64,000 nt of DNA from Subtercola boreus (GTDB taxonomy: Bacteria; Actinomycetota; Actinomycetes; Actinomycetales; Microbacteriaceae). How positions within the stretch are numbered: position 1 is the stretch's first letter; each line of letters starts with the position of its first letter. Positions 1 through 64,000 of the stretch are shown in pieces. The stretch spans positions 186,001 to 250,000 of the forward strand of contig NZ_NBXA01000003.1 of NCBI RefSeq assembly GCF_003399625.1, written 5' to 3'. Under the pieces are notes generated by a model. That model was not told where the DNA came from and made no database searches. It saw only the letters and a list, made by a program, of their open reading frames with translations. Both the position numbers and the translations under genes were made by a program.

Positions 1-1273
<1,273 letters not shown>

Positions 1274-1315
1274 CCCGGGGAGACCTTTCGTTCGTACTTC
1301 TCAGCGACCCATAAA

Positions 1316-1336
1316 CTTGAGTCGACCTAGCTCAAC
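1316..1336. promoter_or_regulatory. HAIR operator (HspR binding site) upstream of clpB
   Basis: CTTGAGT, 7 nt, then GCTCAAC. This matches the HspR-associated inverted repeat consensus CTTGAGT-N7-ACTCAAG at 12 of 14 arm positions and sits in the clpB leader. HspR is encoded in this window, so HspR repression of clpB is the natural reading. Confidence 0.85.
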
Positions 1337-1417
1337 TTTACCCGAGAACATGCTCCAGCGCCACCGGTTCACCTCCGGTCATCCCCTTCACAGCCGGATC
1401 GACCTAGAGTATTGACA

Positions 1418-2968
1418 GTGAAGAGTATTTTGAGGCGTGAGCTGGGTTCCCCCCTGCTCCTCGGGCTGGTGGGAACCCTCTTCATCGCGCTCGGATCCCT
1501 GGCCGTCGGCTGGCTCGGGCCGGGGTCGAACGTGCGGGGCTGGCCGATCATCCAGAGCCTGCGGGGCAACGACCTGCTCGTGCACATCTCGACGTTCGTC
1601 GTCATCGGCGCGGGTCTCCTGCTCGTCATCGCGTGGCTGAAGCTCGGCTCGGCCATGCGCCGGAATCCCGCGGATGCCCTCAAGCGCGTCGTCGTCACCA
1701 GCGTCGTCTGGGCGCTGCCGCTCGCCGTGGCCGTTCCCCTGTATTCCCGCGACCTGTTCGCCTACGTGGGCCAGGGGCGGCTCATGGCCGGCGGATTCAA
1801 CCCCTACGTCGACGGCATCTCGGCCATCCAGGGCTGGTTCAACATCGGCGTCGACCCCATGTGGGCGAACGCGAAGACGCCCTACGGCCCGGTCTACCTC
1901 GCGATCGAGGAGGCGACGGTGACGATCTCGGGCGACTCGCCGATCGTCGCGGTCGCTCTCTTCCGGCTCATCGCCATCGTGAGCGCCCTCGCCATCGCGT
2001 TCTACGCCTACCGGCTCGCACGGATGCGCCAGATCGACCCGGGCAAGGTGCTCTGGTTGGTGCTCGCGAGCCCCGTGGTCATGTTCAACTTCGTGGTGGC
2101 CGGCCACAACGACGCGCTGATGCTCGCGCTGCTGATCGCGGGCATGTACTACGCGCTCCGGCGGCATCCGATCATCGCGATCCTGCTGGTCACCGCCTCG
2201 GTCGGGGTGAAGCCGATCGCCGTGCTCGCCCTGCCGATCATCGGCATCATCTGGGCCGGCCAGAACCGCACCCTCCGCAGCACCGTCAAGTACTGGGTGA
2301 TGACCGTCGTGATCTCGGGCGCCGTACTCGGCGCGCTCGGCTTCGCCCTCGGCATCGGCTTCGGCTGGGTGCTGACGCTGGCGACCCCCGGATCCGTGTC
2401 GCACTGGTACGCACCCGTCAACATCCTCGCGATCGCCGTCGGCGGCGCATTCGGCGCGTTCGGCCTCGACGGCGAGATGCCCGCCAACATCGTGAAGTTC
2501 GTGGCCATCGGGGCGATGGTCGTCGTCGTGGCCTGGGTGATGCTGACCAAGCGCACCTTCGACCCACTGATGCGCCTCGCGCTCGCGTTCACGGCCACGG
2601 TCATCCTGTCGCCCGTCATCCACCCCTGGTATGCGGCCTGGTGCATCATCCTGTTCGCGATCGTGGGCATCCGAGAGGGTCTGGCGACCCATCTGGCCGT
2701 CTCTGCATCGATCTTCTTCGCGTGTGTGAGCATCGCCGAAGGCATGGACATCTCGGATGCCGTGCAGGGCGACATCCTGGGCTATGTGATCCGCACGGTG
2801 TTCATCACGGGCGGTGGCATCGCGCTGATCATCGCGTACTGCATCCACGAGGAGCTGTCGGTGAAGCTGATCGTGCAACGCCTCCGGTCGTACCGGGAGC
2901 GGCGCGCCATCCAGAAACTGAACCGCGCCGCGGCGGGCGGATCGGTGAAACCCCGCACCTCGGTCTGA
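1418..2968 (+). CDS. MptB-like polyprenol-phosphomannose-dependent mannosyltransferase (GT-C)
   Basis: Integral membrane glycosyltransferase of the GT-C fold, about 516 residues. It has roughly a dozen hydrophobic segments throughout and the conserved extracytoplasmic loop SRDLFAYVGQG near residue 110, which carries the acidic catalytic region of the MptA/MptB family. The family transfers mannose from a polyprenyl-phosphate carrier to elongate lipomannan or lipoglycan cores outside the membrane. The start is ambiguous: TTG at 1412 or GTG at 1418, neither with a good ribosome binding site. It stands alone between divergent clpB and a convergent HAD gene. The exact acceptor cannot be told from sequence. 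Confidence 0.8.
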   Translation: MKSILRRELGSPLLLGLVGTLFIALGSLAVGWLGPGSNVRGWPIIQSLRGNDLLVHISTFVVIGAGLLLVIAWLKLGSAMRRNPADALKRVVVTSVVWALPLAVAVPLYSRDLFAYVGQGRLMAGGFNPYVDGISAIQGWFNIGVDPMWANAKTPYGPVYLAIEEATVTISGDSPIVAVALFRLIAIVSALAIAFYAYRLARMRQIDPGKVLWLVLASPVVMFNFVVAGHNDALMLALLIAGMYYALRRHPIIAILLVTASVGVKPIAVLALPIIGIIWAGQNRTLRSTVKYWVMTVVISGAVLGALGFALGIGFGWVLTLATPGSVSHWYAPVNILAIAVGGAFGAFGLDGEMPANIVKFVAIGAMVVVVAWVMLTKRTFDPLMRLALAFTATVILSPVIHPWYAAWCIILFAIVGIREGLATHLAVSASIFFACVSIAEGMDISDAVQGDILGYVIRTVFITGGGIALIIAYCIHEELSVKLIVQRLRSYRERRAIQKLNRAAAGGSVKPRTSV

Positions 2969-2970
2969 GG

Positions 2971-3007
2971 CCGAAGCCGCAGCCGCAGCCGCAGCCGCAG
3001 CCGCAGG
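2971..3007. repeat. Hexanucleotide microsatellite, GCCGCA-type, about 6 units
   Basis: Six consecutive GCCGNA hexamers fill the whole gap between the two convergent stop codons (tga ending 2968, cta starting 3011). The first unit is GCCGAA and the others are GCCGCA. It is a slippage-prone simple repeat with no obvious stem. Confidence 0.85.
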
Positions 3008-3010
3008 AGG

Positions 3011-3892
3011 CTACAGCCCCAGCTTCGCGACCCAGTGGGCCAGGAATGCCGCCCCCGCCTCGTCGTGGATCAGCTCGCCCTCCACGATGACCCGGTACGG
3101 CTTCTCGAGGATGCCGTCGGCCGGCCGCACATCCACGTGCGCCACCTCGTAGCCGGCGGCGTACAGGTAGTCGGCCATCTTGTAGTCGCTCCGCGAGTCG
3201 CCCACCGAGCGCCAGACGCGCGGCAGGTCGCCCTGCTCCTTGAAGAACCTGACCGCCCGCTCGGCACCGCGGTCCTTGTCGAGCGTGACGGATTCCACAT
3301 CGGTCGAGATGATCGTGGGATCGAGGCGGAACGGGATGTCACCCGCCGCGTTCGGCGTCTCACGCTCGCCATAGCGCGCACCGAGCCCCCGCTCGACGAG
3401 CGCGGCGTAGGCGACATCGTTGTACTGCAGCTGCAGCGGGCGGTACTCGTCAGCTGTCAGCTCCGTCCTCTGCTCCACCGACACCATCGCGAGCTTGCCC
3501 TCATCGAAGAACATCGATTCGCTGAACCGCTCCTCGACGAGCGATCGGATGTGCGACCGGAACTCCTCCGGCAGCGCCACCGTCGCATCGACCTCGACCG
3601 GCAGCGGGCCCCCGGCTCCCATCGCGAACCACACCGCACCCTTCTCGCACACCACGAACATCCGCCCCCCGCCGGCGAGTGCGTCGTCGAGCCCGGCGGC
3701 ACGAAGCGGTGCCACGACCTCCTCGAGCACGAAGTCGGCGGAGCGCCCGGTGATGAACGCGATCGGGATCCCCGCGGCCGTCAGTTTCACCAGGTCGGCG
3801 AGGATGCTCGGGATGGTCACCGACCGGGTGACCGGCGAGGCGATCGGTCCGTCGATGTCGAGCAGCAGACCGAGCGGAGGGGTGTTCGTCAT
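3011..3892 (-). CDS. HAD-superfamily hydrolase (Cof/sucrose-phosphatase-like)
   Basis: Cytoplasmic HAD phosphatase of about 293 residues. Motif I DIDG is at residues 12-15, motif II is in FITGRS, a conserved Lys region is LDKDRG, and motif III/IV is GDSRSDYKMAD. The layout, with a large cap between motifs II and III, fits the type IIB group (Cof, sucrose-6-phosphate phosphatase, trehalose-phosphatase relatives). The substrate is unknown. I chose the ATG at 3892 (MTNTPPLG) because it follows a GGGGGG stretch and starts just before the first beta strand; a longer in-frame start exists upstream. It is convergent with the mannosyltransferase. Confidence 0.75.
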   Translation of the reverse strand: MTNTPPLGLLLDIDGPIASPVTRSVTIPSILADLVKLTAAGIPIAFITGRSADFVLEEVVAPLRAAGLDDALAGGGRMFVVCEKGAVWFAMGAGGPLPVEVDATVALPEEFRSHIRSLVEERFSESMFFDEGKLAMVSVEQRTELTADEYRPLQLQYNDVAYAALVERGLGARYGERETPNAAGDIPFRLDPTIISTDVESVTLDKDRGAERAVRFFKEQGDLPRVWRSVGDSRSDYKMADYLYAAGYEVAHVDVRPADGILEKPYRVIVEGELIHDEAGAAFLAHWVAKLGL

Positions 3893-3944
3893 CCCCCCAT
3901 TGTCGCAAGGTTCGACAGCCCGCCGATCCACTGACCCCCGGTGG

Positions 3945-4361
3945 TCAGGGGCGCCAGACCATGATCTCGGTGCGGCGCTGGCTCCGCGTGCCGTTCTTCA
4001 GTGACACGATCTCGCCCTCGGTTCCGGCGGCGAACACACGTCGGCCGGGGCGGTTCAGCAGCTCGTCTGCGAGCGCCGATTCGAGCTCGCGCACGCGGCG
4101 GGCGAGTTCCTGGTTGATGTTCTCGAGCTCCAGGATGCGCCGGATGCCCTCGAGGGTGATGCCCTCGGAGCCGAGCCGCGCGATCTCGCGCAACTGCATC
4201 ACGTCGCGGAGCGAGTAACGGCGGGACTTGCCCGCGGTGCGGCTCGGGCTGACAAGGCCCAGCCGGTCGTACTGCCGGAGGGTCTGCGGGTGCATCTCGG
4301 CGAGCTCGGCGGCCACGGCGATCGCGAAGAGCGGCGCGTTCTCGTCAACGGGTTGCTGCAC
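3945..4361 (-). CDS. hspR: HspR, MerR-family heat-shock repressor
   Basis: Repressor of the dnaK operon and clpB that binds HAIR sites, usually with DnaK as corepressor. The 138-residue protein has the winged HTH at about residues 10-60 (motifs HPQTLRQYDRLGLVSP and SRRYSLRD), followed by a coiled-coil dimerisation helix (ILELENINQELARRVRELE). The GTG start at 4361 is supported by AAGGGAGA about 7 nt upstream. It is the last gene of dnaK-grpE-dnaJ-hspR, the classic actinobacterial order. Unlike the other junctions it is separated from dnaJ by 75 nt containing a strong hairpin. Confidence 0.93.
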   Translation of the reverse strand: MQQPVDENAPLFAIAVAAELAEMHPQTLRQYDRLGLVSPSRTAGKSRRYSLRDVMQLREIARLGSEGITLEGIRRILELENINQELARRVRELESALADELLNRPGRRVFAAGTEGEIVSLKNGTRSQRRTEIMVWRP

Positions 4362-4391
4362 CGGGTCTCCCTTCGTCGTGGTCGGTGTGGT

Positions 4392-4433
4392 GCGGGTTCC
4401 GGATGACCGTCGGCACGGTCATCCGGAACCCGC
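4392..4433 (-). terminator. Perfect 19-bp hairpin between dnaJ and hspR
   Basis: The arm GCGGGTTCCGGATGACCGT is followed by a CGGC loop and an exact reverse complement: a 19-bp stem with a 4-nt loop, starting 3 nt after the dnaJ stop. No T-tract follows on the minus strand. It may be a partial terminator, an RNA-processing site or a 3' stabiliser that separates hspR dosage from the chaperones. Confidence 0.6.
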
Positions 4434-4436
4434 CTG

Positions 4437-5447
4437 TCACTCCTGTGCCTTTGCGAGCAGTTCTGCCCGCGGATTCTCGTTCGGTTCGAGCGAATGGAAG
4501 GCGACGAGGGCTTCGCGCGCCTCATCGGACAGGTGCGACGGAACCGCAACCTGCACGACGGCGAGCAGGTCGCCCGTGCCCTTCGGCGTCTCGACTCCGC
4601 GTCCCTTGACGCGAAGCACACGCCCGCTCGGGGTGCCCGGCCCGACCCGCAGCTTCACGGGATCGCCGCCGAGGGTCGGCACTTCGATGGTCGCACCGAG
4701 CGTTGCCTCGACGAACGTGACCGGCACGTTCACCCGGAGGTTCAGCCCGTCGCGGTCGAAGACGGGATGCTTCCGCACAGACACGGTGAGCACGATGTCG
4801 CCGGGTTCGCCGCCGTCCTGGCTCTTCTCGCCCTTGCCCCGCAGCTTGATCTTCTGGCCGTCGGAGACACCCGCCGGGATCTTCACCGTGATGGTGGTTC
4901 CCTCGGCGGTCTGCAGCTTGATCGTGTCGCCCTTCGTCGCCGTGACGAAGTCGACCGTTGTGCGGGCCGTGACGTCGCGGCCGCGCGTCGGTCCGCCGTA
5001 GCCGCGGAAACCACCGCTCGGCTGGCCGAAGCCGCGATTGCCGCCGAACATGCCGCCCAGGAGGTCGTCGTAGCCGGCCTGCTGGAAGCTGTAGTTCGAG
5101 CCGGCACTGCCGCCCGCACTGCCACCCCGGCCGCCACCGCCGAACATCCCACCGAAGACGTCTTCGAAGCCGCCCGACTGGCCCTGGCCACCCGCCGTGA
5201 AGCGGGCACCTGAACCCATCGCACGGATCTGGTCGTACTCCTTGCGCTGCTCGGCATCGGCGAGAACCGAGTGGGCTTCGCTGATCTCCTTGAACTTCGC
5301 CTCGGCTGCAGTGTCACCGGGATTCGAGTCCGGATGGTACTGCCGGGCGAGCTTGCGGTACTGCTTCTTCAGGTCGGCCGCAGAGACGTCCTTGGAGACA
5401 CCGAGGACCTTGTAGAAGTCCTTGTCGAACCAGTCCTGGCTAGCCAT
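4437..5447 (-). CDS. dnaJ: DnaJ-class co-chaperone without zinc fingers (type II / CbpA-like)
   Basis: Stimulates DnaK ATPase and delivers clients. The 336-residue protein has a J domain at residues 10-75 with HPD at 38-40. A long Gly/Phe-rich linker follows at about 80-155, including repeats like GGMFGG. The two C-terminal beta-sandwich domains follow at about 160-320. The CxxCxGxG zinc-finger domain of canonical DnaJ is absent, so this is the DnaJ1-type co-chaperone found in actinobacterial dnaK operons. The start overlaps the grpE stop by 8 nt, which suggests translational coupling. Confidence 0.93.
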   Translation of the reverse strand: MASQDWFDKDFYKVLGVSKDVSAADLKKQYRKLARQYHPDSNPGDTAAEAKFKEISEAHSVLADAEQRKEYDQIRAMGSGARFTAGGQGQSGGFEDVFGGMFGGGGRGGSAGGSAGSNYSFQQAGYDDLLGGMFGGNRGFGQPSGGFRGYGGPTRGRDVTARTTVDFVTATKGDTIKLQTAEGTTITVKIPAGVSDGQKIKLRGKGEKSQDGGEPGDIVLTVSVRKHPVFDRDGLNLRVNVPVTFVEATLGATIEVPTLGGDPVKLRVGPGTPSGRVLRVKGRGVETPKGTGDLLAVVQVAVPSHLSDEAREALVAFHSLEPNENPRAELLAKAQE

Positions 5448-6087
5448 TCGGCACCGCTACGACGACCTTGGCCGCCCGGAGCAGTGTCGAGCCGAGGTAG
5501 TACCCCGTCTCGACGACGTCGGCGATGGTCGCCACCTCGACGCCCGGAGTCGGCTGCTGGAAGATCGCCTCGTGCTCCTTCGGGTCGAAGACCTCGCCCG
5601 TCGTCCCGAAGGGCTTCAGGCCGAGGCGCTCCACACCCGTGCGGAGTTTGGCGGCGATCGAGGCGAAGGGCCCCTCGGCGAGGTCGCCGTGCTTCTCGGC
5701 ACGGTCGAGATCGTCGAGCACAGGCAGCAGGATCTTCACGACGTCACCCACCGTGCGCTCCCGTTCCACCTCCCGGTTCGCTTCGGTGCGCTTGCGGTAG
5801 TTGGCGTACTCGGCGGTGACGCGCTGCAGGTCGGCGAGCCGCTCCGCAGCGAGATCGTCGGCCTGGCCGGCGCTCACGGCGTCGAGAAAGCTCAGGTCGT
5901 CGTCGTTCAACGCACCCTCGCTCGGAGTCTCTACATCGGGACCTTCGGCCTCGACGAACGCTCCGTCCTCGACCGGCTCGCCCGTCGCCGGGTCCGAGGA
6001 GAATGCCTCGGGCCCGGCGGGGGGGAACTGGCCAGACTCGTCATCGTTCGGGCTCTTGCCCTCGCGGTTCGACTTGTCAGCGGCCAT
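5440..6087 (-). CDS. grpE: GrpE nucleotide exchange factor
   Basis: Exchanges ADP for ATP on DnaK. The 215-residue protein has an acidic disordered N-terminus to about residue 70, then the long paired helix region (LADLQRVTAEYANYRKRTEANRE is typical). The C-terminal beta-domain holds the conserved segment FDPKEHEAIFQ and ends VVAVPNG. It lies 2 nt after the dnaK stop and overlaps dnaJ, so all three are one transcription unit under the dnaK HAIR sites. Confidence 0.95.
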   Translation of the reverse strand: MAADKSNREGKSPNDDESGQFPPAGPEAFSSDPATGEPVEDGAFVEAEGPDVETPSEGALNDDDLSFLDAVSAGQADDLAAERLADLQRVTAEYANYRKRTEANREVERERTVGDVVKILLPVLDDLDRAEKHGDLAEGPFASIAAKLRTGVERLGLKPFGTTGEVFDPKEHEAIFQQPTPGVEVATIADVVETGYYLGSTLLRAAKVVVAVPNG

Positions 6088-6089
6088 GG

Positions 6090-8024
<1,935 letters not shown>

Positions 8025-8029
8025 TCAGA

Positions 8030-8050
8030 GTTGAGTCCCGTAGCATCAAG
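8030..8050. promoter_or_regulatory. HAIR operator, dnaK-proximal
   Basis: GTTGAGT, 7 nt, CATCAAG: an imperfect HspR inverted repeat, 63 bp upstream of the dnaK ATG. With the better site about 40 bp further out it gives a double HAIR arrangement in the dnaK promoter. Confidence 0.75.
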
Positions 8051-8091
8051 TTTACCGACCCCGGATGCCGTGTCAAGCTCGGAGCTGAAAA

Positions 8092-8112
8092 CTTGAGTCG
8101 GACTGGCTCAAC
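8092..8112. promoter_or_regulatory. HAIR operator, dnaK-distal
   Basis: CTTGAGT, 7 nt, GCTCAAC: the same arms as the clpB site, in the 192-bp gap between dnaK and the divergent MFS gene. HspR bound here could also affect the MFS promoter. Confidence 0.85.
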
Positions 8113-8159
8113 TCTCAGGAGTTTCACTGCTGTTTACGCGAGGAATGTACTGTTCAGTC

Positions 8160-9506
8160 ATGACAGCACCCTCCCCGACTCCGGCACGGGCATCCGGAGC
8201 TGCCGACGACCGCGTCGTGCCCCGTCGGCGCATCGCCGCCTGGGCACTCTGGGACTGGGGCGGCGCCTCCTTCAACGCCGTCGTGACGACGTTCGTGTTC
8301 ACGGTCTACCTCACCGGCAATGCGGTCAACCACCCGTTCGGCGACGAGGCCTTCGTGTCGGCCCAGCTGGGCTGGACGCTCGGCGTGGCCGGCCTGATCG
8401 TCGCCCTGCTCGCCCCCGTGACCGGGCAACGCACCGACACGTCCGGGAGGCGGAAGCTGTGGCTCGGCGTGAACACCTACATCGTGGTGGCGATCATCGC
8501 GGGGCTGTTCTTCGTGCAGGCAGCTCCCGAGTACCTCTGGCTCGGGTTGCTGCTTCTGGCGGCAGGGTCGGTGTTCTTCCAGTTCGCCGAGGTGAACTAC
8601 AACGCGATGCTCTCGAGCGTCTCGACGAAGCGCACCATCGGCAAGGTGAGCGGGTTCGGCTGGTCGATGGGCTACTTCGGCGGCATCGTGCTGCTGCTCA
8701 TCGTGTACTTCGGCTTCATCCACCCCGATGTGGGCCTGTTCGGCGTGACGAGCGAGAACGGCCTCTCCGTGCGGGTCTCGATGCTGATCGCCGCGATCTG
8801 GTTCGGCATCTTCGCGCTGCCGGTGCTGCTCTCGGTGCCCGAACTCGAACCACACGGATCGGCAGCCCGGCCGAAGGTGAGCTTCTTCGGCTCCTACGCG
8901 CGCCTCGGGCGGGACCTCGCCGGGCTCTGGCGCACGAACCGCCACACCGTCTACTTCCTGATCGCCTCCGCCGTCTTCCGCGATGGGCTGACCGGCGTGT
9001 TCACGTTCGGCGGCGTACTGGCCGCCGGCACCTTCGGGTTCTCGGCGAGCGAGGTCATCGTCTTCGCCATCGCGGCGAATGTCACGGCGGGAGTCTCGAC
9101 CGTGGTCGTCGGTCGACTGGATGACCGGGTCGGGCCGAAGCCCGTCATCGTCGTGGCTCTGGTCGGCCTGGTGATCTGCGGCTCAGCGGTCTTCCTCCTC
9201 CACGACGCCGGGAAGTCGGCGTTCTGGGTCTTCGGCCTTCTGCTCTGCCTGTTCGTCGGCCCGGCACAGTCGGCGAGCCGGTCGTTCCTCGGCCGCGTCA
9301 TCCCGGCCGGCCGCGAGGGCGAGATCTTCGGCCTCTACGCCACGACCGGCAAGGCGGCGACCTTCCTCGCGCCGGCCGCGTTCGCCCTCTTCGTCACCCT
9401 CGGCGGCGCCCAGTACTGGGGCGTGCTCGGAATCGTGCTGGTGCTGCTGGTCGGGCTCATCGTGCTGCTGCCGGTCTCGGCGAAGCAGAAGCAGCTGAGC
9501 GGCTGA
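8160..9506 (+). CDS. MFS transporter, UMF1 / Atg22-like family
   Basis: Inner-membrane major facilitator of about 448 residues with some 12 hydrophobic segments. The N-terminal hallmark AAWALWDWGGASFNAV belongs to the UMF1 (vacuole effluxer Atg22-like) family. FGFSASEVIVFAIAANV and GPAQSASRSFLGRVIP in the second half are also typical. The substrate is unknown; amino acid or small-molecule efflux is the family guess. The ATG at 8160 is used; an ATG at 8145 is in frame but directly abuts the GAGGA motif. It is divergent from dnaK, and its promoter region contains HAIR sites. Confidence 0.8.
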   Translation: MTAPSPTPARASGAADDRVVPRRRIAAWALWDWGGASFNAVVTTFVFTVYLTGNAVNHPFGDEAFVSAQLGWTLGVAGLIVALLAPVTGQRTDTSGRRKLWLGVNTYIVVAIIAGLFFVQAAPEYLWLGLLLLAAGSVFFQFAEVNYNAMLSSVSTKRTIGKVSGFGWSMGYFGGIVLLLIVYFGFIHPDVGLFGVTSENGLSVRVSMLIAAIWFGIFALPVLLSVPELEPHGSAARPKVSFFGSYARLGRDLAGLWRTNRHTVYFLIASAVFRDGLTGVFTFGGVLAAGTFGFSASEVIVFAIAANVTAGVSTVVVGRLDDRVGPKPVIVVALVGLVICGSAVFLLHDAGKSAFWVFGLLLCLFVGPAQSASRSFLGRVIPAGREGEIFGLYATTGKAATFLAPAAFALFVTLGGAQYWGVLGIVLVLLVGLIVLLPVSAKQKQLSG

Positions 9507-9511
9507 GGACG

Positions 9512-10273
9512 TCAGACCGCCACGTAGCCGCCGTCGATCGGCAGCGTGTGTCCGGTGATCCAGGCCGCATCGGAGGAGGCGAGGAAGAGCACCGCGTTCG
9601 CCACGTCGTCGGCGGTCGGCATGCCCGGGATCGGGTTGAAGTTCGCCATCCGCTCGGCCATCTCCCTCGGGTCGGGCGCGGTGTCGATGAAGTTCTGCAC
9701 GAGCGGTGTCAGTACGACGGTCGGTGCGACCGCATTGACGCGGATGTTCGACTTCGCGTACTCGACGGCGGCCGATCGCGTGAGCCCGACGATGCCGGCC
9801 TTGGCGAACGTGTAGGGCGAGATGTTGTCCTGAGCGGTGAGACCGGCGGTGGACGAGGTGTTGACGATGCTGCCGCCACCGTTCGCCAGCAGGGCGGCGA
9901 TGCCGTACTTCAGCACGTAGAAGACTCCGTCGCCGTTGATGTTCCGCACCTTCTCCCAGTTCGCGAGGTCCATCTCGTGGAGCTTCTGCTGCTTGCCGTC
10001 GATGCCGGCGTTGTTGAAGATGACGTCGACGTGGCCGTAGTGCTCGATCGCCGCTGCGAAGCCGGCCTCGACGCTCGCGGGGTGTGAGACGTCGACCTGC
10101 ACTGCGAAGCCGTCGGGCAGCGTTGCCGCGAACGCTGTCGCGCCGTCGATGTTGAGGTCGGCGATGACCACCCTGGCGCCTTCGCCTGCGAACCTGGCGG
10201 CTGCTGCCGCTCCGAGCCCTGAGGCTCCTCCCGTGACGAAAACGACCTTGCCGTCGAACCGCTGGGCTGACAT
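9512..10273 (-). CDS. SDR-family NAD(P)-dependent oxidoreductase
   Basis: Classical short-chain dehydrogenase, 253 residues, cytoplasmic. The cofactor motif TGGASGLG is at residues 14-21, the acidic ADLN after beta-2 suggests NAD preference, and NNAG follows. The catalytic triad is visible as the Ser of NTSS and the Tyr/Lys of YTFAK. The C-terminus ends in DGGYVAV, usual for the family. The ATG at 10273 is preceded by AAGGAAC. It stands alone; its substrate cannot be assigned. Confidence 0.85.
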   Translation of the reverse strand: MSAQRFDGKVVFVTGGASGLGAAAAARFAGEGARVVIADLNIDGATAFAATLPDGFAVQVDVSHPASVEAGFAAAIEHYGHVDVIFNNAGIDGKQQKLHEMDLANWEKVRNINGDGVFYVLKYGIAALLANGGGSIVNTSSTAGLTAQDNISPYTFAKAGIVGLTRSAAVEYAKSNIRVNAVAPTVVLTPLVQNFIDTAPDPREMAERMANFNPIPGMPTADDVANAVLFLASSDAAWITGHTLPIDGGYVAV

Positions 10274-10343
10274 GTGTTCCTTCTTCCATTCCTGAGAAGC
10301 CGCAGGCATTTACCTGTAGTTACAGCTACCACCCTACGCCTGT

Positions 10344-11120
10344 TCAGAAGACGCGGATGCGGAACCGATCAGCGGCGCGAACCAGATTCTCGTCCGAGAC
10401 GAGGAGGGGGTCGGGGCCGAGAGCGAGGAGGCCTGCGGACCAGTCGTCCGCCTCGGACGGCAACCAGATCGCCTGGCAGGTGCCACCGCCGTGCTTACTC
10501 CCATAGGCGATGCCGCGCGCTCTGTCTCCGCCATCCAGGGTGAGGCCCCGGATCGTCGCAGCGATCCCGGTCGTGACAAGCCTGTTCTCGCCACGGAGAA
10601 CAGCAGTGGTGAGCGAGGTGATGCCATTCTCGATCAGGACGTCGCTCGCGAGAACCTCCAGCGCAGAGAGCGAGTCAGGATGCTCCACGTCGGCCCACCA
10701 CCCATCCCCCTCGGCAGACACCGGGAACAGGCCTCGTTCGTGCCGCCAGATCGACGGAATCGCACCGACACCCATGAAGGACTGCTCCTGCCACTCCGTC
10801 GCGACTTCTTCGAGAAACTGTTCTCGCGTCAGTCCAAGCGCGACGGCATCGGCCTCGAGGGGGTCGCGCCCACCGATTGCTCGCTTGAACGAGGAGAGCA
10901 CCTCGGCGTAGGCGGAGGTGGGGTCTGCGGCGACGTACAGCGTGGCGCCAGGAGTGTCATACCGTCCCCATCCGGCCCGACTCGCGCCTTCGACGCGCAC
11001 AACAGCAGACAGCGCCTCGTATCGTCGCCGCGAAACGCGGTACCACCGATCAGCCGGATTGTTGCGCACGAGTCGGAGGCCCGTCGCAGCGCAGCGTCGT
11101 GCCGCCGCTCCTTCGGTCAT
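10344..11120 (-). CDS. RES-domain toxin (NAD-degrading type)
   Basis: RES-family toxin, 258 residues. The signature GWGRYDTPGATLYVA with AYAEVL supplies the conserved Arg and Glu, and GIAYGSKHGGGTCQAIW supplies the Ser region. Characterised members (MbcT, and RES toxins paired with Xre antitoxins) deplete NAD+. The ATG overlaps the stop of the upstream antitoxin gene as ATGA, so the pair is translationally coupled in the normal antitoxin-first order. The protein is somewhat longer than minimal RES toxins (about 150-200 residues) because of its N- and C-terminal regions. Confidence 0.82.
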   Translation of the reverse strand: MTEGAAARRCAATGLRLVRNNPADRWYRVSRRRYEALSAVVRVEGASRAGWGRYDTPGATLYVAADPTSAYAEVLSSFKRAIGGRDPLEADAVALGLTREQFLEEVATEWQEQSFMGVGAIPSIWRHERGLFPVSAEGDGWWADVEHPDSLSALEVLASDVLIENGITSLTTAVLRGENRLVTTGIAATIRGLTLDGGDRARGIAYGSKHGGGTCQAIWLPSEADDWSAGLLALGPDPLLVSDENLVRAADRFRIRVF

Positions 11121-11497
11121 ACATCAGCCGCGCTGGAGAGAAAACCATCCAGAGCCACCGAGACCTCACGCAGACGATCCTCGCGAATCGCGGTGAGGGG
11201 GGTCACTTCTCCGAGCAGCGGATTACCGCCGATGAACCACTGACGTGCAACGTGCGCACCCTCTTCGCCCTCGATGCGCTTCCAGGTTCGGTGCCCGAAC
11301 TGCAGGCGGCGAAGGAAGTCGGTCGATGGCGTGGGCCCGTCTGGCCTCGCCCACTTGCTCGGCAGTTTTCTGTCCTTCGAGCCCGTCATTGCCGCCACGA
11401 GAGTCGGCCCGAGCGCACCAACCATCTCCGCGGCGATCTGGTGACTGTCCATTCGCGCGGTGCTTGCGTGCTGGCCTGTCGACGTGAGGCGTGTCAT
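11117..11497 (-). CDS. Xre/MbcA/ParS-family antitoxin (DUF2384-like)
   Basis: Putative partner of the RES toxin, about 126 residues. The C-terminal portion has the antitoxin toxin-binding feature: WKRIEGEEGAHVARQWFIGGNPLLGEVTPLTAIRE resembles the DUF2384 pattern in which a helix is followed by W-(x)n-NP-x-LG-G-P. The N-terminal half is helical and probably carries the DNA-binding unit. The start is uncertain: ATG at 11497 or GTG at 11506, the latter closer to an AGGGG. A 12-bp palindrome covers the ATG and could be the autoregulatory operator. Confidence 0.72.
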   Translation of the reverse strand: MTRLTSTGQHASTARMDSHQIAAEMVGALGPTLVAAMTGSKDRKLPSKWARPDGPTPSTDFLRRLQFGHRTWKRIEGEEGAHVARQWFIGGNPLLGEVTPLTAIREDRLREVSVALDGFLSSAADV

Positions 11498-11502
11498 GAC
11501 AC
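11491..11502. promoter_or_regulatory. Palindrome GTGTCATGACAC over the antitoxin start
   Basis: A perfect 12-bp palindrome that includes the antitoxin ATG. Type II antitoxins commonly bind such sites to repress their own operon. This assignment is inference from position only. Confidence 0.4.
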
Positions 11503-11651
11503 TCACATTACCCCTGATTTCCACGTGGCAAGCCCCTTCTTGCGTCTCTGATACCCCCTGTCCGCAAACAACGCTATGCGGGTCGCCCCCTGGCACCGAG
11601 ACCCGGGAGTACTACTGAACTTATCTCATTACCTGCATCCTCGGAAACAGG

Positions 11652-11665
11652 GGATAGGGCTATCC
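11652..11665. promoter_or_regulatory. Inverted repeat GGATAG-GG-CTATCC upstream of marR gene
   Basis: Six-base arms separated by GG, 12 nt before the MarR ATG. The right arm overlaps the second copy of a direct repeat ATCCTCGGA (11637-11645 and 11662-11670). It is a candidate MarR autoregulatory operator overlapping the leader. Confidence 0.5.
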
Positions 11666-11676
11666 TCGGAGACACC

Positions 11677-12174
11677 ATGACCGACCCGTCGCCCACCCCC
11701 GATGCCGCGCACTTCGCCGCCTGGGCGGACTTCGTTCTGGCCTACACGAGGATCATGCGGACGGTCGAACGGGCGCTCAAAGCCGAACAGTCGATCAGCT
11801 GGGCGCAGTACGACCTGCTCTACAACCTCGGCACAGCGCCCGGGCACACCCTGAGCGTGACCGCCGTCTCCCGCACACTGCTCTACAGCAGTGGGTCGGC
11901 GAGCAACCTCGTGTCGAGCATGGTCAAGGCCGGCCTGGTCGAGCGCCAGCCGTCGCCGGATGACCGGCGGAGCAACCTCATCCGGCCGACACCGCACGGG
12001 GAGAGCACGTTCACCGCATCGACCCGGCTCGTTCTCGAGGTGGTGCAGCGGGAGTTCGCCGGGCACCTCGCGGATTCCGAGCTCGGGCCGGTGGCAGCGT
12101 TCCTCGCGCGGCTGCGGGCGCAGGATGCGCAGCTGAGGCACCCGCCGTACGATCTGCCGGTCGACCTGGGCTGA
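11677..12174 (+). CDS. MarR-family transcriptional regulator
   Basis: 165-residue winged-helix regulator. The core spans about residues 40-110: the recognition region is LSVTAVSRTLLYSSGSASNLVSSMVKAGLVERQPSPDDRRS, with the wing DDRR. GGAGACACC precedes the ATG. It faces the 3' end of the carotenoid operon. In corynebacteria a MarR protein, CrtR, represses a crt operon in response to isoprenoid intermediates. This gene could play that role, but its location at the tail of the operon rather than its head makes that a guess. Confidence 0.8.
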   Translation: MTDPSPTPDAAHFAAWADFVLAYTRIMRTVERALKAEQSISWAQYDLLYNLGTAPGHTLSVTAVSRTLLYSSGSASNLVSSMVKAGLVERQPSPDDRRSNLIRPTPHGESTFTASTRLVLEVVQREFAGHLADSELGPVAAFLARLRAQDAQLRHPPYDLPVDLG

Positions 12175-12210
12175 TCCCGCTGCCCCCGCTCGGGCACACG
12201 CGAGCCCCGT

Positions 12211-13077
12211 TCAGGCCGTGAGCAGCACGTACCAGATCAGCAGCATCGTCACGAGGAACCCCGTGGCGAAGTTCAGGTAGAGGAACCTCTTCCAGCCGGC
12301 ATTGGCTCTCTCCGCATCCGCGTCGGTGATCGACCAGAACGGCAGCACGCTGAACGCATAGGGCAACGCCAGAAGGGCCGCGAGGGGGCCGGGCCAGCCG
12401 GCGAAGAGCATCAGCACGCCGCCCAGCAGGTAGGCGAAGAAGGCGAATCTCACGGTCTGGCGCCCGCCGATGACGGTGGCGATGGAGGCGATGCCGCCTT
12501 CGCGGTCGGCCACGATGTCCTGCACGGCGCCGAACGCGTGGCTGGCGATGCCCCAGAGGAAGAAGGCTGCGAGGATCGCCCAGAGTCCAGGGCTGAAGAC
12601 CGCGCCCGCCAGCACGAGGCCGTACACGGCCGGGCTCACGAAGTGGGTGCTCGAGGTGAGCGAGTCGAGGAACGGGCGCTCCTTGAACCGGAGCTTCGGC
12701 GCGCTGTAGGCGATCACGGCGAACACGCTGATGGCGAGCACCAGCCATGACAGCGGGGAGCCGACTATGACGAGATATGCCAGGAACGGAATATTCGTCG
12801 CTGCGGCACTGACGAGCGTGATGCGATGCATCGAACGGCTGAGCACGGCACCCTCGACGCCGCCCTTCCGGGGGTTCCTCATGTCGGACTCGTAGTCGAA
12901 CACATCGTTGATGCCGTACATCGCGAGGTTGTACGGCACCAGGAAGTAGAGGGTGCCGAGCACGAACGTGAGGTCGACCTCGCGGGTCGTGAGCAGGTAG
13001 CCGGCCGCGAACGGGAAGGCGGTGTTCACCCACGACAACGGCCTCGACGAAAGGATGACCTGGCCGAGCCTGCTCAT
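12211..13077 (-). CDS. crtEb: Lycopene elongase / UbiA-type prenyltransferase (C50 carotenoid)
   Basis: Membrane prenyltransferase, 288 residues, that adds two C5 (DMAPP) units to lycopene to give acyclic C50 carotenoids. It has the UbiA aspartate motifs NDVFDYESD and DIVADRE and seven to nine membrane segments. The start overlaps the upstream cyclase subunit by 4 nt. This gene distinguishes the locus as C50 rather than C40. It ends 37 nt from the convergent MarR gene. Confidence 0.92.
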   Translation of the reverse strand: MSRLGQVILSSRPLSWVNTAFPFAAGYLLTTREVDLTFVLGTLYFLVPYNLAMYGINDVFDYESDMRNPRKGGVEGAVLSRSMHRITLVSAAATNIPFLAYLVIVGSPLSWLVLAISVFAVIAYSAPKLRFKERPFLDSLTSSTHFVSPAVYGLVLAGAVFSPGLWAILAAFFLWGIASHAFGAVQDIVADREGGIASIATVIGGRQTVRFAFFAYLLGGVLMLFAGWPGPLAALLALPYAFSVLPFWSITDADAERANAGWKRFLYLNFATGFLVTMLLIWYVLLTA

Positions 13078-13406
13078 CGGGTCTCCTGCTCGGCAGCGGG
13101 GGCCGGCAGGGCGGCGCGGGCTGGCAGGAGGTACCAGAGGGCGGGGAGGAGGAGCACAGCGCCGACGACGTAGGCGAAGTCCTCGAGTGGAGCGATGCCG
13201 AGGAACGCACCCGAGATGAGGTCGCGGTTGTAGCCGACCAGACCGATTGCGATCATCACGTTGTCGAACACGGCGCTGACCACGAACAGCACCAGCACGG
13301 TGACGGCGAGAGGAAGCAGCCGGGGGCGTCGCCGCACGAGCAGCGCGACGACGGAGACCGCGAGAGCGATCGCCAGGAAGACGGCGTTGAGGGTCCAATA
13401 GGTCAT
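13074..13406 (-). CDS. crtYf: C50 carotenoid cyclase subunit (CrtYf-type)
   Basis: Small membrane protein, 110 residues with three hydrophobic helices, one half of the heterodimeric C50 cyclase. The motif PLEDFAYVVGAVLLLPALW corresponds to the conserved PxE(E/D) of lycopene cyclase domain proteins. The ATG overlaps the CrtYe stop, and its own stop overlaps crtEb. Subunit naming follows gene order in Corynebacterium. Whether the product ring is epsilon (decaprenoxanthin), gamma (sarcinaxanthin) or beta cannot be read from sequence by eye. Confidence 0.85.
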   Translation of the reverse strand: MTYWTLNAVFLAIALAVSVVALLVRRRPRLLPLAVTVLVLFVVSAVFDNVMIAIGLVGYNRDLISGAFLGIAPLEDFAYVVGAVLLLPALWYLLPARAALPAPAAEQETR

Positions 13407-13753
13407 GAGCGGCGCCCTGGTCGCGCGCCTGCCGCCGCGCGGGTGTGGGCGAGCATCCGGCCGACCGCCTCGAAGAGGTTCATCGTGAGGTAGCAGAGCA
13501 ACGTCAGGAAGAAGACCTCCTCGAGCGGCAGTTCCTTCGCCACCAGGATGCCCGTCATGAACGACGTCTCGCCGCGGAAGAAGATACCCGCCGTGATGCC
13601 CGACACATCCCAGGCCAGGAAGAACAGCACGCCCACGACGAGCACGATCGCGGCGCGCCGGGCGTCCTGCCAGAAGAACAGCCGGAAGCGGCGGTCGAGC
13701 ATCACCATCCCGGTGAGCGCAATGAGCAGCGCCAGCAGGTACAGGATGCCCAT
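13403..13753 (-). CDS. crtYe: C50 carotenoid cyclase subunit (CrtYe-type)
   Basis: 116-residue membrane protein, partner of the next gene in the heterodimeric cyclase. Conserved features are TGMVMLDRRFRLFFW in helix 1 and the LPLEEVFFLTLLCYLTMNLFEA motif, again PxEE-like. The ATG at 13753 is chosen over GTG 13759 because GGGGGAGG sits 5 nt before it. The gene lies 37 nt after crtI and overlaps the crtYf start. Confidence 0.85.
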   Translation of the reverse strand: MGILYLLALLIALTGMVMLDRRFRLFFWQDARRAAIVLVVGVLFFLAWDVSGITAGIFFRGETSFMTGILVAKELPLEEVFFLTLLCYLTMNLFEAVGRMLAHTRAAAGARPGRRS

Positions 13754-13790
13754 CAGCACCTCCCCCGCCGGGCTCCGGCGCGGGCCGGGC

Positions 13791-15824
13791 TCACAGCGGC
13801 TCCGGCAGTGCCGTCGTCGAGATGTCGCCCCGCAACCGCTTGATCACGAGTTCGGCACTGATCAGGCACATCGGAAGTCCTATGCCCGGAATGGTGGATC
13901 CACCGGCGTAGTACAGGCCGGCGACCTTCTTGCTCACGTTCCCTGCCCGGAAGAAGGCGCTCTGGCCCAGCGTGTGGGCGGGCCCGAGGGCCGTGCCGTT
14001 CCACGTGTTCAGGTCGTTCGCGAAGTCGGCGGGGCCAACCGTTCTGCGCACCGTGATGCGTTCGGCGAGGTCGGGGATACCCGCCCATTCGGCAATCTGT
14101 GCGATGGCCTCGTCGGCGATGGCCTCGACCTGCGGGGAGCCTGCACCGTCTTCGCCGCCCGACCCGATGCCCGGATCGGCGGGGATCGGCACCAGCACGA
14201 AGAGGTTCTCCGACCCTTCGGGCGCGACCGACGCATCCGTGGCACTCGGCCGGCAGACGTAGATCGACGCCGGGCTGGGAACGGAGGTCGTGACCGGCCG
14301 GCCCATGCCGACGCTCTTCAGCAGCCCGGCCGCGACACCGCCCTTGCCGAAGATCTTCTCGAAGTCGCTCTTCCACGTCTTGGTGAAGAAGAGCGTGTGG
14401 TGCGCCAGCTCGGGGATCTCGCCGGAGACGCCGAGGTAGATGAGCACGGCGCTCGGTCCGGCCGTCTTCTTGGCCCAGTAGCTCTCGGGATACGTCTGGA
14501 GCTCGGGCAGCAGCATCGTGGTCTCGACGTGCTTGAGGTCGGTGGCGGCGACCACCACATCCGCATCGAGAGTGTGTGCTGCGCCGGTGGCGTCGAGGTA
14601 CTGGATGCCCGAGACCCGCACGGGCGTCACCGGGGGTGTCTCGGCAGGAGTCTCGCCCGTGAGGGCATCCGTGTCACGGGGAGCCGTGGCCTTCGTCGCG
14701 GCGCCTGTCGGCTCCGCCTCGCCCTCCAGCACTCGCCGGAGCTCGTCGCGGTCGATCACGTTGGTGTCGAACTCGTTCGTCGGGTAGTCGTACGGCCCCG
14801 GTGCGGGCGGCTCCGACAAGGCGGCGTCGAGGTCGTCGCCCGACGTCACGATGCGGCTGACCGTCGCCCCGGTGACGATGGTGACGCCCGCCGAGACGGA
14901 GAGCTGCTCGATGCTCTCGATGACGCGGGCGAAGCCGCCCTGCGGGTAGAGCACACCGTCGTCGAGGTCGAGGTGGCTCATGAGGTGGTACATGCTCGGA
15001 GTGGAATACGGCGACGAACCGAGGAAGACAGCGGGGTATCCGAGGATCTGCTGCAGCCGGGGATCGCGCACCGTGCGGCCCGCGAAGCTGTCAAGGGACT
15101 CGAGCAGAAGGCGCACGAGACGCAGCGAACGCTTCAGCACCGGCCCCTTCAGGAGCGGGCGGAAGTCCTCGAATGTCGAATAGAGAAAGTACTCCTTGGC
15201 CAGTTCGTACGTCTCGGCCGCCGAGTCGAGGTACCCGGCCATCCGCACTCCGGATCCCGGTTCGAGCGACTCGAAGAGTTCGAGGTTCTCCTCGCGGCTC
15301 GCAGCGATGTCGACGGGGCGGAACTCGTCCTGGAACAGCACCCGGTAGCCGGGGTCGAGCTTCGAGAGGTCGAGTTCGGAAGCGGCGGATGACCCCATCA
15401 GCTTGTACCAGTGGTCGAAGACCTCGGGCATGAGATACCACGAGGGGCCCGCATCGAACCGGAAGCCGTCCTTCTCCCAGAGCCCGGCGCGACCGCCCAC
15501 GGCGGGCTGCTTCTCGACGACGGTGACGCTGTAGCCCTCGCGGGCGAGGAGACCGGCGGTGGCGAGTCCGCTGATGCCCGCGCCGATCACCACGGCTTTC
15601 TTGCCTGCACCCGGGCGGAGGGCAGCTGCCTCACGCTCGGCCGCGGCGCTCGGGCGGGCGGCGTAGGCATCGAGGATGTAGTCGTCGGGCAGACGCTCGA
15701 TCACGTCGGTCTCCCCGTCGACGATGTCGTCGAAGGAGTTCGCGCGCGGCTCAGACTCGGCCTCGGTGGGCTCGGCGTCAGACTCGGCGCCGGTGGGCTC
15801 GGCGTCATCTCGCTCGGGGGTCAA
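13791..15824 (-). CDS. crtI: Phytoene desaturase with long N-terminal extension
   Basis: FAD-dependent desaturase converting phytoene to lycopene, membrane-associated. The dinucleotide-binding motif VVIGAGISGLATAGLLAREGY begins at about residue 78, and the C-terminal FAD signature GLYYAGGSTIPGIGLPMCLIS is intact. At 677 residues it is over 100 longer than usual CrtI. The N-terminus is a 75-residue acidic Pro/Glu/Thr-rich extension containing two copies of an EPTxAES unit. A second low-complexity insertion rich in Thr/Pro/Ala lies around residues 345-405. The start codon overlaps the crtB stop as ATGA. No frameshift is seen. Confidence 0.93.
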   Translation of the reverse strand: MTPERDDAEPTGAESDAEPTEAESEPRANSFDDIVDGETDVIERLPDDYILDAYAARPSAAAEREAAALRPGAGKKAVVIGAGISGLATAGLLAREGYSVTVVEKQPAVGGRAGLWEKDGFRFDAGPSWYLMPEVFDHWYKLMGSSAASELDLSKLDPGYRVLFQDEFRPVDIAASREENLELFESLEPGSGVRMAGYLDSAAETYELAKEYFLYSTFEDFRPLLKGPVLKRSLRLVRLLLESLDSFAGRTVRDPRLQQILGYPAVFLGSSPYSTPSMYHLMSHLDLDDGVLYPQGGFARVIESIEQLSVSAGVTIVTGATVSRIVTSGDDLDAALSEPPAPGPYDYPTNEFDTNVIDRDELRRVLEGEAEPTGAATKATAPRDTDALTGETPAETPPVTPVRVSGIQYLDATGAAHTLDADVVVAATDLKHVETTMLLPELQTYPESYWAKKTAGPSAVLIYLGVSGEIPELAHHTLFFTKTWKSDFEKIFGKGGVAAGLLKSVGMGRPVTTSVPSPASIYVCRPSATDASVAPEGSENLFVLVPIPADPGIGSGGEDGAGSPQVEAIADEAIAQIAEWAGIPDLAERITVRRTVGPADFANDLNTWNGTALGPAHTLGQSAFFRAGNVSKKVAGLYYAGGSTIPGIGLPMCLISAELVIKRLRGDISTTALPEPL

Positions 15825-16759
15825 CGGTTCTCCTTGGCAGGGTTTGATCTGCTGATGGCGGTGGGCAGTGACTCGCGCGGCAGCCGGCCGGCGGCAGCGG
15901 AGGCGGCGATCCGGAGCTTCACCGGATTCGGCACACGGATGCGCGTCTCGGCCAGTACGGCAGCCGGAGTATCCCGGAGCCGCCTGGTCAGTTCGCCGAA
16001 CAGACCCTGGGCGAGCGCAACCGCCCGCCGCGATGACGAGGGAAGCAGGGGGAGGCTCGCGCGCGCAATGCGGAGGTCGTTGTCGATGTCGTCGAGGATG
16101 TCGCTCTTCGCGGTCTCCCCGAAAGTCGACACGTTCACCCCGGGGAAGTAGCTTCGCCCGAGCCCCGCGAAATCAGCGGAGAGATCGCGCAGGAAGTTGA
16201 TCTTCTGGAAGGCTGCGCCGAGGTGCCTGGCCCCGTCGACGAGAGTGCTTCGACGGTCCTCCGAAACCGTATGCCCCTCGAGGAATGCGCAGAGGCACAT
16301 CAGCCCGACCACCTCAGCCGATCCGTAGACATACTCCTCGAACGACTCGGGGGTGTGTTCGGACTCGGTGAGGTCAGCGCGCATGGACGCATAGAACGGA
16401 ACGACCAGCTCGGGGCCGAAGGAGACCTCCCGCGCCGTGAGGGCGAATGCGTGCACGATCAGGTTGGTGCTGTACCCGACGGTCATCGCGTCGAGCGTCT
16501 CCTGCTCCAGCGTGTCGAGCAGGCGCGCGATCTCGGGCGCTCCGAGCGACGCCGAGGCCGCCACGCCGTCGACGACCTCGTCGGCGAGCCGCACCAGAGC
16601 GTAGATGTTGTCGACGTGGCGCCGAACGGGCGGAGACAACAGTCGCGACGCCAGCCCGAAGGAGGTGGAATACCGGTGGATGACGATCCCCGCCGTCTCG
16701 ACGGCGACCCTGTCGTAGAGCGACCGTGCCCTCGCGAGGTCGGTCGTCTGCCCGCTCAC
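15821..16759 (-). CDS. crtB: Phytoene synthase
   Basis: Condenses two GGPP to phytoene; 312 residues. Trans-isoprenyl synthase motifs are visible: DEVVD for the first Asp-rich site and INFLRDLSADFAGLGRSYFP for the second. The GTG at 16759 (VSGQTTDLARA) overlaps the crtE stop by 4 nt. The longer in-frame upstream start would run into crtE and encodes Arg-rich antisense-like sequence, so I rejected it. Part of the coupled crtE-B-I unit. Confidence 0.93.
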   Translation of the reverse strand: MSGQTTDLARARSLYDRVAVETAGIVIHRYSTSFGLASRLLSPPVRRHVDNIYALVRLADEVVDGVAASASLGAPEIARLLDTLEQETLDAMTVGYSTNLIVHAFALTAREVSFGPELVVPFYASMRADLTESEHTPESFEEYVYGSAEVVGLMCLCAFLEGHTVSEDRRSTLVDGARHLGAAFQKINFLRDLSADFAGLGRSYFPGVNVSTFGETAKSDILDDIDNDLRIARASLPLLPSSSRRAVALAQGLFGELTRRLRDTPAAVLAETRIRVPNPVKLRIAASAAAGRLPRESLPTAISRSNPAKENR

Positions 16760-17844
16760 CGCACCCGCCGGAGCACGGAGTCGATGACGGGCTGGAACTC
16801 CGCGCGGGTCGCGTCGGGGAGAGCATCCGACGCCAGCTCCTCGATGGCACGGTCGGCGAACTCGCGCGCCAGATCCTCTGCGTACTTGCGGGCGCCGCAG
16901 GCCTCGAGCGACCGCCGCACCACACCGGCCTGTTCGCGGGTGAGATCGGGGAGACCGAGCCACTGCGAGATCTCGAGCCACTCCGGGCAGCCCGACGCGT
17001 AGGCGATGAGCACGGTGCGCTTGCCCTCCCGCAGGTCGCCGATGGTGGTCTTCCCGGTGGCGGCCTCGTCGCCGAAGACGCCCAGCACGTCATCCACGAT
17101 CTGGTAGGCGATGCCGATGTTCCGGCCGAAGGAGGCGAGTGCACGCACGGCCTCGTCGCTCGCGCCGGCCAGAACGGCACCGGCCTCGCAGGGGCTCTCG
17201 AACGAGTAGACGGCGGTCTTCAGGCGCTCCATGTCGACGACCTCGTCGACCGTCGGCATCGACTTGAGCTGTGAGAAATCTACGTCGAAGAGCTCGCCGG
17301 CGGCCGAGGCGAACAGGGCCTCGTCGAAGATGTCGTGGAGGCGGCGGCGCATCTCGTCTCCGACACCGGCCTTGTCGATCATCCGGAACGCGTTCGAGAG
17401 CGCCAGGTCGCCGGCGATCACGGCGACAGAGAGTCCGCGGTGTTCTGCTGCCGGGATCGGGATGCCCGCGGTCTGCGCGAAATCGCGGTAGACCCCGGAG
17501 ACGTTCACTCCGCCCCGCCGGATGAAGTCCCGGTCGATCACGTCGTCGTGCACGATGAGGGCTGTGTGCAGGAGCTCGAACGCCGCCCCGATGTGGGCTG
17601 CGGCTTCGATGTCGGTGCCGCCGAGGGACTCGTAGGCGCCCATGACCATGCCCGGTCGGAAACGCTTGCCACCCGAGGTGTTGCGCTCCAGGGTCTGCCA
17701 CAGCGTGACGTATCGAGGCCCGATCGCCGCCGCGCGGTTCTTGGCTAGGCTGAAGAAGCGGTCAAGCACATCGTCGACATTCTTCTGTCGCCGCGAGCTT
17801 GCCACTACGAGATCCTGTGGGTCCACCTTTTGAGCGTAACCCAC
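16756..17844 (-). CDS. crtE: Geranylgeranyl diphosphate synthase
   Basis: Polyprenyl synthetase making GGPP for the carotenoid pathway, up to 362 residues. The first Asp-rich motif is VHDDVIDRD and the second is YQIVDDVLGVFGDE, with GGKRFRP before the first. GTG starts are possible at 17844 and 17826. It heads the operon crtE-B-I-Ye-Yf-Eb. Only 18 nt separate it from divergent idi, so promoters of both must overlap the opposite coding regions. Confidence 0.92.
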   Translation of the reverse strand: MGYAQKVDPQDLVVASSRRQKNVDDVLDRFFSLAKNRAAAIGPRYVTLWQTLERNTSGGKRFRPGMVMGAYESLGGTDIEAAAHIGAAFELLHTALIVHDDVIDRDFIRRGGVNVSGVYRDFAQTAGIPIPAAEHRGLSVAVIAGDLALSNAFRMIDKAGVGDEMRRRLHDIFDEALFASAAGELFDVDFSQLKSMPTVDEVVDMERLKTAVYSFESPCEAGAVLAGASDEAVRALASFGRNIGIAYQIVDDVLGVFGDEAATGKTTIGDLREGKRTVLIAYASGCPEWLEISQWLGLPDLTREQAGVVRRSLEACGARKYAEDLAREFADRAIEELASDALPDATRAEFQPVIDSVLRRVR

Positions 17845-17862
17845 CGAGCGAGAGAGGGCGTT

Positions 17863-18447
17863 ATGGCTGCCTCCGATGAGCAGGTCGTGCTACTGTCCGA
17901 TGCCGGAAATCCGATCGGTGTCGCCGACAAGGCCACGGTGCACACCCTCTCGACACCGTTGCACCTTGCCTTCTCGTGCCACGTCTTCGATCGGGCGGGG
18001 CGGATCCTCGTCACCCGCCGGGCACTGTCGAAGCGCACGTGGCCGGGCGTCTGGACGAATTCGTTCTGCGGGCATCCGGCGCCGGGCGAGAGCTTCGAGG
18101 ATGCGCTGGTGCGGCGGGCGAGCGACGAGCTCGGGATCGGGAGCAGCGGCGCGGGTGACGCTGGCCTCGCTTCGGTCGAGGTCGTGCTTCCCGACTTTCG
18201 CTACCGGGCGGTGGACGCCACCGGAATCGTCGAGAACGAGATCTGCCCCGTCTACACGGCGGTCTTCACGCCCCCGTCGGCGGCTTCGGATGCCCTCCAG
18301 CCCAATCCCGACGAGGTCGCCGAATGGCAGTGGTCCGAGCCTGCTGCTCTGCTGGCCGCGATCGAGGCGACTCCGTGGGCATTCAGCCCCTGGCTGACCC
18401 TGCAGCTGCCCGCGCTGATGGCGGCCCGCGCCGCCCTCGCGGCCTGA
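17863..18447 (+). CDS. idi: Isopentenyl-diphosphate delta-isomerase, type 1
   Basis: Nudix-fold isomerase interconverting IPP and DMAPP, 194 residues. Catalytic Cys is in TNSFCGHP and the Glu region in ENEICPVY; the Nudix box follows as GESFEDALVRRASDELGI. GAGAGAGG precedes the ATG. It supplies both the GGPP synthase and CrtEb, which needs DMAPP, so divergent placement beside crtE makes metabolic sense. The stop codon lies in a 16-nt tandem repeat. Confidence 0.95.
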   Translation: MAASDEQVVLLSDAGNPIGVADKATVHTLSTPLHLAFSCHVFDRAGRILVTRRALSKRTWPGVWTNSFCGHPAPGESFEDALVRRASDELGIGSSGAGDAGLASVEVVLPDFRYRAVDATGIVENEICPVYTAVFTPPSAASDALQPNPDEVAEWQWSEPAALLAAIEATPWAFSPWLTLQLPALMAARAALAA

Positions 18448-18492
18448 CCCACTCCCGGCCTGACCCACTCCCTGCGTGACCCACTCCTCGGA
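18445..18492. repeat. Three tandem 16-nt repeats (TGACCCACTCC core)
   Basis: TGACCCACTCC recurs at 18445, 18461 and 18477, exactly 16 nt apart, and the first copy contains the idi stop codon. There is no obvious stem-loop. The units diverge in their last five bases. Confidence 0.8.
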
Positions 18493-18508
18493 GGAACAGG
18501 GGCGGGGG

Positions 18509-19219
18509 TCAGAAGTCGAGGCGGAAACCCCCGGGCACGGGGACGAACCGCACGTCGGCGAGGCTGTCGACCACGAGGTCGGCGTCGAGTTCTGCTGCCG
18601 AGTGCGTTCCGGCGACGCCGACGGTGGTGCATCCGGCAGCACGTCCTGCAGCCAGCCCGGCCGGTGCATCCTCGAACACGAGACAGTCGCGCGGATCCAC
18701 GCCCAGCCGGCGCGCACCCTCCAGGAACGGCTCGGGGAACGGCTTGCCCCGAGGCGTGTCGTCGATCGTGACCACCGTGGCGGGGGCAGGGATGCCTGCC
18801 GCCCCGATGCGCGCCCGGGCGAGTTCGCGCGTGCACGAGGTGACGATCGCGCGGCGCTCCTCCGGCAGGCTGCCGAGCAGCTCGGCGGCGCCCCTGAGAG
18901 GCGTGATGCCGTCGAGGTCCACGAGTTCGAGGTGGAGGATGCGCGCGAACGCCTCGGTGACGAGTTCGGGGGCGATGACGGCACTCACGAGTCCGATCGC
19001 CGGCTTGCCGTGCATCCCCTCCCGGAACGCGGGGTCGAGGCCCCACTCCTCACCCCAGGTCGTCCACGAACGGTCGACGGCCGGCGTCGAGTCGATGAGC
19101 GTGCCATCCATGTCGAAGAGGGCCGCCGTGAACACGCGGTCGCGGATGCCCGGGGCCGCCGCTCGCGGGTTCTCTTCGTCGTTCGGGCGTGAGCGGGGTT
19201 CCGGGTGCTGCTGGGTCAT
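18509..19219 (-). CDS. HAD-IA sugar-phosphatase-like hydrolase
   Basis: 236-residue HAD phosphatase of the DOG/beta-phosphoglucomutase-like group. Motif I is FDMDGTLIDS at about residues 35-44, motif II is VTSCT, motif III Lys is in TPRGKPFPEPFLEGA, and motif IV is VFEDAPAGLAAGRAAG. The cap between I and II is the small helical C1 type. Likely substrates are hexitol, hexose or glycerol phosphates; none is provable here. AAGGAGAACG precedes the ATG. Confidence 0.85.
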   Translation of the reverse strand: MTQQHPEPRSRPNDEENPRAAAPGIRDRVFTAALFDMDGTLIDSTPAVDRSWTTWGEEWGLDPAFREGMHGKPAIGLVSAVIAPELVTEAFARILHLELVDLDGITPLRGAAELLGSLPEERRAIVTSCTRELARARIGAAGIPAPATVVTIDDTPRGKPFPEPFLEGARRLGVDPRDCLVFEDAPAGLAAGRAAGCTTVGVAGTHSAAELDADLVVDSLADVRFVPVPGGFRLDF

Positions 19220-19325
19220 CGTTCTCCTTACGTTTCCAGCGTATCGGCCCGGCCGCGGCGGCCCCGCCGGGATCGGCCCCTCCAGCAGTGCGGGGCCGGT
19301 TGGGAACCCGCGGCGAGGGCGCGCC

Positions 19326-20375
19326 TCAGTCGCGGTCGTACGGAACCGACGAGTCGAGCGTGAGCGCGCCGTCCGGCAGCCACCGCACCGAGAGCCCCAC
19401 TCCGGGCGTCACCAGGCCCGAGTCCGGGTCCCGGTAGTCACGCGTCGCGAGCGACACCTGCAGCCCCCGGGTCGCCACCCGGTCGACGTCGTCGCAGGTG
19501 TAGCCGTAGTCGACCGGGTTGCCGTAGACCACGAGGCACACCTGGTTGGACGAGCTGATGGCGGCATAGACCGCCCCCGGACTGTTCTGGGAGACGTTCA
19601 GCGCCCGGAAGGTCGAGACCAGGAGCTCCTGCGCGGGTTCTGACGGCGGGAGGTCGGCGACCAGCTGCCCGTGGGAGAAGACCGCGGAGTACGAGTCGGC
19701 GCCGATCCCCGGCGGGAAGTTCGGGTAGGGCGCCGCCGTGAGCCGTGGTGTGGGAGCGGCGGAGCCGTCGCCGCCCGTGGCGCTGTAGCTCGACCCGCCG
19801 TCGGCCGCAGCCGTTCCGGCCCCGTCGGCGGCGCTCTCGGCGGCGTTGTCGCCATTGTCGCCCGGGGCTCCGTTCGCACTGTTCCCGACACTCTTGCCCG
19901 CGCTGTCGCCGTCGGCAGCGATGCCGGCCCCGCCTGCTGCGGACTGGGACGCGATCACCGTGGTCGCCACGAACACTGCCGCCCCGGCCAGGCAGCCTGC
20001 CGCGATGAAGGCTCCGGCCAGCAGCACGGTGGTCCTCCGGCGCATGGCCGGCCGGGCATCCAGAGTCGCGAGGGCCTCAGCGAGTGCCCGTTCCGTCTCG
20101 GCTCGTTCACTCTCGAGCGATGTGCCGATGGCGTCGAGTTCACTCTGGGCGGCGAGAGCCCTGACCTCCTCGCCCGCTCCGGAGGGCCGGGCGAAGGCGG
20201 CGCGCTGCAGACCGGCGAGCGCCCTCCGCGGCGCCGGTTCCCCCGACGGGCAGTCGGCAGACGGATGATCGAGCCACCACAGTGCGTCGCCGACGTCATA
20301 CGCACCGTCGTATTCGGCTTCGACGGCGTGCCGGAATCGCGCGTCGCGCTCGAAGCGAGCGTGCCAGTCGGTCAT
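19326..20375 (-). CDS. Single-pass membrane protein of unknown function
   Basis: I do not recognise this 349-residue protein. Residues 1-110 are a cytoplasmic helical region rich in Ala/Glu/Arg with WWLDHP. A transmembrane helix follows at about 117-138 after MRRRTT. A Gly/Ala/Asp/Ser-rich disordered linker comes next at about 140-210, then an extracellular C-terminal domain containing CLVVYGNPVDYGYTC, probably a disulfide-bonded pair. The architecture resembles anti-sigma or membrane sensor proteins but no sigma gene adjoins. GGAGGTGACC supports ATG 20375. Confidence 0.6.
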   Translation of the reverse strand: MTDWHARFERDARFRHAVEAEYDGAYDVGDALWWLDHPSADCPSGEPAPRRALAGLQRAAFARPSGAGEEVRALAAQSELDAIGTSLESERAETERALAEALATLDARPAMRRRTTVLLAGAFIAAGCLAGAAVFVATTVIASQSAAGGAGIAADGDSAGKSVGNSANGAPGDNGDNAAESAADGAGTAAADGGSSYSATGGDGSAAPTPRLTAAPYPNFPPGIGADSYSAVFSHGQLVADLPPSEPAQELLVSTFRALNVSQNSPGAVYAAISSSNQVCLVVYGNPVDYGYTCDDVDRVATRGLQVSLATRDYRDPDSGLVTPGVGLSVRWLPDGALTLDSSVPYDRD

Positions 20376-20483
20376 GGTCACCTCCGCCCTCCGCGCTCGG
20401 TCACGCGTACCGCTGTCGCGGCTCACCCCATCATCACCCGTCCGCCACCGTGACGCCAGCCCGCGCGCTGGTCCCGGGAGGGG

Positions 20484-21134
20484 TCAGCCGTGACCGCCGA
20501 GAGTGGTCGGCCCGGAGGTGGAGGGGTGGGCATCCGGAGCCGAAGCCAGCGCGCCCGCCGACACGTCGGAGTGCACGAAGTTCAGGTGCGAGCGCGACGC
20601 AGTCGGCCCGCGCTGGCCCTGGTAGCGGGAGCCGTAGACGCCGGAGCCGTACGGATGCTCGGCCGGCGAGCTGAGCTGGAAGAAGCAGAGCTGGCCGATC
20701 TTCATCCCCGGCCAGAGCTTGATGGGGAGGGTGGCGACGTTCGACAGCTCGAGGGTGACGTGGCCCGAGAATCCGGGGTCGATGAAGCCGGCGGTCGAGT
20801 GGGTGAGGAGCCCGAGGCGGCCGAGCGAACTCTTGCCCTCGAGGCGGGCAGCGATGTCGTCGGGCAGGGTGATGAGCTCGAAGGTCGAGCCGAGCACGAA
20901 CTCGCCGGGGTGCAGGATGAACGGCTCATCCGCTTTCGTCTCGATCAGCCGGGTCAGCTCGGGCTGGTCTTCGGCGGGGTCGATGAACGGGTACTTGTGG
21001 TTGTCGAACAGGCGGAAGAAGCGGTCGAGGCGCACATCCACACTCGACGGCTGCACCATGCGGGGCTCGAAGGGTTCGAGCCCGACCCGCCCGCTGCCCA
21101 ATTCGGCCCTGATGTCGCGGTCGCTGAGAAGCAT
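20484..21134 (-). CDS. dcd: dCTP deaminase (bifunctional deaminase/dUTPase type)
   Basis: Trimeric nucleotide hydrolase converting dCTP to dUMP in actinobacterial members, supplying thymidylate synthesis. The 216-residue protein has [12 protein letters not shown] at the start, the phosphate-binding [11 protein letters not shown], and the catalytic core [35 protein letters not shown] lies near the C-terminus. It carries an extra tail of about 30 residues rich in Ala/Ser/Gly/His beyond the usual end, probably disordered. Confidence 0.94.
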
Positions 21135-21163
21135 GCGGCCAGCCTACTGCGCCGCCAGAGCGG

Positions 21164-22735
21164 TCAGACCGACTGGGGCTGGGTGAAGAGGCCGCGTGGG
21201 TCGTGCTGCTGCTTCAGTTGCTGCAGGCGCGGGAGGTTCGCTCCGAAGTAGGCGGTCTGGGCATCCGGAACCGTGCTGTCGCAGTAGTTGACGTACGCCC
21301 AGTTCTGCCAGTGCGTGGTCATGGTGGTGCGAAAGCCACGCACGTAGGCGTCGAACGGCGCAGGGTCGGCACCGACCGCGAAGGTCGCCGTGTACTGCAC
21401 CGTCATGAGCGCCTTGCGGTGCACGAACGCCGTCGCGGCAGGGTCGACCGACGAGACGACGCCGCCCAGGGCATCCATCGAGATGCCGCCCTCGGTCATG
21501 CCCGTCACGGCCTGCGCCTGCTCGACGGCCGCCACGAGGTCGTGGATCCCCGATGCGTCGAGGGTCGTGTACGCGACGTTGGATGTGCCGGATGACGGCT
21601 CGCGCGTCAACGCCCCATCGGGGCCCGTCTTGCACTGGGCCAGCGGGGTGTTCTCACATCCTGCCTCGGTCATCATCGCCTCGAGGTAGGTGTGGTGGAA
21701 CGACTGGTTGTCGGTCGGCCGGGCGTCGACCCCCGCCAGCAGCGGCTTCAGCTGCTCCGGCAGGTCACCGATGTCGCCGGTCCAGGTGCCCGAGACCGAG
21801 ACGCTCGGAGTTCCGGTGTGCGACTGGCCGCCGAGCAGTTTGAGAGTCGACCAGAGCCGGTTGTCGGCGCCGGGCGCCCAGACCTGCCACGACGCGACGA
21901 CGTCGGATGCGCTGCTCCACGGCCACTCGACATACCAGGTGTTCACGTCTGGAGCCGACTGCGTTTCGAACATGAGCTTCGTGACGACGCCGAACTGGCC
22001 TCCACCGCCGCCCTGGCACGCCCAGAAGAGATCGGCATCCGTCTCCCTGCTGGCCTGGTGCACCGTGCCGTCTGCAGTCACGATCTCGACGCCGGTGAGC
22101 TGGTCGCAGGCGAGGCCGAACGAGCGCACCAGCACCCCGACGCCGCCGCCGAGGGTCAGTCCGGTCGCGCCGACGGTGGCGCAGGATCCGCCCGCGACGG
22201 CGCGGCCCGCCGAGCCGAGAGCACTGTAGACCTCGACGAGGGTGGCTCCCGCACCGACGCTGGCCGTGGTTCCGTCTGCTGAGAGCGCGACGTCGGTGAG
22301 CGTGGCGGTGCTGATCACGAGGGAGGGTGCGACGCCGGTTCCGGATGCTCCGCCCGCCGAGTATCCGATGTAGTTGTGTCCGCCGGAGCGGAGCGCGATC
22401 GGCACACCGTACTTCGTGGCGAAGGCGAGCCCGGCGGCGACGTCTGCCGCGCCTGCGGCCTCGAGCACGGCGAGCGGCTGCGCGTCGTCGAACCGCGGGT
22501 TCTCGGTGAGTGCTCCGGAAGCGTAGCCGGCGTCGGCGGGGAGGAGCAGGCTTCCGGTGACGGCGGCGGTCAGCTCACTCCACACCGGCGGGCCCTCGGG
22601 AGTCGGTGGTGGGGTGCCCGGTGAGGCCGTGCCCGTCGACTCCGGAGCGGGGGCGGTGCACGCGGCGAGCAGGGCGGCCGTCGCTGCGGAGCCCCCCGCC
22701 GCAATCAGGAAACGGCGGCGGGTGAGTGCGGGCAT
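21164..22735 (-). CDS. Secreted FAD-linked oxidase (BBE-like), Tat lipoprotein
   Basis: Berberine-bridge-enzyme type flavoprotein, 523 residues. The N-terminus TRRRFLIAAGGSAATAALLAAC combines a twin-arginine motif with a lipobox, so export is folded via Tat with lipid anchoring. The PCMH FAD domain shows RSGGHNYIGYS, containing the His that is bicovalently linked in relatives, and LTLGGGVGVLVRSFGL. The C-terminal BBE motif is NWAYVNYCD. The family oxidises sugars, alkaloids or aromatic alcohols; the substrate here is unknown. It is divergent from a small DUF4190 protein. Confidence 0.85.
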   Translation of the reverse strand: MPALTRRRFLIAAGGSAATAALLAACTAPAPESTGTASPGTPPPTPEGPPVWSELTAAVTGSLLLPADAGYASGALTENPRFDDAQPLAVLEAAGAADVAAGLAFATKYGVPIALRSGGHNYIGYSAGGASGTGVAPSLVISTATLTDVALSADGTTASVGAGATLVEVYSALGSAGRAVAGGSCATVGATGLTLGGGVGVLVRSFGLACDQLTGVEIVTADGTVHQASRETDADLFWACQGGGGGQFGVVTKLMFETQSAPDVNTWYVEWPWSSASDVVASWQVWAPGADNRLWSTLKLLGGQSHTGTPSVSVSGTWTGDIGDLPEQLKPLLAGVDARPTDNQSFHHTYLEAMMTEAGCENTPLAQCKTGPDGALTREPSSGTSNVAYTTLDASGIHDLVAAVEQAQAVTGMTEGGISMDALGGVVSSVDPAATAFVHRKALMTVQYTATFAVGADPAPFDAYVRGFRTTMTTHWQNWAYVNYCDSTVPDAQTAYFGANLPRLQQLKQQHDPRGLFTQPQSV

Positions 22736-22863
22736 GCCGCAACTGTAGCGGCGCAGTCCCTTCCGTTGGTGCGGTTCTGAAGGCTCATCAGATTCGAATG
22801 TACTTCTGTGATGAATTCTCGTATTCTGGTGGAACCGATATTTCTTCGACTTTAGGATCACTG

Positions 22864-23124
22864 ATGACTGACACCTCCTACACCGGCAGCGCGCCGGCCA
22901 AACTCAACACGCTCTCGATCGTCGCCATCATCGGAGGGTTCCTGGTGCCGCTCGTCGGCATCGTTCTGGGCTTCTTCGCGCTCCGCCAGATCAAGGAGAC
23001 CGGCGAGCGCGGCCACGGCCTCGCGATGGCCGGCATCATCGTCGGCATCGCGCTCACCGTCATCTACGCGCTGATCGGCATCATCGGTGCCGTGGCCGGC
23101 GCCGCGATCAGCTCCGGGTACTGA
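22864..23124 (+). CDS. DUF4190 small membrane protein
   Basis: 86 residues with two hydrophobic helices: IVAIIGGFLVPLVGIVLGFFAL, then MAGIIVGIALTVIYALIGIIGAVAG. The intervening RQIKETGERGHGLA loop is the DUF4190 signature. Function unknown. The ATG follows AGGATC in a noticeably AT-rich 60-bp leader (22790-22860) that probably holds its promoter. Confidence 0.8.
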   Translation: MTDTSYTGSAPAKLNTLSIVAIIGGFLVPLVGIVLGFFALRQIKETGERGHGLAMAGIIVGIALTVIYALIGIIGAVAGAAISSGY

Positions 23125-23126
23125 CG

Positions 23127-23170
23127 GTGACGAACGGCCGCCGGACATCACCCCGACGACCGTTCGTCAC
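23127..23170. terminator. Inverted repeat between convergent genes, bidirectional terminator
   Basis: GTGACGAACGG and its exact complement CCGTTCGTCAC are separated by 22 nt, between the DUF4190 stop and the nuclease stop. There is no T-tract, as is common for actinobacterial terminators. Confidence 0.55.
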
Positions 23171-23196
23171 GCAGTCAGCGTCGCCGCCTCACCTTC

Positions 23197-26100
23197 TCAG
23201 GCGAGCCAGGGGAAGAGCGCCTTCAGCAGCGCCACGAAGTACGCGTGGAGCGCCGCCGCCACGGCCTGCAGCCAGGCCGTGAACGGGTCGACTGGCGGCG
23301 GGGTGACCGCCTTCGGCGTGACCGTCACCGGTACGCGCACGGTCGTGCCCGACTCCTTCGCAGTGATCACGATCGTGCTCGCACCAGAGGCGTTGGCGGG
23401 GATCGTGTAGGTCACGGTGGCAGCGCCGCCGCTCACTGCGGTGACGGTGCCGGAGGCGGTGTTGCCCGCCAGCGTCGTGGTCACCTTCGTGGTGACCGGG
23501 CTACCGAGCGACGTCAGGTCGAGCTTCGACAGGTTCAGAGTCACTGTGTTGCCGGCGACGACCGCGGCCGTCGGCGCGCCCGTCAGTGAGACCCCGCGAC
23601 GGTCGAACGCCGGCGAGACGGGGCTCTTCGCCGCGAGGAAGCTGATCCACGCATCCCGGTCGATCAGGCCCGAGTCGCGGGTGTTCGTCCCTGCCGTGAA
23701 ACCGCGGAAGTTGTCGCCGCCCTGCACGAGAAAGCTGAACGATCCGATGCGGTAGGCCTTCCGGGCATCCAGAGGCGCACCGTTCACCGTGACGGAGGTG
23801 ATGCGGTCACCGGATGCCCGACTGGCGTCGTACGTGTAGGTCACGTTCTTCGACAGGCCGAGGGCCAGGAATGGACGTGAAGGCACGGTGCCCGCCGCAT
23901 CCGTCTGCCACTGCTGCTCGAGCACGGTCTTGAACTGCGCCCCGGTCAGCGTGGTCGTGTACAGATTGTTCACGAATGGCAGCACGGCGTTGGCTTCGGC
24001 GTAGGTCACCACGCCATCGCCTTCACCGACCGAGGAGGATCTGTAGAGCAGGTCGCTCCGGAGCCCGCCGGGGTTCACCACGCCGATCTCGGCGCCACCG
24101 AGGTTGGCGGGCGCGAGAGCCGACACGAGTGAATCGGCGACGAGATTGCCGAGCGTCGATTCGCTGGCCCGGTCATCCCGAACCGTTCCGTTTGTCGTGT
24201 AGGCGGTCGTGATGTCCTTGGTGATGGTCGCGACCGGCTTGTTGCCGATCGTCGCGGCGCTCGCGATGGCGGCATCGACGATCCTCTTCACCTCGGCCAC
24301 GCGCGGGTACGTCGCCACCAGGGTGGTGTCGGCGACCGTGGTGCGCGGCACGTTCCGGGCCGTGTACTTCACGACCGCGTCATCCGCGTTGCGGTCGACG
24401 CTCAGAACGACCTGGCCGATGTTCTCACCGTAACTGCCGGTCTGGAGCACCGGACGGGTCTTGCCGGCCTGGCCCGGGATGGGCGCATCCCACGAATACT
24501 GCTTGTGGGTGTGGCCGGTGAAGATGGCGTCGACGTCGGCGCTCGTCTGGGTGACGATCTTCGAGAAGGCGCTGTCGGTCACCCCGACCTCCTGCTCGAG
24601 GCTCGCGCCGTCGGGCGTTCCGGCGCCCGCACCCTCGTGGTACTCAGCCACGAACACGTCGGCAGCATCCGTGGCCTCGAGCTTCGCGACCACCCGGTTG
24701 ACGGCGGCGACGGGGTCACCGAAGTCGAGCGAGGCGATCCCGGCGGGCGACACCAGAGTGGGCGTCTCGACGGTGACCGCACCGATGATGGCGATGCGCA
24801 CCCCGTTCACCGTGACGACCTTGTATTCCGGCAGGGCCGGCGTGGTCGTGCCCTTCAGGTAGACGTTCGCGCCCAGGTAGTCCCAGTTCGCGGCGTCCGT
24901 CACCCGGCCGGTCAGGTCGGTGAAACCCTGGTCGAATTCGTGGTTGCCGACCGCCGAGGCCGTGAGGCCCAGGGCGTTCAGCACGTCGATCGTGGGCTTG
25001 TCCTGCTGCGATGACGAGGCGAACAGACTCGCGCCGATGTTGTCACCGTCGCTCAGCAGCAGGCTCGAGCCGTCGCCCTTCTCGGCCTTCAGCTGCTCGA
25101 CGGTTCCGGCGAACTTCACCGTGTTGGCGTCGATCCGACCGTGGAAGTCGTTGATGTTCAGCAGGTTGAGGTCGACGACGTCGGCCTTCGGCGCGAGGTT
25201 CAGTCCGACGACGATCGGATCGTGGTCGCTCGAACGATAGGGGTTCGCCTGGTAGAAGTCGGTCGCGTTGTAGTTGTTGCGGCTGTACTCCAGGGCGATC
25301 GACTCGACCGAGTTGATGTTCCAGACGTCGACGGCGTTCACCGACGTGTTGGCAGCCGAATTCGCGAAGAGGTGGTCGAGCGAACCGACGGCGCCGTCGA
25401 AGGCGTAGGTCGACTTGCCCGTGGTGGACCCGAGGTCGACGTAACCGGCCGCGACGAGCACGTCGATCGGGTCTTCCTTCAGGTAGGCGTTGAAGTCGCC
25501 GTCGAGCAGCACGCGGTCGATCTTCGACGACGCCTTCATCGTGTCGGCGAACGCGACGAGGGCCTTAGCCTGGTTGACGCGGGAGGCATTGGATGCCCCC
25601 TGGCCGTCGCCCTGGTCGGCGTCGACCCCCGAGCCGGAACCCTTCGACTTGAAGTGGTTCACGATTGCGAGGAACGAGGTCGAATCGGCCCCACCCTTCA
25701 GCTTGAACGCCTGGGCGAGCGGCTGGCGGGCGTTGACGAAGGCGGGATCATCCAGAACCGACGACGCGCCCACGGTCTCGAGCACGGCGGGCTTGTAGAT
25801 GAAGGCCGTGCGGATGACGTCCTCCGTCGCCGGCAGCGTGGCCGGTGACGGAACGAACGCCCAGGTGCCGGCGCCCGCGGCGCTGTTGAGTGCGTCGGCG
25901 AGGGTCGACAGCGCGGTGTCACGGGGCTTGCCGAAGCGGACCGAATTCTCGATCTCCTCGAGCGACACCACGTCGGCGTCGAGCGCATTGATCGCCGAGA
26001 CGATCTTCGCCTGCTGGCGCTCGAGGTCGTCGGCGTTCGCGGCACCCCGGGCGTCGCAGCCACTGTTGACCGTGTTCGGGTTTCCGGCGCGGTCGGTGTA

Positions 26101-27744
26101 GTACGTGCATCCGGCGATCGAGTCCCCGGTGGTGGTGAAGTAGTTCAACACGTTGAACGAGGCGAGAGTCGCGTCGCCGCCCACGGTGGCCGGGGCCGCG
26201 GTGCGCGTGTTCGCAAACGTGGCGGGCTGCACGGTGGCGGCGTTTGCGGCGGTGAGCTGCTGGGTCGGCTGGAAGTTCCAGGTGCCGAACCGGTAGTCGA
26301 GCACGACGGGCTTGGTGAGCGTCGCGGCAGCGCCGATCCGCACCGGGTTCGTGGTCGACAGGTAGGGCAGTGGGGTCGCCTTGTTGGCCGCGGTGTTGAA
26401 GTTGAGGCTCGAACCGTCGTCGAGCGTGACGCTGCGGGCCGCATTCGCCGCGACGAGGGCGGTGTACTCGGCGCTGCCGGGTTCGGTGACGGCGGTGGGG
26501 GTGTCGAGCGGTTTCGTGCCCTGCGCGAGCACGATCGACGCGTAGAAGTTCGTGTCGTAGTTGTCGGTGACGGTGAAGTCGCCGGCGGGAGCGAGCAGCA
26601 TGCCCTCGAGCGACTCGCGTTGGAGGGCATCCGTCGGCAGCTCGTTGGTGACGGGCACGGGCGGGGCGACCGCGTCGTTCAGCACGGTGAGTCCGCCTGC
26701 GTCGACGGTCAGCTCGGTGAGTCCCGAGAACTCGGAGACGACGCCGGTGACCCTGACGTGACTGCCGATGGTGGCCTGGCCGACCGTCGTCGCGGAGAAC
26801 ACGTAGAGGCCGTCGGAGGCCTTCTGCGTGCTGAAGTCGCGGGTTCCGCCGGTGCCGGGGGTCTGGATGAAGTATCCGTTGAAGCCGCCCGTGGGATAGC
26901 TCGCGGTGACGACACCGGTCGTGGTGACGGTCTGGCCGGCCAGCGGGCTCGTATCGGTGGCGCCCTGGATCTGGGCGATCGTGACGGTGTCGCCGGGCGT
27001 CGGGGCGCCGGTGGTGGGCGGATCGGTCGGGGTGGGCGGATCCGTCGGGGTGGGCGGATCCGTCGGGGTGGGCGGATCCGTCGGGGTGGGCGTGCTGGCG
27101 TCCGAGGCCGCGTTCTGCGGAGTCGGAGCCCCGGCCCTGAAGTCGGACGCGTTGCTGTCACTGTCGGCCCCGCTGCCGCTCCGGGCGAGCGAGGTGGTGA
27201 CGGATGCCGCGGGAGCCGCCAGCGTCTCGTAGGTGTTCGACGTGCCGTAGCCAAGCAGGTCGACGATGGCGCTGTTGCCCGTCACCGATCCGGTGGGCGG
27301 GGCGGTCAACGCGGTGGTCTGGTTGGCGAGGAACAGGGTTCCGCCACCGGCGGCGAACGAAGCGCCGAGTGTCTGGTCTGGCGTCGGCAGTGCAGCACCG
27401 TTCGCAGCGTTCGAGGAACCGCCGATGAGGTAGTGGCCCTTCGCGGCGATAGTGCCGGTGAGCGGCAGCGTCGCGGTGGGGTTGGCGGTGCCCGTGGCCG
27501 ACCGGTACTGCAGCGACATCGACGACAGCGAGATCGGGGCGTTCGTGGGATTGTAGAGCTCGACGAACTTGTTGAGGTAGGTCGCTCCAGCGCTGCCACC
27601 GTTGAGGTACGCCTCGCTGATGACGACGCCCGTGCCGGCGGGAGCGGCGAAGGCGGGAGCGGCCGCGAGCGGCGCAACGGCCAGCCCGAGGGCGGTGAGG
27701 ACGGCGATGCCCAGCTGGGATCGCCTGGCGGATCTGTGGCGCAT
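23197..27744 (-). CDS. Secreted ExeM/NucH-type nuclease fused to 5'-nucleotidase
   Basis: 1515-residue multidomain exoprotein. Order: Sec signal peptide ending AFAAPAG (1-35); lamin-tail domain (about 36-205, VVISEAYLNG, FVELYNPT); Pro/Thr linker of TDPPTP repeats (about 215-250); OB-fold (about 250-350); endonuclease/exonuclease/phosphatase domain (about 530-855; VSLEEIEN, NHFKSKGS, DGDFNAY, SDHDPIVVG); metallophosphoesterase (about 860-1110; NINDFHGRID, SDGDN, GNHEFDQG, GHTHKQ); 5'-nucleotidase C-domain (about 1150-1340); Ig-like domain; a hydrophobic C-terminal end. It likely degrades extracellular DNA through nucleotides to nucleosides and phosphate in one polypeptide. The last 30 residues (FTAWLQAVAAALHAYFV...) resemble an amphipathic or membrane helix, with no LPXTG. 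Confidence 0.9.
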   Translation of the reverse strand: MRHRSARRSQLGIAVLTALGLAVAPLAAAPAFAAPAGTGVVISEAYLNGGSAGATYLNKFVELYNPTNAPISLSSMSLQYRSATGTANPTATLPLTGTIAAKGHYLIGGSSNAANGAALPTPDQTLGASFAAGGGTLFLANQTTALTAPPTGSVTGNSAIVDLLGYGTSNTYETLAAPAASVTTSLARSGSGADSDSNASDFRAGAPTPQNAASDASTPTPTDPPTPTDPPTPTDPPTPTDPPTTGAPTPGDTVTIAQIQGATDTSPLAGQTVTTTGVVTASYPTGGFNGYFIQTPGTGGTRDFSTQKASDGLYVFSATTVGQATIGSHVRVTGVVSEFSGLTELTVDAGGLTVLNDAVAPPVPVTNELPTDALQRESLEGMLLAPAGDFTVTDNYDTNFYASIVLAQGTKPLDTPTAVTEPGSAEYTALVAANAARSVTLDDGSSLNFNTAANKATPLPYLSTTNPVRIGAAATLTKPVVLDYRFGTWNFQPTQQLTAANAATVQPATFANTRTAAPATVGGDATLASFNVLNYFTTTGDSIAGCTYYTDRAGNPNTVNSGCDARGAANADDLERQQAKIVSAINALDADVVSLEEIENSVRFGKPRDTALSTLADALNSAAGAGTWAFVPSPATLPATEDVIRTAFIYKPAVLETVGASSVLDDPAFVNARQPLAQAFKLKGGADSTSFLAIVNHFKSKGSGSGVDADQGDGQGASNASRVNQAKALVAFADTMKASSKIDRVLLDGDFNAYLKEDPIDVLVAAGYVDLGSTTGKSTYAFDGAVGSLDHLFANSAANTSVNAVDVWNINSVESIALEYSRNNYNATDFYQANPYRSSDHDPIVVGLNLAPKADVVDLNLLNINDFHGRIDANTVKFAGTVEQLKAEKGDGSSLLLSDGDNIGASLFASSSQQDKPTIDVLNALGLTASAVGNHEFDQGFTDLTGRVTDAANWDYLGANVYLKGTTTPALPEYKVVTVNGVRIAIIGAVTVETPTLVSPAGIASLDFGDPVAAVNRVVAKLEATDAADVFVAEYHEGAGAGTPDGASLEQEVGVTDSAFSKIVTQTSADVDAIFTGHTHKQYSWDAPIPGQAGKTRPVLQTGSYGENIGQVVLSVDRNADDAVVKYTARNVPRTTVADTTLVATYPRVAEVKRIVDAAIASAATIGNKPVATITKDITTAYTTNGTVRDDRASESTLGNLVADSLVSALAPANLGGAEIGVVNPGGLRSDLLYRSSSVGEGDGVVTYAEANAVLPFVNNLYTTTLTGAQFKTVLEQQWQTDAAGTVPSRPFLALGLSKNVTYTYDASRASGDRITSVTVNGAPLDARKAYRIGSFSFLVQGGDNFRGFTAGTNTRDSGLIDRDAWISFLAAKSPVSPAFDRRGVSLTGAPTAAVVAGNTVTLNLSKLDLTSLGSPVTTKVTTTLAGNTASGTVTAVSGGAATVTYTIPANASGASTIVITAKESGTTVRVPVTVTPKAVTPPPVDPFTAWLQAVAAALHAYFVALLKALFPWLA
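27014..27092. repeat. 18-bp tandem repeat encoding the TDPPTP linker
   Basis: About four copies of GTGGGCGGATCCGTCGGG in frame within the nuclease gene, encoding the Pro/Thr linker between the lamin-tail and OB domains. The copies are nearly identical at DNA level, so length is probably variable between strains. Confidence 0.85.
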
Positions 27745-27897
27745 TCGTGTGGTCTCCTCGGTGTCGGATCTCGCGCAACCCCTCGGTGCGCCTCTCAGGA
27801 GCCTGCGCGATTCATGTGAACTCCGCGTTACCGAACCGTGTACCTGCCGTTCGGTGATCGGCGCTGAGTCGCTATCTGGCCAGCCAAAACGCTGGTC

Positions 27898-27920
27898 AGA
27901 CCCCCATTCGGGGGGGGTCT
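27898..27920. terminator. Strong hairpin in divergent intergenic region
   Basis: AGACCCCC, ATTC(G), GGGGGGTCT: an 8-bp GC-rich stem followed by TTGCG. It sits between divergent start codons, so it is not a normal 3' terminator. It may be an attenuator in the lactonase leader or a stray element. Confidence 0.45.
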
Positions 27921-27994
27921 TGCGTCGCTGGTAACGAATTCATAACAAATGTGTCTCCTCTCAGAATTGCGGCGCTATGGAAGACACTGGTCAC

Positions 27995-28852
27995 ATGGCG
28001 ATGGCTGACCAACTCACAGACCCCGTGACACACCACGGAGAAGGCGCCGTCTGGAGCGACCTGTGGGGCGAACTCAAGTGGGTCGACATGCTCGCCGGGA
28101 CCGTGCTGTCGCTTCATCCGGAGACCGGAGCGGTCAGCCGGATGCCCGTGGGATCCCCCATCGCAGCGGCCGTGCGGCCCCGGCGAAACGGCGGCATGCT
28201 CGTCGTGACCGAACGCGAGTTCACGCTCTGGCGGGGCGACACACAGGAGTTCGCGACCCCGCCGCTCTGGCGGGATGACCTGCGCCGCTTCAACGAGGGC
28301 GGCTGCGATCCCTCCGGACGGATGCTCTGCGGCACCCTCGCGTACGCCGGAGACGTCGGCGGCGGCGAGATGTTCCGCCTGAACACCGACGGGAGCACCG
28401 AGCGCCTCTGGGGCGACGTGACGACATCGAACGGGCTCGGTTTCACGGCCTCGGGCGATCGGATGTACTACATCGACTCAGAGACCCGGCGCATCGACGT
28501 GTTCGATGTCGGCGAGGACTCCACACTCTCCGACCGTCGCCCCTTCGCCCCGATCGAGGAGGGCCGGGGGTTCCCCGACGGGCTCTGGGTAGACGAACTC
28601 GACGGCGTCTGGGTCGCCCTCTACGGTGGTGGCGCCGTGCACCACTACGACAGCCGCGGCATCCTCGCCGACGTGATCGAACTGCCCGTCTCGAAGGTGA
28701 CGTCATGCTGTCTCGGCGGGCCCGACCGCAACACCCTGTTCATCACGACGTCACGGGAGCACCTCGCAGCAGACGAGGAGCCCGCCGCGGGCTCGCTCTT
28801 CACAGCGCAGGCGGGTGTGCGCGGCGTGGAGGCGCGCCCCTTCGCGGGCTGA
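27995..28852 (+). CDS. SMP-30/gluconolactonase/LRE-family lactonase
   Basis: Six-bladed beta-propeller hydrolase, about 285 residues, cytoplasmic, metal-dependent; relatives open sugar lactones. Metal-ligand regions are visible: HHGEGAVW (first Glu), TTSNGLGFT (Asn) and GFPDGLWVDELDGVWVA (Asp). RRFNEGGCDPSGRMLCGTL is the typical family core. Start candidates are ATG 27977, 27995 and 28001; 27995 has GGAAG about 11 nt upstream. No sugar dehydrogenase adjoins to define the substrate. Confidence 0.82.
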   Translation: MAMADQLTDPVTHHGEGAVWSDLWGELKWVDMLAGTVLSLHPETGAVSRMPVGSPIAAAVRPRRNGGMLVVTEREFTLWRGDTQEFATPPLWRDDLRRFNEGGCDPSGRMLCGTLAYAGDVGGGEMFRLNTDGSTERLWGDVTTSNGLGFTASGDRMYYIDSETRRIDVFDVGEDSTLSDRRPFAPIEEGRGFPDGLWVDELDGVWVALYGGGAVHHYDSRGILADVIELPVSKVTSCCLGGPDRNTLFITTSREHLAADEEPAAGSLFTAQAGVRGVEARPFAG

Positions 28853-28895
28853 GCGCCGAACGCGCGAATCTATGGCGCCCGGCCGAACGGCAGGG

Positions 28896-29783
28896 TCAGC
28901 CGTTCTCGAGGCGGAGCTGTACAGCCGGCGACACGGGGGTGGAACCCGCAGCAGGCGTGCCCCACTGGGAGACCACCGTGACCGGGGCTGTTCCGGAGCC
29001 GAACACGAAATCGAAGTCGAAACTGCCGCCTGCCGTGGACGTGGTGTGCAGAACCGAGTACCCGAAGTACGGTGCGGCGAGAGACCAGCCCGAGGGAAGC
29101 CCGATCGTCCCTCCCGCGGGCAGTTCCTTCGAGACCAGGATGGAGGCCTCGGTTCCGATTGCATAGCAGTTCGCCGGAACCGTCAGCCGCAGGGTCGAGG
29201 TGCCGCCGAACGCCGCGGGGTTCGTGGTCCAGTCGAGTGCCGGGAAGCCCCGCGGCCCCACGACGATCGTCGACGAGACGGAGCCGGACGCGCCGCTCTC
29301 GGTCCACGTCGCCACGACGGTCCAGTTGCCCGACAGCTCACCCCAATCCACGTTGAAACCCTTGGAACCCGCGGTGACCCCGGGTGGAGCAACGACGGTG
29401 ATGGTGCGACTCGAACCAGCCCCGGTGACGGTCCAGCCGGCGGGCGGAAGCACGGCCCGCGCCGGTGAGTAGGCGTAGCTCTCCAGCACGGTGAGCGTGA
29501 GCGTTCCTGTCCCTCTGATGACGGGGCCCCCCGCCGCTGGCGGTTGGAGCGTGAGCATCAGCAACGACGACTCGTTCTGCACACCGGGTGGATCGATCCA
29601 GGCGAGTGTCGCCGTCACAGGGCCTGGGCTGGCCACCGCGAGAGGCGCTCCGACGGCAAGTGCGACGACGGGGGCCGACCAGGCAGCGCCAAGCACGGTG
29701 CGGCGCGCCACGCGGGGCCGGACGCGGCGCACCTGCGAGGCAGGGGGCGCGTCAGCAGAGTCTGGAGTGTCGGGAACAGTCAT
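28896..29783 (-). CDS. Tat-exported protein of unknown function
   Basis: I do not recognise this 295-residue protein. It has a disordered N-terminus, then a twin-arginine-like signal (RVARRTVLGAAWSAPVVALAVGAPLAVAS, residues about 24-53). The mature region is rich in Thr/Ser/Val/Gly and looks all-beta, with at least two repeats of a TLTLTV / STIVVGP type strand pattern. Exported actinobacterial surface proteins with this leader form are common. ATG 29783 is chosen. It is downstream of a hairpin that ends the siderophore-uptake operon. Confidence 0.6.
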   Translation of the reverse strand: MTVPDTPDSADAPPASQVRRVRPRVARRTVLGAAWSAPVVALAVGAPLAVASPGPVTATLAWIDPPGVQNESSLLMLTLQPPAAGGPVIRGTGTLTLTVLESYAYSPARAVLPPAGWTVTGAGSSRTITVVAPPGVTAGSKGFNVDWGELSGNWTVVATWTESGASGSVSSTIVVGPRGFPALDWTTNPAAFGGTSTLRLTVPANCYAIGTEASILVSKELPAGGTIGLPSGWSLAAPYFGYSVLHTTSTAGGSFDFDFVFGSGTAPVTVVSQWGTPAAGSTPVSPAVQLRLENG

Positions 29784-29823
29784 CACAGCCCAGTGTCCTG
29801 AACGGTACATACGCCGACAAGAG

Positions 29824-29849
29824 CCTCTAGCGGACGTGTCCGCTAGAGG
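29824..29849 (-). terminator. Perfect 11-bp hairpin at 3' end of alpha/beta hydrolase gene
   Basis: CCTCTAGCGGA, loop CGTG, TCCGCTAGAGG. The stem overlaps the hydrolase stop codon. It probably terminates the iron-uptake transcript before the Tat-exported gene. Confidence 0.6.
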
Positions 29850-30573
29850 CCACGGGTGAGCCGAGGAAGTCGCGCACGACGAACGTCACGAAGTCGAGCC
29901 GCTCCTCGATGATGCCGTGCGTGGAGCCCGGCACGATGCAGAGCTCCGCGCCCGGGATCGATGCGGCGATCAGCGCGCTGTGGTCGACGCGGATGGTGTC
30001 GCGGTCGCCCGAGATGACGAGGGTCGGCGCGGTCACAACCGAAAGCGCCGAGGGCGGGATGTGCGGCTCGGTCACCCAGAGCCAGCGGAGCTTGCCGATG
30101 ACAGTGCGCGCATGGCCGGGTCCGTCGGGCGACAGGGCGTCGTAGTCGTCGCGTTCCGCGCCCTGCCAGTCCGGAGGCTCCTCCTCGGGGTCGACCTCCG
30201 CGACCGTTCCGATGAAGCCTCCGGGGTCGAGGTTGCCGCTGATCGCCGTGAGCGAGAGCACGCGGGACGGATGCCCGAGGGCCAGCATCAGCGCGATGTT
30301 GGCGCCGTCGCTGAACCCGACGACATGTGCAGCACCGACGCCCGACGCATCGAGGAAGGCGAGAGCATCCAGAACCATCTCGTCGTAGCTGTACGGCCCC
30401 GGCCGATCCGGCGTGCGACCGTGGCCGGGGCGCTCGTACATGTGCACCTCGAAGTCGGCGGAGAGTGCCACAGCGAGCGGACGCAACGGTTCGAGCGAGG
30501 CGAAACCCCCGTGCAGCAGGAGCAGCGGCTCGCCCGAACCGAGCATTTCGCTGTACAGGGGCGAAGAGCCCAT
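29827..30573 (-). CDS. Alpha/beta-fold hydrolase
   Basis: 248 residues, cytoplasmic. The oxyanion region is LLLHGGFAS, nucleophile elbow GFSDGAN, acid in ISGDRDTIR, and catalytic His in GSTHGIIEE. It lies 23 nt downstream of the siderophore-binding lipoprotein in the same direction and probably shares its DtxR-controlled promoter. That context allows a role as a siderophore ester hydrolase releasing iron, but the family is too broad to claim it. Confidence 0.8.
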   Translation of the reverse strand: MGSSPLYSEMLGSGEPLLLLHGGFASLEPLRPLAVALSADFEVHMYERPGHGRTPDRPGPYSYDEMVLDALAFLDASGVGAAHVVGFSDGANIALMLALGHPSRVLSLTAISGNLDPGGFIGTVAEVDPEEEPPDWQGAERDDYDALSPDGPGHARTVIGKLRWLWVTEPHIPPSALSVVTAPTLVISGDRDTIRVDHSALIAASIPGAELCIVPGSTHGIIEERLDFVTFVVRDFLGSPVASSGHVR

Positions 30574-30596
30574 CAGCGGTTCGGAGTGCAGCAGGG

Positions 30597-31616
30597 TCAG
30601 AGCTTCTTCGTGTCGCGGATGATCGTCGCGAGCTCCGTCATGTGCTTCGCCTGCGAGGCGTAGTCGAGCGCGGCCTGGTTCCAGGGGTGGATCTGGCCGG
30701 CGACGAGTGCCGGGTCGCTGGCGAACGTGGCCTGGGCGAGCAGGTCGTCCTTCTGGAAGCCCTCGACATTGACGAGCAGCACGTCGCCATTCATCACCTG
30801 GCCCGCGTTCTCCCAGCTGTAGATGTCCCAGTAGTAGTAGCCGTCGGGGTTCTTGTTGGTGAACGTCACACCGAGGCTCGCGTAGAGCTCGGTCTCGGGC
30901 TCGTCGGCGGTCTTGGTCACGTAGATGCCGTCGGCGTCGGCGTACATCTGGGTGATCTCGATCGGGTTCTCCGCGGCGGCGGCGGTGAGGTCGGCGGCTG
31001 CGGCGTCGTACTTCGTCTTCGCAGCGGCGACCGTGTCGGCGCTGGCCCCGAGCGACTCCGACAGCCGGTTTATGCTGTTGATCACGTCGATGCCCTTGCC
31101 GCCCACCGTGATGGCGACGACCGGGGCGATCTTCTCGAGCTGGGTCTGCTGCTCGGTGTCGGCGAGGCCGTAGAGCGGGCCGGTGAGGTCGAGCGTTCCC
31201 TCGCGGTCGGTGGGGTATATCCCGGTGACGATGAGGTCGGGCGCGGTCTCAGCCAGCTTCTCGAGGTCGATCTCTCCGTAGCTGTTGCCGACGATCGCGG
31301 TCTTCGAGAGGTCGTAGTCGGCGAAGCGCTCGTCGCTGGCAACATCGACACGGCCGAAGATGGCGACGGGGTCGATGCCGTAGCTCATGAGGCCGAGGGC
31401 ATAGTCGGCGTAGCTCGCCACGTTCTGCGGCTGGTGGTCGAGGGTGACCGTCTTGCCGGTTTCGTCGGTGTAGGTCCACTCGCCCGAGGCGGCGGCACCG
31501 GAGCTGCCGGAACCGGCGTCGGCGGTCTGGGCGGAGGCGCAGCCGGAGAGGGCCGCGAGGGCGATGACAGGGGCGAGGATGAGCGCCGATCGACGCAGAG
31601 CACGAGAGAGATTCAC
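30597..31616 (-). CDS. Ferric-siderophore ABC transporter substrate-binding lipoprotein
   Basis: Captures Fe-siderophore outside the membrane. The 339-residue protein has a lipoprotein signal with lipobox ALSGC at about residues 22-26, and a FepB/FhuD-like fold. It contains the recurrent segments NVASYADYALGLMSYGIDP and LAETAPDLIVTGIYP, and a long linking helix. It is transcribed leftward from a promoter containing a DtxR-type box, downstream of the ATPase gene and apart from the permease-ATPase unit. Confidence 0.87.
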   Translation of the reverse strand: MNLSRALRRSALILAPVIALAALSGCASAQTADAGSGSSGAAASGEWTYTDETGKTVTLDHQPQNVASYADYALGLMSYGIDPVAIFGRVDVASDERFADYDLSKTAIVGNSYGEIDLEKLAETAPDLIVTGIYPTDREGTLDLTGPLYGLADTEQQTQLEKIAPVVAITVGGKGIDVINSINRLSESLGASADTVAAAKTKYDAAAADLTAAAAENPIEITQMYADADGIYVTKTADEPETELYASLGVTFTNKNPDGYYYWDIYSWENAGQVMNGDVLLVNVEGFQKDDLLAQATFASDPALVAGQIHPWNQAALDYASQAKHMTELATIIRDTKKL

Positions 31617-31621
31617 GGGAT

Positions 31622-31640
31622 TTAGGTTAGCCTATCCTTA
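31622..31640. promoter_or_regulatory. DtxR/IdeR-type iron box upstream of siderophore-binding protein
   Basis: TTAGGTTAGCCTATCCTTA matches the 19-bp consensus TTAGGTTAGGCTAACCTAA closely. It begins 5 bp upstream of the lipoprotein ATG, so bound repressor would cover the start region. The box overlaps the last codons of the ATPase gene. Confidence 0.85.
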
Positions 31641-32528
31641 GGCAGAAGGCGAGTCGGGATCGGGATCAACCGGCACGATGAGGGGCGATCCACTGCTCGG
31701 ATCGGGGATCACCAGGGCCTCGAGCGCGAACGCCTCGCGGAGGATCCCGGGCGTCAGCACCTCCCACGGCGTACCGTCGGCGATGATCCGCCCACCGCCC
31801 ACCACGACCAGCCGGTCGGAGTAGCGCCCCGCCAGAGTGAGGTCGTGCAGCACCATCACGACGGTCGCGCCGCGCTGCCGGTTGATCGTGCGCACAAGCC
31901 GCAGCACGTCGAGCTGGTGGGTCAGGTCGAGGAACGTCGTCGGTTCGTCGAGCAGGATGGTCGGGGCCTCCTGCGCGAGGATGAGGGCGATCCACGCCCG
32001 CTGCAGCTGACCCCCTGACAGCGATCCGGCGTCGCGGTCGCCGAGCTCGGTGAGGCCGGTGGAGGCGAGCGCGGCATCCACGACGACCGAGTCGTTCGGG
32101 GTCCACGGCCGCAGCAGGCTCTGGTGGGGGTGTCGCCCGCGCGAGACGAGATCGCGCACGGTCGTCGCCGAGGGGGTGAGCGGCTTCTGCGGCAGGATCG
32201 CGAGCAGGCGCGCGACCTCCCGCGTGCCCATCGCCTTCACCGGGCGGCCGTTCAGCTCGACAGAGCCCACGCTCGGCGCAAGCAGCCGCCCGAAGGCCTT
32301 CAGCAGGGTCGACTTGCCACTTCCGTTCGCCCCGATGAGCGTTGTCACCTGGCCCTCGGCGATCGACAGGTCGAGCCCTTCGAAGATCACCGTGCGTTCG
32401 TAGGCGAGCGTGACGCCCTTCGCCTCGAGCGCCAGCGGATGCGGATGCGAGTGCTCGTGCTGGTGCGGATGGCGTTTCGTCGTGTCGCCGGACTTCGTCG
32501 TACTTCGGGCACCGGATGCCTGGTTCAC
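31638..32528 (-). CDS. Ferric-siderophore ABC transporter ATPase, His-rich N-terminus
   Basis: FepC-type ATPase, 296 residues. Walker A GANGSGKST, Q-loop ILPQKP, signature LSGGQLQR, Walker B TILLDEPT and H-loop VLHD are all present. The GTG at 32528 overlaps the permease stop and follows AAGGAGAG. Unusually, residues about 18-30 form a histidine-rich run (RHPHQHEHSHPHP) before the first strand, which could bind metal. It makes a coupled operon with the two permeases. Confidence 0.92.
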   Translation of the reverse strand: MNQASGARSTTKSGDTTKRHPHQHEHSHPHPLALEAKGVTLAYERTVIFEGLDLSIAEGQVTTLIGANGSGKSTLLKAFGRLLAPSVGSVELNGRPVKAMGTREVARLLAILPQKPLTPSATTVRDLVSRGRHPHQSLLRPWTPNDSVVVDAALASTGLTELGDRDAGSLSGGQLQRAWIALILAQEAPTILLDEPTTFLDLTHQLDVLRLVRTINRQRGATVVMVLHDLTLAGRYSDRLVVVGGGRIIADGTPWEVLTPGILREAFALEALVIPDPSSGSPLIVPVDPDPDSPSA

Positions 32529-33598
32529 GCGTTGCTCTCCTTCGAATTGCGGCGCGTCAGCAGCCAGATCAGGTAGGGCGCCCCCACGATCGCCGTGATG
32601 ATGCCCACCGGGATCTCTCCCGGCAGCACCCCGCGCGCCAGGGCGTCGCCGCCGGCCACGATGATCGCGCCGACCAGCCCTGACGCGAGAAGCGGCGGCC
32701 GCCCTGTCTTCGAGAGCCGCCGGGCGATCTGCGGCGCGACGAAGGCGACGAACTCGATCGGCCCGCTCGCGGAGACCGCGGCAGCCGTCAGCAGCACTGC
32801 ACAGACGATCACGATCAGGCGGTGACGCTGGATGGCCACCCCCAGACCGGTCGACACGTCGTCGCCGAGCTGGCTGATGTCGAGGTTCGTCGACTGCACC
32901 AGCGCGACCGGTGTGACGATGACCAGCATGACGAGCACAGGCCAGACACTCGCCCACGAGATGCCTGACAGGCTGCCGACGAGCCACTGGGCCGCGGTCG
33001 CGGCCTCGGTGATCTGGGCTCTGGCGATGAGGTAGCTCGTGATGCCGGTGAGGGTCGCCGTGGCGCCGATGCCGATCAGGATGAGCCGGTAGCTGTCGAC
33101 GCCGCCCCGCCAGGAGAGCCCGTAGACGATCGCCGCCGTGACGAGAGCGCCGATCGTGGCGATGGCCGGCAGCCCGATGGTGAGCAGGCCCGCCGCCACG
33201 GAGTAGGTGCCACCCGCGAGCACGATCGCCGAGACGGCGCCGAGGCTGGCTCCGGATGTCACGCCGATGATGTCCGGCGTGGCGAGGGGGTTCCGGGCGA
33301 ACGTCTGGGTGAGGGCGCCAGCGAGCCCGAGCGCGGCCCCCACGAGCAGTCCGCCGACCACGCGCGGCAGGCGGAGATCGATCACGATGAGGTTCTGTGC
33401 GCGGGTTCCGGCTCCGAACAGGGTCTGCAGGACATCCGGAACCGTGAGCGACGACGAGCCGGCGAGGATGCCGAGAACGCCCACCGCCAGGGCTGCGGCG
33501 AGCAGGATGATCGTGGCGGCCACCACGCGGCCTCGCCAGTGCCGGCCGAAGAACCGGTGTCCGTCACGCGATGCGGTGCGTTCGAGCTGCCTGGTCAC
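32525..33598 (-). CDS. FecCD-family siderophore permease (second subunit)
   Basis: 357 residues, about nine to ten membrane helices, BtuC/FecD-like. The conserved RNPLATPDIIGVTSGAS and GPIEFVAFVAPQIARRL segments identify it. GTG start overlaps the upstream permease stop (GTGA). Forms the heterodimeric channel with the other permease. Confidence 0.92.
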   Translation of the reverse strand: MTRQLERTASRDGHRFFGRHWRGRVVAATIILLAAALAVGVLGILAGSSSLTVPDVLQTLFGAGTRAQNLIVIDLRLPRVVGGLLVGAALGLAGALTQTFARNPLATPDIIGVTSGASLGAVSAIVLAGGTYSVAAGLLTIGLPAIATIGALVTAAIVYGLSWRGGVDSYRLILIGIGATATLTGITSYLIARAQITEAATAAQWLVGSLSGISWASVWPVLVMLVIVTPVALVQSTNLDISQLGDDVSTGLGVAIQRHRLIVIVCAVLLTAAAVSASGPIEFVAFVAPQIARRLSKTGRPPLLASGLVGAIIVAGGDALARGVLPGEIPVGIITAIVGAPYLIWLLTRRNSKESNA

Positions 33599-34605
33599 AG
33601 GGTCGCCATCTTTCCGCGGCGCACGATCGAGATGAACACGATGCCGCCCATCACCGTGAGAACGACGCCGACCGAGACCTCTGCGTTGCCGCCGATCATC
33701 CGTCCGAGCACGTCGGCGGCCAGGAGCACACAGGCCCCGACGAGGCCGGAGGCGGGGAGGAGCCAGTGGTGGTCGCCCCCCACCAGGCGGCGGGCGATGT
33801 GCGGAGCGGTCAGGCCGACGAATCCGATCGGGCCCGAGATCGCGACCGCGGCGGCGGTGAGCAGGGTGATCGCGGCGAGCCCCACGATGCGCGCGCGCAG
33901 CAGGCTCTCGCCGAGTCCGCTGGCGAGCTCGGTGCCGAGGGCGAGGGTGTTGAGCGAACGGATGTTGGCTGCCGCGAACACCGTGCCGGCGGCCGCGAAC
34001 AGCAGTGCGGCATCCACACCCGAAAGGGAGCGACCCGAGAGGGAGCCGACGACCCAGATGCGGTAGGCCGAGAGCGTGGTCTCGTCGCTCAGCACGAGGA
34101 ACGAGGTGAGCGCGACGAGCAGCGCAGACACGGCGGTGCCGGCGATCGCCAGCGGAACCGGGCTCGACAGGCCCCGGCCCATCGCGGCGACACCGAAGAC
34201 GACGACGCTGGCCACCGTCGCGCCGGCGAGCGCCAGCCAGAGGGTCGTCAGCACCGAGCTGGTTCCGAGCACGTAGACACCGATGACCACGGCGAAGCTC
34301 GCCCCGGCCGAGACGCCGAAGAGGCCCGGATCGGCGAGCGGGTTGCGGGTCTGGCCCTGCATGACGGCGCCGGCGACTCCGAGGCAGAAACCCACCAGCA
34401 GGCCGAGCACCGTACGCGGCACACGTGATCCCCAGACCACGGAGCCGACATCCCGGGACGGATCGAACAGGCCGGTCACCACCGCGCTCGGGCCGATCAG
34501 GTTGCTGCCGAGCATCAGGCTCACGAACGAGAAGGCGATGACCGCCGCCCCGAGCGCGACGAGCACGGCGGCGCGCGGGGATCGACGGGTCAGGGTGCGG
34601 AGCAT
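33595..34605 (-). CDS. FecCD-family siderophore permease (first subunit)
   Basis: 336 residues with roughly nine membrane helices. It carries RNPLADPGLFGVSAGAS and GPIGFVGLTAPHIARRL, the standard FecCD motifs including the coupling helix. First gene of the leftward permease-permease-ATPase unit; the DtxR-type box at 34610-34628 is 4 bp upstream of its ATG. Confidence 0.92.
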   Translation of the reverse strand: MLRTLTRRSPRAAVLVALGAAVIAFSFVSLMLGSNLIGPSAVVTGLFDPSRDVGSVVWGSRVPRTVLGLLVGFCLGVAGAVMQGQTRNPLADPGLFGVSAGASFAVVIGVYVLGTSSVLTTLWLALAGATVASVVVFGVAAMGRGLSSPVPLAIAGTAVSALLVALTSFLVLSDETTLSAYRIWVVGSLSGRSLSGVDAALLFAAAGTVFAAANIRSLNTLALGTELASGLGESLLRARIVGLAAITLLTAAAVAISGPIGFVGLTAPHIARRLVGGDHHWLLPASGLVGACVLLAADVLGRMIGGNAEVSVGVVLTVMGGIVFISIVRRGKMATL

Positions 34606-34609
34606 CGTA

Positions 34610-34628
34610 TAAGCGTAGCCTTACCTAA
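34610..34628. promoter_or_regulatory. DtxR/IdeR-type iron box between permease and SIP genes
   Basis: Read on the minus strand, TTAGGTAAGGCTACGCTTA matches the DtxR box consensus with few changes. It lies in the 36-bp gap between the divergent permease and siderophore-interacting protein genes and can control both. Confidence 0.85.
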
Positions 34629-34641
34629 TAAGGTGGTGTGC

Positions 34642-35496
34642 ATGGCCCGCTATCCCCGACTCATGCCGACCGACCCGCAGCTGTTCACCACGGTGATCTC
34701 GCGATCGGAGCGGATCTCGCCGTCGTTCCAGCGCGTGACGATCACGGGCGACACCCTCTCCACCTTCGAGTGGAGCGGATTCGACCACTGGTTCCGTCTG
34801 TTCCTCCCCCCGGCAGCCGGCGCGCCACTACACCTGCCCGCCGTGACCGGGCGCGGCTGGTACAAGCACTACCTCGCGATCCCCGAGGAGACCCGGCCGC
34901 ACTGCAGCAACTACACCGTCTCCGATTTCCGAACGGTCGACGGGCGCACCGAGCTCGACATCGACGTCGTCATCCATCGGGATGCTACGGGCGAGGTCAC
35001 GGGCGGCGTGGCCATCTGGGCGACGACCGCCACCGTCGGCTCGCCGGTCGCGTTCCTGGACCAGGGGCCGATGTTCGACCCGCCGACAGACCTCCGCGGC
35101 GTGCACCTCGTCTCCGACGAGAGCGGCCTGCCGGCCCTTCGCGGCATCCTGCGGGATCTCGACCCGCAGGTCACGGGAACGGCCATCATCGAAGTGCCGT
35201 CGGGTGACGACGTGGAGTCGCTGGCTGCGCCGTCGGGGGTCGAGGTGACGTGGGTGGTGCGGGGCGGTGCAGCGGAGCATCCGGTGGCCGAGCATCCGGT
35301 GGCCGGGCATTCCGCGCCCGGGCACGGCGCGCTCGAGGCTCTGCGTGCGAAGATCGCGCCGCATCCTCACGACTACGCCTTCGTCGTGGGCGAGTCGACG
35401 CTCGCCACCGAGGGGCGCCGCGCCCTGCACCGAGCGGGCCTGCCCAAGTCGCGCATCACGTTCTCGGGATTCTGGAAGCACTCCCCCGCGCACTGA
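34642..35496 (+). CDS. Siderophore-interacting protein (ferric-chelate reductase)
   Basis: Flavin-dependent NAD(P)H ferric-siderophore reductase of the SIP/ViuB family, 284 residues. The N-terminal FAD domain has RITPSFQRVTITG-like and GRGWYKHYLAIPEE segments. The flavin motif that is usually RxYT appears as SNYTVSDFR, so the Arg is not evident. The C-terminal SIP domain ends KSRITFSGFWKHS as expected. A 15-bp triplicated repeat inserts EHPVAEHPVAGHSAPGHG around residues 212-230. ATG 34642 was selected, with AAGG upstream. Confidence 0.88.
   Translation: MARYPRLMPTDPQLFTTVISRSERISPSFQRVTITGDTLSTFEWSGFDHWFRLFLPPAAGAPLHLPAVTGRGWYKHYLAIPEETRPHCSNYTVSDFRTVDGRTELDIDVVIHRDATGEVTGGVAIWATTATVGSPVAFLDQGPMFDPPTDLRGVHLVSDESGLPALRGILRDLDPQVTGTAIIEVPSGDDVESLAAPSGVEVTWVVRGGAAEHPVAEHPVAGHSAPGHGALEALRAKIAPHPHDYAFVVGESTLATEGRRALHRAGLPKSRITFSGFWKHSPAH
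35275..35319. repeat. 15-bp in-frame repeat in the SIP gene
   Basis: GAGCATCCGGTGGCC occurs twice back to back and a third diverged unit follows. It encodes His-Pro rich pentapeptides (EHPVA). Confidence 0.8.
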
Positions 35497-35552
35497 CGCT
35501 CCGCGGCTCGCTCGTGCGCCCACTTGCCCGCCCACAGGAGCAGAATGGGGCG

Positions 35553-36464
35553 ATGGTGACCCTTCCGAGTGCACTCATGCCCCCGCTGCTCCGCGCGATG
35601 CGGGCGAACCGCATCTTCGTGTCGGCCGACGCCGCGAGGCGACGGGTGCGGGAGCGGGAGCTCCGACCGGCCCCCTACGGGCCTCCCGGGCGCCTCCGCG
35701 AGGACGTGCGGGTCGATGTCTCCCGCCCGGCAGGACTCTGGCCCGTCTACACGATCAGCCCGTTGGCTGGAGCCCCGGACGGCTCTGTGGTCTACGTGCA
35801 CGGCGGCGGCTGGGTCAACGAGATCGTCCGTCAGCACTGGCAGCTGGCGGCACAGATCGCGGCCGAGGCCCAGACGACGGTCATCCTGCCGATCTACCCG
35901 CTCGCGCCCTTCGGAACGGCTGCCGACGCATCCGCGGGCGTCGTCGATCTGGTTCTGCGCGGCCGAAAGCAGTACGGCGCCACCTGCCTGGCCGGCGACT
36001 CCGCGGGCGGACAGATCGCCCTCTCTGCCGCACTCGCGCTCCGGGACGACCACGGCGTCATCCTGCCGCAGACCGTGCTCATCTCGCCCGCACTCGACCT
36101 CAGCTGGAGCAACCCGCGCATCCCTGTCGTGCAGCCGACCGATCCGTGGCTCGCGACACCGGGCGGAAAGGTGCTGGCTGAGCTCTGGCGGGGCGACCGC
36201 GACCTGCTCGACCCGGTCGTCAGCCCGCTCTTCGGCGACCTGTCCGGGCTCGGACCGATCACCCTCTACAGCGGCACGCGCGACGTGCTGAATCCGGATG
36301 CGCACCTGCTGGTCGAGAAGGCCGCCGCCGCCGGCGTCGCGCTCGACTTCCACGAAGGTGCGGGCCAGGTGCACGTCTATCCACTCCTGCCCACCCCGGC
36401 CGGCCGTGCGGCCCGCGCCGCCATCGTGCGGGCGCTGCAGCGCGGATGCGTCCGGCTACAGTGA
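35553..36464 (+). CDS. Alpha/beta hydrolase-3 (hormone-sensitive-lipase family) esterase
   Basis: 303 residues. The HSL-family oxyanion motif VHGGGWVN precedes the nucleophile motif GDSAGGQ. Acid Asp is probably in SGTRDVLNPDA and His in GQVHVYP. It lies 56 nt after the siderophore-interacting gene on the same strand. AGGAG is 12 nt upstream of the ATG. Probable carboxylesterase of unknown substrate. Confidence 0.82.
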   Translation: MVTLPSALMPPLLRAMRANRIFVSADAARRRVRERELRPAPYGPPGRLREDVRVDVSRPAGLWPVYTISPLAGAPDGSVVYVHGGGWVNEIVRQHWQLAAQIAAEAQTTVILPIYPLAPFGTAADASAGVVDLVLRGRKQYGATCLAGDSAGGQIALSAALALRDDHGVILPQTVLISPALDLSWSNPRIPVVQPTDPWLATPGGKVLAELWRGDRDLLDPVVSPLFGDLSGLGPITLYSGTRDVLNPDAHLLVEKAAAAGVALDFHEGAGQVHVYPLLPTPAGRAARAAIVRALQRGCVRLQ

Positions 36465-36518
36465 GAGGGCCACCCTCGCCCCGGTCGCACCGCGACCCAC
36501 CCCGCCAAGGAGAACTCC

Positions 36519-37418
36519 ATGTCGGTCGGCCTCCTCGCCGTCGTCGATGACATTCTGACCGCCGCCCTGAAGGCGAGCGCGAAGACCGCCGGCGTCGTCA
36601 TCGACGATGCGGCCGTCACACCGCAGTACGTGCAGGGGCTGACCCCCGCCCGTGAACTCCCGGTCGTCTGGCGCATCGCGCTCGGCAGCCTGTTCAACAA
36701 GTTCGTCATCATCATCCCGCTCGCGCTGCTGCTCTCCGCGTTCGCTCCCGGAGTGCTGCCCTTCCTCCTTCTCCTCGGAGGCACGTACCTGTGCTTCGAA
36801 GGGGCAGAGAAGGTCTCGGAGTGGTTCGGAACGCATCACGCCACCGAGAATGCGGAACCACGGGACGAGAAGAAGCTGGTGTTCGGCGCCATCCGAACCG
36901 ACCTCATCCTGAGCACGGAGATCATGCTCATCGCCCTGGCGAGTCTCGATCCCGATTTCGGAATCTGGATGACGCTCGCAGCCCTGGTCGTGATCGGCCT
37001 CGGCATGACGGCGCTGGTCTACGGCGCGGTCGCGCTGCTGGTCAAGATCGACGACGTCGGGCTGCGACTCATGAAGAACCCGTCGAGGAGCGTGCGCCGC
37101 ACGGGCGCTCGGATCGTCGCGTCGATGCCCGCCGTCTTCCGGGTGATCAGCGTCGTCGGAACGGTCGCCATGCTCTGGGTGGGCGGCCACCTGGTGATCG
37201 CGAACCTGGCCGAGACGTTCTGGCACGCCCCGTACGATCTCGTGCACATCGTCACCCATGCGATCGAAGCCGCCGGGCCCGTCGTCGTGTGGTTCGCCGA
37301 CACCGCCCTGTCGGCCGTCTTCGGGCTGGTGCTCGGGGCGATCATCGTGGTGATCGTGGCAGGCGCACGGCGCCTGTTCAAGCGCGACAACACGGCTCGA
37401 GCCGCAAGCGGCGTCTGA
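36519..37418 (+). CDS. DUF808 (YedI-like) membrane protein
   Basis: 299 residues. The N-terminus has the DUF808 signature LLAVVDDILTAALKASAKTAGVVIDDAAVTPQYV. Six or more hydrophobic segments follow, including LFNKFVIIIPLALLLSAFAP and LGGTYLCFEGAEKV. Function unknown. AAGGAGAACTCC precedes the ATG. Confidence 0.88.
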   Translation: MSVGLLAVVDDILTAALKASAKTAGVVIDDAAVTPQYVQGLTPARELPVVWRIALGSLFNKFVIIIPLALLLSAFAPGVLPFLLLLGGTYLCFEGAEKVSEWFGTHHATENAEPRDEKKLVFGAIRTDLILSTEIMLIALASLDPDFGIWMTLAALVVIGLGMTALVYGAVALLVKIDDVGLRLMKNPSRSVRRTGARIVASMPAVFRVISVVGTVAMLWVGGHLVIANLAETFWHAPYDLVHIVTHAIEAAGPVVVWFADTALSAVFGLVLGAIIVVIVAGARRLFKRDNTARAASGV

Positions 37419-37507
37419 TCGCAGGCCCCGCTGCTTCGTGCATCCAGCCCGAGGCCGCGCGCTCACCGCGGCGGCCGATGGCTCGTGATACCCGTAGATA
37501 GCAGGTG

Positions 37508-37521
37508 ATAGCAGGTGCTAT
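37508..37521. promoter_or_regulatory. Palindrome ATAGCA-GG-TGCTAT immediately before mntA-like start
   Basis: Six-base inverted arms abut the ATG at 37522. The element ATAGCAGGTG is also directly repeated at 37498-37507. This is a plausible autoregulatory operator for the HTH-containing nucleotidyltransferase. Confidence 0.5.
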
Positions 37522-38007
37522 ATGGCCGACCGTGAAGCAGTGTCCCGATTGCGAGCCACGGCGCGCAGGGCGGATCAGCTGCACGCGCAGTCCCGAAAAC
37601 TTCTTGTCGAGAGCGCCCGCTCCGGGGCAGCGGCAGGCCTCTCGCAGCGGCAGATCGGCGAAGCAATCGGTCGCAGCCAACCTGAAGTATCACGACTCCT
37701 TCGATTTCACGGGCATACGACGTTGGCGCAGACGCTGGTGTCGCATCGCAAACCGCTCCTCAGCCTTCTGGCGTCGGCAGGCGGCCGGAACGTCCGCGTT
37801 TTCGGGAGTCTCACTCGAGGAGAAGACGGGCCCGATTCGGACGTGGATCTGCTTGTCGACTTCGCCAAACCGGTCGGCCTGTTCGGCCTCTCTCGCCTAG
37901 AGGCAGCTGCGACCGAGATTGTCAGCGCGCCGGTCGACGTAGTTCCGAGCACCAGCCTCCGAAAGAACCTGGCCGACAGCGTGCGGGCTGAGGCGGTGCC
38001 GCTGTGA
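37522..38007 (+). CDS. HTH-MNT nucleotidyltransferase (MntA-like antitoxin)
   Basis: 161 residues. Residues 40-62 form an HTH (SQRQIGEAIGRSQPEVSRLL). Residues 95-109 carry the minimal nucleotidyltransferase motif GSLTRGEDGPDSDVD, and the third Asp is in APVDVVP at 139. MNT proteins of this kind AMPylate and neutralise a partner HEPN RNase toxin encoded just downstream. Here the downstream partner is reduced to an 18-codon stub that overlaps the stop, so this is an orphan antitoxin. Confidence 0.8.
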   Translation: MADREAVSRLRATARRADQLHAQSRKLLVESARSGAAAGLSQRQIGEAIGRSQPEVSRLLRFHGHTTLAQTLVSHRKPLLSLLASAGGRNVRVFGSLTRGEDGPDSDVDLLVDFAKPVGLFGLSRLEAAATEIVSAPVDVVPSTSLRKNLADSVRAEAVPL

Positions 38008-38060
38008 GCCGCACCGATTCAGAGGTCGTCCAGACTGCCTTCGGGCGCTTCGACCAGTGA
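38004..38060 (+). pseudogene. 18-codon stub of a HEPN-type toxin gene
   Basis: A GTG overlaps the MNT stop codon as GTGA and reads VSRTDSEVVQTAFGRFDQ before a TGA. This resembles the usual opening of HEPN/DUF86 toxins (MSRxDxxxxxxAxxHxD) at the position expected for the partner. No continuation is found in the other forward frames to 38175. Identification is by context and a short resemblance only. Confidence 0.4.
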
Positions 38061-38175
38061 TCTGCCAGGCACGCATCGAATGGCCCCAGCCGGCCGAAGG
38101 CCGCGCACTCCCAGCAGCGGGTGCGACGATGGATCGCACGAAGACCGCGCCGCCTCGCAGAATGGATGAAACCCC

Positions 38176-38502
38176 GTGACCGTCATCAAGATCAACGCCA
38201 TCACCGTGTCCGCCGACAGCGGCGACGAACTCGCCCACCGTTTCGCCGCGCGAGCCGGTGCCGTCGACGGCCAGGCCGGCTTCGAGGGATTCGAGCTGCT
38301 GAAGCCTCTGGATGACCGCACCACTTGGCTCGTCATCACCCGGTGGAGCGACGAGGAGTCCTTCCAGGCCTGGGTGAGCTCCCCCGCCTTCGGCCACGGC
38401 CACCGCAGCGAAGCCGAACGCTCCGGCCAGCCCGCGCCCGCCCACGTCGGCGTCAGCAGCGAGCTCTGGAGCTACGCGGTCGCCGGCGGCTCCGCCGCCT
38501 GA
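38176..38502 (+). CDS. Haem-degrading monooxygenase (IsdG/MhuD-like)
   Basis: 108-residue ABM-fold ferredoxin-like protein, dimeric in relatives. The IsdG/MhuD catalytic residues align by position: Asn7, Trp66 and His76 (IsdG uses N7/W67/H77, MhuD N7/W66/H75). TRWSDEESFQAWVSSPAFGHGH is the diagnostic stretch. It would release iron from haem. GTG start. No iron box is seen upstream, and no haem importer lies nearby. Confidence 0.83.
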   Translation: MTVIKINAITVSADSGDELAHRFAARAGAVDGQAGFEGFELLKPLDDRTTWLVITRWSDEESFQAWVSSPAFGHGHRSEAERSGQPAPAHVGVSSELWSYAVAGGSAA

Positions 38503-38567
38503 CGCCGACGCCTGACCCTCCGCCGCCCGACCCCCCGCCGCCCAACACCGCCGCTCGAGCGGGCCGG

Positions 38568-39683
38568 TCAGGCCGCGTGCGCCGGGTGGGCGTGGGCAAC
38601 GTGAGCTCCGTTCGCGCCTTCACCGGTGTGCCCGGCGCGAACCGACGGTTCCTCGTTGGTGAACCGGGCCCGCACACCCTCACGGAAGTGACCCGCCAGC
38701 GCCAGCACGATACCGAGCGCCGCCCACCCGGCCACCACGAGCCAGGGGAAGAGCAGGTTCGCGGCAGGGAAGTAGGAGAGGTCGCGGAGCAGCGTCGAAC
38801 CTGCTCCCGGCGGGAACCACTGGCCGACAGCGCCCCACGGCTGCGGCAGGAACTCAAGCGGCTGCGTTGCCGACGAGATCGGGTTCGCAATGAGGAGGAA
38901 GAGCACCGGCCCCACCGCGATGCCCGCCCGCCCGACCAGAGACGCGACACCCACGATCGTCGCGCTCACCGCGAGCAGCGTCAGCGCGATGGCTCCGGCG
39001 TTCACGAAGAAGTTCCCCTGCAGGGCGCCGAACCAGCCCCCGAGAATCGCCTCGAGCGCAATCCCTGCCACCACTACGTAGACCGTGATCGCGACGACTC
39101 TCCGCCACGCCCCCACGATCAGGATGGAGGCAAGGATCCCGCCGAGCATCCCACCCAGCGTGAGCGGGAACGCCGCGGCGGTCAGGCCGGAGCCGCGGGG
39201 GTCGGATGCCGCGAGCGGCACGACATCGGTGACGATGACGGTCACAGCGGGGCTCGACCCGCCGCCGGCCGCTGCCGTCGCTGCCGCGACTTGCGCCTGG
39301 AGCTTCGGAGCGAGGCCGCTGAGCAGCTGGCTCACGACCGGGCTCGCTGCAGATGACGTGAGCACCTCGGGCGACGGGCCGAGCACGATCGCGCCGTAGA
39401 CCTCGCGGGACTCGATCCTCGAAACCGCTGCGGCTCGGTCCTCCGCCCCGGCGAGAGCGAAGGTGCCGGGCGATGCCGCCGTCAGAGTGGCCTCCACCTG
39501 GGTCACGGCACTCTCGGGGCCGACGACCGCGAGCGGGATGTTCTTGACCGCCGAGGTGACAGACGGCCAGGAGAAGGCAAGCACGATGACGCCGACCACT
39601 ACGGCGAGCGCAACCCCGATGCCGATGATGCGGCGCCAGGGCGTCGGAGAGGGAGGTGCTGTCGTGAGCGTGCTGTCGGTCAT
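38568..39683 (-). CDS. YhgE/ABC-2-like membrane protein
   Basis: 371 residues. An N-terminal transmembrane helix (about 20-40) is followed by an extracellular region of about 150 residues, then five to six membrane helices (about 185-345) and a His/Ala-rich tail. This is the YhgE/Pip-like, ABC-2 permease-related plan seen in small efflux or phage-infection proteins. It is divergent from a TetR gene with palindromic repeats in the 99-bp gap, so its expression is probably repressed by that regulator. Confidence 0.7.
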   Translation of the reverse strand: MTDSTLTTAPPSPTPWRRIIGIGVALAVVVGVIVLAFSWPSVTSAVKNIPLAVVGPESAVTQVEATLTAASPGTFALAGAEDRAAAVSRIESREVYGAIVLGPSPEVLTSSAASPVVSQLLSGLAPKLQAQVAAATAAAGGGSSPAVTVIVTDVVPLAASDPRGSGLTAAAFPLTLGGMLGGILASILIVGAWRRVVAITVYVVVAGIALEAILGGWFGALQGNFFVNAGAIALTLLAVSATIVGVASLVGRAGIAVGPVLFLLIANPISSATQPLEFLPQPWGAVGQWFPPGAGSTLLRDLSYFPAANLLFPWLVVAGWAALGIVLALAGHFREGVRARFTNEEPSVRAGHTGEGANGAHVAHAHPAHAA

Positions 39684-39698
39684 CCTGAGCCTTTCAAA

Positions 39699-39712
39699 AA
39701 AGAACGTTCTTT
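39699..39712. promoter_or_regulatory. Palindrome AAAGAACGTTCTTT in membrane protein/tetR gap
   Basis: A 14-bp perfect palindrome, with a related element AAGAA-N6-TTCTT near 39747-39762. These are likely operator sites for the adjacent TetR repressor; the first lies 15 bp upstream of the membrane protein ATG. Confidence 0.6.
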
Positions 39713-39782
39713 CTTTATATGATGCGACCCCCGTAGACTCGGTGTCAAGAATGAATGTTCTTTTTCAGTCGATGAGGTGATG

Positions 39783-40373
39783 ATGCCGAAAGTTACTGCC
39801 GAGTATCGTGAAGCCCGGCGCGACGAGATCACGGCAGCGGCACTCCGCTGCTTTCTGGCGCGGGGATTCGCCGCGACATCCATGTCCGACATCATCGCGG
39901 AGTCCGGGCTCTCAGCCGGGGCGATCTACGGCCACTTCGAGGGCAAACACGACATCATGATGGCTGCTGCGCGCGAAGTCATCGGGCACCGGATAGCCGA
40001 CCTCCGCGAACTGGCCGGCGAATCGGCGCCCTCCCCCGCCGAGGTGGTCACGCGCATGATGACCGGGCTGTCTGGCGATGTCGCGAAGCCGCCGCTCCTC
40101 CTTCAGGTCTGGGCGCAGGCGATGGTCGAAGACGGGGTGCGCGAACTGTTGTGGACGGTCTTCGCCGACATCAGGGAGGCCTACGACCACTACTTCATGA
40201 GGTGGGCCGTCGAACACGAGGGCCTCGATGAGGTGGCGGCACGCGAGTGGACAGCGACCCTGATGCCCGCCGCGGTCGGGCTCGCTCAGGGGTACATCGT
40301 GCAGTCGGCCGTCTTCCCCGCCTTCGACAGCGCCGCCTACATCGCGTCGGTGCGGAGCGTTCTCCAGCAGTGA
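39783..40373 (+). CDS. TetR-family transcriptional regulator
   Basis: 196 residues. The N-terminal HTH (residues about 10-57) contains FLARGFAATSMSDIIAESGLSAGAIYGHFEGK, with a helical ligand domain after it. Three consecutive in-frame starts (GTG 39777, ATG 39780, ATG 39783) exist; GAGG spacing favours 39783. Probably represses the divergent membrane protein and itself. Confidence 0.88.
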   Translation: MPKVTAEYREARRDEITAAALRCFLARGFAATSMSDIIAESGLSAGAIYGHFEGKHDIMMAAAREVIGHRIADLRELAGESAPSPAEVVTRMMTGLSGDVAKPPLLLQVWAQAMVEDGVRELLWTVFADIREAYDHYFMRWAVEHEGLDEVAAREWTATLMPAAVGLAQGYIVQSAVFPAFDSAAYIASVRSVLQQ

Positions 40374-40425
40374 CCCACTGCCGCCACCCCGCCTGCGGCT
40401 TGTCACAGACAGCTCACCCCACTCG

Positions 40426-41442
40426 TCAGAGCACCGACGCGAGGGCGTCAGCATCCGGCAGCGCTGCCTGCTCCTCAGGGGGCAATGACTCGTAGGCGTA
40501 GGTCGCCACAGCCATGGGGGAATCCGACCGGCCGAGCGAGTACCGCACCGTGTGATCATTGCGACTGCCGCAGATCAGGATGCCGACGGTCGGCGCATGC
40601 GCCTCGCGTCGGAGCCGGTCGTCGACCAATGCGACGTAGAACCCGAGCTGTCCGGTGAATCCCGGTTCGAACCTGCCCGTCTTCAGCTCGATGACGACAT
40701 ACCGCAGCTGCTCGACATGGAAGAACAGGAGGTCGAGGTAGAAGTCGTCGCCACCGACATCGAAGTGCACCTGCCGGCCGACGAAGGCGAACCCCTGGCC
40801 CAGCTCACGGAGCGTCTCGACCATCCGGTCGGTGAGCGCCTTCTCGAGCTGGCGCTCCGCCACCTCGTCGCTGAGCCCGAGAAAGTCGAAGACGTACGGG
40901 TCTTTCGCGATCTCTTGCGCGAGTTCAGAATCCGGCTTCGGGAGTTTGGACTCGAAGTTGCTCGGCGCCGACCCCGACCGCTCGAACGTGCGGTTCTTGA
41001 TCTGATGGAGCAGAACGTTGCGCGACCACCCATGAGCGACCGCTTCGGATGCATACCAATCCCGCGCAGATTGGACTTGGAGACGGTCGAGCAACACGGT
41101 GACGTGCCCCCAGGGCAATTGTCCAACAGGTTGTTGGACAATTGCGTTTCGCTCAGGCCACGCAGCCGCCATTCCGCGCATGTAATGAAGATTGCTTCGG
41201 GAGAGTCCCGTCATCTGCGGGAACTCAACACGAAGATCTTCGGCAAGACGCCCAATAACCCCACTTCCCCAGCCGTCACTCTCCTGACGTTCCAGAATTG
41301 TGTGGCCGATGTACCAATAGAGGTCAATCAGCACAGTGTTCACAACACGCCGGGACCTCCGTCTGGCTGCCGTGATCTGCTCGCGCAACGAGCTCAGGAG
41401 TTCGTTATAGCCAACGGGAAGAGAAATGTTTTCGGGTTTCAT
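40426..41442 (-). CDS. DUF1016 (YhcG-like) PD-(D/E)xK nuclease-fold protein
   Basis: 338 residues. An N-terminal winged-helix-like DUF1016 region (about 1-150: YWYIGHTILERQ, LSRSNLHYMRGM) precedes the nuclease fold (about 190-320). There FYLDLLFFH and YVVIELKTG supply the D-(x)n-ExK active site. Families of this kind are found with restriction and defence islands or as orphans. AT-rich upstream sequence suggests recent acquisition. Confidence 0.85.
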   Translation of the reverse strand: MKPENISLPVGYNELLSSLREQITAARRRSRRVVNTVLIDLYWYIGHTILERQESDGWGSGVIGRLAEDLRVEFPQMTGLSRSNLHYMRGMAAAWPERNAIVQQPVGQLPWGHVTVLLDRLQVQSARDWYASEAVAHGWSRNVLLHQIKNRTFERSGSAPSNFESKLPKPDSELAQEIAKDPYVFDFLGLSDEVAERQLEKALTDRMVETLRELGQGFAFVGRQVHFDVGGDDFYLDLLFFHVEQLRYVVIELKTGRFEPGFTGQLGFYVALVDDRLRREAHAPTVGILICGSRNDHTVRYSLGRSDSPMAVATYAYESLPPEEQAALPDADALASVL

Positions 41443-41510
41443 TTCCTCAGCATAACTGAATTATCGTCAATATATTCGAATGAGACGAGAAATCGTCAGC
41501 GTTGGGGACG

Positions 41511-43010
41511 TCAGGCCCCGAGGTTGCCGCTCAGCCGCCCGTGCATCCGCGCGCTCCGGTCGTCGAGGCCGCTGATGGTCACGGCCGTGCCGTGGGCGGC
41601 GAACTTCGTCTCGATCGAGTCGAGGGCGGCGACGCTCGACGCATCCCACACCTGCGCGCGGCCGAAGTCGAGGGTCGCGAGGGGCGGATCCTCGGCGTAC
41701 GAGAATCGGTCGACGAGGTCGTTGCTGCTGCCGAAGAAGAGCGGCCCGTCGATGATGTAATGCACTGACATCCCATCGTCTGCGAGCTGACGCTCGACGC
41801 GGATGACGTGAGCCACCCGGCGCGCGAACAGGATCATCGCCAACACCACACCGACCACGACGCCGATCGCGAGGTTGCCGGTCGCGACCACCACAACCAT
41901 GGTCACCACCATGACGAGCGTCTCGGGAACGGGCATCCGTCGAAGAGTGGAGGGCCTGACACTGTGCCAGTCGACCGTCGTGATCGCCACGATCATCATC
42001 ACGGCGGCGAGCGCCACCATCGGAATACGCCCCATGACGCCGCTCAGCCCGGTGACGAGCGCCAGCAGCACGAGGCCGGCGAAGAAGGTCGAGACCCGGG
42101 TGCGCGCCCGGCCGATCTTCACGTTCACGATGGTCTGGCCGATCATGGCGCAGCCGGCGATGCCGCCGTAGAAGCCCGCGGCGATGTTCGCGACACCGAG
42201 CGCCCACGACTCGCGGCCCTTGTGCGAGGGCGTGTCGGTGAGCTCGTCGACGAGTTTCGCGGTGAGCAGGGTCTCCATGAGGCCGACGAAGGCGACGCTG
42301 AGCGCAGTCGGCCAGATGATCTGCAGCGTCTCGAGATTCAGGGGCACGAGGAATGGAGTGAGGCCGGGCAGGCCTCCGGTGAGCGGGCCCTCGTCCGCGA
42401 CATCCGGAACCATCAGACCGGCCACCACCACCAGAGCCGTCACCACCACGATGGCGACCAGCGGTGCCGGCACTGCCTTCGTGAACCTCGGCAGCACCAG
42501 GATGATCGCGACCGTCAGCGCGAACAGTGGGTACACGACCCACGGCACGTCGATGAGGTGCGGCACCTGCGCCACGAAGATGAGGATGCCCAGGGCGTTC
42601 ACGAACCCGATCATCACCGAACGCGGGATGAACCTCATCAGCCGGGCGAGGCCGGCCAGGCCGAAGACGATCTGCACGATGCCGGCGAGGATGACCGCGG
42701 GGAGCACGTACTGCGTTCCGTGTTCGTGCACCAACGGCGCCACGACGAGGGCGACGGATCCGGCCGCGGCCGTGATCATCGCCGGACGACCGCCGAGGAA
42801 GGTCATCGTCAGCACCAGAACGATCGACGAGACGAGACTGACCAGCGGGTCGACGCCCGCGATGACGGAGAACGAGATGACTTCCGGCACCAGGGCCAGC
42901 GTGGTCACGATGCCGGCGAGCGCCTCCCGGGTGAGGAGCCTCGGCGAGCGGAGCACGTCGCGAACGCCGATGCTCGCGGGAGGGGCGGTCACGGTGGTGG
43001 GAAGCTGCAT
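41511..43010 (-). CDS. SulP-family anion transporter with STAS domain
   Basis: 499 residues, about 11-12 membrane helices then a C-terminal STAS domain (about 410-499). The core motifs GIVTTLALVPEVISFSVIAGVDP and GQTIVNVKIGRARTRVSTFFAG are typical of bacterial SulP carriers of sulfate, bicarbonate or dicarboxylates. Divergent from a MerR regulator with a 36-bp palindrome between them, which suggests inducible control. Confidence 0.9.
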   Translation of the reverse strand: MQLPTTVTAPPASIGVRDVLRSPRLLTREALAGIVTTLALVPEVISFSVIAGVDPLVSLVSSIVLVLTMTFLGGRPAMITAAAGSVALVVAPLVHEHGTQYVLPAVILAGIVQIVFGLAGLARLMRFIPRSVMIGFVNALGILIFVAQVPHLIDVPWVVYPLFALTVAIILVLPRFTKAVPAPLVAIVVVTALVVVAGLMVPDVADEGPLTGGLPGLTPFLVPLNLETLQIIWPTALSVAFVGLMETLLTAKLVDELTDTPSHKGRESWALGVANIAAGFYGGIAGCAMIGQTIVNVKIGRARTRVSTFFAGLVLLALVTGLSGVMGRIPMVALAAVMMIVAITTVDWHSVRPSTLRRMPVPETLVMVVTMVVVVATGNLAIGVVVGVVLAMILFARRVAHVIRVERQLADDGMSVHYIIDGPLFFGSSNDLVDRFSYAEDPPLATLDFGRAQVWDASSVAALDSIETKFAAHGTAVTISGLDDRSARMHGRLSGNLGA

Positions 43011-43123
43011 ACGTGGACTTTCGCGAGTGGGGCACCCGGAGGGGCGCCAGTGGGCAGTGAACTGCGCACCCTTGCGCGAACATCCATGTCGATGCCCCAG
43101 AATCGTCTGAGCACAACCGACAC

Positions 43124-43159
43124 CATCAACTCTACCCTTACGTAAGGGTAGAGTTGATG
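43124..43159. promoter_or_regulatory. Perfect 36-bp palindrome, MerR operator
   Basis: Arms of 18 bases each (CATCAACTCTACCCTTAC and its exact complement) with no spacer, between the sulP and merR genes. The core ACCCTTACGTAAGGGT is MerR-like. It spans 114-149 bp upstream of the sulP ATG and ends 15 bp before the chosen merR ATG. Confidence 0.75.
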
Positions 43160-43174
43160 CAGGAAAGAGACGTG

Positions 43175-43561
43175 ATGACGGATGCCCCCGAGCAGATGAT
43201 GCAGATCGGCGAGCTCGCGGAGAAGACGAGCATGTCGCTCCGCACGATCCGGCACTACGACGAAGTCGGCATCCTGCGGCCGAGCGGACGTTCGGAGGGC
43301 GGCTTCCGGCTGTACACCCACTCCGACTTCAGCCGGCTGATGCTGATTCGTCGCATGAAGCCGCTCGGCTTCACGCTGGAGGAGATGGCCGAGCTGCTCC
43401 GCACCATCGACCGGATGCGCACCGAGACCGATCACGACGCGCTGGTCGCCCTCCGAAGCACCCTGGCCGATTTCGTCGAGCAGACGACCGTGCGGCGAGC
43501 TCGACTCGAAGAGCAACTGGGCATGGCCGACGAGTTCCTGGAGCTGCTGCGCGCCCAGTGA
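43175..43561 (+). CDS. MerR-family transcriptional regulator
   Basis: 128 residues. N-terminal winged HTH (MQIGELAEKTSMSLRTIRHYDEVGIL, SEGGFRLY), then a dimerising helix and a short C-terminus without the Cys cluster of metal sensors. ATG 43175 was chosen because GGAAAGAG lies 7 nt before it; an upstream ATG at 43157 lies inside the palindrome. Likely regulator of divergent sulP. Confidence 0.87.
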   Translation: MTDAPEQMMQIGELAEKTSMSLRTIRHYDEVGILRPSGRSEGGFRLYTHSDFSRLMLIRRMKPLGFTLEEMAELLRTIDRMRTETDHDALVALRSTLADFVEQTTVRRARLEEQLGMADEFLELLRAQ

Positions 43562-43621
43562 GCAGAACACGGTCGCCGTGGGCCGCGAGACCCCGCAGCG
43601 GTCCATCACGGTCACAATGCG

Positions 43622-43785
43622 GCAATGCGGTTGCTCGAAAACGGCGTCGATCCTTCGGATCGTGAACAGCGCTGTCTGCCTATGACCTTCCATCAGGAGG
43701 CCCGCGTTGACGAGGATCAGGATGTTCACGATGCGCCCGTTTCCGTCTTCGAAAGATCCGATGTCGCCAATGCCGCTCGAAGATC
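43622..43785 (-). pseudogene. Fic/DOC-family gene fragment
   Basis: Minus-strand FEDGNGR at 43733-43753 is followed by a hydrophobic NILILVNAGLL segment, as in the Fic core where DGNGR leads into a helix. The HPF preceding it is replaced by GS, and a nearby frame (EDLRAALATSDLSKTETG) suggests a frameshift. It is degenerate; a chance resemblance cannot be ruled out. Confidence 0.45.
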
Positions 43786-43790
43786 CTCAC

Positions 43791-43825
43791 AACGTGTAAA
43801 AAAATCGCCATATTTTTTACACGTT
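43791..43825. repeat. AT-rich inverted repeat with GTGTAAAAA arms
   Basis: AACGTGTAAAAAAAT, six bases, ATTTTTTACACGTT: about 14 bp of stem with one bulge. A third GTGTAAAAA copy follows at about 43834. Composition is unlike the surrounding 70 percent GC. It is probably an operator or the edge of a lost element. Confidence 0.7.
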
Positions 43826-43909
43826 CCGATGATGTGTAAAAAGCCTTTGCATATCTTGTCGGCGGGCAGCATCAAGACAGCGGGAAACCGGCGTCGGTAG
43901 AATTGTGCG

Positions 43910-44314
43910 ATGACACGCAGCGCATCGAGCTCCCCCGCACGCACCATCGCCCGCCTCCTGCTCGGCGGAGCCCTCGTCTTCGCCGGAACGAGTCACCTGA
44001 CCTTCGCGCGCGACGACTTCCGCGCCCAGGTACCGGACTTCGTGCCACTGAAGACCGACACCACCGTGCTGGCCTCCGGTGTGGTCGAGATCGGCCTCGG
44101 CGCCGCTCTGCTGCTCACGCGGGGCAGCGCGCGGAAGGCCACCGGCAGCATCGCGGCCGCGTTCTTCACCGCCATCTTCCCGGGCAACATCGCCCAGCTC
44201 GTGCACCACCGCGACGCTTTCGGTCTCGACACCGACCGGAAGCGGGCGATCCGCCTGGTCTTCCAGCCCGTGCTCATCGCCGTTGCCCTCTGGTCGACGC
44301 GCAGCCCCCGGTGA
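43910..44314 (+). CDS. DoxX-like small membrane protein
   Basis: 134 residues with four hydrophobic helices: ARLLLGGALVFAGTSHLTF, then VLASGVVEIGLGAALLL, then AAAFFTAIFPGNIAQLVHH, then LVFQPVLIAVALW. This four-helix DoxX/DoxD-like plan is common and functionally undefined. It ends 10 nt before the GNAT-AAA gene on the same strand and may be co-transcribed with it. Confidence 0.75.
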   Translation: MTRSASSSPARTIARLLLGGALVFAGTSHLTFARDDFRAQVPDFVPLKTDTTVLASGVVEIGLGAALLLTRGSARKATGSIAAAFFTAIFPGNIAQLVHHRDAFGLDTDRKRAIRLVFQPVLIAVALWSTRSPR

Positions 44315-44324
44315 TGCGCCTCCC

Positions 44325-45614
44325 ATGACCACGGCCCGCATCCGCGACTTCCAGCCAGACGACATCGACGGCATCCTGCACCTCTGGGAGGAGATGCGCC
44401 TGGCCCAGACCGAGCCGGTCTACAGCCTTCCCGAGGTGCTCGCCTCCTGCCAGCAGGACCACGCCGTCGTGGCCGTGATAGACGACGTTGTGATCGGTGC
44501 CGCTGTGGGCCGGGCCGCCCATGCCCAGGGCTGGATCGTCTTCCTGGCCACGGCCGCGACGCACCAACGCCTGGGTATCGGCGGCAAGCTCCTCGCTGCC
44601 CTGGAGAAACGGATGGCGCCGCTCGGCCTGTCGAAGCTGTCGGTGCTGCTGCCCGAGAACGTCGTGCAGGTCGGTGCGTTCAGCGAGCAGGGCTTCGAGA
44701 CCAAGAAGAACCTCCGCTACCTCGAACGCCGCATCCCCGTGCAGCGCAACGAGCTGAGCGCGCTCAGCGAGCTGGGCGGACGGATCCTGCCGCGCGGCCT
44801 CTGGACGTCGATCGGCGGCATGGCGAAGGAGAAGGAACTGCTCGAACGCCGGCTGGTCATGCCGCTCGCGAACAGCGACCTCGCCGAACGGTTCGGCGTG
44901 CAGCCGCCGAGCGCCGTGGTGCTGTTCGGGCCTCCCGGCACCGGCAAGACGACGTTCGCCCGGGCGATCGCCTCACGCCTGGAGTGGTCGTTCGTCGAGG
45001 TGTTCCCGTCTCGCCTCGCGAGCGATCCGGCGGGCCTCGCCGGCGCTCTCCGGGAGACTTTCACGAAGATCGCCGACCTCGAGCACGCCGTCGTGTTCAT
45101 CGACGAGGTCGAGGAGATCGCCGTTCAGCGCGGCGGCGAGCCGCCGTCGGCGATGCAGGGCGTGACGAACGAACTGCTGAAGATCATCCCGACCTTCCGT
45201 GACCAGCCCAACCGCCTGCTGGTGTGCGCCACGAACTTCATCCGGGCGCTCGACACGGCCTTTCTCCGTCACGGCCGGTTCGACTACGTCATCCCTATCG
45301 GCCTGCCCGATGAGGATGCCCGTGCGTCGATCTGGGCCCGCTACATCCCGCCCCAGTCGCTGGAGGGCGTCGACCTGCCGGCGCTGGTCGCCCGCACCGA
45401 GGGGTTCTCGCCCGCCGACATCGAGTACGCCGCTCGCCGGGCCTCGCAGGGAGCGCTCGAGGCGGCACTCTATCCGGAGCAGGATGGCGCGGTGCGAGCG
45501 ACGGGCCCGCAGACGGCCGACTACCTGCACGCCATCGGCGAGACGCGGGCGACGGTGTCGTCGGATGTCGCCGCGGCCTTCCTCGAGGACATCGACCGCA
45601 TCGCGAGGCTCTGA
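44325..45614 (+). CDS. GNAT acetyltransferase fused to AAA+ ATPase
   Basis: 429-residue cytoplasmic fusion. Residues 1-138 are a GNAT domain with the acetyl-CoA loop QRLGIGGKLL at 81-90 and a C-terminal ENVVQVGAFSEQGFE. Residues about 160-429 are a classic AAA module: Walker A GPPGTGKTT at 202-210, Walker B VVFIDEVEEI at 256-265, sensor-1 Asn at 304, Arg fingers in FLRHGRFDY at 313-321, and a helical lid (GFSPADIEYAARRA). The AAA part is like FtsH/Cdc48/proteasomal ATPases but lacks protease or N-domain; the GNAT occupies the substrate-recognition position. Function unknown. Confidence 0.85.
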   Translation: MTTARIRDFQPDDIDGILHLWEEMRLAQTEPVYSLPEVLASCQQDHAVVAVIDDVVIGAAVGRAAHAQGWIVFLATAATHQRLGIGGKLLAALEKRMAPLGLSKLSVLLPENVVQVGAFSEQGFETKKNLRYLERRIPVQRNELSALSELGGRILPRGLWTSIGGMAKEKELLERRLVMPLANSDLAERFGVQPPSAVVLFGPPGTGKTTFARAIASRLEWSFVEVFPSRLASDPAGLAGALRETFTKIADLEHAVVFIDEVEEIAVQRGGEPPSAMQGVTNELLKIIPTFRDQPNRLLVCATNFIRALDTAFLRHGRFDYVIPIGLPDEDARASIWARYIPPQSLEGVDLPALVARTEGFSPADIEYAARRASQGALEAALYPEQDGAVRATGPQTADYLHAIGETRATVSSDVAAAFLEDIDRIARL

Positions 45615-45688
45615 CCCGAGCGGTCGCACCCGGCCGAGCGGTCGCACACAGCCCGCGGTGGGTCCCCGCCCCGACCGGCCGCACCCGG

Positions 45689-46882
45689 TCAGAGTCGCTC
45701 GATGATCGTCGCGTTCGCCATGCCGCCGCCCTCGCACATCGTCTGGAGGCCGTAGCGGCCGTGCGTCTCCTCGAGGTGGCCGAGCAGCGTTCCGAGCAGC
45801 CGGGTGCCCGACGATCCGAGCGCGTGCCCGAGGGCGATCGCCCCGCCACGCGGGTTGAGCTTCGCCGGATCGGCGTCGAACTCGTGCGACCAGGCGAGCG
45901 GCACAGAGGCGAACGCCTCATTCACCTCGTACGCGTCGAGGTTGTCGAACGAGAGGCCTGAGCGCTCGAGAATGCGCCGCGTCGCCGGGATCGGCCCGGT
46001 CAGCATGAACAGCGGATCGTCGCCGACCACCGCGAAGTCGACGAAGCGGGCGCGCGGCCGGAGCCCGAGTTCGAGCGCCTTCTCCTCGCTCATGATGAGG
46101 GTCGCCGACGCTCCGTCGGTGAGCGGAGACGAGTTGCCGGGCGTGATGTTCCAGTCCACGTCGGGGAACCGCGCGGCGAGCTGCTCCGTGCGGAACGCGG
46201 CCTGCAGTCCGGCCAGCCCCTCGACCGTCGTCGACGCCCGGATCGTCTCATCGCGCGCGAACGGCGCGGATCCGGCGGCAGCACCCGGCATCTCGACGGG
46301 CAGCAGCTCCCCTTCGAACAGCCCCGCCTCTGTCGCAGCCGCAGCGCGCCGGTGCGACTCGGCAGCGAAGGTGTCGAGCGCTGTGCGGTCGAAGCCCCAC
46401 TTCGTGGCGATCAGTTCGGCCGACACGCCCTGGTTCACCAGGCCCTCCGGATAGCGGCCCCTGAACGACTCACCGAACGGAGTGCCGCCGGCAGACGACG
46501 ACCCGAGCGGCACCCGGCTCATCGACTCGACCCCGCCCGCGATGACGATGTCGTACGCTCCGGCCATCACCCCCTGCGCGGCGAAGTGCACCGCCTGCTG
46601 GCTCGATCCGCACTGCCGGTCGATGGTGACGGCAGGCACCCGTTCGTCGAATCCCGCTGCGAGAACGGATGTTCGGGCCAGGTTCAGGCTCTGGTCTCCG
46701 ACCTGGCTCACGCAGCCGAGCAGTACGTCGTCGACCCGCAGGGAGTCGAGCCCGCTCCGTTCGAGGAGGGAGCGCAGCACCTGCCCCATCAGGTCGGTGG
46801 GATGGATGCCCGACAGGGATCCGCCCGGCTTGCCCTTCCCGGACGCGGTTCGGACGACATCGACAATGACGGCGGTGGGCAT
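45689..46882 (-). CDS. Acetyl-CoA acetyltransferase (thiolase)
   Basis: 397 residues. Nucleophilic Cys91 in TIDRQCGSSQQ, catalytic His in GGAIALGHALGSSG, and second Cys in MCEGGGMANA are all present. Either a degradative (beta-oxidation) or biosynthetic thiolase; no partner gene is adjacent. AAGGAGCATC precedes the ATG. Confidence 0.92.
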   Translation of the reverse strand: MPTAVIVDVVRTASGKGKPGGSLSGIHPTDLMGQVLRSLLERSGLDSLRVDDVLLGCVSQVGDQSLNLARTSVLAAGFDERVPAVTIDRQCGSSQQAVHFAAQGVMAGAYDIVIAGGVESMSRVPLGSSSAGGTPFGESFRGRYPEGLVNQGVSAELIATKWGFDRTALDTFAAESHRRAAAATEAGLFEGELLPVEMPGAAAGSAPFARDETIRASTTVEGLAGLQAAFRTEQLAARFPDVDWNITPGNSSPLTDGASATLIMSEEKALELGLRPRARFVDFAVVGDDPLFMLTGPIPATRRILERSGLSFDNLDAYEVNEAFASVPLAWSHEFDADPAKLNPRGGAIALGHALGSSGTRLLGTLLGHLEETHGRYGLQTMCEGGGMANATIIERL

Positions 46883-47028
46883 GATGCTCCTTCGGATCAG
46901 GCAGTCGGTCCCGCTTTCAGACCTCTCCCCAACCTACCCCCGCACCAGCACCCGATCGACTTTCCCGGACGTGCAGCGGATGCCGCAGATCCCCGCGCGA
47001 ACGGGAAGGTCGACGGGAGCGCGGGCGC

Positions 47029-48498
47029 TCACGGGCGGGGGCGGGACGGGCGGGGCGGGCGGGGCGGGCGGGGCGGGCGGATGCCCGCGCCGATCGTTGC
47101 GGGCGCCCGCAGCGCTTCCACGGTGGCGATGAGCGTCAGGATGCCCAACAGCACGAAAGCGAACGAGTAGGCGCTGAACGCGGGAGCGGCATCCGGAGCG
47201 GAAGCGGAAGCGGAAGCCGACTGCAGCACGTCACCGAAGCGCAGTGCGAGCGCCCCGACCGCCACCCCGAGCCCCGCAGCGAGCTGCTGCAGCGTCGACG
47301 TCAGCGTGTTGACCTCCGTCATCGCCCCGTCCGGCACGTCGGCGAAGGCGATCGAGTTGTAGGCCGTGAAGCCGACCGAACGCACGACGCCGCTGATCAC
47401 CATCAGCGCGACGATCAGCCCGAGCGGGGTATCGCCGCCGAGCGTCGCCGTGACGAACATGCTGAGAGCAGCCCCGCCGGTCGCCGCCACGATCACAGAC
47501 CGGAATCCGAACCGCCGGATCAGCCCCGTCGTCGCCGGCTTGATCGCCAGATTCCCGACGAACAGGAACAGCACGAGCGTGCCCGAGAGCACCGGCGTCA
47601 GGCCGAAGCTCTCCTGGAAGAGCAGCGGCAGCAGGAACGGCATCGCGCTGATCGTCAACCGGAACACGGATCCGCCCGCGTTCGCCACCCGGAGGCTCGG
47701 AATCCGCAATGCCCGGAGATCGAGGAGTGGATGTCGCGTGCGCAGGAGGTGGCGCGCCGCGAGGCCGGTCAGCGTGGCCCCCGCCACCGCGGCGACGGGA
47801 ACGAACATCCCGCCCGCTGTTCCGTCGGCCACCGCATGACCGTCCGCCAGCGCCGAACCCGCCCCCACCAGCAGGCCGAGCCCCAGCCCGATCAGCACGA
47901 AACCGAGCCAGTCGAGGCGCTCCGAGACCTCCCGCTCGGTGCGAGGCATCAGCCGGAGTGCCGCGACGATCGCGACCGCGCCGAGCGGCACGTTGATGAG
48001 GAAGATCCAGTGCCACGACGCCACCGTGACGATGATGCCCCCGGCCAGCGGCGCGATCACGGGTGCCGCGAGGGCCGGCCAGGTGAGCAGGGCGATGGCC
48101 CGCAGCACATCCTTCCGCTCGGTCACCCCCAGCACCACGAGCCGGCCGACCGGCACCATCATCGCTCCCCCGGCCGCCTGCAGCACCCGGAAGGCGGTCA
48201 ACTGCAGCAGGTCGGCGCTCAGCGCGCAGAGGATCGAGCCGAGCGTGAACACCACGATGGCGAGCACGAACACCCGGCGAGCGCCGAACCGCCGCGTGAT
48301 CCAGCCGCTGATCGGCACCAGCACCGCAAGGGTGAGCAGGTAGGCCGTGATCGTCACGCCCACTGCCGCCGGGCTCACACCGAGCGAATTCCCGATGGCG
48401 GGAGCTGCCGTCGTGACGATGGTGCCGTCGAGGTTCTCCATGAAGTAGGTGCCCGCGACCAGCAGCGCGAGGTTCCTGGATGCTCGGGGCGACGTCAC
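47029..48498 (-). CDS. MFS drug-efflux transporter, DHA2 (EmrB/QacA) family
   Basis: 489 residues, about 13-14 membrane helices. The family signature near the start is FMENLDGTIVTTAAPAIGNSLG, motif A follows (GWITRRFGARRVFV), and motif C-like GGAMMVPVGRLVVL is present. The GTG at 48498 is chosen because it just precedes helix 1; a longer frame upstream is spurious. The C-terminus is a PPRPPRPPRPS tail encoded by a G-rich tandem repeat. Confidence 0.87.
   Translation of the reverse strand: MTSPRASRNLALLVAGTYFMENLDGTIVTTAAPAIGNSLGVSPAAVGVTITAYLLTLAVLVPISGWITRRFGARRVFVLAIVVFTLGSILCALSADLLQLTAFRVLQAAGGAMMVPVGRLVVLGVTERKDVLRAIALLTWPALAAPVIAPLAGGIIVTVASWHWIFLINVPLGAVAIVAALRLMPRTEREVSERLDWLGFVLIGLGLGLLVGAGSALADGHAVADGTAGGMFVPVAAVAGATLTGLAARHLLRTRHPLLDLRALRIPSLRVANAGGSVFRLTISAMPFLLPLLFQESFGLTPVLSGTLVLFLFVGNLAIKPATTGLIRRFGFRSVIVAATGGAALSMFVTATLGGDTPLGLIVALMVISGVVRSVGFTAYNSIAFADVPDGAMTEVNTLTSTLQQLAAGLGVAVGALALRFGDVLQSASASASAPDAAPAFSAYSFAFVLLGILTLIATVEALRAPATIGAGIRPPRPPRPPRPSRPRP
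47035..47083. repeat. G-rich 10-bp tandem repeat at MFS 3' end
   Basis: About four copies of GGGCGGGGCG-type units, encoding RPPRPPRPP. Slippage-prone; the plus-strand G runs may form quadruplex structure. Confidence 0.7.
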
Positions 48499-48635
48499 AG
48501 CATGTGAGTCTGTCAGTCCCCGGCGCTCAGATGGGGATGTGGGGAGGCTCCCGTGACAGCAGCGTGACACCCAGGCTGTTCGCCGAGGCACCCGGTCTCG
48601 GCGTCGGCCTCGGCCTCTCGTCCGTCGTCGCGTTC

Positions 48636-49043
48636 TCAGCCGGCCTGGTAGACCTTTCGGAAGGCGTCCTTTCGGGCGATCTTTCCGCCGCGGAACTCGT
48701 AGATGTCGCAGCCCCGCGTGACCTGGACCTGACCGTCGGGCCCAGTCCCGGTGAACGACCAGGTGCCGGCACCGCGGGTCCCGGCGATGATGGGCCCCTC
48801 GTCCTCGTGGCGCTCCTGCCCGGTGTCATGGGCGAGCATGATCGCGAAACCCTCCCGCACCTGCTCCGTGCCCGACCAGGTGCGCCCGGGTTCGGGACCG
48901 ACGGACGCACTGTAGACGCAGTCGTCGGTGATGTGGCTCATCAGCGCCTCGAGGTCGTGGCGGGCCCACGCGTCGCTGAACGCCGCCAGCACCTCGGGCG
49001 TCATGTCACTCGTGCTGTCTGCGGTCAAGGAGGAATCAGTCAT
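48636..49043 (-). CDS. SnoaL/NTF2-like protein
   Basis: 135 residues with the alpha+beta cone fold: AAFSDAWARHDLEALMSHITDDCVY and the YEFRGGKIARKDAFRKVY end are the typical SnoaL-like pattern. Enzymatic or ligand-binding role unknown. Confidence 0.82.
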   Translation of the reverse strand: MTDSSLTADSTSDMTPEVLAAFSDAWARHDLEALMSHITDDCVYSASVGPEPGRTWSGTEQVREGFAIMLAHDTGQERHEDEGPIIAGTRGAGTWSFTGTGPDGQVQVTRGCDIYEFRGGKIARKDAFRKVYQAG

Positions 49044-49750
49044 AGGTGAACTATGGCACCGGACTCGGCAGGATGTCTCGCCCGCTTCCGGACATGACCG
49101 CTAGAGGATGTTGCGACCGCACTCTGCGTCTTGTGGGGGTTTGCCGGCAGAGGTGCGCGTCTGCCGAAAGGTCGGCCATGCCCGAGTGGTAAGGATCCTC
49201 CTCCAACTCGCCCGACACCACGCGTCGCTGTCACCGGCGCCGCCTCCCCCGCCATCCCGACGCGCCCTTTCGCGTCGGCGTCATTCCCGTCGACCCGAAC
49301 CTCCGCCGCAGCGGAACCTTGGTGACCTAAGTGATCGCGGAGGACATCCTGCTCGCCCGACTGCCTCGAGCCTGCGCTTCGGATCCGCTCAACTCTTTCA
49401 CGAGGCAGCCCTCCGACGCCGAAAGGCGTGATCGATAATCCCGCCCGCGTCTCAGGAACCCTCCAGCTGCATAACAAGACGTCACGTCCAGCGAGACGAG
49501 TTGTTGAGACAGGCCAGTCCTGCGAGATCCAGCGCATCCCGACAGCGGCCAGGGAGACCCGCCCTGTGTCTTGAAATCCTTTAGGTTTTCGAAGCACGCT
49601 AAATCGTATTGACCCGAACCTCGCAGGGTGTTTTCGGTAGCGGGGCACGGTGGCCTTTGCCTTCCAGATCGAGTAAACCGTCCGCAGTCCCCGTAGGCTG
49701 TTCAGTTCATCTGGTGACAAAGCCACCTAACCTCGAGAGAAGGAAAAGGT
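49044..49750. other. 707-bp interval without a recognisable gene
   Basis: A 228-codon minus frame (49040-49726) is open, but I recognise nothing in it. Its composition (Arg/Gly/Ser-rich second half) is like an antisense or chance frame. No tRNA or rRNA identified. It may be the eroded remains of inserted DNA; base composition is slightly lower in GC than its neighbours. Confidence 0.6.
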
Positions 49751-50164
49751 ATGTACGACGAAATGACGTGGATCCCGCCGTCTGCGCTTGCAACGTTAAC
49801 GGAGGAATTCGCGAAACTCACGAGCCTCCCCACCCCAACCCCAACCGAAGTTGAACGGGTGCAGGAATTGCGGCAACTCCTTCGGCGTGCTGAAGCGACG
49901 ATCAAGCCAGACGACGGCCTTGTCGAACCCGGGATGCGAATCACCGCTCTGTTCGCAGGCGACACCCGCTCCACCGTCTTTCTCCTCGGCGATAGGAACC
50001 TTTCCGTACTCGACCCGAATGTCACCGTCGAGGTGTACTCGCCATCATCATCGCTCGGGCACGCGATCATCGGCAGCCATGTCGGAGACACGATCAGCTA
50101 CACCTCCCAGTCGGGGGCGCAGCTCACTGTCGAGATCCTCGCGGCCGCGCCCTACAACGGATAG
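49751..50164 (+). CDS. Rnk/GreA-C-domain-like protein
   Basis: 137 residues. The N-terminal about 50 residues are helical (ALATLTEEFAKLTSL, EVERVQELRQLLRRAEA). The rest is the GreA/GreB C-terminal FKBP-like domain (VEPGMRITALFAGD, LGHAIIGSHVGDTISYTSQSGAQLTVEIL). This is the length and layout of Rnk, a protein that binds RNA polymerase and competes with Gre factors, rather than a full GreA with its coiled coil. AAGGAAAAGG precedes the ATG. Isolated between two gene-poor stretches. Confidence 0.78.
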   Translation: MYDEMTWIPPSALATLTEEFAKLTSLPTPTPTEVERVQELRQLLRRAEATIKPDDGLVEPGMRITALFAGDTRSTVFLLGDRNLSVLDPNVTVEVYSPSSSLGHAIIGSHVGDTISYTSQSGAQLTVEILAAAPYNG

Positions 50165-50518
50165 GCCCGGTTCTTACGAGTGCCGGCTTCAGCGACGAAG
50201 CTGCGGTCGGCATTCGTTCTTTTATATATTCAACACAGAATACTGATGATTGAATTGCCCAGTTTCTCTAGCCGTTGTCCGCTGTCTTTAGTGCTTGATG
50301 ATCTTTTAGGAGAACATGCTTTCGGCGGCGGCCGTGTTCGCGAACTGGGGGAGGCAGCCGCATCACATCTCGTCCGGATTCCGATCAATAGGCACGGAAA
50401 TCGAGCGAGGTAGTCCCGCGTCTACGCGTCACCGAGCGATCACGGAACAAGGCCATTCACCGGTTAGCTCAGCAACACAAGGTCGCGGCAACCCATGCTG
50501 TCTACTGGATATCCACAT
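50165..50518. other. 354-bp low-GC gap, no recognised gene
   Basis: The first 100 bases are AT-rich (TTTTATATATTCAACA). A short frame at 50316-50522 has a good AGGAGAAC before ATG and would encode 68 residues with no family resemblance; a second at 50180-50413 is equally unrecognised. Possibly scars of an insertion. Confidence 0.6.
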
Positions 50519-51220
50519 CTAGGACGGGCTTATTGTGGCCATTTCGTCGACGAGTCGGCCGTCGACGAGGTGGACTGTTCCGTGCATCCTGGGTAGGTGG
50601 ACGAGGTCGTGGGTGACGAGCAGGGTGGACGTGTTGAGCTCATCGGTTAGTCGAACGATGAGGTCGATGATGCTTGCACCGCGTTCCTGGTCGAGGGCGC
50701 TTGTGGGTTCGTCGATCAGGAGGACACTGGGGTTGTTCATCAGGGCGCGGGCGATGTTGATGCGTTGGCGTTGGCCTCCGGAGAGCTGGTGGGGTCTTTT
50801 GTCGCCCTGGCCTGCGAGGCCGACGGCGTCCAGGAGACGGTCTGCCCTGGCGGAAACGACGGTGCGGTTGCGCCTGCCGTGCGGGGCACCGAGTTCGTTC
50901 ATGACGGTCAGCTGTTCGCGGGCGGTGAGGGAGGGGATCAGGTTGGCCTGCTGGAAGACGATTCCGATCTTCGTGCGGCGGAGCTCGGTTGCCTCACCGG
51001 GGCTCAGCCGGGTGGCGTCGATGTCGTCGATGAGTACCTGGCCGGAGTCGGGGCGGATGAGGGTGGCGGCGACGGCGAGGAGGCTGGATTTGCCGGACCC
51101 GCTGGGCCCGGTGATCCCTGTGACGGTTCCGGGGTGGGCGGGGAGGGAGATGTTGTCGACGGCGGTGACGCGGGCGTCGCCGTCGGGGAAGGTGAGGGTG
51201 ATGTTGTTCAGGCGGATCAT
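50519..51220 (-). CDS. ABC exporter ATPase (LolD/MacB type)
   Basis: 233 residues. Walker A GPSGSGKSS, Q-loop FQQAN, LSGGQRQR, Walker B VLLIDEPT and H-loop VTHD are intact. It pairs with the FtsX-like permease that overlaps upstream. Together they form a MacB/FtsX-type exporter for lipids, peptides or antimicrobials. Confidence 0.92.
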   Translation of the reverse strand: MIRLNNITLTFPDGDARVTAVDNISLPAHPGTVTGITGPSGSGKSSLLAVAATLIRPDSGQVLIDDIDATRLSPGEATELRRTKIGIVFQQANLIPSLTAREQLTVMNELGAPHGRRNRTVVSARADRLLDAVGLAGQGDKRPHQLSGGQRQRINIARALMNNPSVLLIDEPTSALDQERGASIIDLIVRLTDELNTSTLLVTHDLVHLPRMHGTVHLVDGRLVDEMATISPS

Positions 51221-52287
51221 CGGTTGCTCCCAAGGGCTGTGAGGGGGTCGGCGGAGGTGACGGAACGAAGAGCGAACGCGGCCCCGACAAGGCCCAGGAC
51301 GATCATGATCGTGCCGGGAATAATGGTCGTGATCGGGCTGAGGAGGAAGGGCAGCGCGGTGCCGGCGAGGGTACCGAACACGGTCACCAATCCCAGGCCG
51401 ATACCGATTCCCAGGATCAGCACGATCAGTGCTTGTCCGAGTGCGTCGCGGATCAGCGAGCGCGTGCTGGCGCCGAGGGCTTTGAGGACAGCGACATCGC
51501 CTTTTCGTTGCATGGTCCAGACGGTGAAGAACGCGCCGATCACGAGTCCGGAGATGCCGAACAGCATGACGACCATGAGGAGTAAGGATCCGATCTCGGA
51601 ACGGAACGCGCCGAGCGCCATCAGTGATCCGAGAGTGCCCTGGGACACGGTGGCGTTCGTGGTGTCTGCGGTATCCCAGTCCGGGCTGCCGGTGACGGCG
51701 AGAACGGTGGCGTAGGCGCCAGCATTGCCGGTCGAGGCGGAGTAGGCCTGCCAGTCGGTGAGGGTCATCTGCACGACGGGGGTGTGGCTGTACCAGCCGT
51801 CTCCGCCTATCGTTTCGACGGTGTAGGTGGTACCGGCGATGGTGACCTCGTCGCCGCCGGTCACGTCGAGTGCTTTCGCTGCGGGGTCGGACAGGCCGAG
51901 CAATCCGTCGCCTGTCGGCGCATCGGGGTCGAAGCCCGGTTCCACGCCGAACACGGCGATCGCTGCGCGGGTGTCGCCGGCCTCCCCGCGGGTCTGGCTG
52001 ATCCCTATGGGTTTGGCGGACGTGACTCCGCTCGTGTTGGCCCAGTCTGTTGCCTGCTGCTTCGTGATGGTGGAGTCGGAGAAACTCGCGCCGCTGTCTC
52101 CGGTGGTGGGCGCAGAGAACACGACACGGTCACCGGGCAGCGCGAGCACGGCCGAAATGTTCTGGGTGGCGAGTCCACCCGTGAGGCCGCTGAGGAAACC
52201 GACGAGGATGGTGATGAGGGCGACGACGGAGCCGATCAGGATGAACCGGCCGCGGGCGAAGCGGAGATCGCGTAACGCGACGAACAT
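51217..52287 (-). CDS. FtsX-like (MacB-type) ABC permease
   Basis: 356 residues: one N-terminal helix (about 14-35), an extracytoplasmic domain of about 190 residues, then three C-terminal helices with GDVAVLKALGASTRSL, the MacB/FtsX coupling motif. ATG 52287 follows AAAGG. The start codon of the ATPase overlaps its stop. Divergent from a histidine kinase that probably controls it. Confidence 0.9.
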   Translation of the reverse strand: MFVALRDLRFARGRFILIGSVVALITILVGFLSGLTGGLATQNISAVLALPGDRVVFSAPTTGDSGASFSDSTITKQQATDWANTSGVTSAKPIGISQTRGEAGDTRAAIAVFGVEPGFDPDAPTGDGLLGLSDPAAKALDVTGGDEVTIAGTTYTVETIGGDGWYSHTPVVQMTLTDWQAYSASTGNAGAYATVLAVTGSPDWDTADTTNATVSQGTLGSLMALGAFRSEIGSLLLMVVMLFGISGLVIGAFFTVWTMQRKGDVAVLKALGASTRSLIRDALGQALIVLILGIGIGLGLVTVFGTLAGTALPFLLSPITTIIPGTIMIVLGLVGAAFALRSVTSADPLTALGSNR

Positions 52288-52452
52288 GGTGTGTGCCTTT
52301 CCTGCCACCGGATGCGGCGGCCACTCCACTCTCGCGTCCCGGCGGGGCCGGGTCATCGGCCACCCGGACACCCTTTCCCGCCCGAAATGGTGAGGCCCCA
52401 ATCGTCCTTTTGTACGATGACCCACACGGAGTCGCCGCGTAGAGTTCAGGCC

Positions 52453-53637
52453 ATGGCGCACAACGCATTGACTCCCGTTTTCGTGGGGTTGCGCGCAGGC
52501 CTGCACGTGCTCGTCATCGCCCTCACCGCGCTGGTCATCCTCCGCGCCATCCTCACCCCGACCGACGCGAGCGTCGCGGTGGTCCTCGTCGCGGTGTTCC
52601 TTGGGCTGACCTATGCTGTCGGCGCTGTGCTGCCACGAACCGTTCGATCAGGCAGAGGACTGCGTCTGGTCTGGTTGGCGGCCCTGACCGTGGAATGGGT
52701 TGTTCTGCTGTGGCTGAGCCCGGATGCCGCCTACCTGGTTTTCCCGCTGTTCTTCCTCTTTCTTCATCTCCTCGGACGTTGGTGGGGGTCGGCCGCGATC
52801 CTGGGGTCCACGATTGTCGCGATCTGCGCCCTCGGGATCCATGGCGGCTGGACCGTTGGAGGTGTCGTCGGCCCGCTCGTCGGCGCTGGCGTCGCACTAC
52901 TTATCGGGCTCGGCTATCAGGCTCTCGCCCGCGAGGCCGTGCAGCGCGAAGCGCTGCTGAGCGAGTTACTGGCAACCCAGGGCCGGCTCGCGGCGACCGA
53001 GCACGAATCGGGTGTTCTCGCCGAACGGGCACGGCTCGCCCGCGAGATCCACGACACTCTCGCGCAAGGTCTCTCCAGCATCCAGATGCTGCTGCACGCC
53101 GCGGAACGCGCCGACCCCGGCCGCCCCGGCATCGAACACCTCCGGCTCGCCCGCGAGACAGCTGCTGCGAACCTCGTCGAGGCGCGCCGGTTCATCCGCG
53201 AGTTGACCCCGCCCCAGCTGGATGACCAGACCCTCGGCGCTGCGCTCCGCCGCCTTGCCCGCACGCAGTGGGTGGCCCAGGGACTCGACGTTCACGTGCG
53301 GGTCTCCGACACGATCACTCTGCCGATGCACCTGCAGACAGCGCTGCTGCGCATCGCGCAGGGAGCAGTCGCGAACGTCATCCAACATGCCCACGCCACC
53401 ACCGCGACCATCACCATCGCCACCGACCACGACGAACTCCACTTCACCGTCACTGACAACGGAACCGGCTTCGACCCGGAGCACCTTCTGCAGGATACGG
53501 CCGAAAAGTCGGACTCCTTCGGATTGCAAGCCACCTCGGAGCGGGTCCAGCAGCTCGGCGGAACCCTCACCCTCGACGCCGCGCCCGGCCGCGGCACCAC
53601 CCTGGCCGTCGATCTGCACCTGGCGGAGGTCACATGA
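52453..53637 (+). CDS. NarL-group sensor histidine kinase
   Basis: 394 residues. Four to five membrane helices (about 10-150) with no large extracellular domain, then a HisKA_3 dimerisation helix whose phosphorylatable His is in LAREIHDTLAQGLSS. HATPase_c follows with DNGTGFD and GRGTTLAV. Membrane-embedded sensing, similar to LiaS-type envelope stress kinases. Its stop overlaps the response regulator start. Confidence 0.9.
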   Translation: MAHNALTPVFVGLRAGLHVLVIALTALVILRAILTPTDASVAVVLVAVFLGLTYAVGAVLPRTVRSGRGLRLVWLAALTVEWVVLLWLSPDAAYLVFPLFFLFLHLLGRWWGSAAILGSTIVAICALGIHGGWTVGGVVGPLVGAGVALLIGLGYQALAREAVQREALLSELLATQGRLAATEHESGVLAERARLAREIHDTLAQGLSSIQMLLHAAERADPGRPGIEHLRLARETAAANLVEARRFIRELTPPQLDDQTLGAALRRLARTQWVAQGLDVHVRVSDTITLPMHLQTALLRIAQGAVANVIQHAHATTATITIATDHDELHFTVTDNGTGFDPEHLLQDTAEKSDSFGLQATSERVQQLGGTLTLDAAPGRGTTLAVDLHLAEVT

Positions 53638-54260
53638 TCCGGCTCGTGATCGCGGATGACCACCCCATCGTCCGCGCCGGTCTCGTCGCCCTGTTCAGCC
53701 TGGAGGAGGATTTCGTGGTCGCCGCCGAAGCCGGCACACCCGACGAGGCCGTCGATCTCGCCGAACGCACCAACCCGGACGTCGTGCTGATGGATCTCCA
53801 ATTCGGCTCCCAGCAGACAGTCACCGGTGCAGACGCCACACGGCGGATCCGCGCCCTCGAAGCCCCGCCCTATGTCCTCGTGCTCACCAACTACGACTCG
53901 GACTCCGACATCCTCAACGCCGTCGAGGCCGGAGCCAGCGGCTACCTTCTCAAAGACGCCCCACCCCACGAACTCATCGCTGCTGTCCGCGCCGCCGCAG
54001 CAGGTGAGAGCGCCCTCGCCCCGGTCATCGCCTCCCGGCTCCTCAACCGGATGCGCGCACCCCAGATCAGTCTCAGCGGCCGCGAAATCCAGGTGCTCGA
54101 ACTCGTCGCCGCAGGCCGATCGAACACTGAAGTTGCCGAGGAGCTCTTCGTCAGCGAGACGACCGTCAAGTCCCACCTCGCGCACATCTTCTCCAAACTC
54201 ACCGTCAATTCCCGCACCGCCGCCGTCTCCGCCGCCCGCCGACAAGGCATCCTCCGCTAA
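53634..54260 (+). CDS. NarL/LuxR-family response regulator
   Basis: 208 residues. The receiver has IADDHPIVRAGL, the phospho-Asp in NPDVVLMDLQF and Lys in YLLKDAPP; the LuxR HTH is in LSGREIQVLELVAAGRSNTEVAEELFVSETTVKSHLAHIF. ATGA overlap with the kinase. Likely target is the divergent ABC exporter. Confidence 0.93.
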   Translation: MIRLVIADDHPIVRAGLVALFSLEEDFVVAAEAGTPDEAVDLAERTNPDVVLMDLQFGSQQTVTGADATRRIRALEAPPYVLVLTNYDSDSDILNAVEAGASGYLLKDAPPHELIAAVRAAAAGESALAPVIASRLLNRMRAPQISLSGREIQVLELVAAGRSNTEVAEELFVSETTVKSHLAHIFSKLTVNSRTAAVSAARRQGILR

Positions 54261-54602
54261 CTGCCGACACGATCCAACAAGCAGAGCTCGGCCTCAATGC
54301 CCGTGGGGGACAAATAGTGCTGCAGCCAAGAGGCCAATCATCGCCGCGATTCCCACATATGGGCCAACCGTTTGGGTGAGTGGTGTGCCTCAGAAACTTC
54401 AGGTTTCCGAAACAGCACAAGTCGGCAGGCAACTCGCCGGCCCTGACGCGTCGATCAGGGTGACAGGAATGGTCATATCAGGCGGGGGAGTGCTGACGAG
54501 CCGGTCAGTCCATTCGGCAAGCCTGGCTTGACGTGTGATGCGGCAATCCTCTACCCTGAGCGACATAGGACATCTGATGTCATCTGTTCAAAGGAGCTTG
54601 CA
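54261..54602. other. 342-bp gap with sialidase promoter; possible transporter fragment
   Basis: The right part holds the promoter TTGACG (54528-54533), 18-nt spacer, TACCCT (54552-54557), and the operator at 54569-54581. In the left part a minus-strand frame ending at 54294 reads TPLTQTVGPYVGIAAMIGLLAAALF, resembling the end of a transport protein; it is preceded by stops and is probably a relic. Confidence 0.5.
54569..54581. promoter_or_regulatory. GntR operator A upstream of sialidase gene
   Basis: GACATCTGATGTC, a 13-bp palindrome about 12 bp after the -10 element, i.e. at or just past the expected transcription start. It is identical in core to site C upstream of the transporter. Confidence 0.75.
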
Positions 54603-56222
54603 ATGTCGCATCGCCGCTGGTTGTCACCAATCGTTGCAATCGCTGTCGCCGTAGGCCTTGTCGCCACTGGCGCCATTGCTGCACAGGCGACCCCGACCGA
54701 TCCGCCAGGCACCTTCGCTCAGCAGAACCTCGGCTCGACGCTTGCCGGGAATTTCGCCGCCTATCGAATTCCAGCGCTCGCCTATCTGGGCAACAACATT
54801 GTCGTGGCGGCTTGAGACGGGCGGCCCACCAGTGCGGCCGATTCGCCGAATCCGAACTCGATCGTGATGCGGCGCAGCACAGATAATGGTGCGACGTGGG
54901 CCGCGCAGACCATCGTTCGCGCCGGCAACCCTGACACAGCCGGTAATGGCGCCGCCAAGATCGGCTACAGCGATCCGAGCTTTGTCTACGACGCGGTGGC
55001 CGCGAAGCTCTTCGTGTTCTCGGTCTACTCGAAGGGCCAGGGCTTCGCAGGAAGCGCGTACGGAAATGACGACGCGAACCGCAGCATCATCAGCGCGCAG
55101 GTGTCAGAGTCGACCGACCTAGGGCTGACGTGGGGAGCCCCACAACTAATCACGACCATCGTGAAACCCGGAACCAGTGGAAGCAGCCCTCAACCGGGCG
55201 CCGTCAAAGGAATGTTCGCCTCGTCGGGAGAGGGCATCCAGCTGAAGTATGGAGCGTATGCAGGCCGACTCGTGCAACAGTTTGCCGGAACGGTGCTGCA
55301 GGCGGATGGCTCCACGACCGTGCAGGCGTATTCGGTGTATTCCGACGACCATGGCGCGACCTGGAGACGCGGTGCCTTCGTCGGCACGGGAATGGATGAG
55401 AACAAGGTCGTCGAGCTATCGAACGGGTCGCTGCTGCTGAATTCGCGGGCCAGTACGGGCGGCAGTCGCAAGGTCGCGACTTCGACTGACGGCGGTCAGA
55501 CCTGGGGTGCGGTGACCACCGACACCGATCTGCCCGATCCGGGCAACAACGCGTCGATCACGCGGTTGTTCCCCGACGCGGCGCTTGGTTCTGCGGACGC
55601 GGCCAAGCTGCTGTTCACGAATGCTGACAGCACGAGCTCCCGTCAGAACGTGTCAGCTCGTGTGTCCTGTGACAATGGTGCGACATGGTCGTCGGTGCGT
55701 CCGATCGCTTCCGGGTTCTCGGCGTATTCGACGGCGACCAGGCTGGGCAACGGGCAGCTCGGGGTTCTCTACGAGTCCAGCTACACCTCGGGCATCCAGT
55801 TCGCCCGCTTCAGCGACACCTGGCTCGACTACAGCTGCCCATCGGCTGCGACGACCACAACGTCGATCGATGGAGTGCACATCACGGGTTCCCGAAACGA
55901 TGCAGGTCGGAACGTCACCACCCAGCCCTACACGGCCGGCGAACTGGTTCCCTACTCTTTCGCGGTGACCAACACCTTCTCGACAACCGTCACCGTCGCA
56001 CCGACCTCGGGCAATGTCTCGCCCCTTGTCCCCCCGGGCGCGGGCAATTGCCGGTACACCAATCTTGCTCCCGGCGCCGGGTACACGTGCTCTACGCCGA
56101 AGCACACGGTCACGGCCGCCGAGGTCGCGCAGGGCTACTTCGTGCCCGATTCGACCTGGACGGTCACCAGCGCCTCGACCTCGACCGCCCGCGTGATCGG
56201 CGCCCGTGTGGCTCTGAAATAG
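54603..56222 (+). pseudogene. nanH: Secreted sialidase gene interrupted by in-frame TGA
   Basis: A 540-codon frame broken only by TGA at 54813-54815 (codon 71). AAGGAG precedes ATG 54603, and a signal peptide ends near AAQATPTDP. The catalytic region starts YRIPALAYLGNN. The interruption falls where sialidases have Trp in the AAWDGRPT motif, just before the acid/base Asp. After it the frame is intact: five Asp-box motifs (TDNGATW, TDLGLTW, DDHGATW, TDGGQTW, CDNGATW), Arg-triad regions (SLLLNSRAS, STATRLGNGQ) and a C-terminal beta domain. TGG to TGA is a single change. It may be a true nonsense mutation, a read-through site or an assembly error. Confidence 0.85.
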
Positions 56223-56270
56223 GTTCTCGTGTCGCTGTCAATTTTTTCGACCTGTATATAAGGAGTCGTT

Positions 56271-57044
56271 GTGTCTGAAGTCGTGATTGTCGCAAACGCG
56301 GAGGAGGCTGGTGTTCTGGCCGCTGGCATCATCGGTCGACTGGTGCAGGATTATCCTGCCGCCGTGCTGGGTGTGGCGACCGGTTCCACCCCGCTTCCGC
56401 TCTACCGGGCGTTGGCGGCTCTCGGGCTCGACTTCTCAGGGGTTACCGCGTTCGCTCTCGACGAGTATGTCGGGTTGCCGACCGGGCACCCCGAAAGCTA
56501 CCGGCAGGTCATCGAGCGGGAGGTGGTCGCGCCGCTCGGGCTCGATCCTTCGCGGGTTCATGTGCCGAACGGTAACCCGGACGAACTGGCGCATGCCGGC
56601 GCCGACTACGAGGCTGCGATCGCTTCAGCTGGCGGCGTCGATGTGCAGGTGCTCGGCATTGGCACCGATGGTCACATCGGGTTCAACGAGCCGGGGTCAT
56701 CGCTCGCTTCACCGACGCGCGTCAAAACGCTGACACCCGAAACGCGGGCCGACAACGCGCGGTTCTTTGACTCGATCGATGACGTGCCAAAGCATTGCGT
56801 CACACAGGGGATCGGCACCATCCTCCGTGCACGGCACCTTGTTCTGCTGGCATTCGGTGAGGCCAAAGCCACTGCGCTTGCTGCGGCAGTCGAGGGGCCG
56901 GTGACCGCGTCTGTTCCGGCCTCCGCCATCCAGCTGCATCCGCGCGTGACGGTAATCGTCGACGCTGCGGCCGCGGCGCAGCTCGAACGTGCCGACTACT
57001 ACCGGTACGTCTACGCGAACCGTCCAGCCTGGCAGCAGCTCTGA
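56271..57044 (+). CDS. nagB: Glucosamine-6-phosphate deaminase
   Basis: Converts glucosamine-6-phosphate to fructose-6-phosphate and ammonia. The 257-residue protein has GVATGSTPLPLY at the phosphate site, the catalytic Asp in FALDEYVG, and the ring-opening His in GIGTDGHIGFNEPG. GTG start 5 nt after AAGGAG. It follows the sialidase by 48 nt, so both are probably one transcript from operator A; it is the terminal step of N-acetylneuraminate catabolism. nanA, nanE, nanK and nagA are not in the window. Confidence 0.95.
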   Translation: MSEVVIVANAEEAGVLAAGIIGRLVQDYPAAVLGVATGSTPLPLYRALAALGLDFSGVTAFALDEYVGLPTGHPESYRQVIEREVVAPLGLDPSRVHVPNGNPDELAHAGADYEAAIASAGGVDVQVLGIGTDGHIGFNEPGSSLASPTRVKTLTPETRADNARFFDSIDDVPKHCVTQGIGTILRARHLVLLAFGEAKATALAAAVEGPVTASVPASAIQLHPRVTVIVDAAAAAQLERADYYRYVYANRPAWQQL

Positions 57045-57066
57045 CGAAGCGTCGTTACTCAGGCGC

Positions 57067-58062
57067 TCAGGATGGGCTCCCGGACCGGGTTTGAGCGGTG
57101 AGGGTGGTGAGCGCGCCGAGCGTTGCAAGGGTGGGCTGTACGCGCTGTCCGATCGACGTCATCTCCGGTGCCGCACCCACCTTCACTCCGGCGTACATCA
57201 GCGGCCCTGCCGTGGCCAACAGTGCACCCATCGCCTCGGTCGTGAGCAGTGACGTCGGCTCGGCACCAGTGTTCTCCGGGATCCCCGGGCAGGAGAGTTC
57301 TGGAGCGCAGGGCAGGTGCGCGTCCAGCCAGGCTACGCCGTAACCGGTCGCTTCAGGCGAAACCCCCGAGAACATGAGCGCGGTACGTGCGCCCGCTTCG
57401 CGGAGAAGTACCGCGTGCCGGGACGCCTCCAAGGGATCGTGGGTCTCGATGACCGATCGCGCCCAGTTGAGGGTGTGGCCGAGGCGAGTGCCGCTCGCCT
57501 CGGCATCCTGGACCGCGGCGATCTCCTCCTTCAGTGTGAGAAAACCCTTCTGGGCAGCCCACGCAGCCTCCGGCAGGAAGGCGTCGCAGTGCTCCACCAT
57601 GAGGGCGGCTCCCCGCCAGTCGAGCGCCTGGAGTTCGGCCAGCGATGCGGTGAAGGCGCCGACTGACGACGCGGCGACGGTTCGGTTCGGTGCTGACTGC
57701 AGTTGGATCGCTTGCACGGAGCCTTCGCCGAGAAGATCAGTGAGTGCCGTGACCTCGGTATGCACCGTTCGCATGTCGGTGAGCGCACGCCGACGACCAG
57801 CCGGGTCGTTCGACGCGAGACCGTAGAGCGGATCGGTGGGGAGGATGCGTCCGGTTCCGGGAATGCAGGTCACAACGTTTCGCCAGGCAGGGTCGAGCAG
57901 ATGGGCGAGCCGTGCCATGCCCCCCGCATGAAGCGTTGAGGCGAATGGCAACTCCAGCCCGGTGGTGCCCGGCGTCTGGCGGAGCCTTCGGTACCACTCT
58001 TGCTCGAGATCTGGTCTCGAGGCGAGGTCAGGCGGTGCAGCCGCGTAGGCGCCGACGATCAT
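57067..58062 (-). CDS. DUF4862-family protein
   Basis: 331 residues, cytoplasmic, no signal. I place it in DUF4862, a family with TIM-barrel-like alternation and no proven function. Visible conserved-looking segments are GLELPFAS near the N-terminus, LMVEHCDAF, LTLKEEIAAV, LNWARSVIET and FSGVSPEATGYG. The acid/His pattern (EHCD) could be a metal or catalytic site similar to xylose-isomerase-like sugar epimerases. Last gene of the coupled tatA-gfo2-gfo1 operon (ATGA overlap) and convergent with nagB. Confidence 0.72.
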   Translation of the reverse strand: MIVGAYAAAPPDLASRPDLEQEWYRRLRQTPGTTGLELPFASTLHAGGMARLAHLLDPAWRNVVTCIPGTGRILPTDPLYGLASNDPAGRRRALTDMRTVHTEVTALTDLLGEGSVQAIQLQSAPNRTVAASSVGAFTASLAELQALDWRGAALMVEHCDAFLPEAAWAAQKGFLTLKEEIAAVQDAEASGTRLGHTLNWARSVIETHDPLEASRHAVLLREAGARTALMFSGVSPEATGYGVAWLDAHLPCAPELSCPGIPENTGAEPTSLLTTEAMGALLATAGPLMYAGVKVGAAPEMTSIGQRVQPTLATLGALTTLTAQTRSGSPS

Positions 58063-59108
58063 CGCGGCACCGTGACGGCGCCCGAGGCGATCGCCCGGTA
58101 AGCGGCGTCGATCACCGAGATGGAGGCGCGGGCATCCGCAATACCGTAGTCCGGCGTTCGCCCCGCAACGAGTGCGTCTACGAGGTCTGTGAAGAACCCC
58201 GCCAGCGCGGCACCGGATCCGACTCCTCCCACGGCGTGGGAAGCGACAATCGGCTCGCGGCCATAACGCGTGACGGCTGGCCGGTCATCGTCGATACTCG
58301 CGTGCCCGTGCGATCCGAGCAGCCGGATGCTTGTGCTCGTCGGCCCGAGCCCGGGAGCGAAGGGAACGCGCCCGACCGTCACGGTCGCCGTCACTCCGTG
58401 TTCGAGCCCGAGCGAGACGACCGCCGTGTCTTCGACGCCGAAGCGTGCGTGGCCATTGTCGAACAGTGCACCGGCCATCGCGTAGACGCTGGTCGTCTCG
58501 ATGCCGGTCAGGTACCGGATGCTGTCGACGCAGTAACCCAGAAAGTTCAGCAGCTCGCCGCCGCCGCTGAGAGCGGGATCGATCACCAGCTCAGGGCGTT
58601 CGACTGACGTGGTGAAGTGGGCGCCGCTTGCGAGAAACTCGACGTCGATGTGGCGCGGCAGGCCGAGGTGCCCGGCATCGACCCAGGCGCGGGCCCGGCG
58701 AAGCCCTGGGGCGTGGGTGCGGTTGATGACGGCACAGACCCGTCCGGTGCGGCGGGCGGCGGCGGCGATCGCGTCCGCGTCGGCGAGGGTGGTCGCAACG
58801 GGTTTGTCTACGAGGACGTCGATGCCGTTTTCGAAGGCTTCGAGGGCCAGCTGGGCGTGCCGGGTCGGTTCGCTGCAGACTACGACAAGGTCAACGGCCT
58901 GAGCATTGAGGGCGTGTGCGATATCGCCGAGCCACGGTACGCCCGCCTCCGCTGCAGTCCGGCGGCTGTCGGCGATCATCCAGTCGGGGCAGTCGTCATG
59001 CTCAGCCACCCCAACGATCTTGACCCGGGGGTCACGGCCGAGCAGCTGGAGGTAGGGCAGCGCATGCCGGACGCCAGACGCAAAGCTCACTCTGAGCGGA
59101 GCGGTCAT
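58059..59108 (-). CDS. Gfo/Idh/MocA-family oxidoreductase 1
   Basis: 349 residues. N-terminal Rossmann fold (FASGVRHALPYLQLLG; VVVCSEPTRHAQLAL) with catalytic-region Lys in VLVDKPVAT, then the C-terminal sheet domain with GGGELLNFLGYCVDSIRYLTG. The family oxidises or isomerises sugars using NAD(P). The ATG overlaps the gfo2 stop and its stop overlaps DUF4862. The adjacent sialidase and nagB suggest an aminosugar or sialoside derivative substrate. Confidence 0.88.
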   Translation of the reverse strand: MTAPLRVSFASGVRHALPYLQLLGRDPRVKIVGVAEHDDCPDWMIADSRRTAAEAGVPWLGDIAHALNAQAVDLVVVCSEPTRHAQLALEAFENGIDVLVDKPVATTLADADAIAAAARRTGRVCAVINRTHAPGLRRARAWVDAGHLGLPRHIDVEFLASGAHFTTSVERPELVIDPALSGGGELLNFLGYCVDSIRYLTGIETTSVYAMAGALFDNGHARFGVEDTAVVSLGLEHGVTATVTVGRVPFAPGLGPTSTSIRLLGSHGHASIDDDRPAVTRYGREPIVASHAVGGVGSGAALAGFFTDLVDALVAGRTPDYGIADARASISVIDAAYRAIASGAVTVPR

Positions 59109-60130
59109 GCCGCGACTCCCGTTAATCGGGCTTTCGGTTGGTCATGCGAGATTCGAACGGGCTGGCCGGTCTCGAGGGAACGCTGCGCCGCAACCGCGGT
59201 CGCCAACGCGACACGCGCCTGCGTCGTCGTGACGATGAATGGTTCGAGGCCCTGCGCCGCCCGCACCCAGTGCCCGAGCTGCAGGGAGAGAGCGTTCTCG
59301 ATCGAGGGCGGGGCAACCGGATGCCCGGGCGAGGAAAGCCCCGGATCGCAGTCGGTGCTGTGCGCCAGCGTGCCTTCCGTGCCGACGAGTACGATGCGCC
59401 GAAGGAACTCGCCCGGTTGACGGAGCGCGTAACAGAGCTCCAGCGTCGCAAGTGCTCCGCTCTCGAATCGCACCTGCACCTGGAAGCTGTCGGGCATGGG
59501 CATCTCTGCCGCAAAAGTGGGGAAGTTCCGCGCGAATACCTCGACCGGCGTCGAGCCGGTCAGCCAGACGGCGAGATCGATGCTGTGCGTGCCGTTATGT
59601 ACCGGGTGCCCGCCCGACCGTGACACGTCGAGCTGCCAACCCCGCCAGCCGTTCGGCCAGACATGCCCGGTGTACCAGCTCACATGCAGAAGTTTCGGAT
59701 CACCGATCTCACCGCGTGCGAGGGCCTGCTGCAACTCCGTGATCACCGGCTGGAAGCGTACAGTCTGACCCACCATCAGGGTGACACCACGGCCTTCGGT
59801 CGCTTCCACCATCTCGTCGAAATCGCTGACAGTGAGGGCGGCGGGTTTGTCGACGTGAACGTGCTTACCCGCCTCGCCCGCGGCCACAGTCCACCGGTGG
59901 TGGTCTGGTGTCGCGTTCACGACGTCGACCGCGTCCACATCGTCCCGGTCAATGGCGGCGTGAATGTCGGTGGTGGCGGCAGCGCCGCCAGCCAGCGCCG
60001 CGAGGGCATCAGCCCTGCGAAGATCGGAGCCTGCTACATGCGTGACGGCCACGCCGGGGAGGCTTCGCAGTGCGAGTACATGCTCGCGGGCGAACGCACC
60101 GGTGCCGACGACCGCGACTCTAAACGTCAT
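59105..60130 (-). CDS. Gfo/Idh/MocA-family oxidoreductase 2
   Basis: 341 residues. Rossmann motif [17 protein letters not shown] at the start, [28 protein letters not shown] with Lys, and [20 protein letters not shown], which has the H-xxx-D active-site pattern of the family. ATG 60130 (MTFRVAVVG) begins inside tatA, overlapping it by 11 nt. NanOx/YjhC, which converts 2,7-anhydro-Neu5Ac to Neu5Ac, is a member of this superfamily; either oxidoreductase here could do that, by context only. Confidence 0.88.
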
Positions 60131-60293
60131 CGGTGGCGGCGGGGGTGCGAAGCTCTGGCTTGACCTCGTCTTTGAGGATACGAGCCGACTGGCCGAGGCT
60201 GCGCGCGAGTGCGGGAAGCTTCGTTGCTCCAAACAGAAGGAGCAGAACAGCAATGACGATGACGGCGTGCCAGCCGTTGAGATTTGCGAGCAT
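60120..60293 (-). CDS. tatA: TatA/E-family twin-arginine translocase subunit
   Basis: 57 residues: a short N-terminus, one membrane helix ([15 protein letters not shown]), hinge, then an amphipathic helix ([22 protein letters not shown]) and a short tail. This is the TatA hallmark including FGxxKLP. It heads the operon with two oxidoreductases rather than sitting with tatB/tatC. The transporter's binding protein has a Tat signal, so a dedicated export role is plausible. Operator B is upstream. Confidence 0.9.
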
Positions 60294-60338
60294 GTGGGAT
60301 CCGGTTTCTACTGGAGGTCCGCCCACCCAACCACATCA

Positions 60339-60351
60339 GACATCCTATGTC
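60339..60351. promoter_or_regulatory. GntR operator B upstream of tatA operon
   Basis: GACATCCTATGTC, which differs from sites A and C only at the two central bases. It lies 46 bp upstream of the tatA ATG and about 30 bp from the 3' end of the GntR gene. Confidence 0.7.
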
Positions 60352-60380
60352 CAGCCCGTACGTGGTATCGTCGCCAAAGC

Positions 60381-61121
60381 TCAGTGAGCCGTGGTCGCTT
60401 TCTCGAGAGCGCGGCGAAGGGGCTGGTAGTGGTCGATGACGGCCTTTTTAAAAGCCTCGAGGTCGCCGGTCTGTGCGGCGTCGAGCATGGCACCGTGGGC
60501 TTTCGCTGTCTCGTCCATGTCGGCCGCAGGCGGTAAGCCGAGGAGGGGGTATACGACAGTGTTGACCTCCCAGAATGCGGCCACGAGCTGTCCCACCAGA
60601 GCGTTGTCGAGATAACTCAGGAGGCGGGAGTGGAATGCGAGGTCTTCGTCGGGGAAGGACTCGCCGGCTGTGGACTTCTTGACCATTGTTGCCACCAATT
60701 CCCTGAGGGCGAGATCGTTCGACCCATTCAGGGCCGTGACAATCGCCGGCGCCATGGCCAGGTCGAGCGCCTCGCGAACTTCCACGACCTCACGGAGGGC
60801 TGCGAAATTGTTCTCAGGGCTGAGCACGCCCCGGAAGACCAGGCCCTCGACGAGAGGTGCCAGAGACAGGTTGCCGACATACGTGCCATATCCGTGGCGC
60901 ACCTCGACGATGTCCAGAGCTTGAAGGGTGCGGATAGCCTCGCGAACGCTTGACCGGCTCACGTCCAGCGCGGCACAGATCTCCGACTCCGTGGGCATCA
61001 GATCACCCGGGCGAAGCTCGTTCTTCAGGATGTAGTTCTTGATCTGGTCGGTGACCGTGTTGCGGCGGCGGCCGGGTTCGATGATGAACGCTTCGCGTGG
61101 AGGCGTTGTAGTGGATTCCAT
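60381..61121 (-). CDS. FadR/NanR-like GntR transcriptional regulator
   Basis: 246 residues. N-terminal winged HTH (RPGDLMPTESEICAALDVSRSSVREAIRTLQALDIVEVRHGYGTYV) then an FCD ligand domain with the metal-binding His-type residues in AFHSRLL, AHGAMLDA and DHYQPL. By neighbourhood it is a NanR-like repressor responding to a sialic-acid catabolite. Divergent from the transporter with operator C in the gap, so autoregulation is likely. Confidence 0.87.
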   Translation of the reverse strand: MESTTTPPREAFIIEPGRRRNTVTDQIKNYILKNELRPGDLMPTESEICAALDVSRSSVREAIRTLQALDIVEVRHGYGTYVGNLSLAPLVEGLVFRGVLSPENNFAALREVVEVREALDLAMAPAIVTALNGSNDLALRELVATMVKKSTAGESFPDEDLAFHSRLLSYLDNALVGQLVAAFWEVNTVVYPLLGLPPAADMDETAKAHGAMLDAAQTGDLEAFKKAVIDHYQPLRRALEKATTAH

Positions 61122-61173
61122 CTCGAGCTTGACCTTTCGCGTGGTGAGGTATTAGTTTCAGTGTACTGACTTA

Positions 61174-61188
61174 GGACATCTGATGTCC
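61174..61188. promoter_or_regulatory. GntR operator C between gntR and transporter genes
   Basis: GGACATCTGATGTCC, a 15-bp palindrome with central T, identical in core to operator A. It sits in the 90-bp divergent gap, downstream of a candidate promoter (TTGACC at 61129-61134). Confidence 0.8.
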
Positions 61189-61211
61189 GATATTCCCTCG
61201 AAAGGCAGAAC

Positions 61212-62822
61212 ATGCTCAAAGACGTGCTCCACCTGCAGACCAGCCGCCGCGCCTTCATCGGCTCCGTCGGCGCCATGGGTATTGTCGCCGCACTGGCGGC
61301 CTGCTCCGGCCCCAGCTCGACGACCGGAGCCAACGGTGCCGCCGGCGGGTCCGCCGGTCCGGTCAAGACCGACGGGCTCATCACCGCCGGAATGTCCTAC
61401 CCGCTCTCGACCGGCTTCGACCCCATGACCACCTCGGCCGCGCTGACCGTCGCAGGCAACTGGCACGTGCTGGAGGGCCTCGTCGACCTCGACCCGGTCA
61501 CCCGCAAGCCCTACGCTGCCCTTGCCACGTCCCTTCCCACGCAGGTCGACGACACGACCTGGCAGGCGACGCTCCGCAGTGGGGCGACGTTCCACGACGG
61601 CAGTCCGGTGACGATCGACGATGTCGTGTTCTCGTTCACCCGCGTGCTCGATCCGGCGAACAATTCCCTGTATCTCGGCTTCCTGCCGTTCGTCGATTCA
61701 GTGACCGCTGTCGACGCCTCGACCGTGCAGTTCAAGCTGAAGTACGCCTTCAGTCTGTTCCCGAGCCGCATCTCGGTCGTCAAGGTCGTGCCAAAGGCCT
61801 TGGTGACGGCCGACCAGGCCGCTTACGACAGCCTACCCGTGGGCTCAGGGCCGTACAAGTATGTTTCGGCTACCAAAGACGACAAGATCGTGTTCGAGCG
61901 TTTCGATGCCTACAACGGCCCGCGGCCAGCGCTTGCCGCCGGCATGACCTGGAACCTGCTCTCGGATGCGTCGGCCCGGGTCACCGCCGCGCAGTCGGGC
62001 CGGGTCGAGGCGATCGAGGACGTGCCCTACCTAGACGCCGACGGACTCGCCAAGACGCTGACCGTCGACTCAGTGCAATCGTTCGGATTGCTGTTCATGA
62101 TGTTCAACTGCTCAGTGGCCCCCTTCGACGACAAGCGTGTTCGCCAGGCCTTCTTCTACGCCATCGACATGGACAAGGTGATCAGCACAGCCCTGCTCGG
62201 CAACGCGACGGCCGCGACGAGCTTCGTACCGAAAGATCATCCCTCCTATGTCGAGGCGAAGACGGTCTACAGCCACGACCCGGCCAAAGCGAAGCAACTG
62301 CTCGCCGACGCCGGTGTCTCCAACCTCGCGGTGACGCTCCTGACCACCGATACGGCGTGGGTGAAAGACGTCGCACCGCTAATCAAGGAGAGTCTCGACT
62401 CGGTGGGCATCGCCACGACACTCGACATCGGCCAGTCGGGGGGTCAGTACAAGAAGGTTGACGGCGGAGAGCTGCAGGTCATGGTCGCGCCCGGTGACCC
62501 GTCAGTATTCGGTCCCGACGCCGATCTGCTGCTGCGCTGGTGGTTCGCCGGTTCGGTCTGGCCGGTCAGTCGCTACCGTTGGGCGGGCACTCCGGAATTC
62601 GCCGAGGTGACATCGTTGCTCAACCAGGCTGCGTCAGCGTCCGACGAAGCCGCCCAGAAGGCGACGTGGGGCCAGATCTACGACATCATCTCTGAGAACG
62701 TCCCTCTCTATCCCCTCTTCCACCGCAAGCTGCCCACGGCGTACGACGGCGCGAAGGTCCCCGGTTTCAAGCCCCTGTCGATCACCGGCCTGTCGTTCCT
62801 GGACGTGGGTTCGACCGTATGA
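61212..62822 (+). CDS. Dpp/Opp-type ABC substrate-binding lipoprotein (SBP family 5)
   Basis: 536 residues. The N-terminus SRRAFIGSVGAMGIVAALAAC combines twin-arginine and lipobox features, so Tat export followed by lipidation is expected. The family-5 fold is recognisable: VLEGLVDLDPVTRKPYAALA, WQATLRSGATFHDGSPVTIDDVVFSFTRVLDP, GSGPYKYV, MFNCSVAPFDDKRVRQAFFYAID. Although this family mostly binds peptides, corynebacterial sialic acid importers are of this class. Two permeases follow directly. Confidence 0.88.
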   Translation: MLKDVLHLQTSRRAFIGSVGAMGIVAALAACSGPSSTTGANGAAGGSAGPVKTDGLITAGMSYPLSTGFDPMTTSAALTVAGNWHVLEGLVDLDPVTRKPYAALATSLPTQVDDTTWQATLRSGATFHDGSPVTIDDVVFSFTRVLDPANNSLYLGFLPFVDSVTAVDASTVQFKLKYAFSLFPSRISVVKVVPKALVTADQAAYDSLPVGSGPYKYVSATKDDKIVFERFDAYNGPRPALAAGMTWNLLSDASARVTAAQSGRVEAIEDVPYLDADGLAKTLTVDSVQSFGLLFMMFNCSVAPFDDKRVRQAFFYAIDMDKVISTALLGNATAATSFVPKDHPSYVEAKTVYSHDPAKAKQLLADAGVSNLAVTLLTTDTAWVKDVAPLIKESLDSVGIATTLDIGQSGGQYKKVDGGELQVMVAPGDPSVFGPDADLLLRWWFAGSVWPVSRYRWAGTPEFAEVTSLLNQAASASDEAAQKATWGQIYDIISENVPLYPLFHRKLPTAYDGAKVPGFKPLSITGLSFLDVGSTV

Positions 62823-63772
62823 TCGCACTGCTGAGGCTGGCGGGGCGGCGGCTCATCTGGCTGCCGTTCATGGTGCTCGGTATCACGCTGCTCGTGTTCT
62901 TCGTGATGCAGTTCACGCCGACGGATGCCGCCACCAATGCGCTCGGTGAGAGCGCCACGGAGGCGGCCAAGCAGGCCTACCGTGTCTCGCATGGGCTGAC
63001 CGATCCGTTCTTCGTGCAGTACTTCCGTTTTCTCGGCGGGCTCTTCACCGGCAACCTCGGCGACACGGTCCCTCCCGCCCAGCCGGTCACCTCGCTCATC
63101 TCAACCGCGTTCCCGCTCACCCTGCAGCTCACCTTCCTCGGGCTGCTGATCGCGGTCGTGCTCTCGCTCGTGCTCGGAGTACTGGCTGCGCTCTACCGCG
63201 ACCGGTGGCCCGACCAGGTCATCCGGGTGGTGTCGATCGCCGGCATCGCCACGCCGTCGTTCTGGCTGGCCATCCTGCTCATCAAGTCATTCGCTCTCGA
63301 CCTGCAGATATTCCCGAGCGGTGGCTACGTCAACCCAGGCGACTCGTTCACCGGCTGGCTGCAGTCGCTCTGGCTTCCCGCACTCGCCCTGGGAATTCCC
63401 GTAGCGGCCTCGCTCACCAGAGTTGTGCGAACGTCGATGGTCGAAGAACTCGACCGGGACTACGTGCGCACGGCCATCGGATCTGGTCTGCCGATGAGGG
63501 TAGTCGTGGGCCGCAACGTGCTCCGCAACGCCCTCATCACACCCGTCACCGTTCTTGGGCTTCGGGTGGGCTACCTGCTGGGCGGCGCGGTGGTGATCGA
63601 GGTCATCTTCGACCTCCCTGGTATGGGAAAGCTCATTCTGAACGGAGTGACCGCCGGTGACACGAACCTGGTGCAAGGCGTGACGCTGATCATCGCGCTC
63701 ACCTTCGTGATCGTCAACATCGTCGTCGACATGCTCTACCTGCTCATCAACCCACGAATCAGAACGGTCTGA
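62819..63772 (+). CDS. DppB/OppB-type ABC permease
   Basis: 317 residues, six membrane helices. Typical start (LIWLPFMVLGITLLVFFVMQFTP), periplasmic loop, and EAA-like motif region DYVRTAIGSGLPMRVVVGRNVLRNALIT. The C-terminus has VIEVIFDLPGMGKLILNGV. ATGA overlap with the binding protein gene. Confidence 0.93.
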   Translation: MIALLRLAGRRLIWLPFMVLGITLLVFFVMQFTPTDAATNALGESATEAAKQAYRVSHGLTDPFFVQYFRFLGGLFTGNLGDTVPPAQPVTSLISTAFPLTLQLTFLGLLIAVVLSLVLGVLAALYRDRWPDQVIRVVSIAGIATPSFWLAILLIKSFALDLQIFPSGGYVNPGDSFTGWLQSLWLPALALGIPVAASLTRVVRTSMVEELDRDYVRTAIGSGLPMRVVVGRNVLRNALITPVTVLGLRVGYLLGGAVVIEVIFDLPGMGKLILNGVTAGDTNLVQGVTLIIALTFVIVNIVVDMLYLLINPRIRTV

Positions 63773-63776
63773 GACC

Positions 63777-64000
63777 ATGCGCCGTACGCTCACCGACCGC
63801 CTCAGCGCACCCGGCCTGCGCCTGAAAGCGCTGCCAATCGGATCGAAGATCGCCCTCGTCTTCTTCGCACTCATCGTGCTGGCCGCCGTCTTCGCCCCCC
63901 TCGTGGCACTGCACGACCCACTCGAGTCCGGCATCCCCGCACAACCGCCATCGGCCGATCACTGGTTCGGCACCGATCGCACCGGCCGGGACATCTACGC
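63777..64000 (+). CDS. DppC/OppC-type ABC permease (5' part; cut by window end)
   Basis: About 74 residues visible. N-terminal cytoplasmic stretch, first membrane helix (ALVFFALIVLAAVFAPLVAL) and the DppC signature DHWFGTDRTGRDIY before the edge. ATG 63777 is 5 nt after the DppB stop. The ATPase and probably nanA/E/K would follow to the right. Confidence 0.92.
   Translation, partial: MRRTLTDRLSAPGLRLKALPIGSKIALVFFALIVLAAVFAPLVALHDPLESGIPAQPPSADHWFGTDRTGRDIY

Follow-up and report, generated by a model that had tools for sequence, protein, structure and literature searches.

In actinobacteria, the canonical cluster for sialic acid utilisation (nan) of the ST3 kind comprises, as described by Li and Huang (2022, PMC8754123), consecutive nanA, nanK and nanE genes and an SBP_bac_5 ABC transporter, together with a FadR/GntR-type regulator, nagB and a sialidase. 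Corynebacterium glutamicum carries genes for sialate transport and utilisation at cg2929-cg2940 with the GntR regulator cg2936, as described in an excerpt of PMC4974736. In E. coli, the operator of NanR is a (GGTATA)n repeat (PMC8012715, excerpt). The sialate loci of Ruminococcus gnavus and E. coli also hold NanOx/NanY (YjhC) of the Gfo/Idh/MocA superfamily; in the R. gnavus enzyme (RgNanOx) a His stands at the place of the catalytic Asp (PMC7535918, excerpt), and the YjhC reaction has been likened to that of family 4 glycosidases (PMC7315737, excerpt). Our literature search found no paper linking Subtercola with a sialidase.

The window analysed here, a stretch of 64,000 nucleotides from Subtercola boreus, ends in a locus that is a complete, largely ordinary actinobacterial sialic-acid utilisation cluster with a Gfo pair and an export part of its own. 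Re-analysis with Pfam and of the reading frames confirmed the genes and coordinates given by the first-pass annotation:

54569-54581, no strand: operator palindrome, perfect GACATCTGATGTC, 5' of sialidase-nagB
54603-56222, plus strand: sialidase (BNR) frame, broken by an in-frame TGA at 54813-54815
56271-57044, plus strand: nagB, glucosamine-6-phosphate isomerase/deaminase family (PF01182)
57067-58062, minus strand: DUF4862 protein, predicted xylose-isomerase-like TIM barrel (PF16154, E 2.9e-78)
58059-59108, minus strand: gfoB, Gfo/Idh/MocA protein without GxGxxG, with DKP kept and with [SG]xVRH and NxxxY (Pfam, motifs)
59105-60130, minus strand: gfoA, Gfo/Idh/MocA oxidoreductase with canonical nucleotide motif, DKP and HxxxH (Pfam, motifs)
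60120-60293, minus strand: tatA (PF02416, over the cut-off)
60339-60351, no strand: operator palindrome, one mismatch, 5' of tatA-gfoA-gfoB-DUF4862
60381-61121, minus strand: gntR, FCD-type GntR regulator, NanR-like (PF00392 and PF07729)
61175-61187, no strand: operator palindrome, perfect, between gntR and the transporter operon
61212-62822, plus strand: SBP_bac_5 solute-binding protein with twin-arginine-like signal TSRRAFIGS and lipobox AAC, both assigned by eye (PF00496, E 3.2e-78)
62819-63772, plus strand: dppB-like permease (PF00528)
63777-64000, plus strand: fused dppC-dppD gene, 5' part inside the window

The overlaps are 11 bases for tatA/gfoA and 4 bases each for gfoA/gfoB and gfoB/DUF4862. 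The start of tatA was placed at the conserved MLANLNG, an alternative GTG start at 60326 being possible.

Both the SBP_bac_5 transporter and the GntR/FadR-type regulator of the ST3 cluster are represented inside the window, and the rightward continuation, to which the first-pass annotation had pointed for nanA, nanE and nanK, supplies all three. The fused dppC-dppD gene is followed on its 3' side by dppF and then by nanA-, nanK- and nanE-like genes 2.7-5.4 kb beyond the window edge, all within 10 open reading frames (at 3.7-6.4 kb of the stretch L004, C3:249000-256033, the last ending about 6.4 kb into it). Of these proteins the nanE-like one exceeds its model cut-off (277 versus 189 bits), the nanK-like one falls below its own (141 versus 283 bits), and the nanA-like one matches dapA best (154 bits against a cut-off of 206), with the nan models 102 and 87 bits short. 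Because these genes lie past the edge and a nagA homologue was found on another contig of the genome, the description of the locus as non-standard holds for the added genes only: the layout is a standard actinobacterial nan cluster with gfoAB, DUF4862 and tatA as additions. The sialidase frame is stopped by its TGA, which the first-pass annotation had overlooked, and continues in the same frame to 56222, while the other genes of the locus are open; two same-genus relatives (L101, L102) carry it uninterrupted in the locus. For the piece downstream of the TGA alone, the closest solved chain is 1eur (290 bits), and 4x6k, the best chain named as an anhydrosialidase, reaches 42 bits, so that the closest solved relative does not place it in the IT-sialidase class.

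The three units share a palindrome. GACATCnGATGTC is perfect at two of the sites listed above and has one mismatch at the third; within one mismatch these are the only three sites in the 64 kb, against a mean of 0.23 and a maximum of 1 in 60 dinucleotide shuffles, and the genome has no exact copy of the longer GGACATCHGATGTC besides those at the two perfect sites. GACATCnGATGTC recurs at the matching promoters of relatives, which lends good support to the earlier proposal of a single GntR regulon with a common palindrome; judged from sequence, one regulon under one FCD-type GntR protein is well supported. Allowing one mismatch, 25 gfoAB loci hold 24 sites (five shuffles gave 0-2 each, and 25 control loci a single site), and 12 of the 25 gfoAB loci have none. 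The operator is a marker of the regulon and not of the Gfo pair, because nan loci without gfoAB (L047, L088, L089) carry it too. For the GntR protein itself, NanR is the best NCBIfam model, yet at 65 bits against a cut-off of 260 (E. coli NanR, PRK03837). Because tatA follows closely behind gntR in the same orientation, transcription from the gntR promoter may reach the tatA unit as well.

The Gfo pair is conserved. Both proteins have the Rossmann and C-terminal domains (Pfam) and the [DE]KP lysine. In gfoB the motif GxGxx[GA] is absent and [SG]xVRH stands instead, in 30/30 rows and 28/28 distinct loci compared; at the position of the catalytic motif gfoB has NxxxY and gfoA HxxxH. The missing glycine motif is no proof that gfoB has ceased to bind NAD. 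The tandem order, gfoA directly 5' of gfoB, is kept in 33 of 34 loci, and a nanA-like gene of at least 49% identity lies in the fetched stretch in 25 of the 26 loci whose gfoB is at least 51% identical, both lines having been set after the data were seen. Among seven same-genus genomes tested for both genes, the four with gfoB are the same four that have nanE at 72% identity or more. Together with the AXE1-family esterase genes 3' of gfoB in Leifsonia aquatica and Curtobacterium pusillum, the nanA-like linkage gives modest support to the role in modified sialates that had been suggested for the pair. A search of plasmids for gfoB gave none at E 1e-20.

The reading that we favour, with about an even chance of being right, is a sialate regulon of the ST3 kind to which a Gfo pair converting a variant nonulosonate into a NanA substrate has been added, with DUF4862 and TatA as further add-ons. 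The sialidase would free sialic acid outside the cell, the lipoprotein and Dpp-type ABC transporter would import it, and NanA, NanK and NanE, followed by NagA and NagB, would convert it to fructose-6-phosphate. Sensing a sialate signal, the FCD-type GntR protein would control the promoters through GACATCnGATGTC, the direction of that control being presumed. GfoA, with its intact nucleotide and catalytic motifs, would probably act on a variant nonulosonate rather than on plain Neu5Ac, via a short-lived keto stage that uses bound NAD(H), yielding a putative substrate that NanA can split; GfoB, lacking the glycine motif, is probably its obligate partner subunit. DUF4862 would be an independent isomerase- or epimerase-like add-on, and the extra TatA would help to export the twin-arginine binding protein while the regulon is on. 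Several results count against this reading: the nan model scores of the nanA- and nanK-like proteins below their cut-offs, the distant pairs that lack a good nanA-like gene, the NanY-like gene already present in some loci, the scarcity of linked TatA and the gfoAB loci devoid of an operator site.

An alternative in which the additions have only the regulator in common with sialate use and act on a different sugar from the same food source, for instance ManNAc by-products or the galactose or GalNAc that had carried the sialic acid, is unlikely, though the best placed of the three. Eight loci with a pair of 50% identity or less (Streptomyces, Jiangella, Chloroflexia) have no nanA-like gene of at least 49%, and so the chemistry of the pair is not limited to sialate; distant pairs without a good nanA adjoin FAA-hydrolase, RidA-like, short-chain dehydrogenase or amidase genes, as such a reading would have it. 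DUF4862, too, has neighbours of other kinds: KduI, KduD and TRAP genes, and also sulfatase genes. Against this, gfoB is directly followed by a nanA-like gene in five loci (L120, L122-L125), and no second sugar pathway was seen to recur in the gene-called nan-linked loci, by unsystematic inspection.

DUF4862 behaves differently from the pair and is a separate module. In its neighbourhoods (61 other genomes with a match, less G334 and, for G024, its second DUF4862 contig), a nanA-like match of at least 49% lies in only 18 of 60 fetched order-level loci, with four further loci at 45%, which rules the family out as a sialate marker. Homologues occurring mostly away from nan genes had been named as evidence against the proposed pathway: this describes DUF4862, of which a minority is linked to nan, and not the Gfo pair, which mostly sits beside nan genes (25/34); the two occur together in 6 of the 34 gfoAB loci. 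Linkage to nan changes 9 times on the DUF4862 tree (19.0 in shuffles), so the linked rows are no single clade. The structural model, of moderate confidence (mean pLDDT 70, built from three sequences), has a xylose-isomerase-like TIM barrel fold (best Foldseek E 5e-7, TM about 0.5-0.7 for most barrel matches) and falls among the barrels of YcjR (6wn6) and DgpB-C (7drd), at 9-15% identity in the barrel matches listed. Plasmids gave three records, all below 60% identity. The E. coli control has a PF16154 match; YihM, considered as the E. coli member, was rejected, with a PF01261 match only and no significant similarity to the window protein. A literature search for DUF4862 found no paper.

The hint that the pair might be NanOx/YjhC does not survive. 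Identity to E. coli NanY is 29.9% over 197 residues for gfoA and 22.6% over 186 for gfoB, both below the membership line of about 45% or more over the full length; the NanOx motif HxxH is absent from both; and 4 of 34 loci have a NanY-like gene of their own close to the pair, so that an enzyme for anhydro-sialate is already present there. That the pair is instead a functional replacement of NanOx, opening 2,7-anhydro-Neu5Ac or hydrating Neu5Ac2en via a 4-keto intermediate, we regard as improbable: the genome search gave no NanY orthologue, the best match being gfoA itself, and gfoA shares with RgNanOx the His at the catalytic Asp place (PMC7535918, excerpt), but the same identities, motif and co-occurrence speak against it, as does a sialidase far nearer to 1eur than to any anhydrosialidase-named chain.

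Dpp-type transporters take peptide-sized ligands. Cleavage of intact sialosides inside the cell by NAD-dependent oxidation-elimination in the Gfo pair, fed by such a transporter, would fit that range, the broken sialidase frame and the comparison of YjhC with family 4 glycosidases cited above (PMC7315737, excerpt), but it is a distant prospect, as two same-genus relatives keep the sialidase frame intact and the literature searched offers no biochemical precedent.

TatA is seldom linked to the pair (4 of 34 loci); in Subtercola vilae, which has both gfoAB and DUF4862, no nan-linked tatA was detected. The tatA product scores 46.9 bits against a cut-off of 21 for the Pfam TatA_B_E domain and just below it for NCBIfam tatAE (49.7 versus 53.9). 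In Leifsonia aquatica, TatC, TatA and a TatB-like gene surround the same operator, and the genome has a second TatC; for the TatB-like gene (L117) a TatB-type family is the best, below both cut-offs (56 versus 96 and 39 versus 56.5 bits), and no Pfam family matched. A Curtobacterium TatC-TatA-TatB set (L166), with no operator within one mismatch, is a possible counterpart; it lies about 10 kb from the sialidase on the same contig, in a genome with two TatC genes.

Returning to the favoured reading of a sialate regulon with a variant-converting Gfo pair, we tentatively go one step further: a two-subunit Gfo enzyme, one subunit catalytic and the other with a rewired nucleotide site, may open up an unrecognised form of sialate that NanOx does not handle, and some regulons may switch on their own Tat parts for the twin-arginine binding protein. 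A pair distinct from NanOx and so regularly near a nanA-like gene in the closer loci points to an uncharacterised sialate reaction in actinobacteria. A private, sialate-controlled Tat set, if true, would mean that an export machine is turned on together with its cargo, an unusual arrangement.

Compared with known systems, the locus resembles C. glutamicum cg2929-cg2940, by description, in the clustering of sialate genes with a GntR regulator (PMC4974736, excerpt). Its shared site is GACATCnGATGTC; that of E. coli NanR is the (GGTATA)n repeat (PMC8012715, excerpt). Its gfoA-gfoB, DUF4862 and tatA are extras not seen in the parts of PMC8754123 consulted. The Gfo pair has in common with NanOx/NanY its superfamily and its place in a sialate locus, and differs in being a two-gene tandem with one partner lacking GxGxxG, with HxxxH and not HxxH and at most 30% identity to E. 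coli NanY. YcjS/YcjR and DgpA/DgpB-C we take to be partnerships of a Gfo oxidoreductase and a xylose-isomerase-like TIM barrel acting on 3-keto sugars; the predicted DUF4862 barrel, which adjoins Gfo genes here, would resemble them, with the low barrel identity and the rare company of gfoAB setting it apart. The TatA-family protein, like the grouped TatC, TatA and TatB-like genes of Leifsonia aquatica, recalls the TatABC translocase; unlike the usual TatABC, TatA here is part of a sialate regulon and adjoins the gene for its likely cargo, and the genome has a further TatA-family gene at another place.

The tandem Gfo/Idh/MocA pair gfoAB most likely converts a variant sialate into a NanA substrate, a role suggested by linkage and chemistry. 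Every gene named in the first-pass annotation (sialidase frame, nagB, tatA, gfoA, gfoB, DUF4862, GntR/FCD regulator, solute-binding protein and dppB) was found in its place. On the minus strand tatA, gfoA, gfoB and DUF4862 follow one another with overlapping ends; the solute-binding protein, which by eye has a twin-arginine-like lipoprotein signal, is followed by dppB. L004 is the stretch across the right window edge.

54569-54581: palindrome GACATCnGATGTC, perfect
54813-54815: in-frame TGA, interrupting the sialidase frame after 70 codons
56271-57044, plus strand: nagB
57067-58062, minus strand: DUF4862 gene
58059-59108, minus strand: gfoB
59105-60130, minus strand: gfoA
60120-60293, minus strand: tatA
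60339-60351: palindrome, one mismatch
60381-61121, minus strand: gntR
61175-61187: palindrome, perfect
L004:778-2805: fused dppC-dppD, a single 675-residue protein
L004:6623-7033: integrase-type (rve) frame directly past nanE, where the contig ends

The palindrome proposed as common to three transcription units is indeed upstream of all three, the third copy with the mismatch. The window has three sites with at most one mismatch; dinucleotide-shuffled 60 times, it gave a mean of 0.23 and a maximum of 1. A longer exact pattern matches the two perfect sites and nothing else in the window genome. Across 25 gfoAB loci (24 nan loci and the NanY-only locus L129) there are 24 sites at this threshold, with at least one in 13 of the 25, against 0-2 sites in each of five shuffles and a single site in 25 DUF4862 loci picked as lacking nan genes. 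Judged by eye against the gene map, the sites lie in the gap between binding protein and gntR, in front of tatA or gfoA, and in front of the sialidase; Subtercola vilae has one before nagB as well. Three nan loci without gfoAB (L047, L088, L089) also carry the palindrome, which we infer to be an operator bound by the GntR regulator.

The scans found gfoB in at least 6 of 299 family genomes (E <= 1e-30) and at least 7 of 396 order genomes (E <= 1e-40), own genome counted, both lower bounds as first-look candidates were scored in part, and in 24 loci of a collection scan requiring one of two peptide patterns. All scans together gave 34 distinct loci (G480 merged with L116 and G613 with L128, their contigs being equally long), and gfoA directly precedes gfoB in 33; the exception, L137, a contig of only 3.9 kb, has no gfoA match. 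Where gfoB is at least 51% identical (26 loci including the window), the fetched stretch also holds a nanA-like gene matching at 49% or more in 25, Leifsonia aquatica being counted through its second stretch (L167); the 26th belongs to Arthrobacter sp. 35W (L129) and contains the transporter and a NanY-like gene. In the eight remaining loci (L131-L137, L139) nothing nanA-like reaches 49%, although three have a weaker match of 37-44%. Four of these distant loci (L131, L132, L136, L139) contain FAA-hydrolase, RidA-like, short-chain dehydrogenase or DHDPS-family genes, a hint that the substrates there may be 2-keto-3-deoxy acids. Within the genus, four of the seven genomes listed in the family scan (own counted) have gfoB, each with nanE at 72% or more; a fifth has nanE at 48% and no gfoB at the cut-off. 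The nanE scan covered 12 same-genus genomes, five of them absent from that family-scan list. One TAG, possibly the gene end, lies within the nanE match of Subtercola vilae (G480:C38:17120-17809, L111).

The variant-sialate reading gains support from AXE1-family esterase genes that follow the pair in Leifsonia and in Curtobacterium, and from a GDSL hydrolase encoded at L122, a Rhodococcus locus. GfoB lacks the glycine motif, having [SG]xVRH there instead, and retains DKP (30 of 30 rows, 28 distinct loci); VRH, DKP, SGGGE, N188 and Y192 are invariant in an alignment of 23 sequences. Its AlphaFold2 model (pLDDT 88.8) has the family fold, nearest to TM_0425 and aldose-aldose oxidoreductase. GfoB may be a partner subunit and may have a changed cofactor site.

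A NanOx-type role, in which the pair acts on an anhydro-sialate, is a weak alternative. It is favoured by gfoA being the best window-genome match to the NanY-like gene. However, the downstream piece of the sialidase is closest to 1eur (290 bits), the hydrolytic Micromonospora enzyme NedA, while its best score against a chain named anhydrosialidase is only 42 bits. The sialidase frame is uninterrupted in two same-genus loci (L101, L102); the TGA may be a recent loss or a sequencing error. Nor did the hinted identity with NanOx/YjhC stand up: gfoA and gfoB are 29.9% (197 residues) and 22.6% (186 residues) identical to E. coli NanY, and whereas NanOx and YjhC share an HxxH motif (PMC7535918), the gfoA motif is HxxxH, His occupying the position of Asp. 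It reads HNGxH in 28 of 29 rows (26 of 27 distinct loci), all but the Chloroflexia row L136; in gfoB the motif is NxxxY (30 of 30 rows, 28 distinct loci). In 4 of 34 loci a separate NanY-like gene lies close to the pair, which implies that the two are distinct; that of G517 is 45% identical to the E. coli protein, and those of L128, L127 and L129 are 98, 62 and 59% identical to the G517 one. A third Gfo gene, about 27-37% identical to NanY, immediately precedes gfoA in L120, L122-L127, L129 and L165; leaving L165 aside, its matched stretch shows an HxxH-like HEIH in five of eight loci (L120, L123, L125, L126, L129). The pair is undescribed in the literature searched, including passages of PMC7535918, PMC7315737, PMC4974736 and PMC8754123, subscription papers falling mostly outside it.

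No solved structure matches DUF4862 by sequence, the best hit reaching only E 0.46. A model from three sequences (pLDDT 70) falls in the xylose-isomerase-like TIM barrel group, with ketose 3-epimerases, YcjR and DgpB-C as neighbours. Its proposed tie to sialate genes does not extend to the family, since a nanA-like gene is near in only 18 of 60 fetched Micrococcales loci (order name inferred), none of the 18 with a gfoB match at E 1e-5. A wider acid-sugar role is suggested by neighbouring clusters of KduI (10 loci), TRAP DctM (10) and KduD (7); sulfatase clusters occur in 4. One representative per cluster was family-searched, KduI scoring over its cut-off and KduD just under. TRAP-transporter and KduI genes lie beside DUF4862 in L036, L055, L056, L058, L062, L063, L065, L081, L084 and L094. 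The pair and DUF4862 occur together in at least 6 of 34 loci: four in genomes of the window's genus, one in an actinomycetote MAG (L118) and one in Leifsonia aquatica (L117 together with L167). This is a lower bound because many fetched stretches end at nanE.

Of the 34 gfoAB loci, only those of the window, G401, G666 and Leifsonia aquatica (4 in all) have a linked TatA gene. The binding proteins of all four have SRRxF signals, as do some without linked TatA (Subtercola vilae, Curtobacterium). The window genome has one further TatA-family match, adjoining a tatC. In Leifsonia aquatica, whose genome has a second TatC elsewhere, a one-mismatch operator divides tatA-tatC from opposite-strand TatB-like (under TatB cut-offs), gfoA, gfoB and AXE1-family esterase genes. 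Here (L117:7564-8991) tatC-tatA and the TatB-like gene point away from the sialate operator, within the nan regulon.

Beyond the right edge of the window (C3:186001-250000), in this 4.1-Mb genome, come the remainder of dppC-dppD, dppF, and then nanA-, nanK- and nanE-like genes. NanE scores over its model cut-off (277 vs 189 bits) and NanK under (141 vs 283); NanA, named from its position in the cluster, best matches dapA (154 vs 206 bits), its two nan models scoring 102 and 87 bits, below cut-off. A NagA homologue on another contig is 40% identical to a Rhodococcus NagA-like protein that itself scores 195.7 against the nagA cut-off of 225.65. With these genes the textbook sialate route is very probably complete, in the common actinobacterial layout. 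The locus is accordingly non-standard only in its added genes gfoAB, DUF4862 and tatA, which are real, conserved and unexplained; its core is ordinary. The methods of PMC8754123 assign NanOx at over 30% identity, near the gfoA-NanY level, so such calls may mix families. The common actinobacterial nan cluster described in that paper combines an SBP_bac_5 transporter with a FadR-type regulator, and the locus has the same layout.
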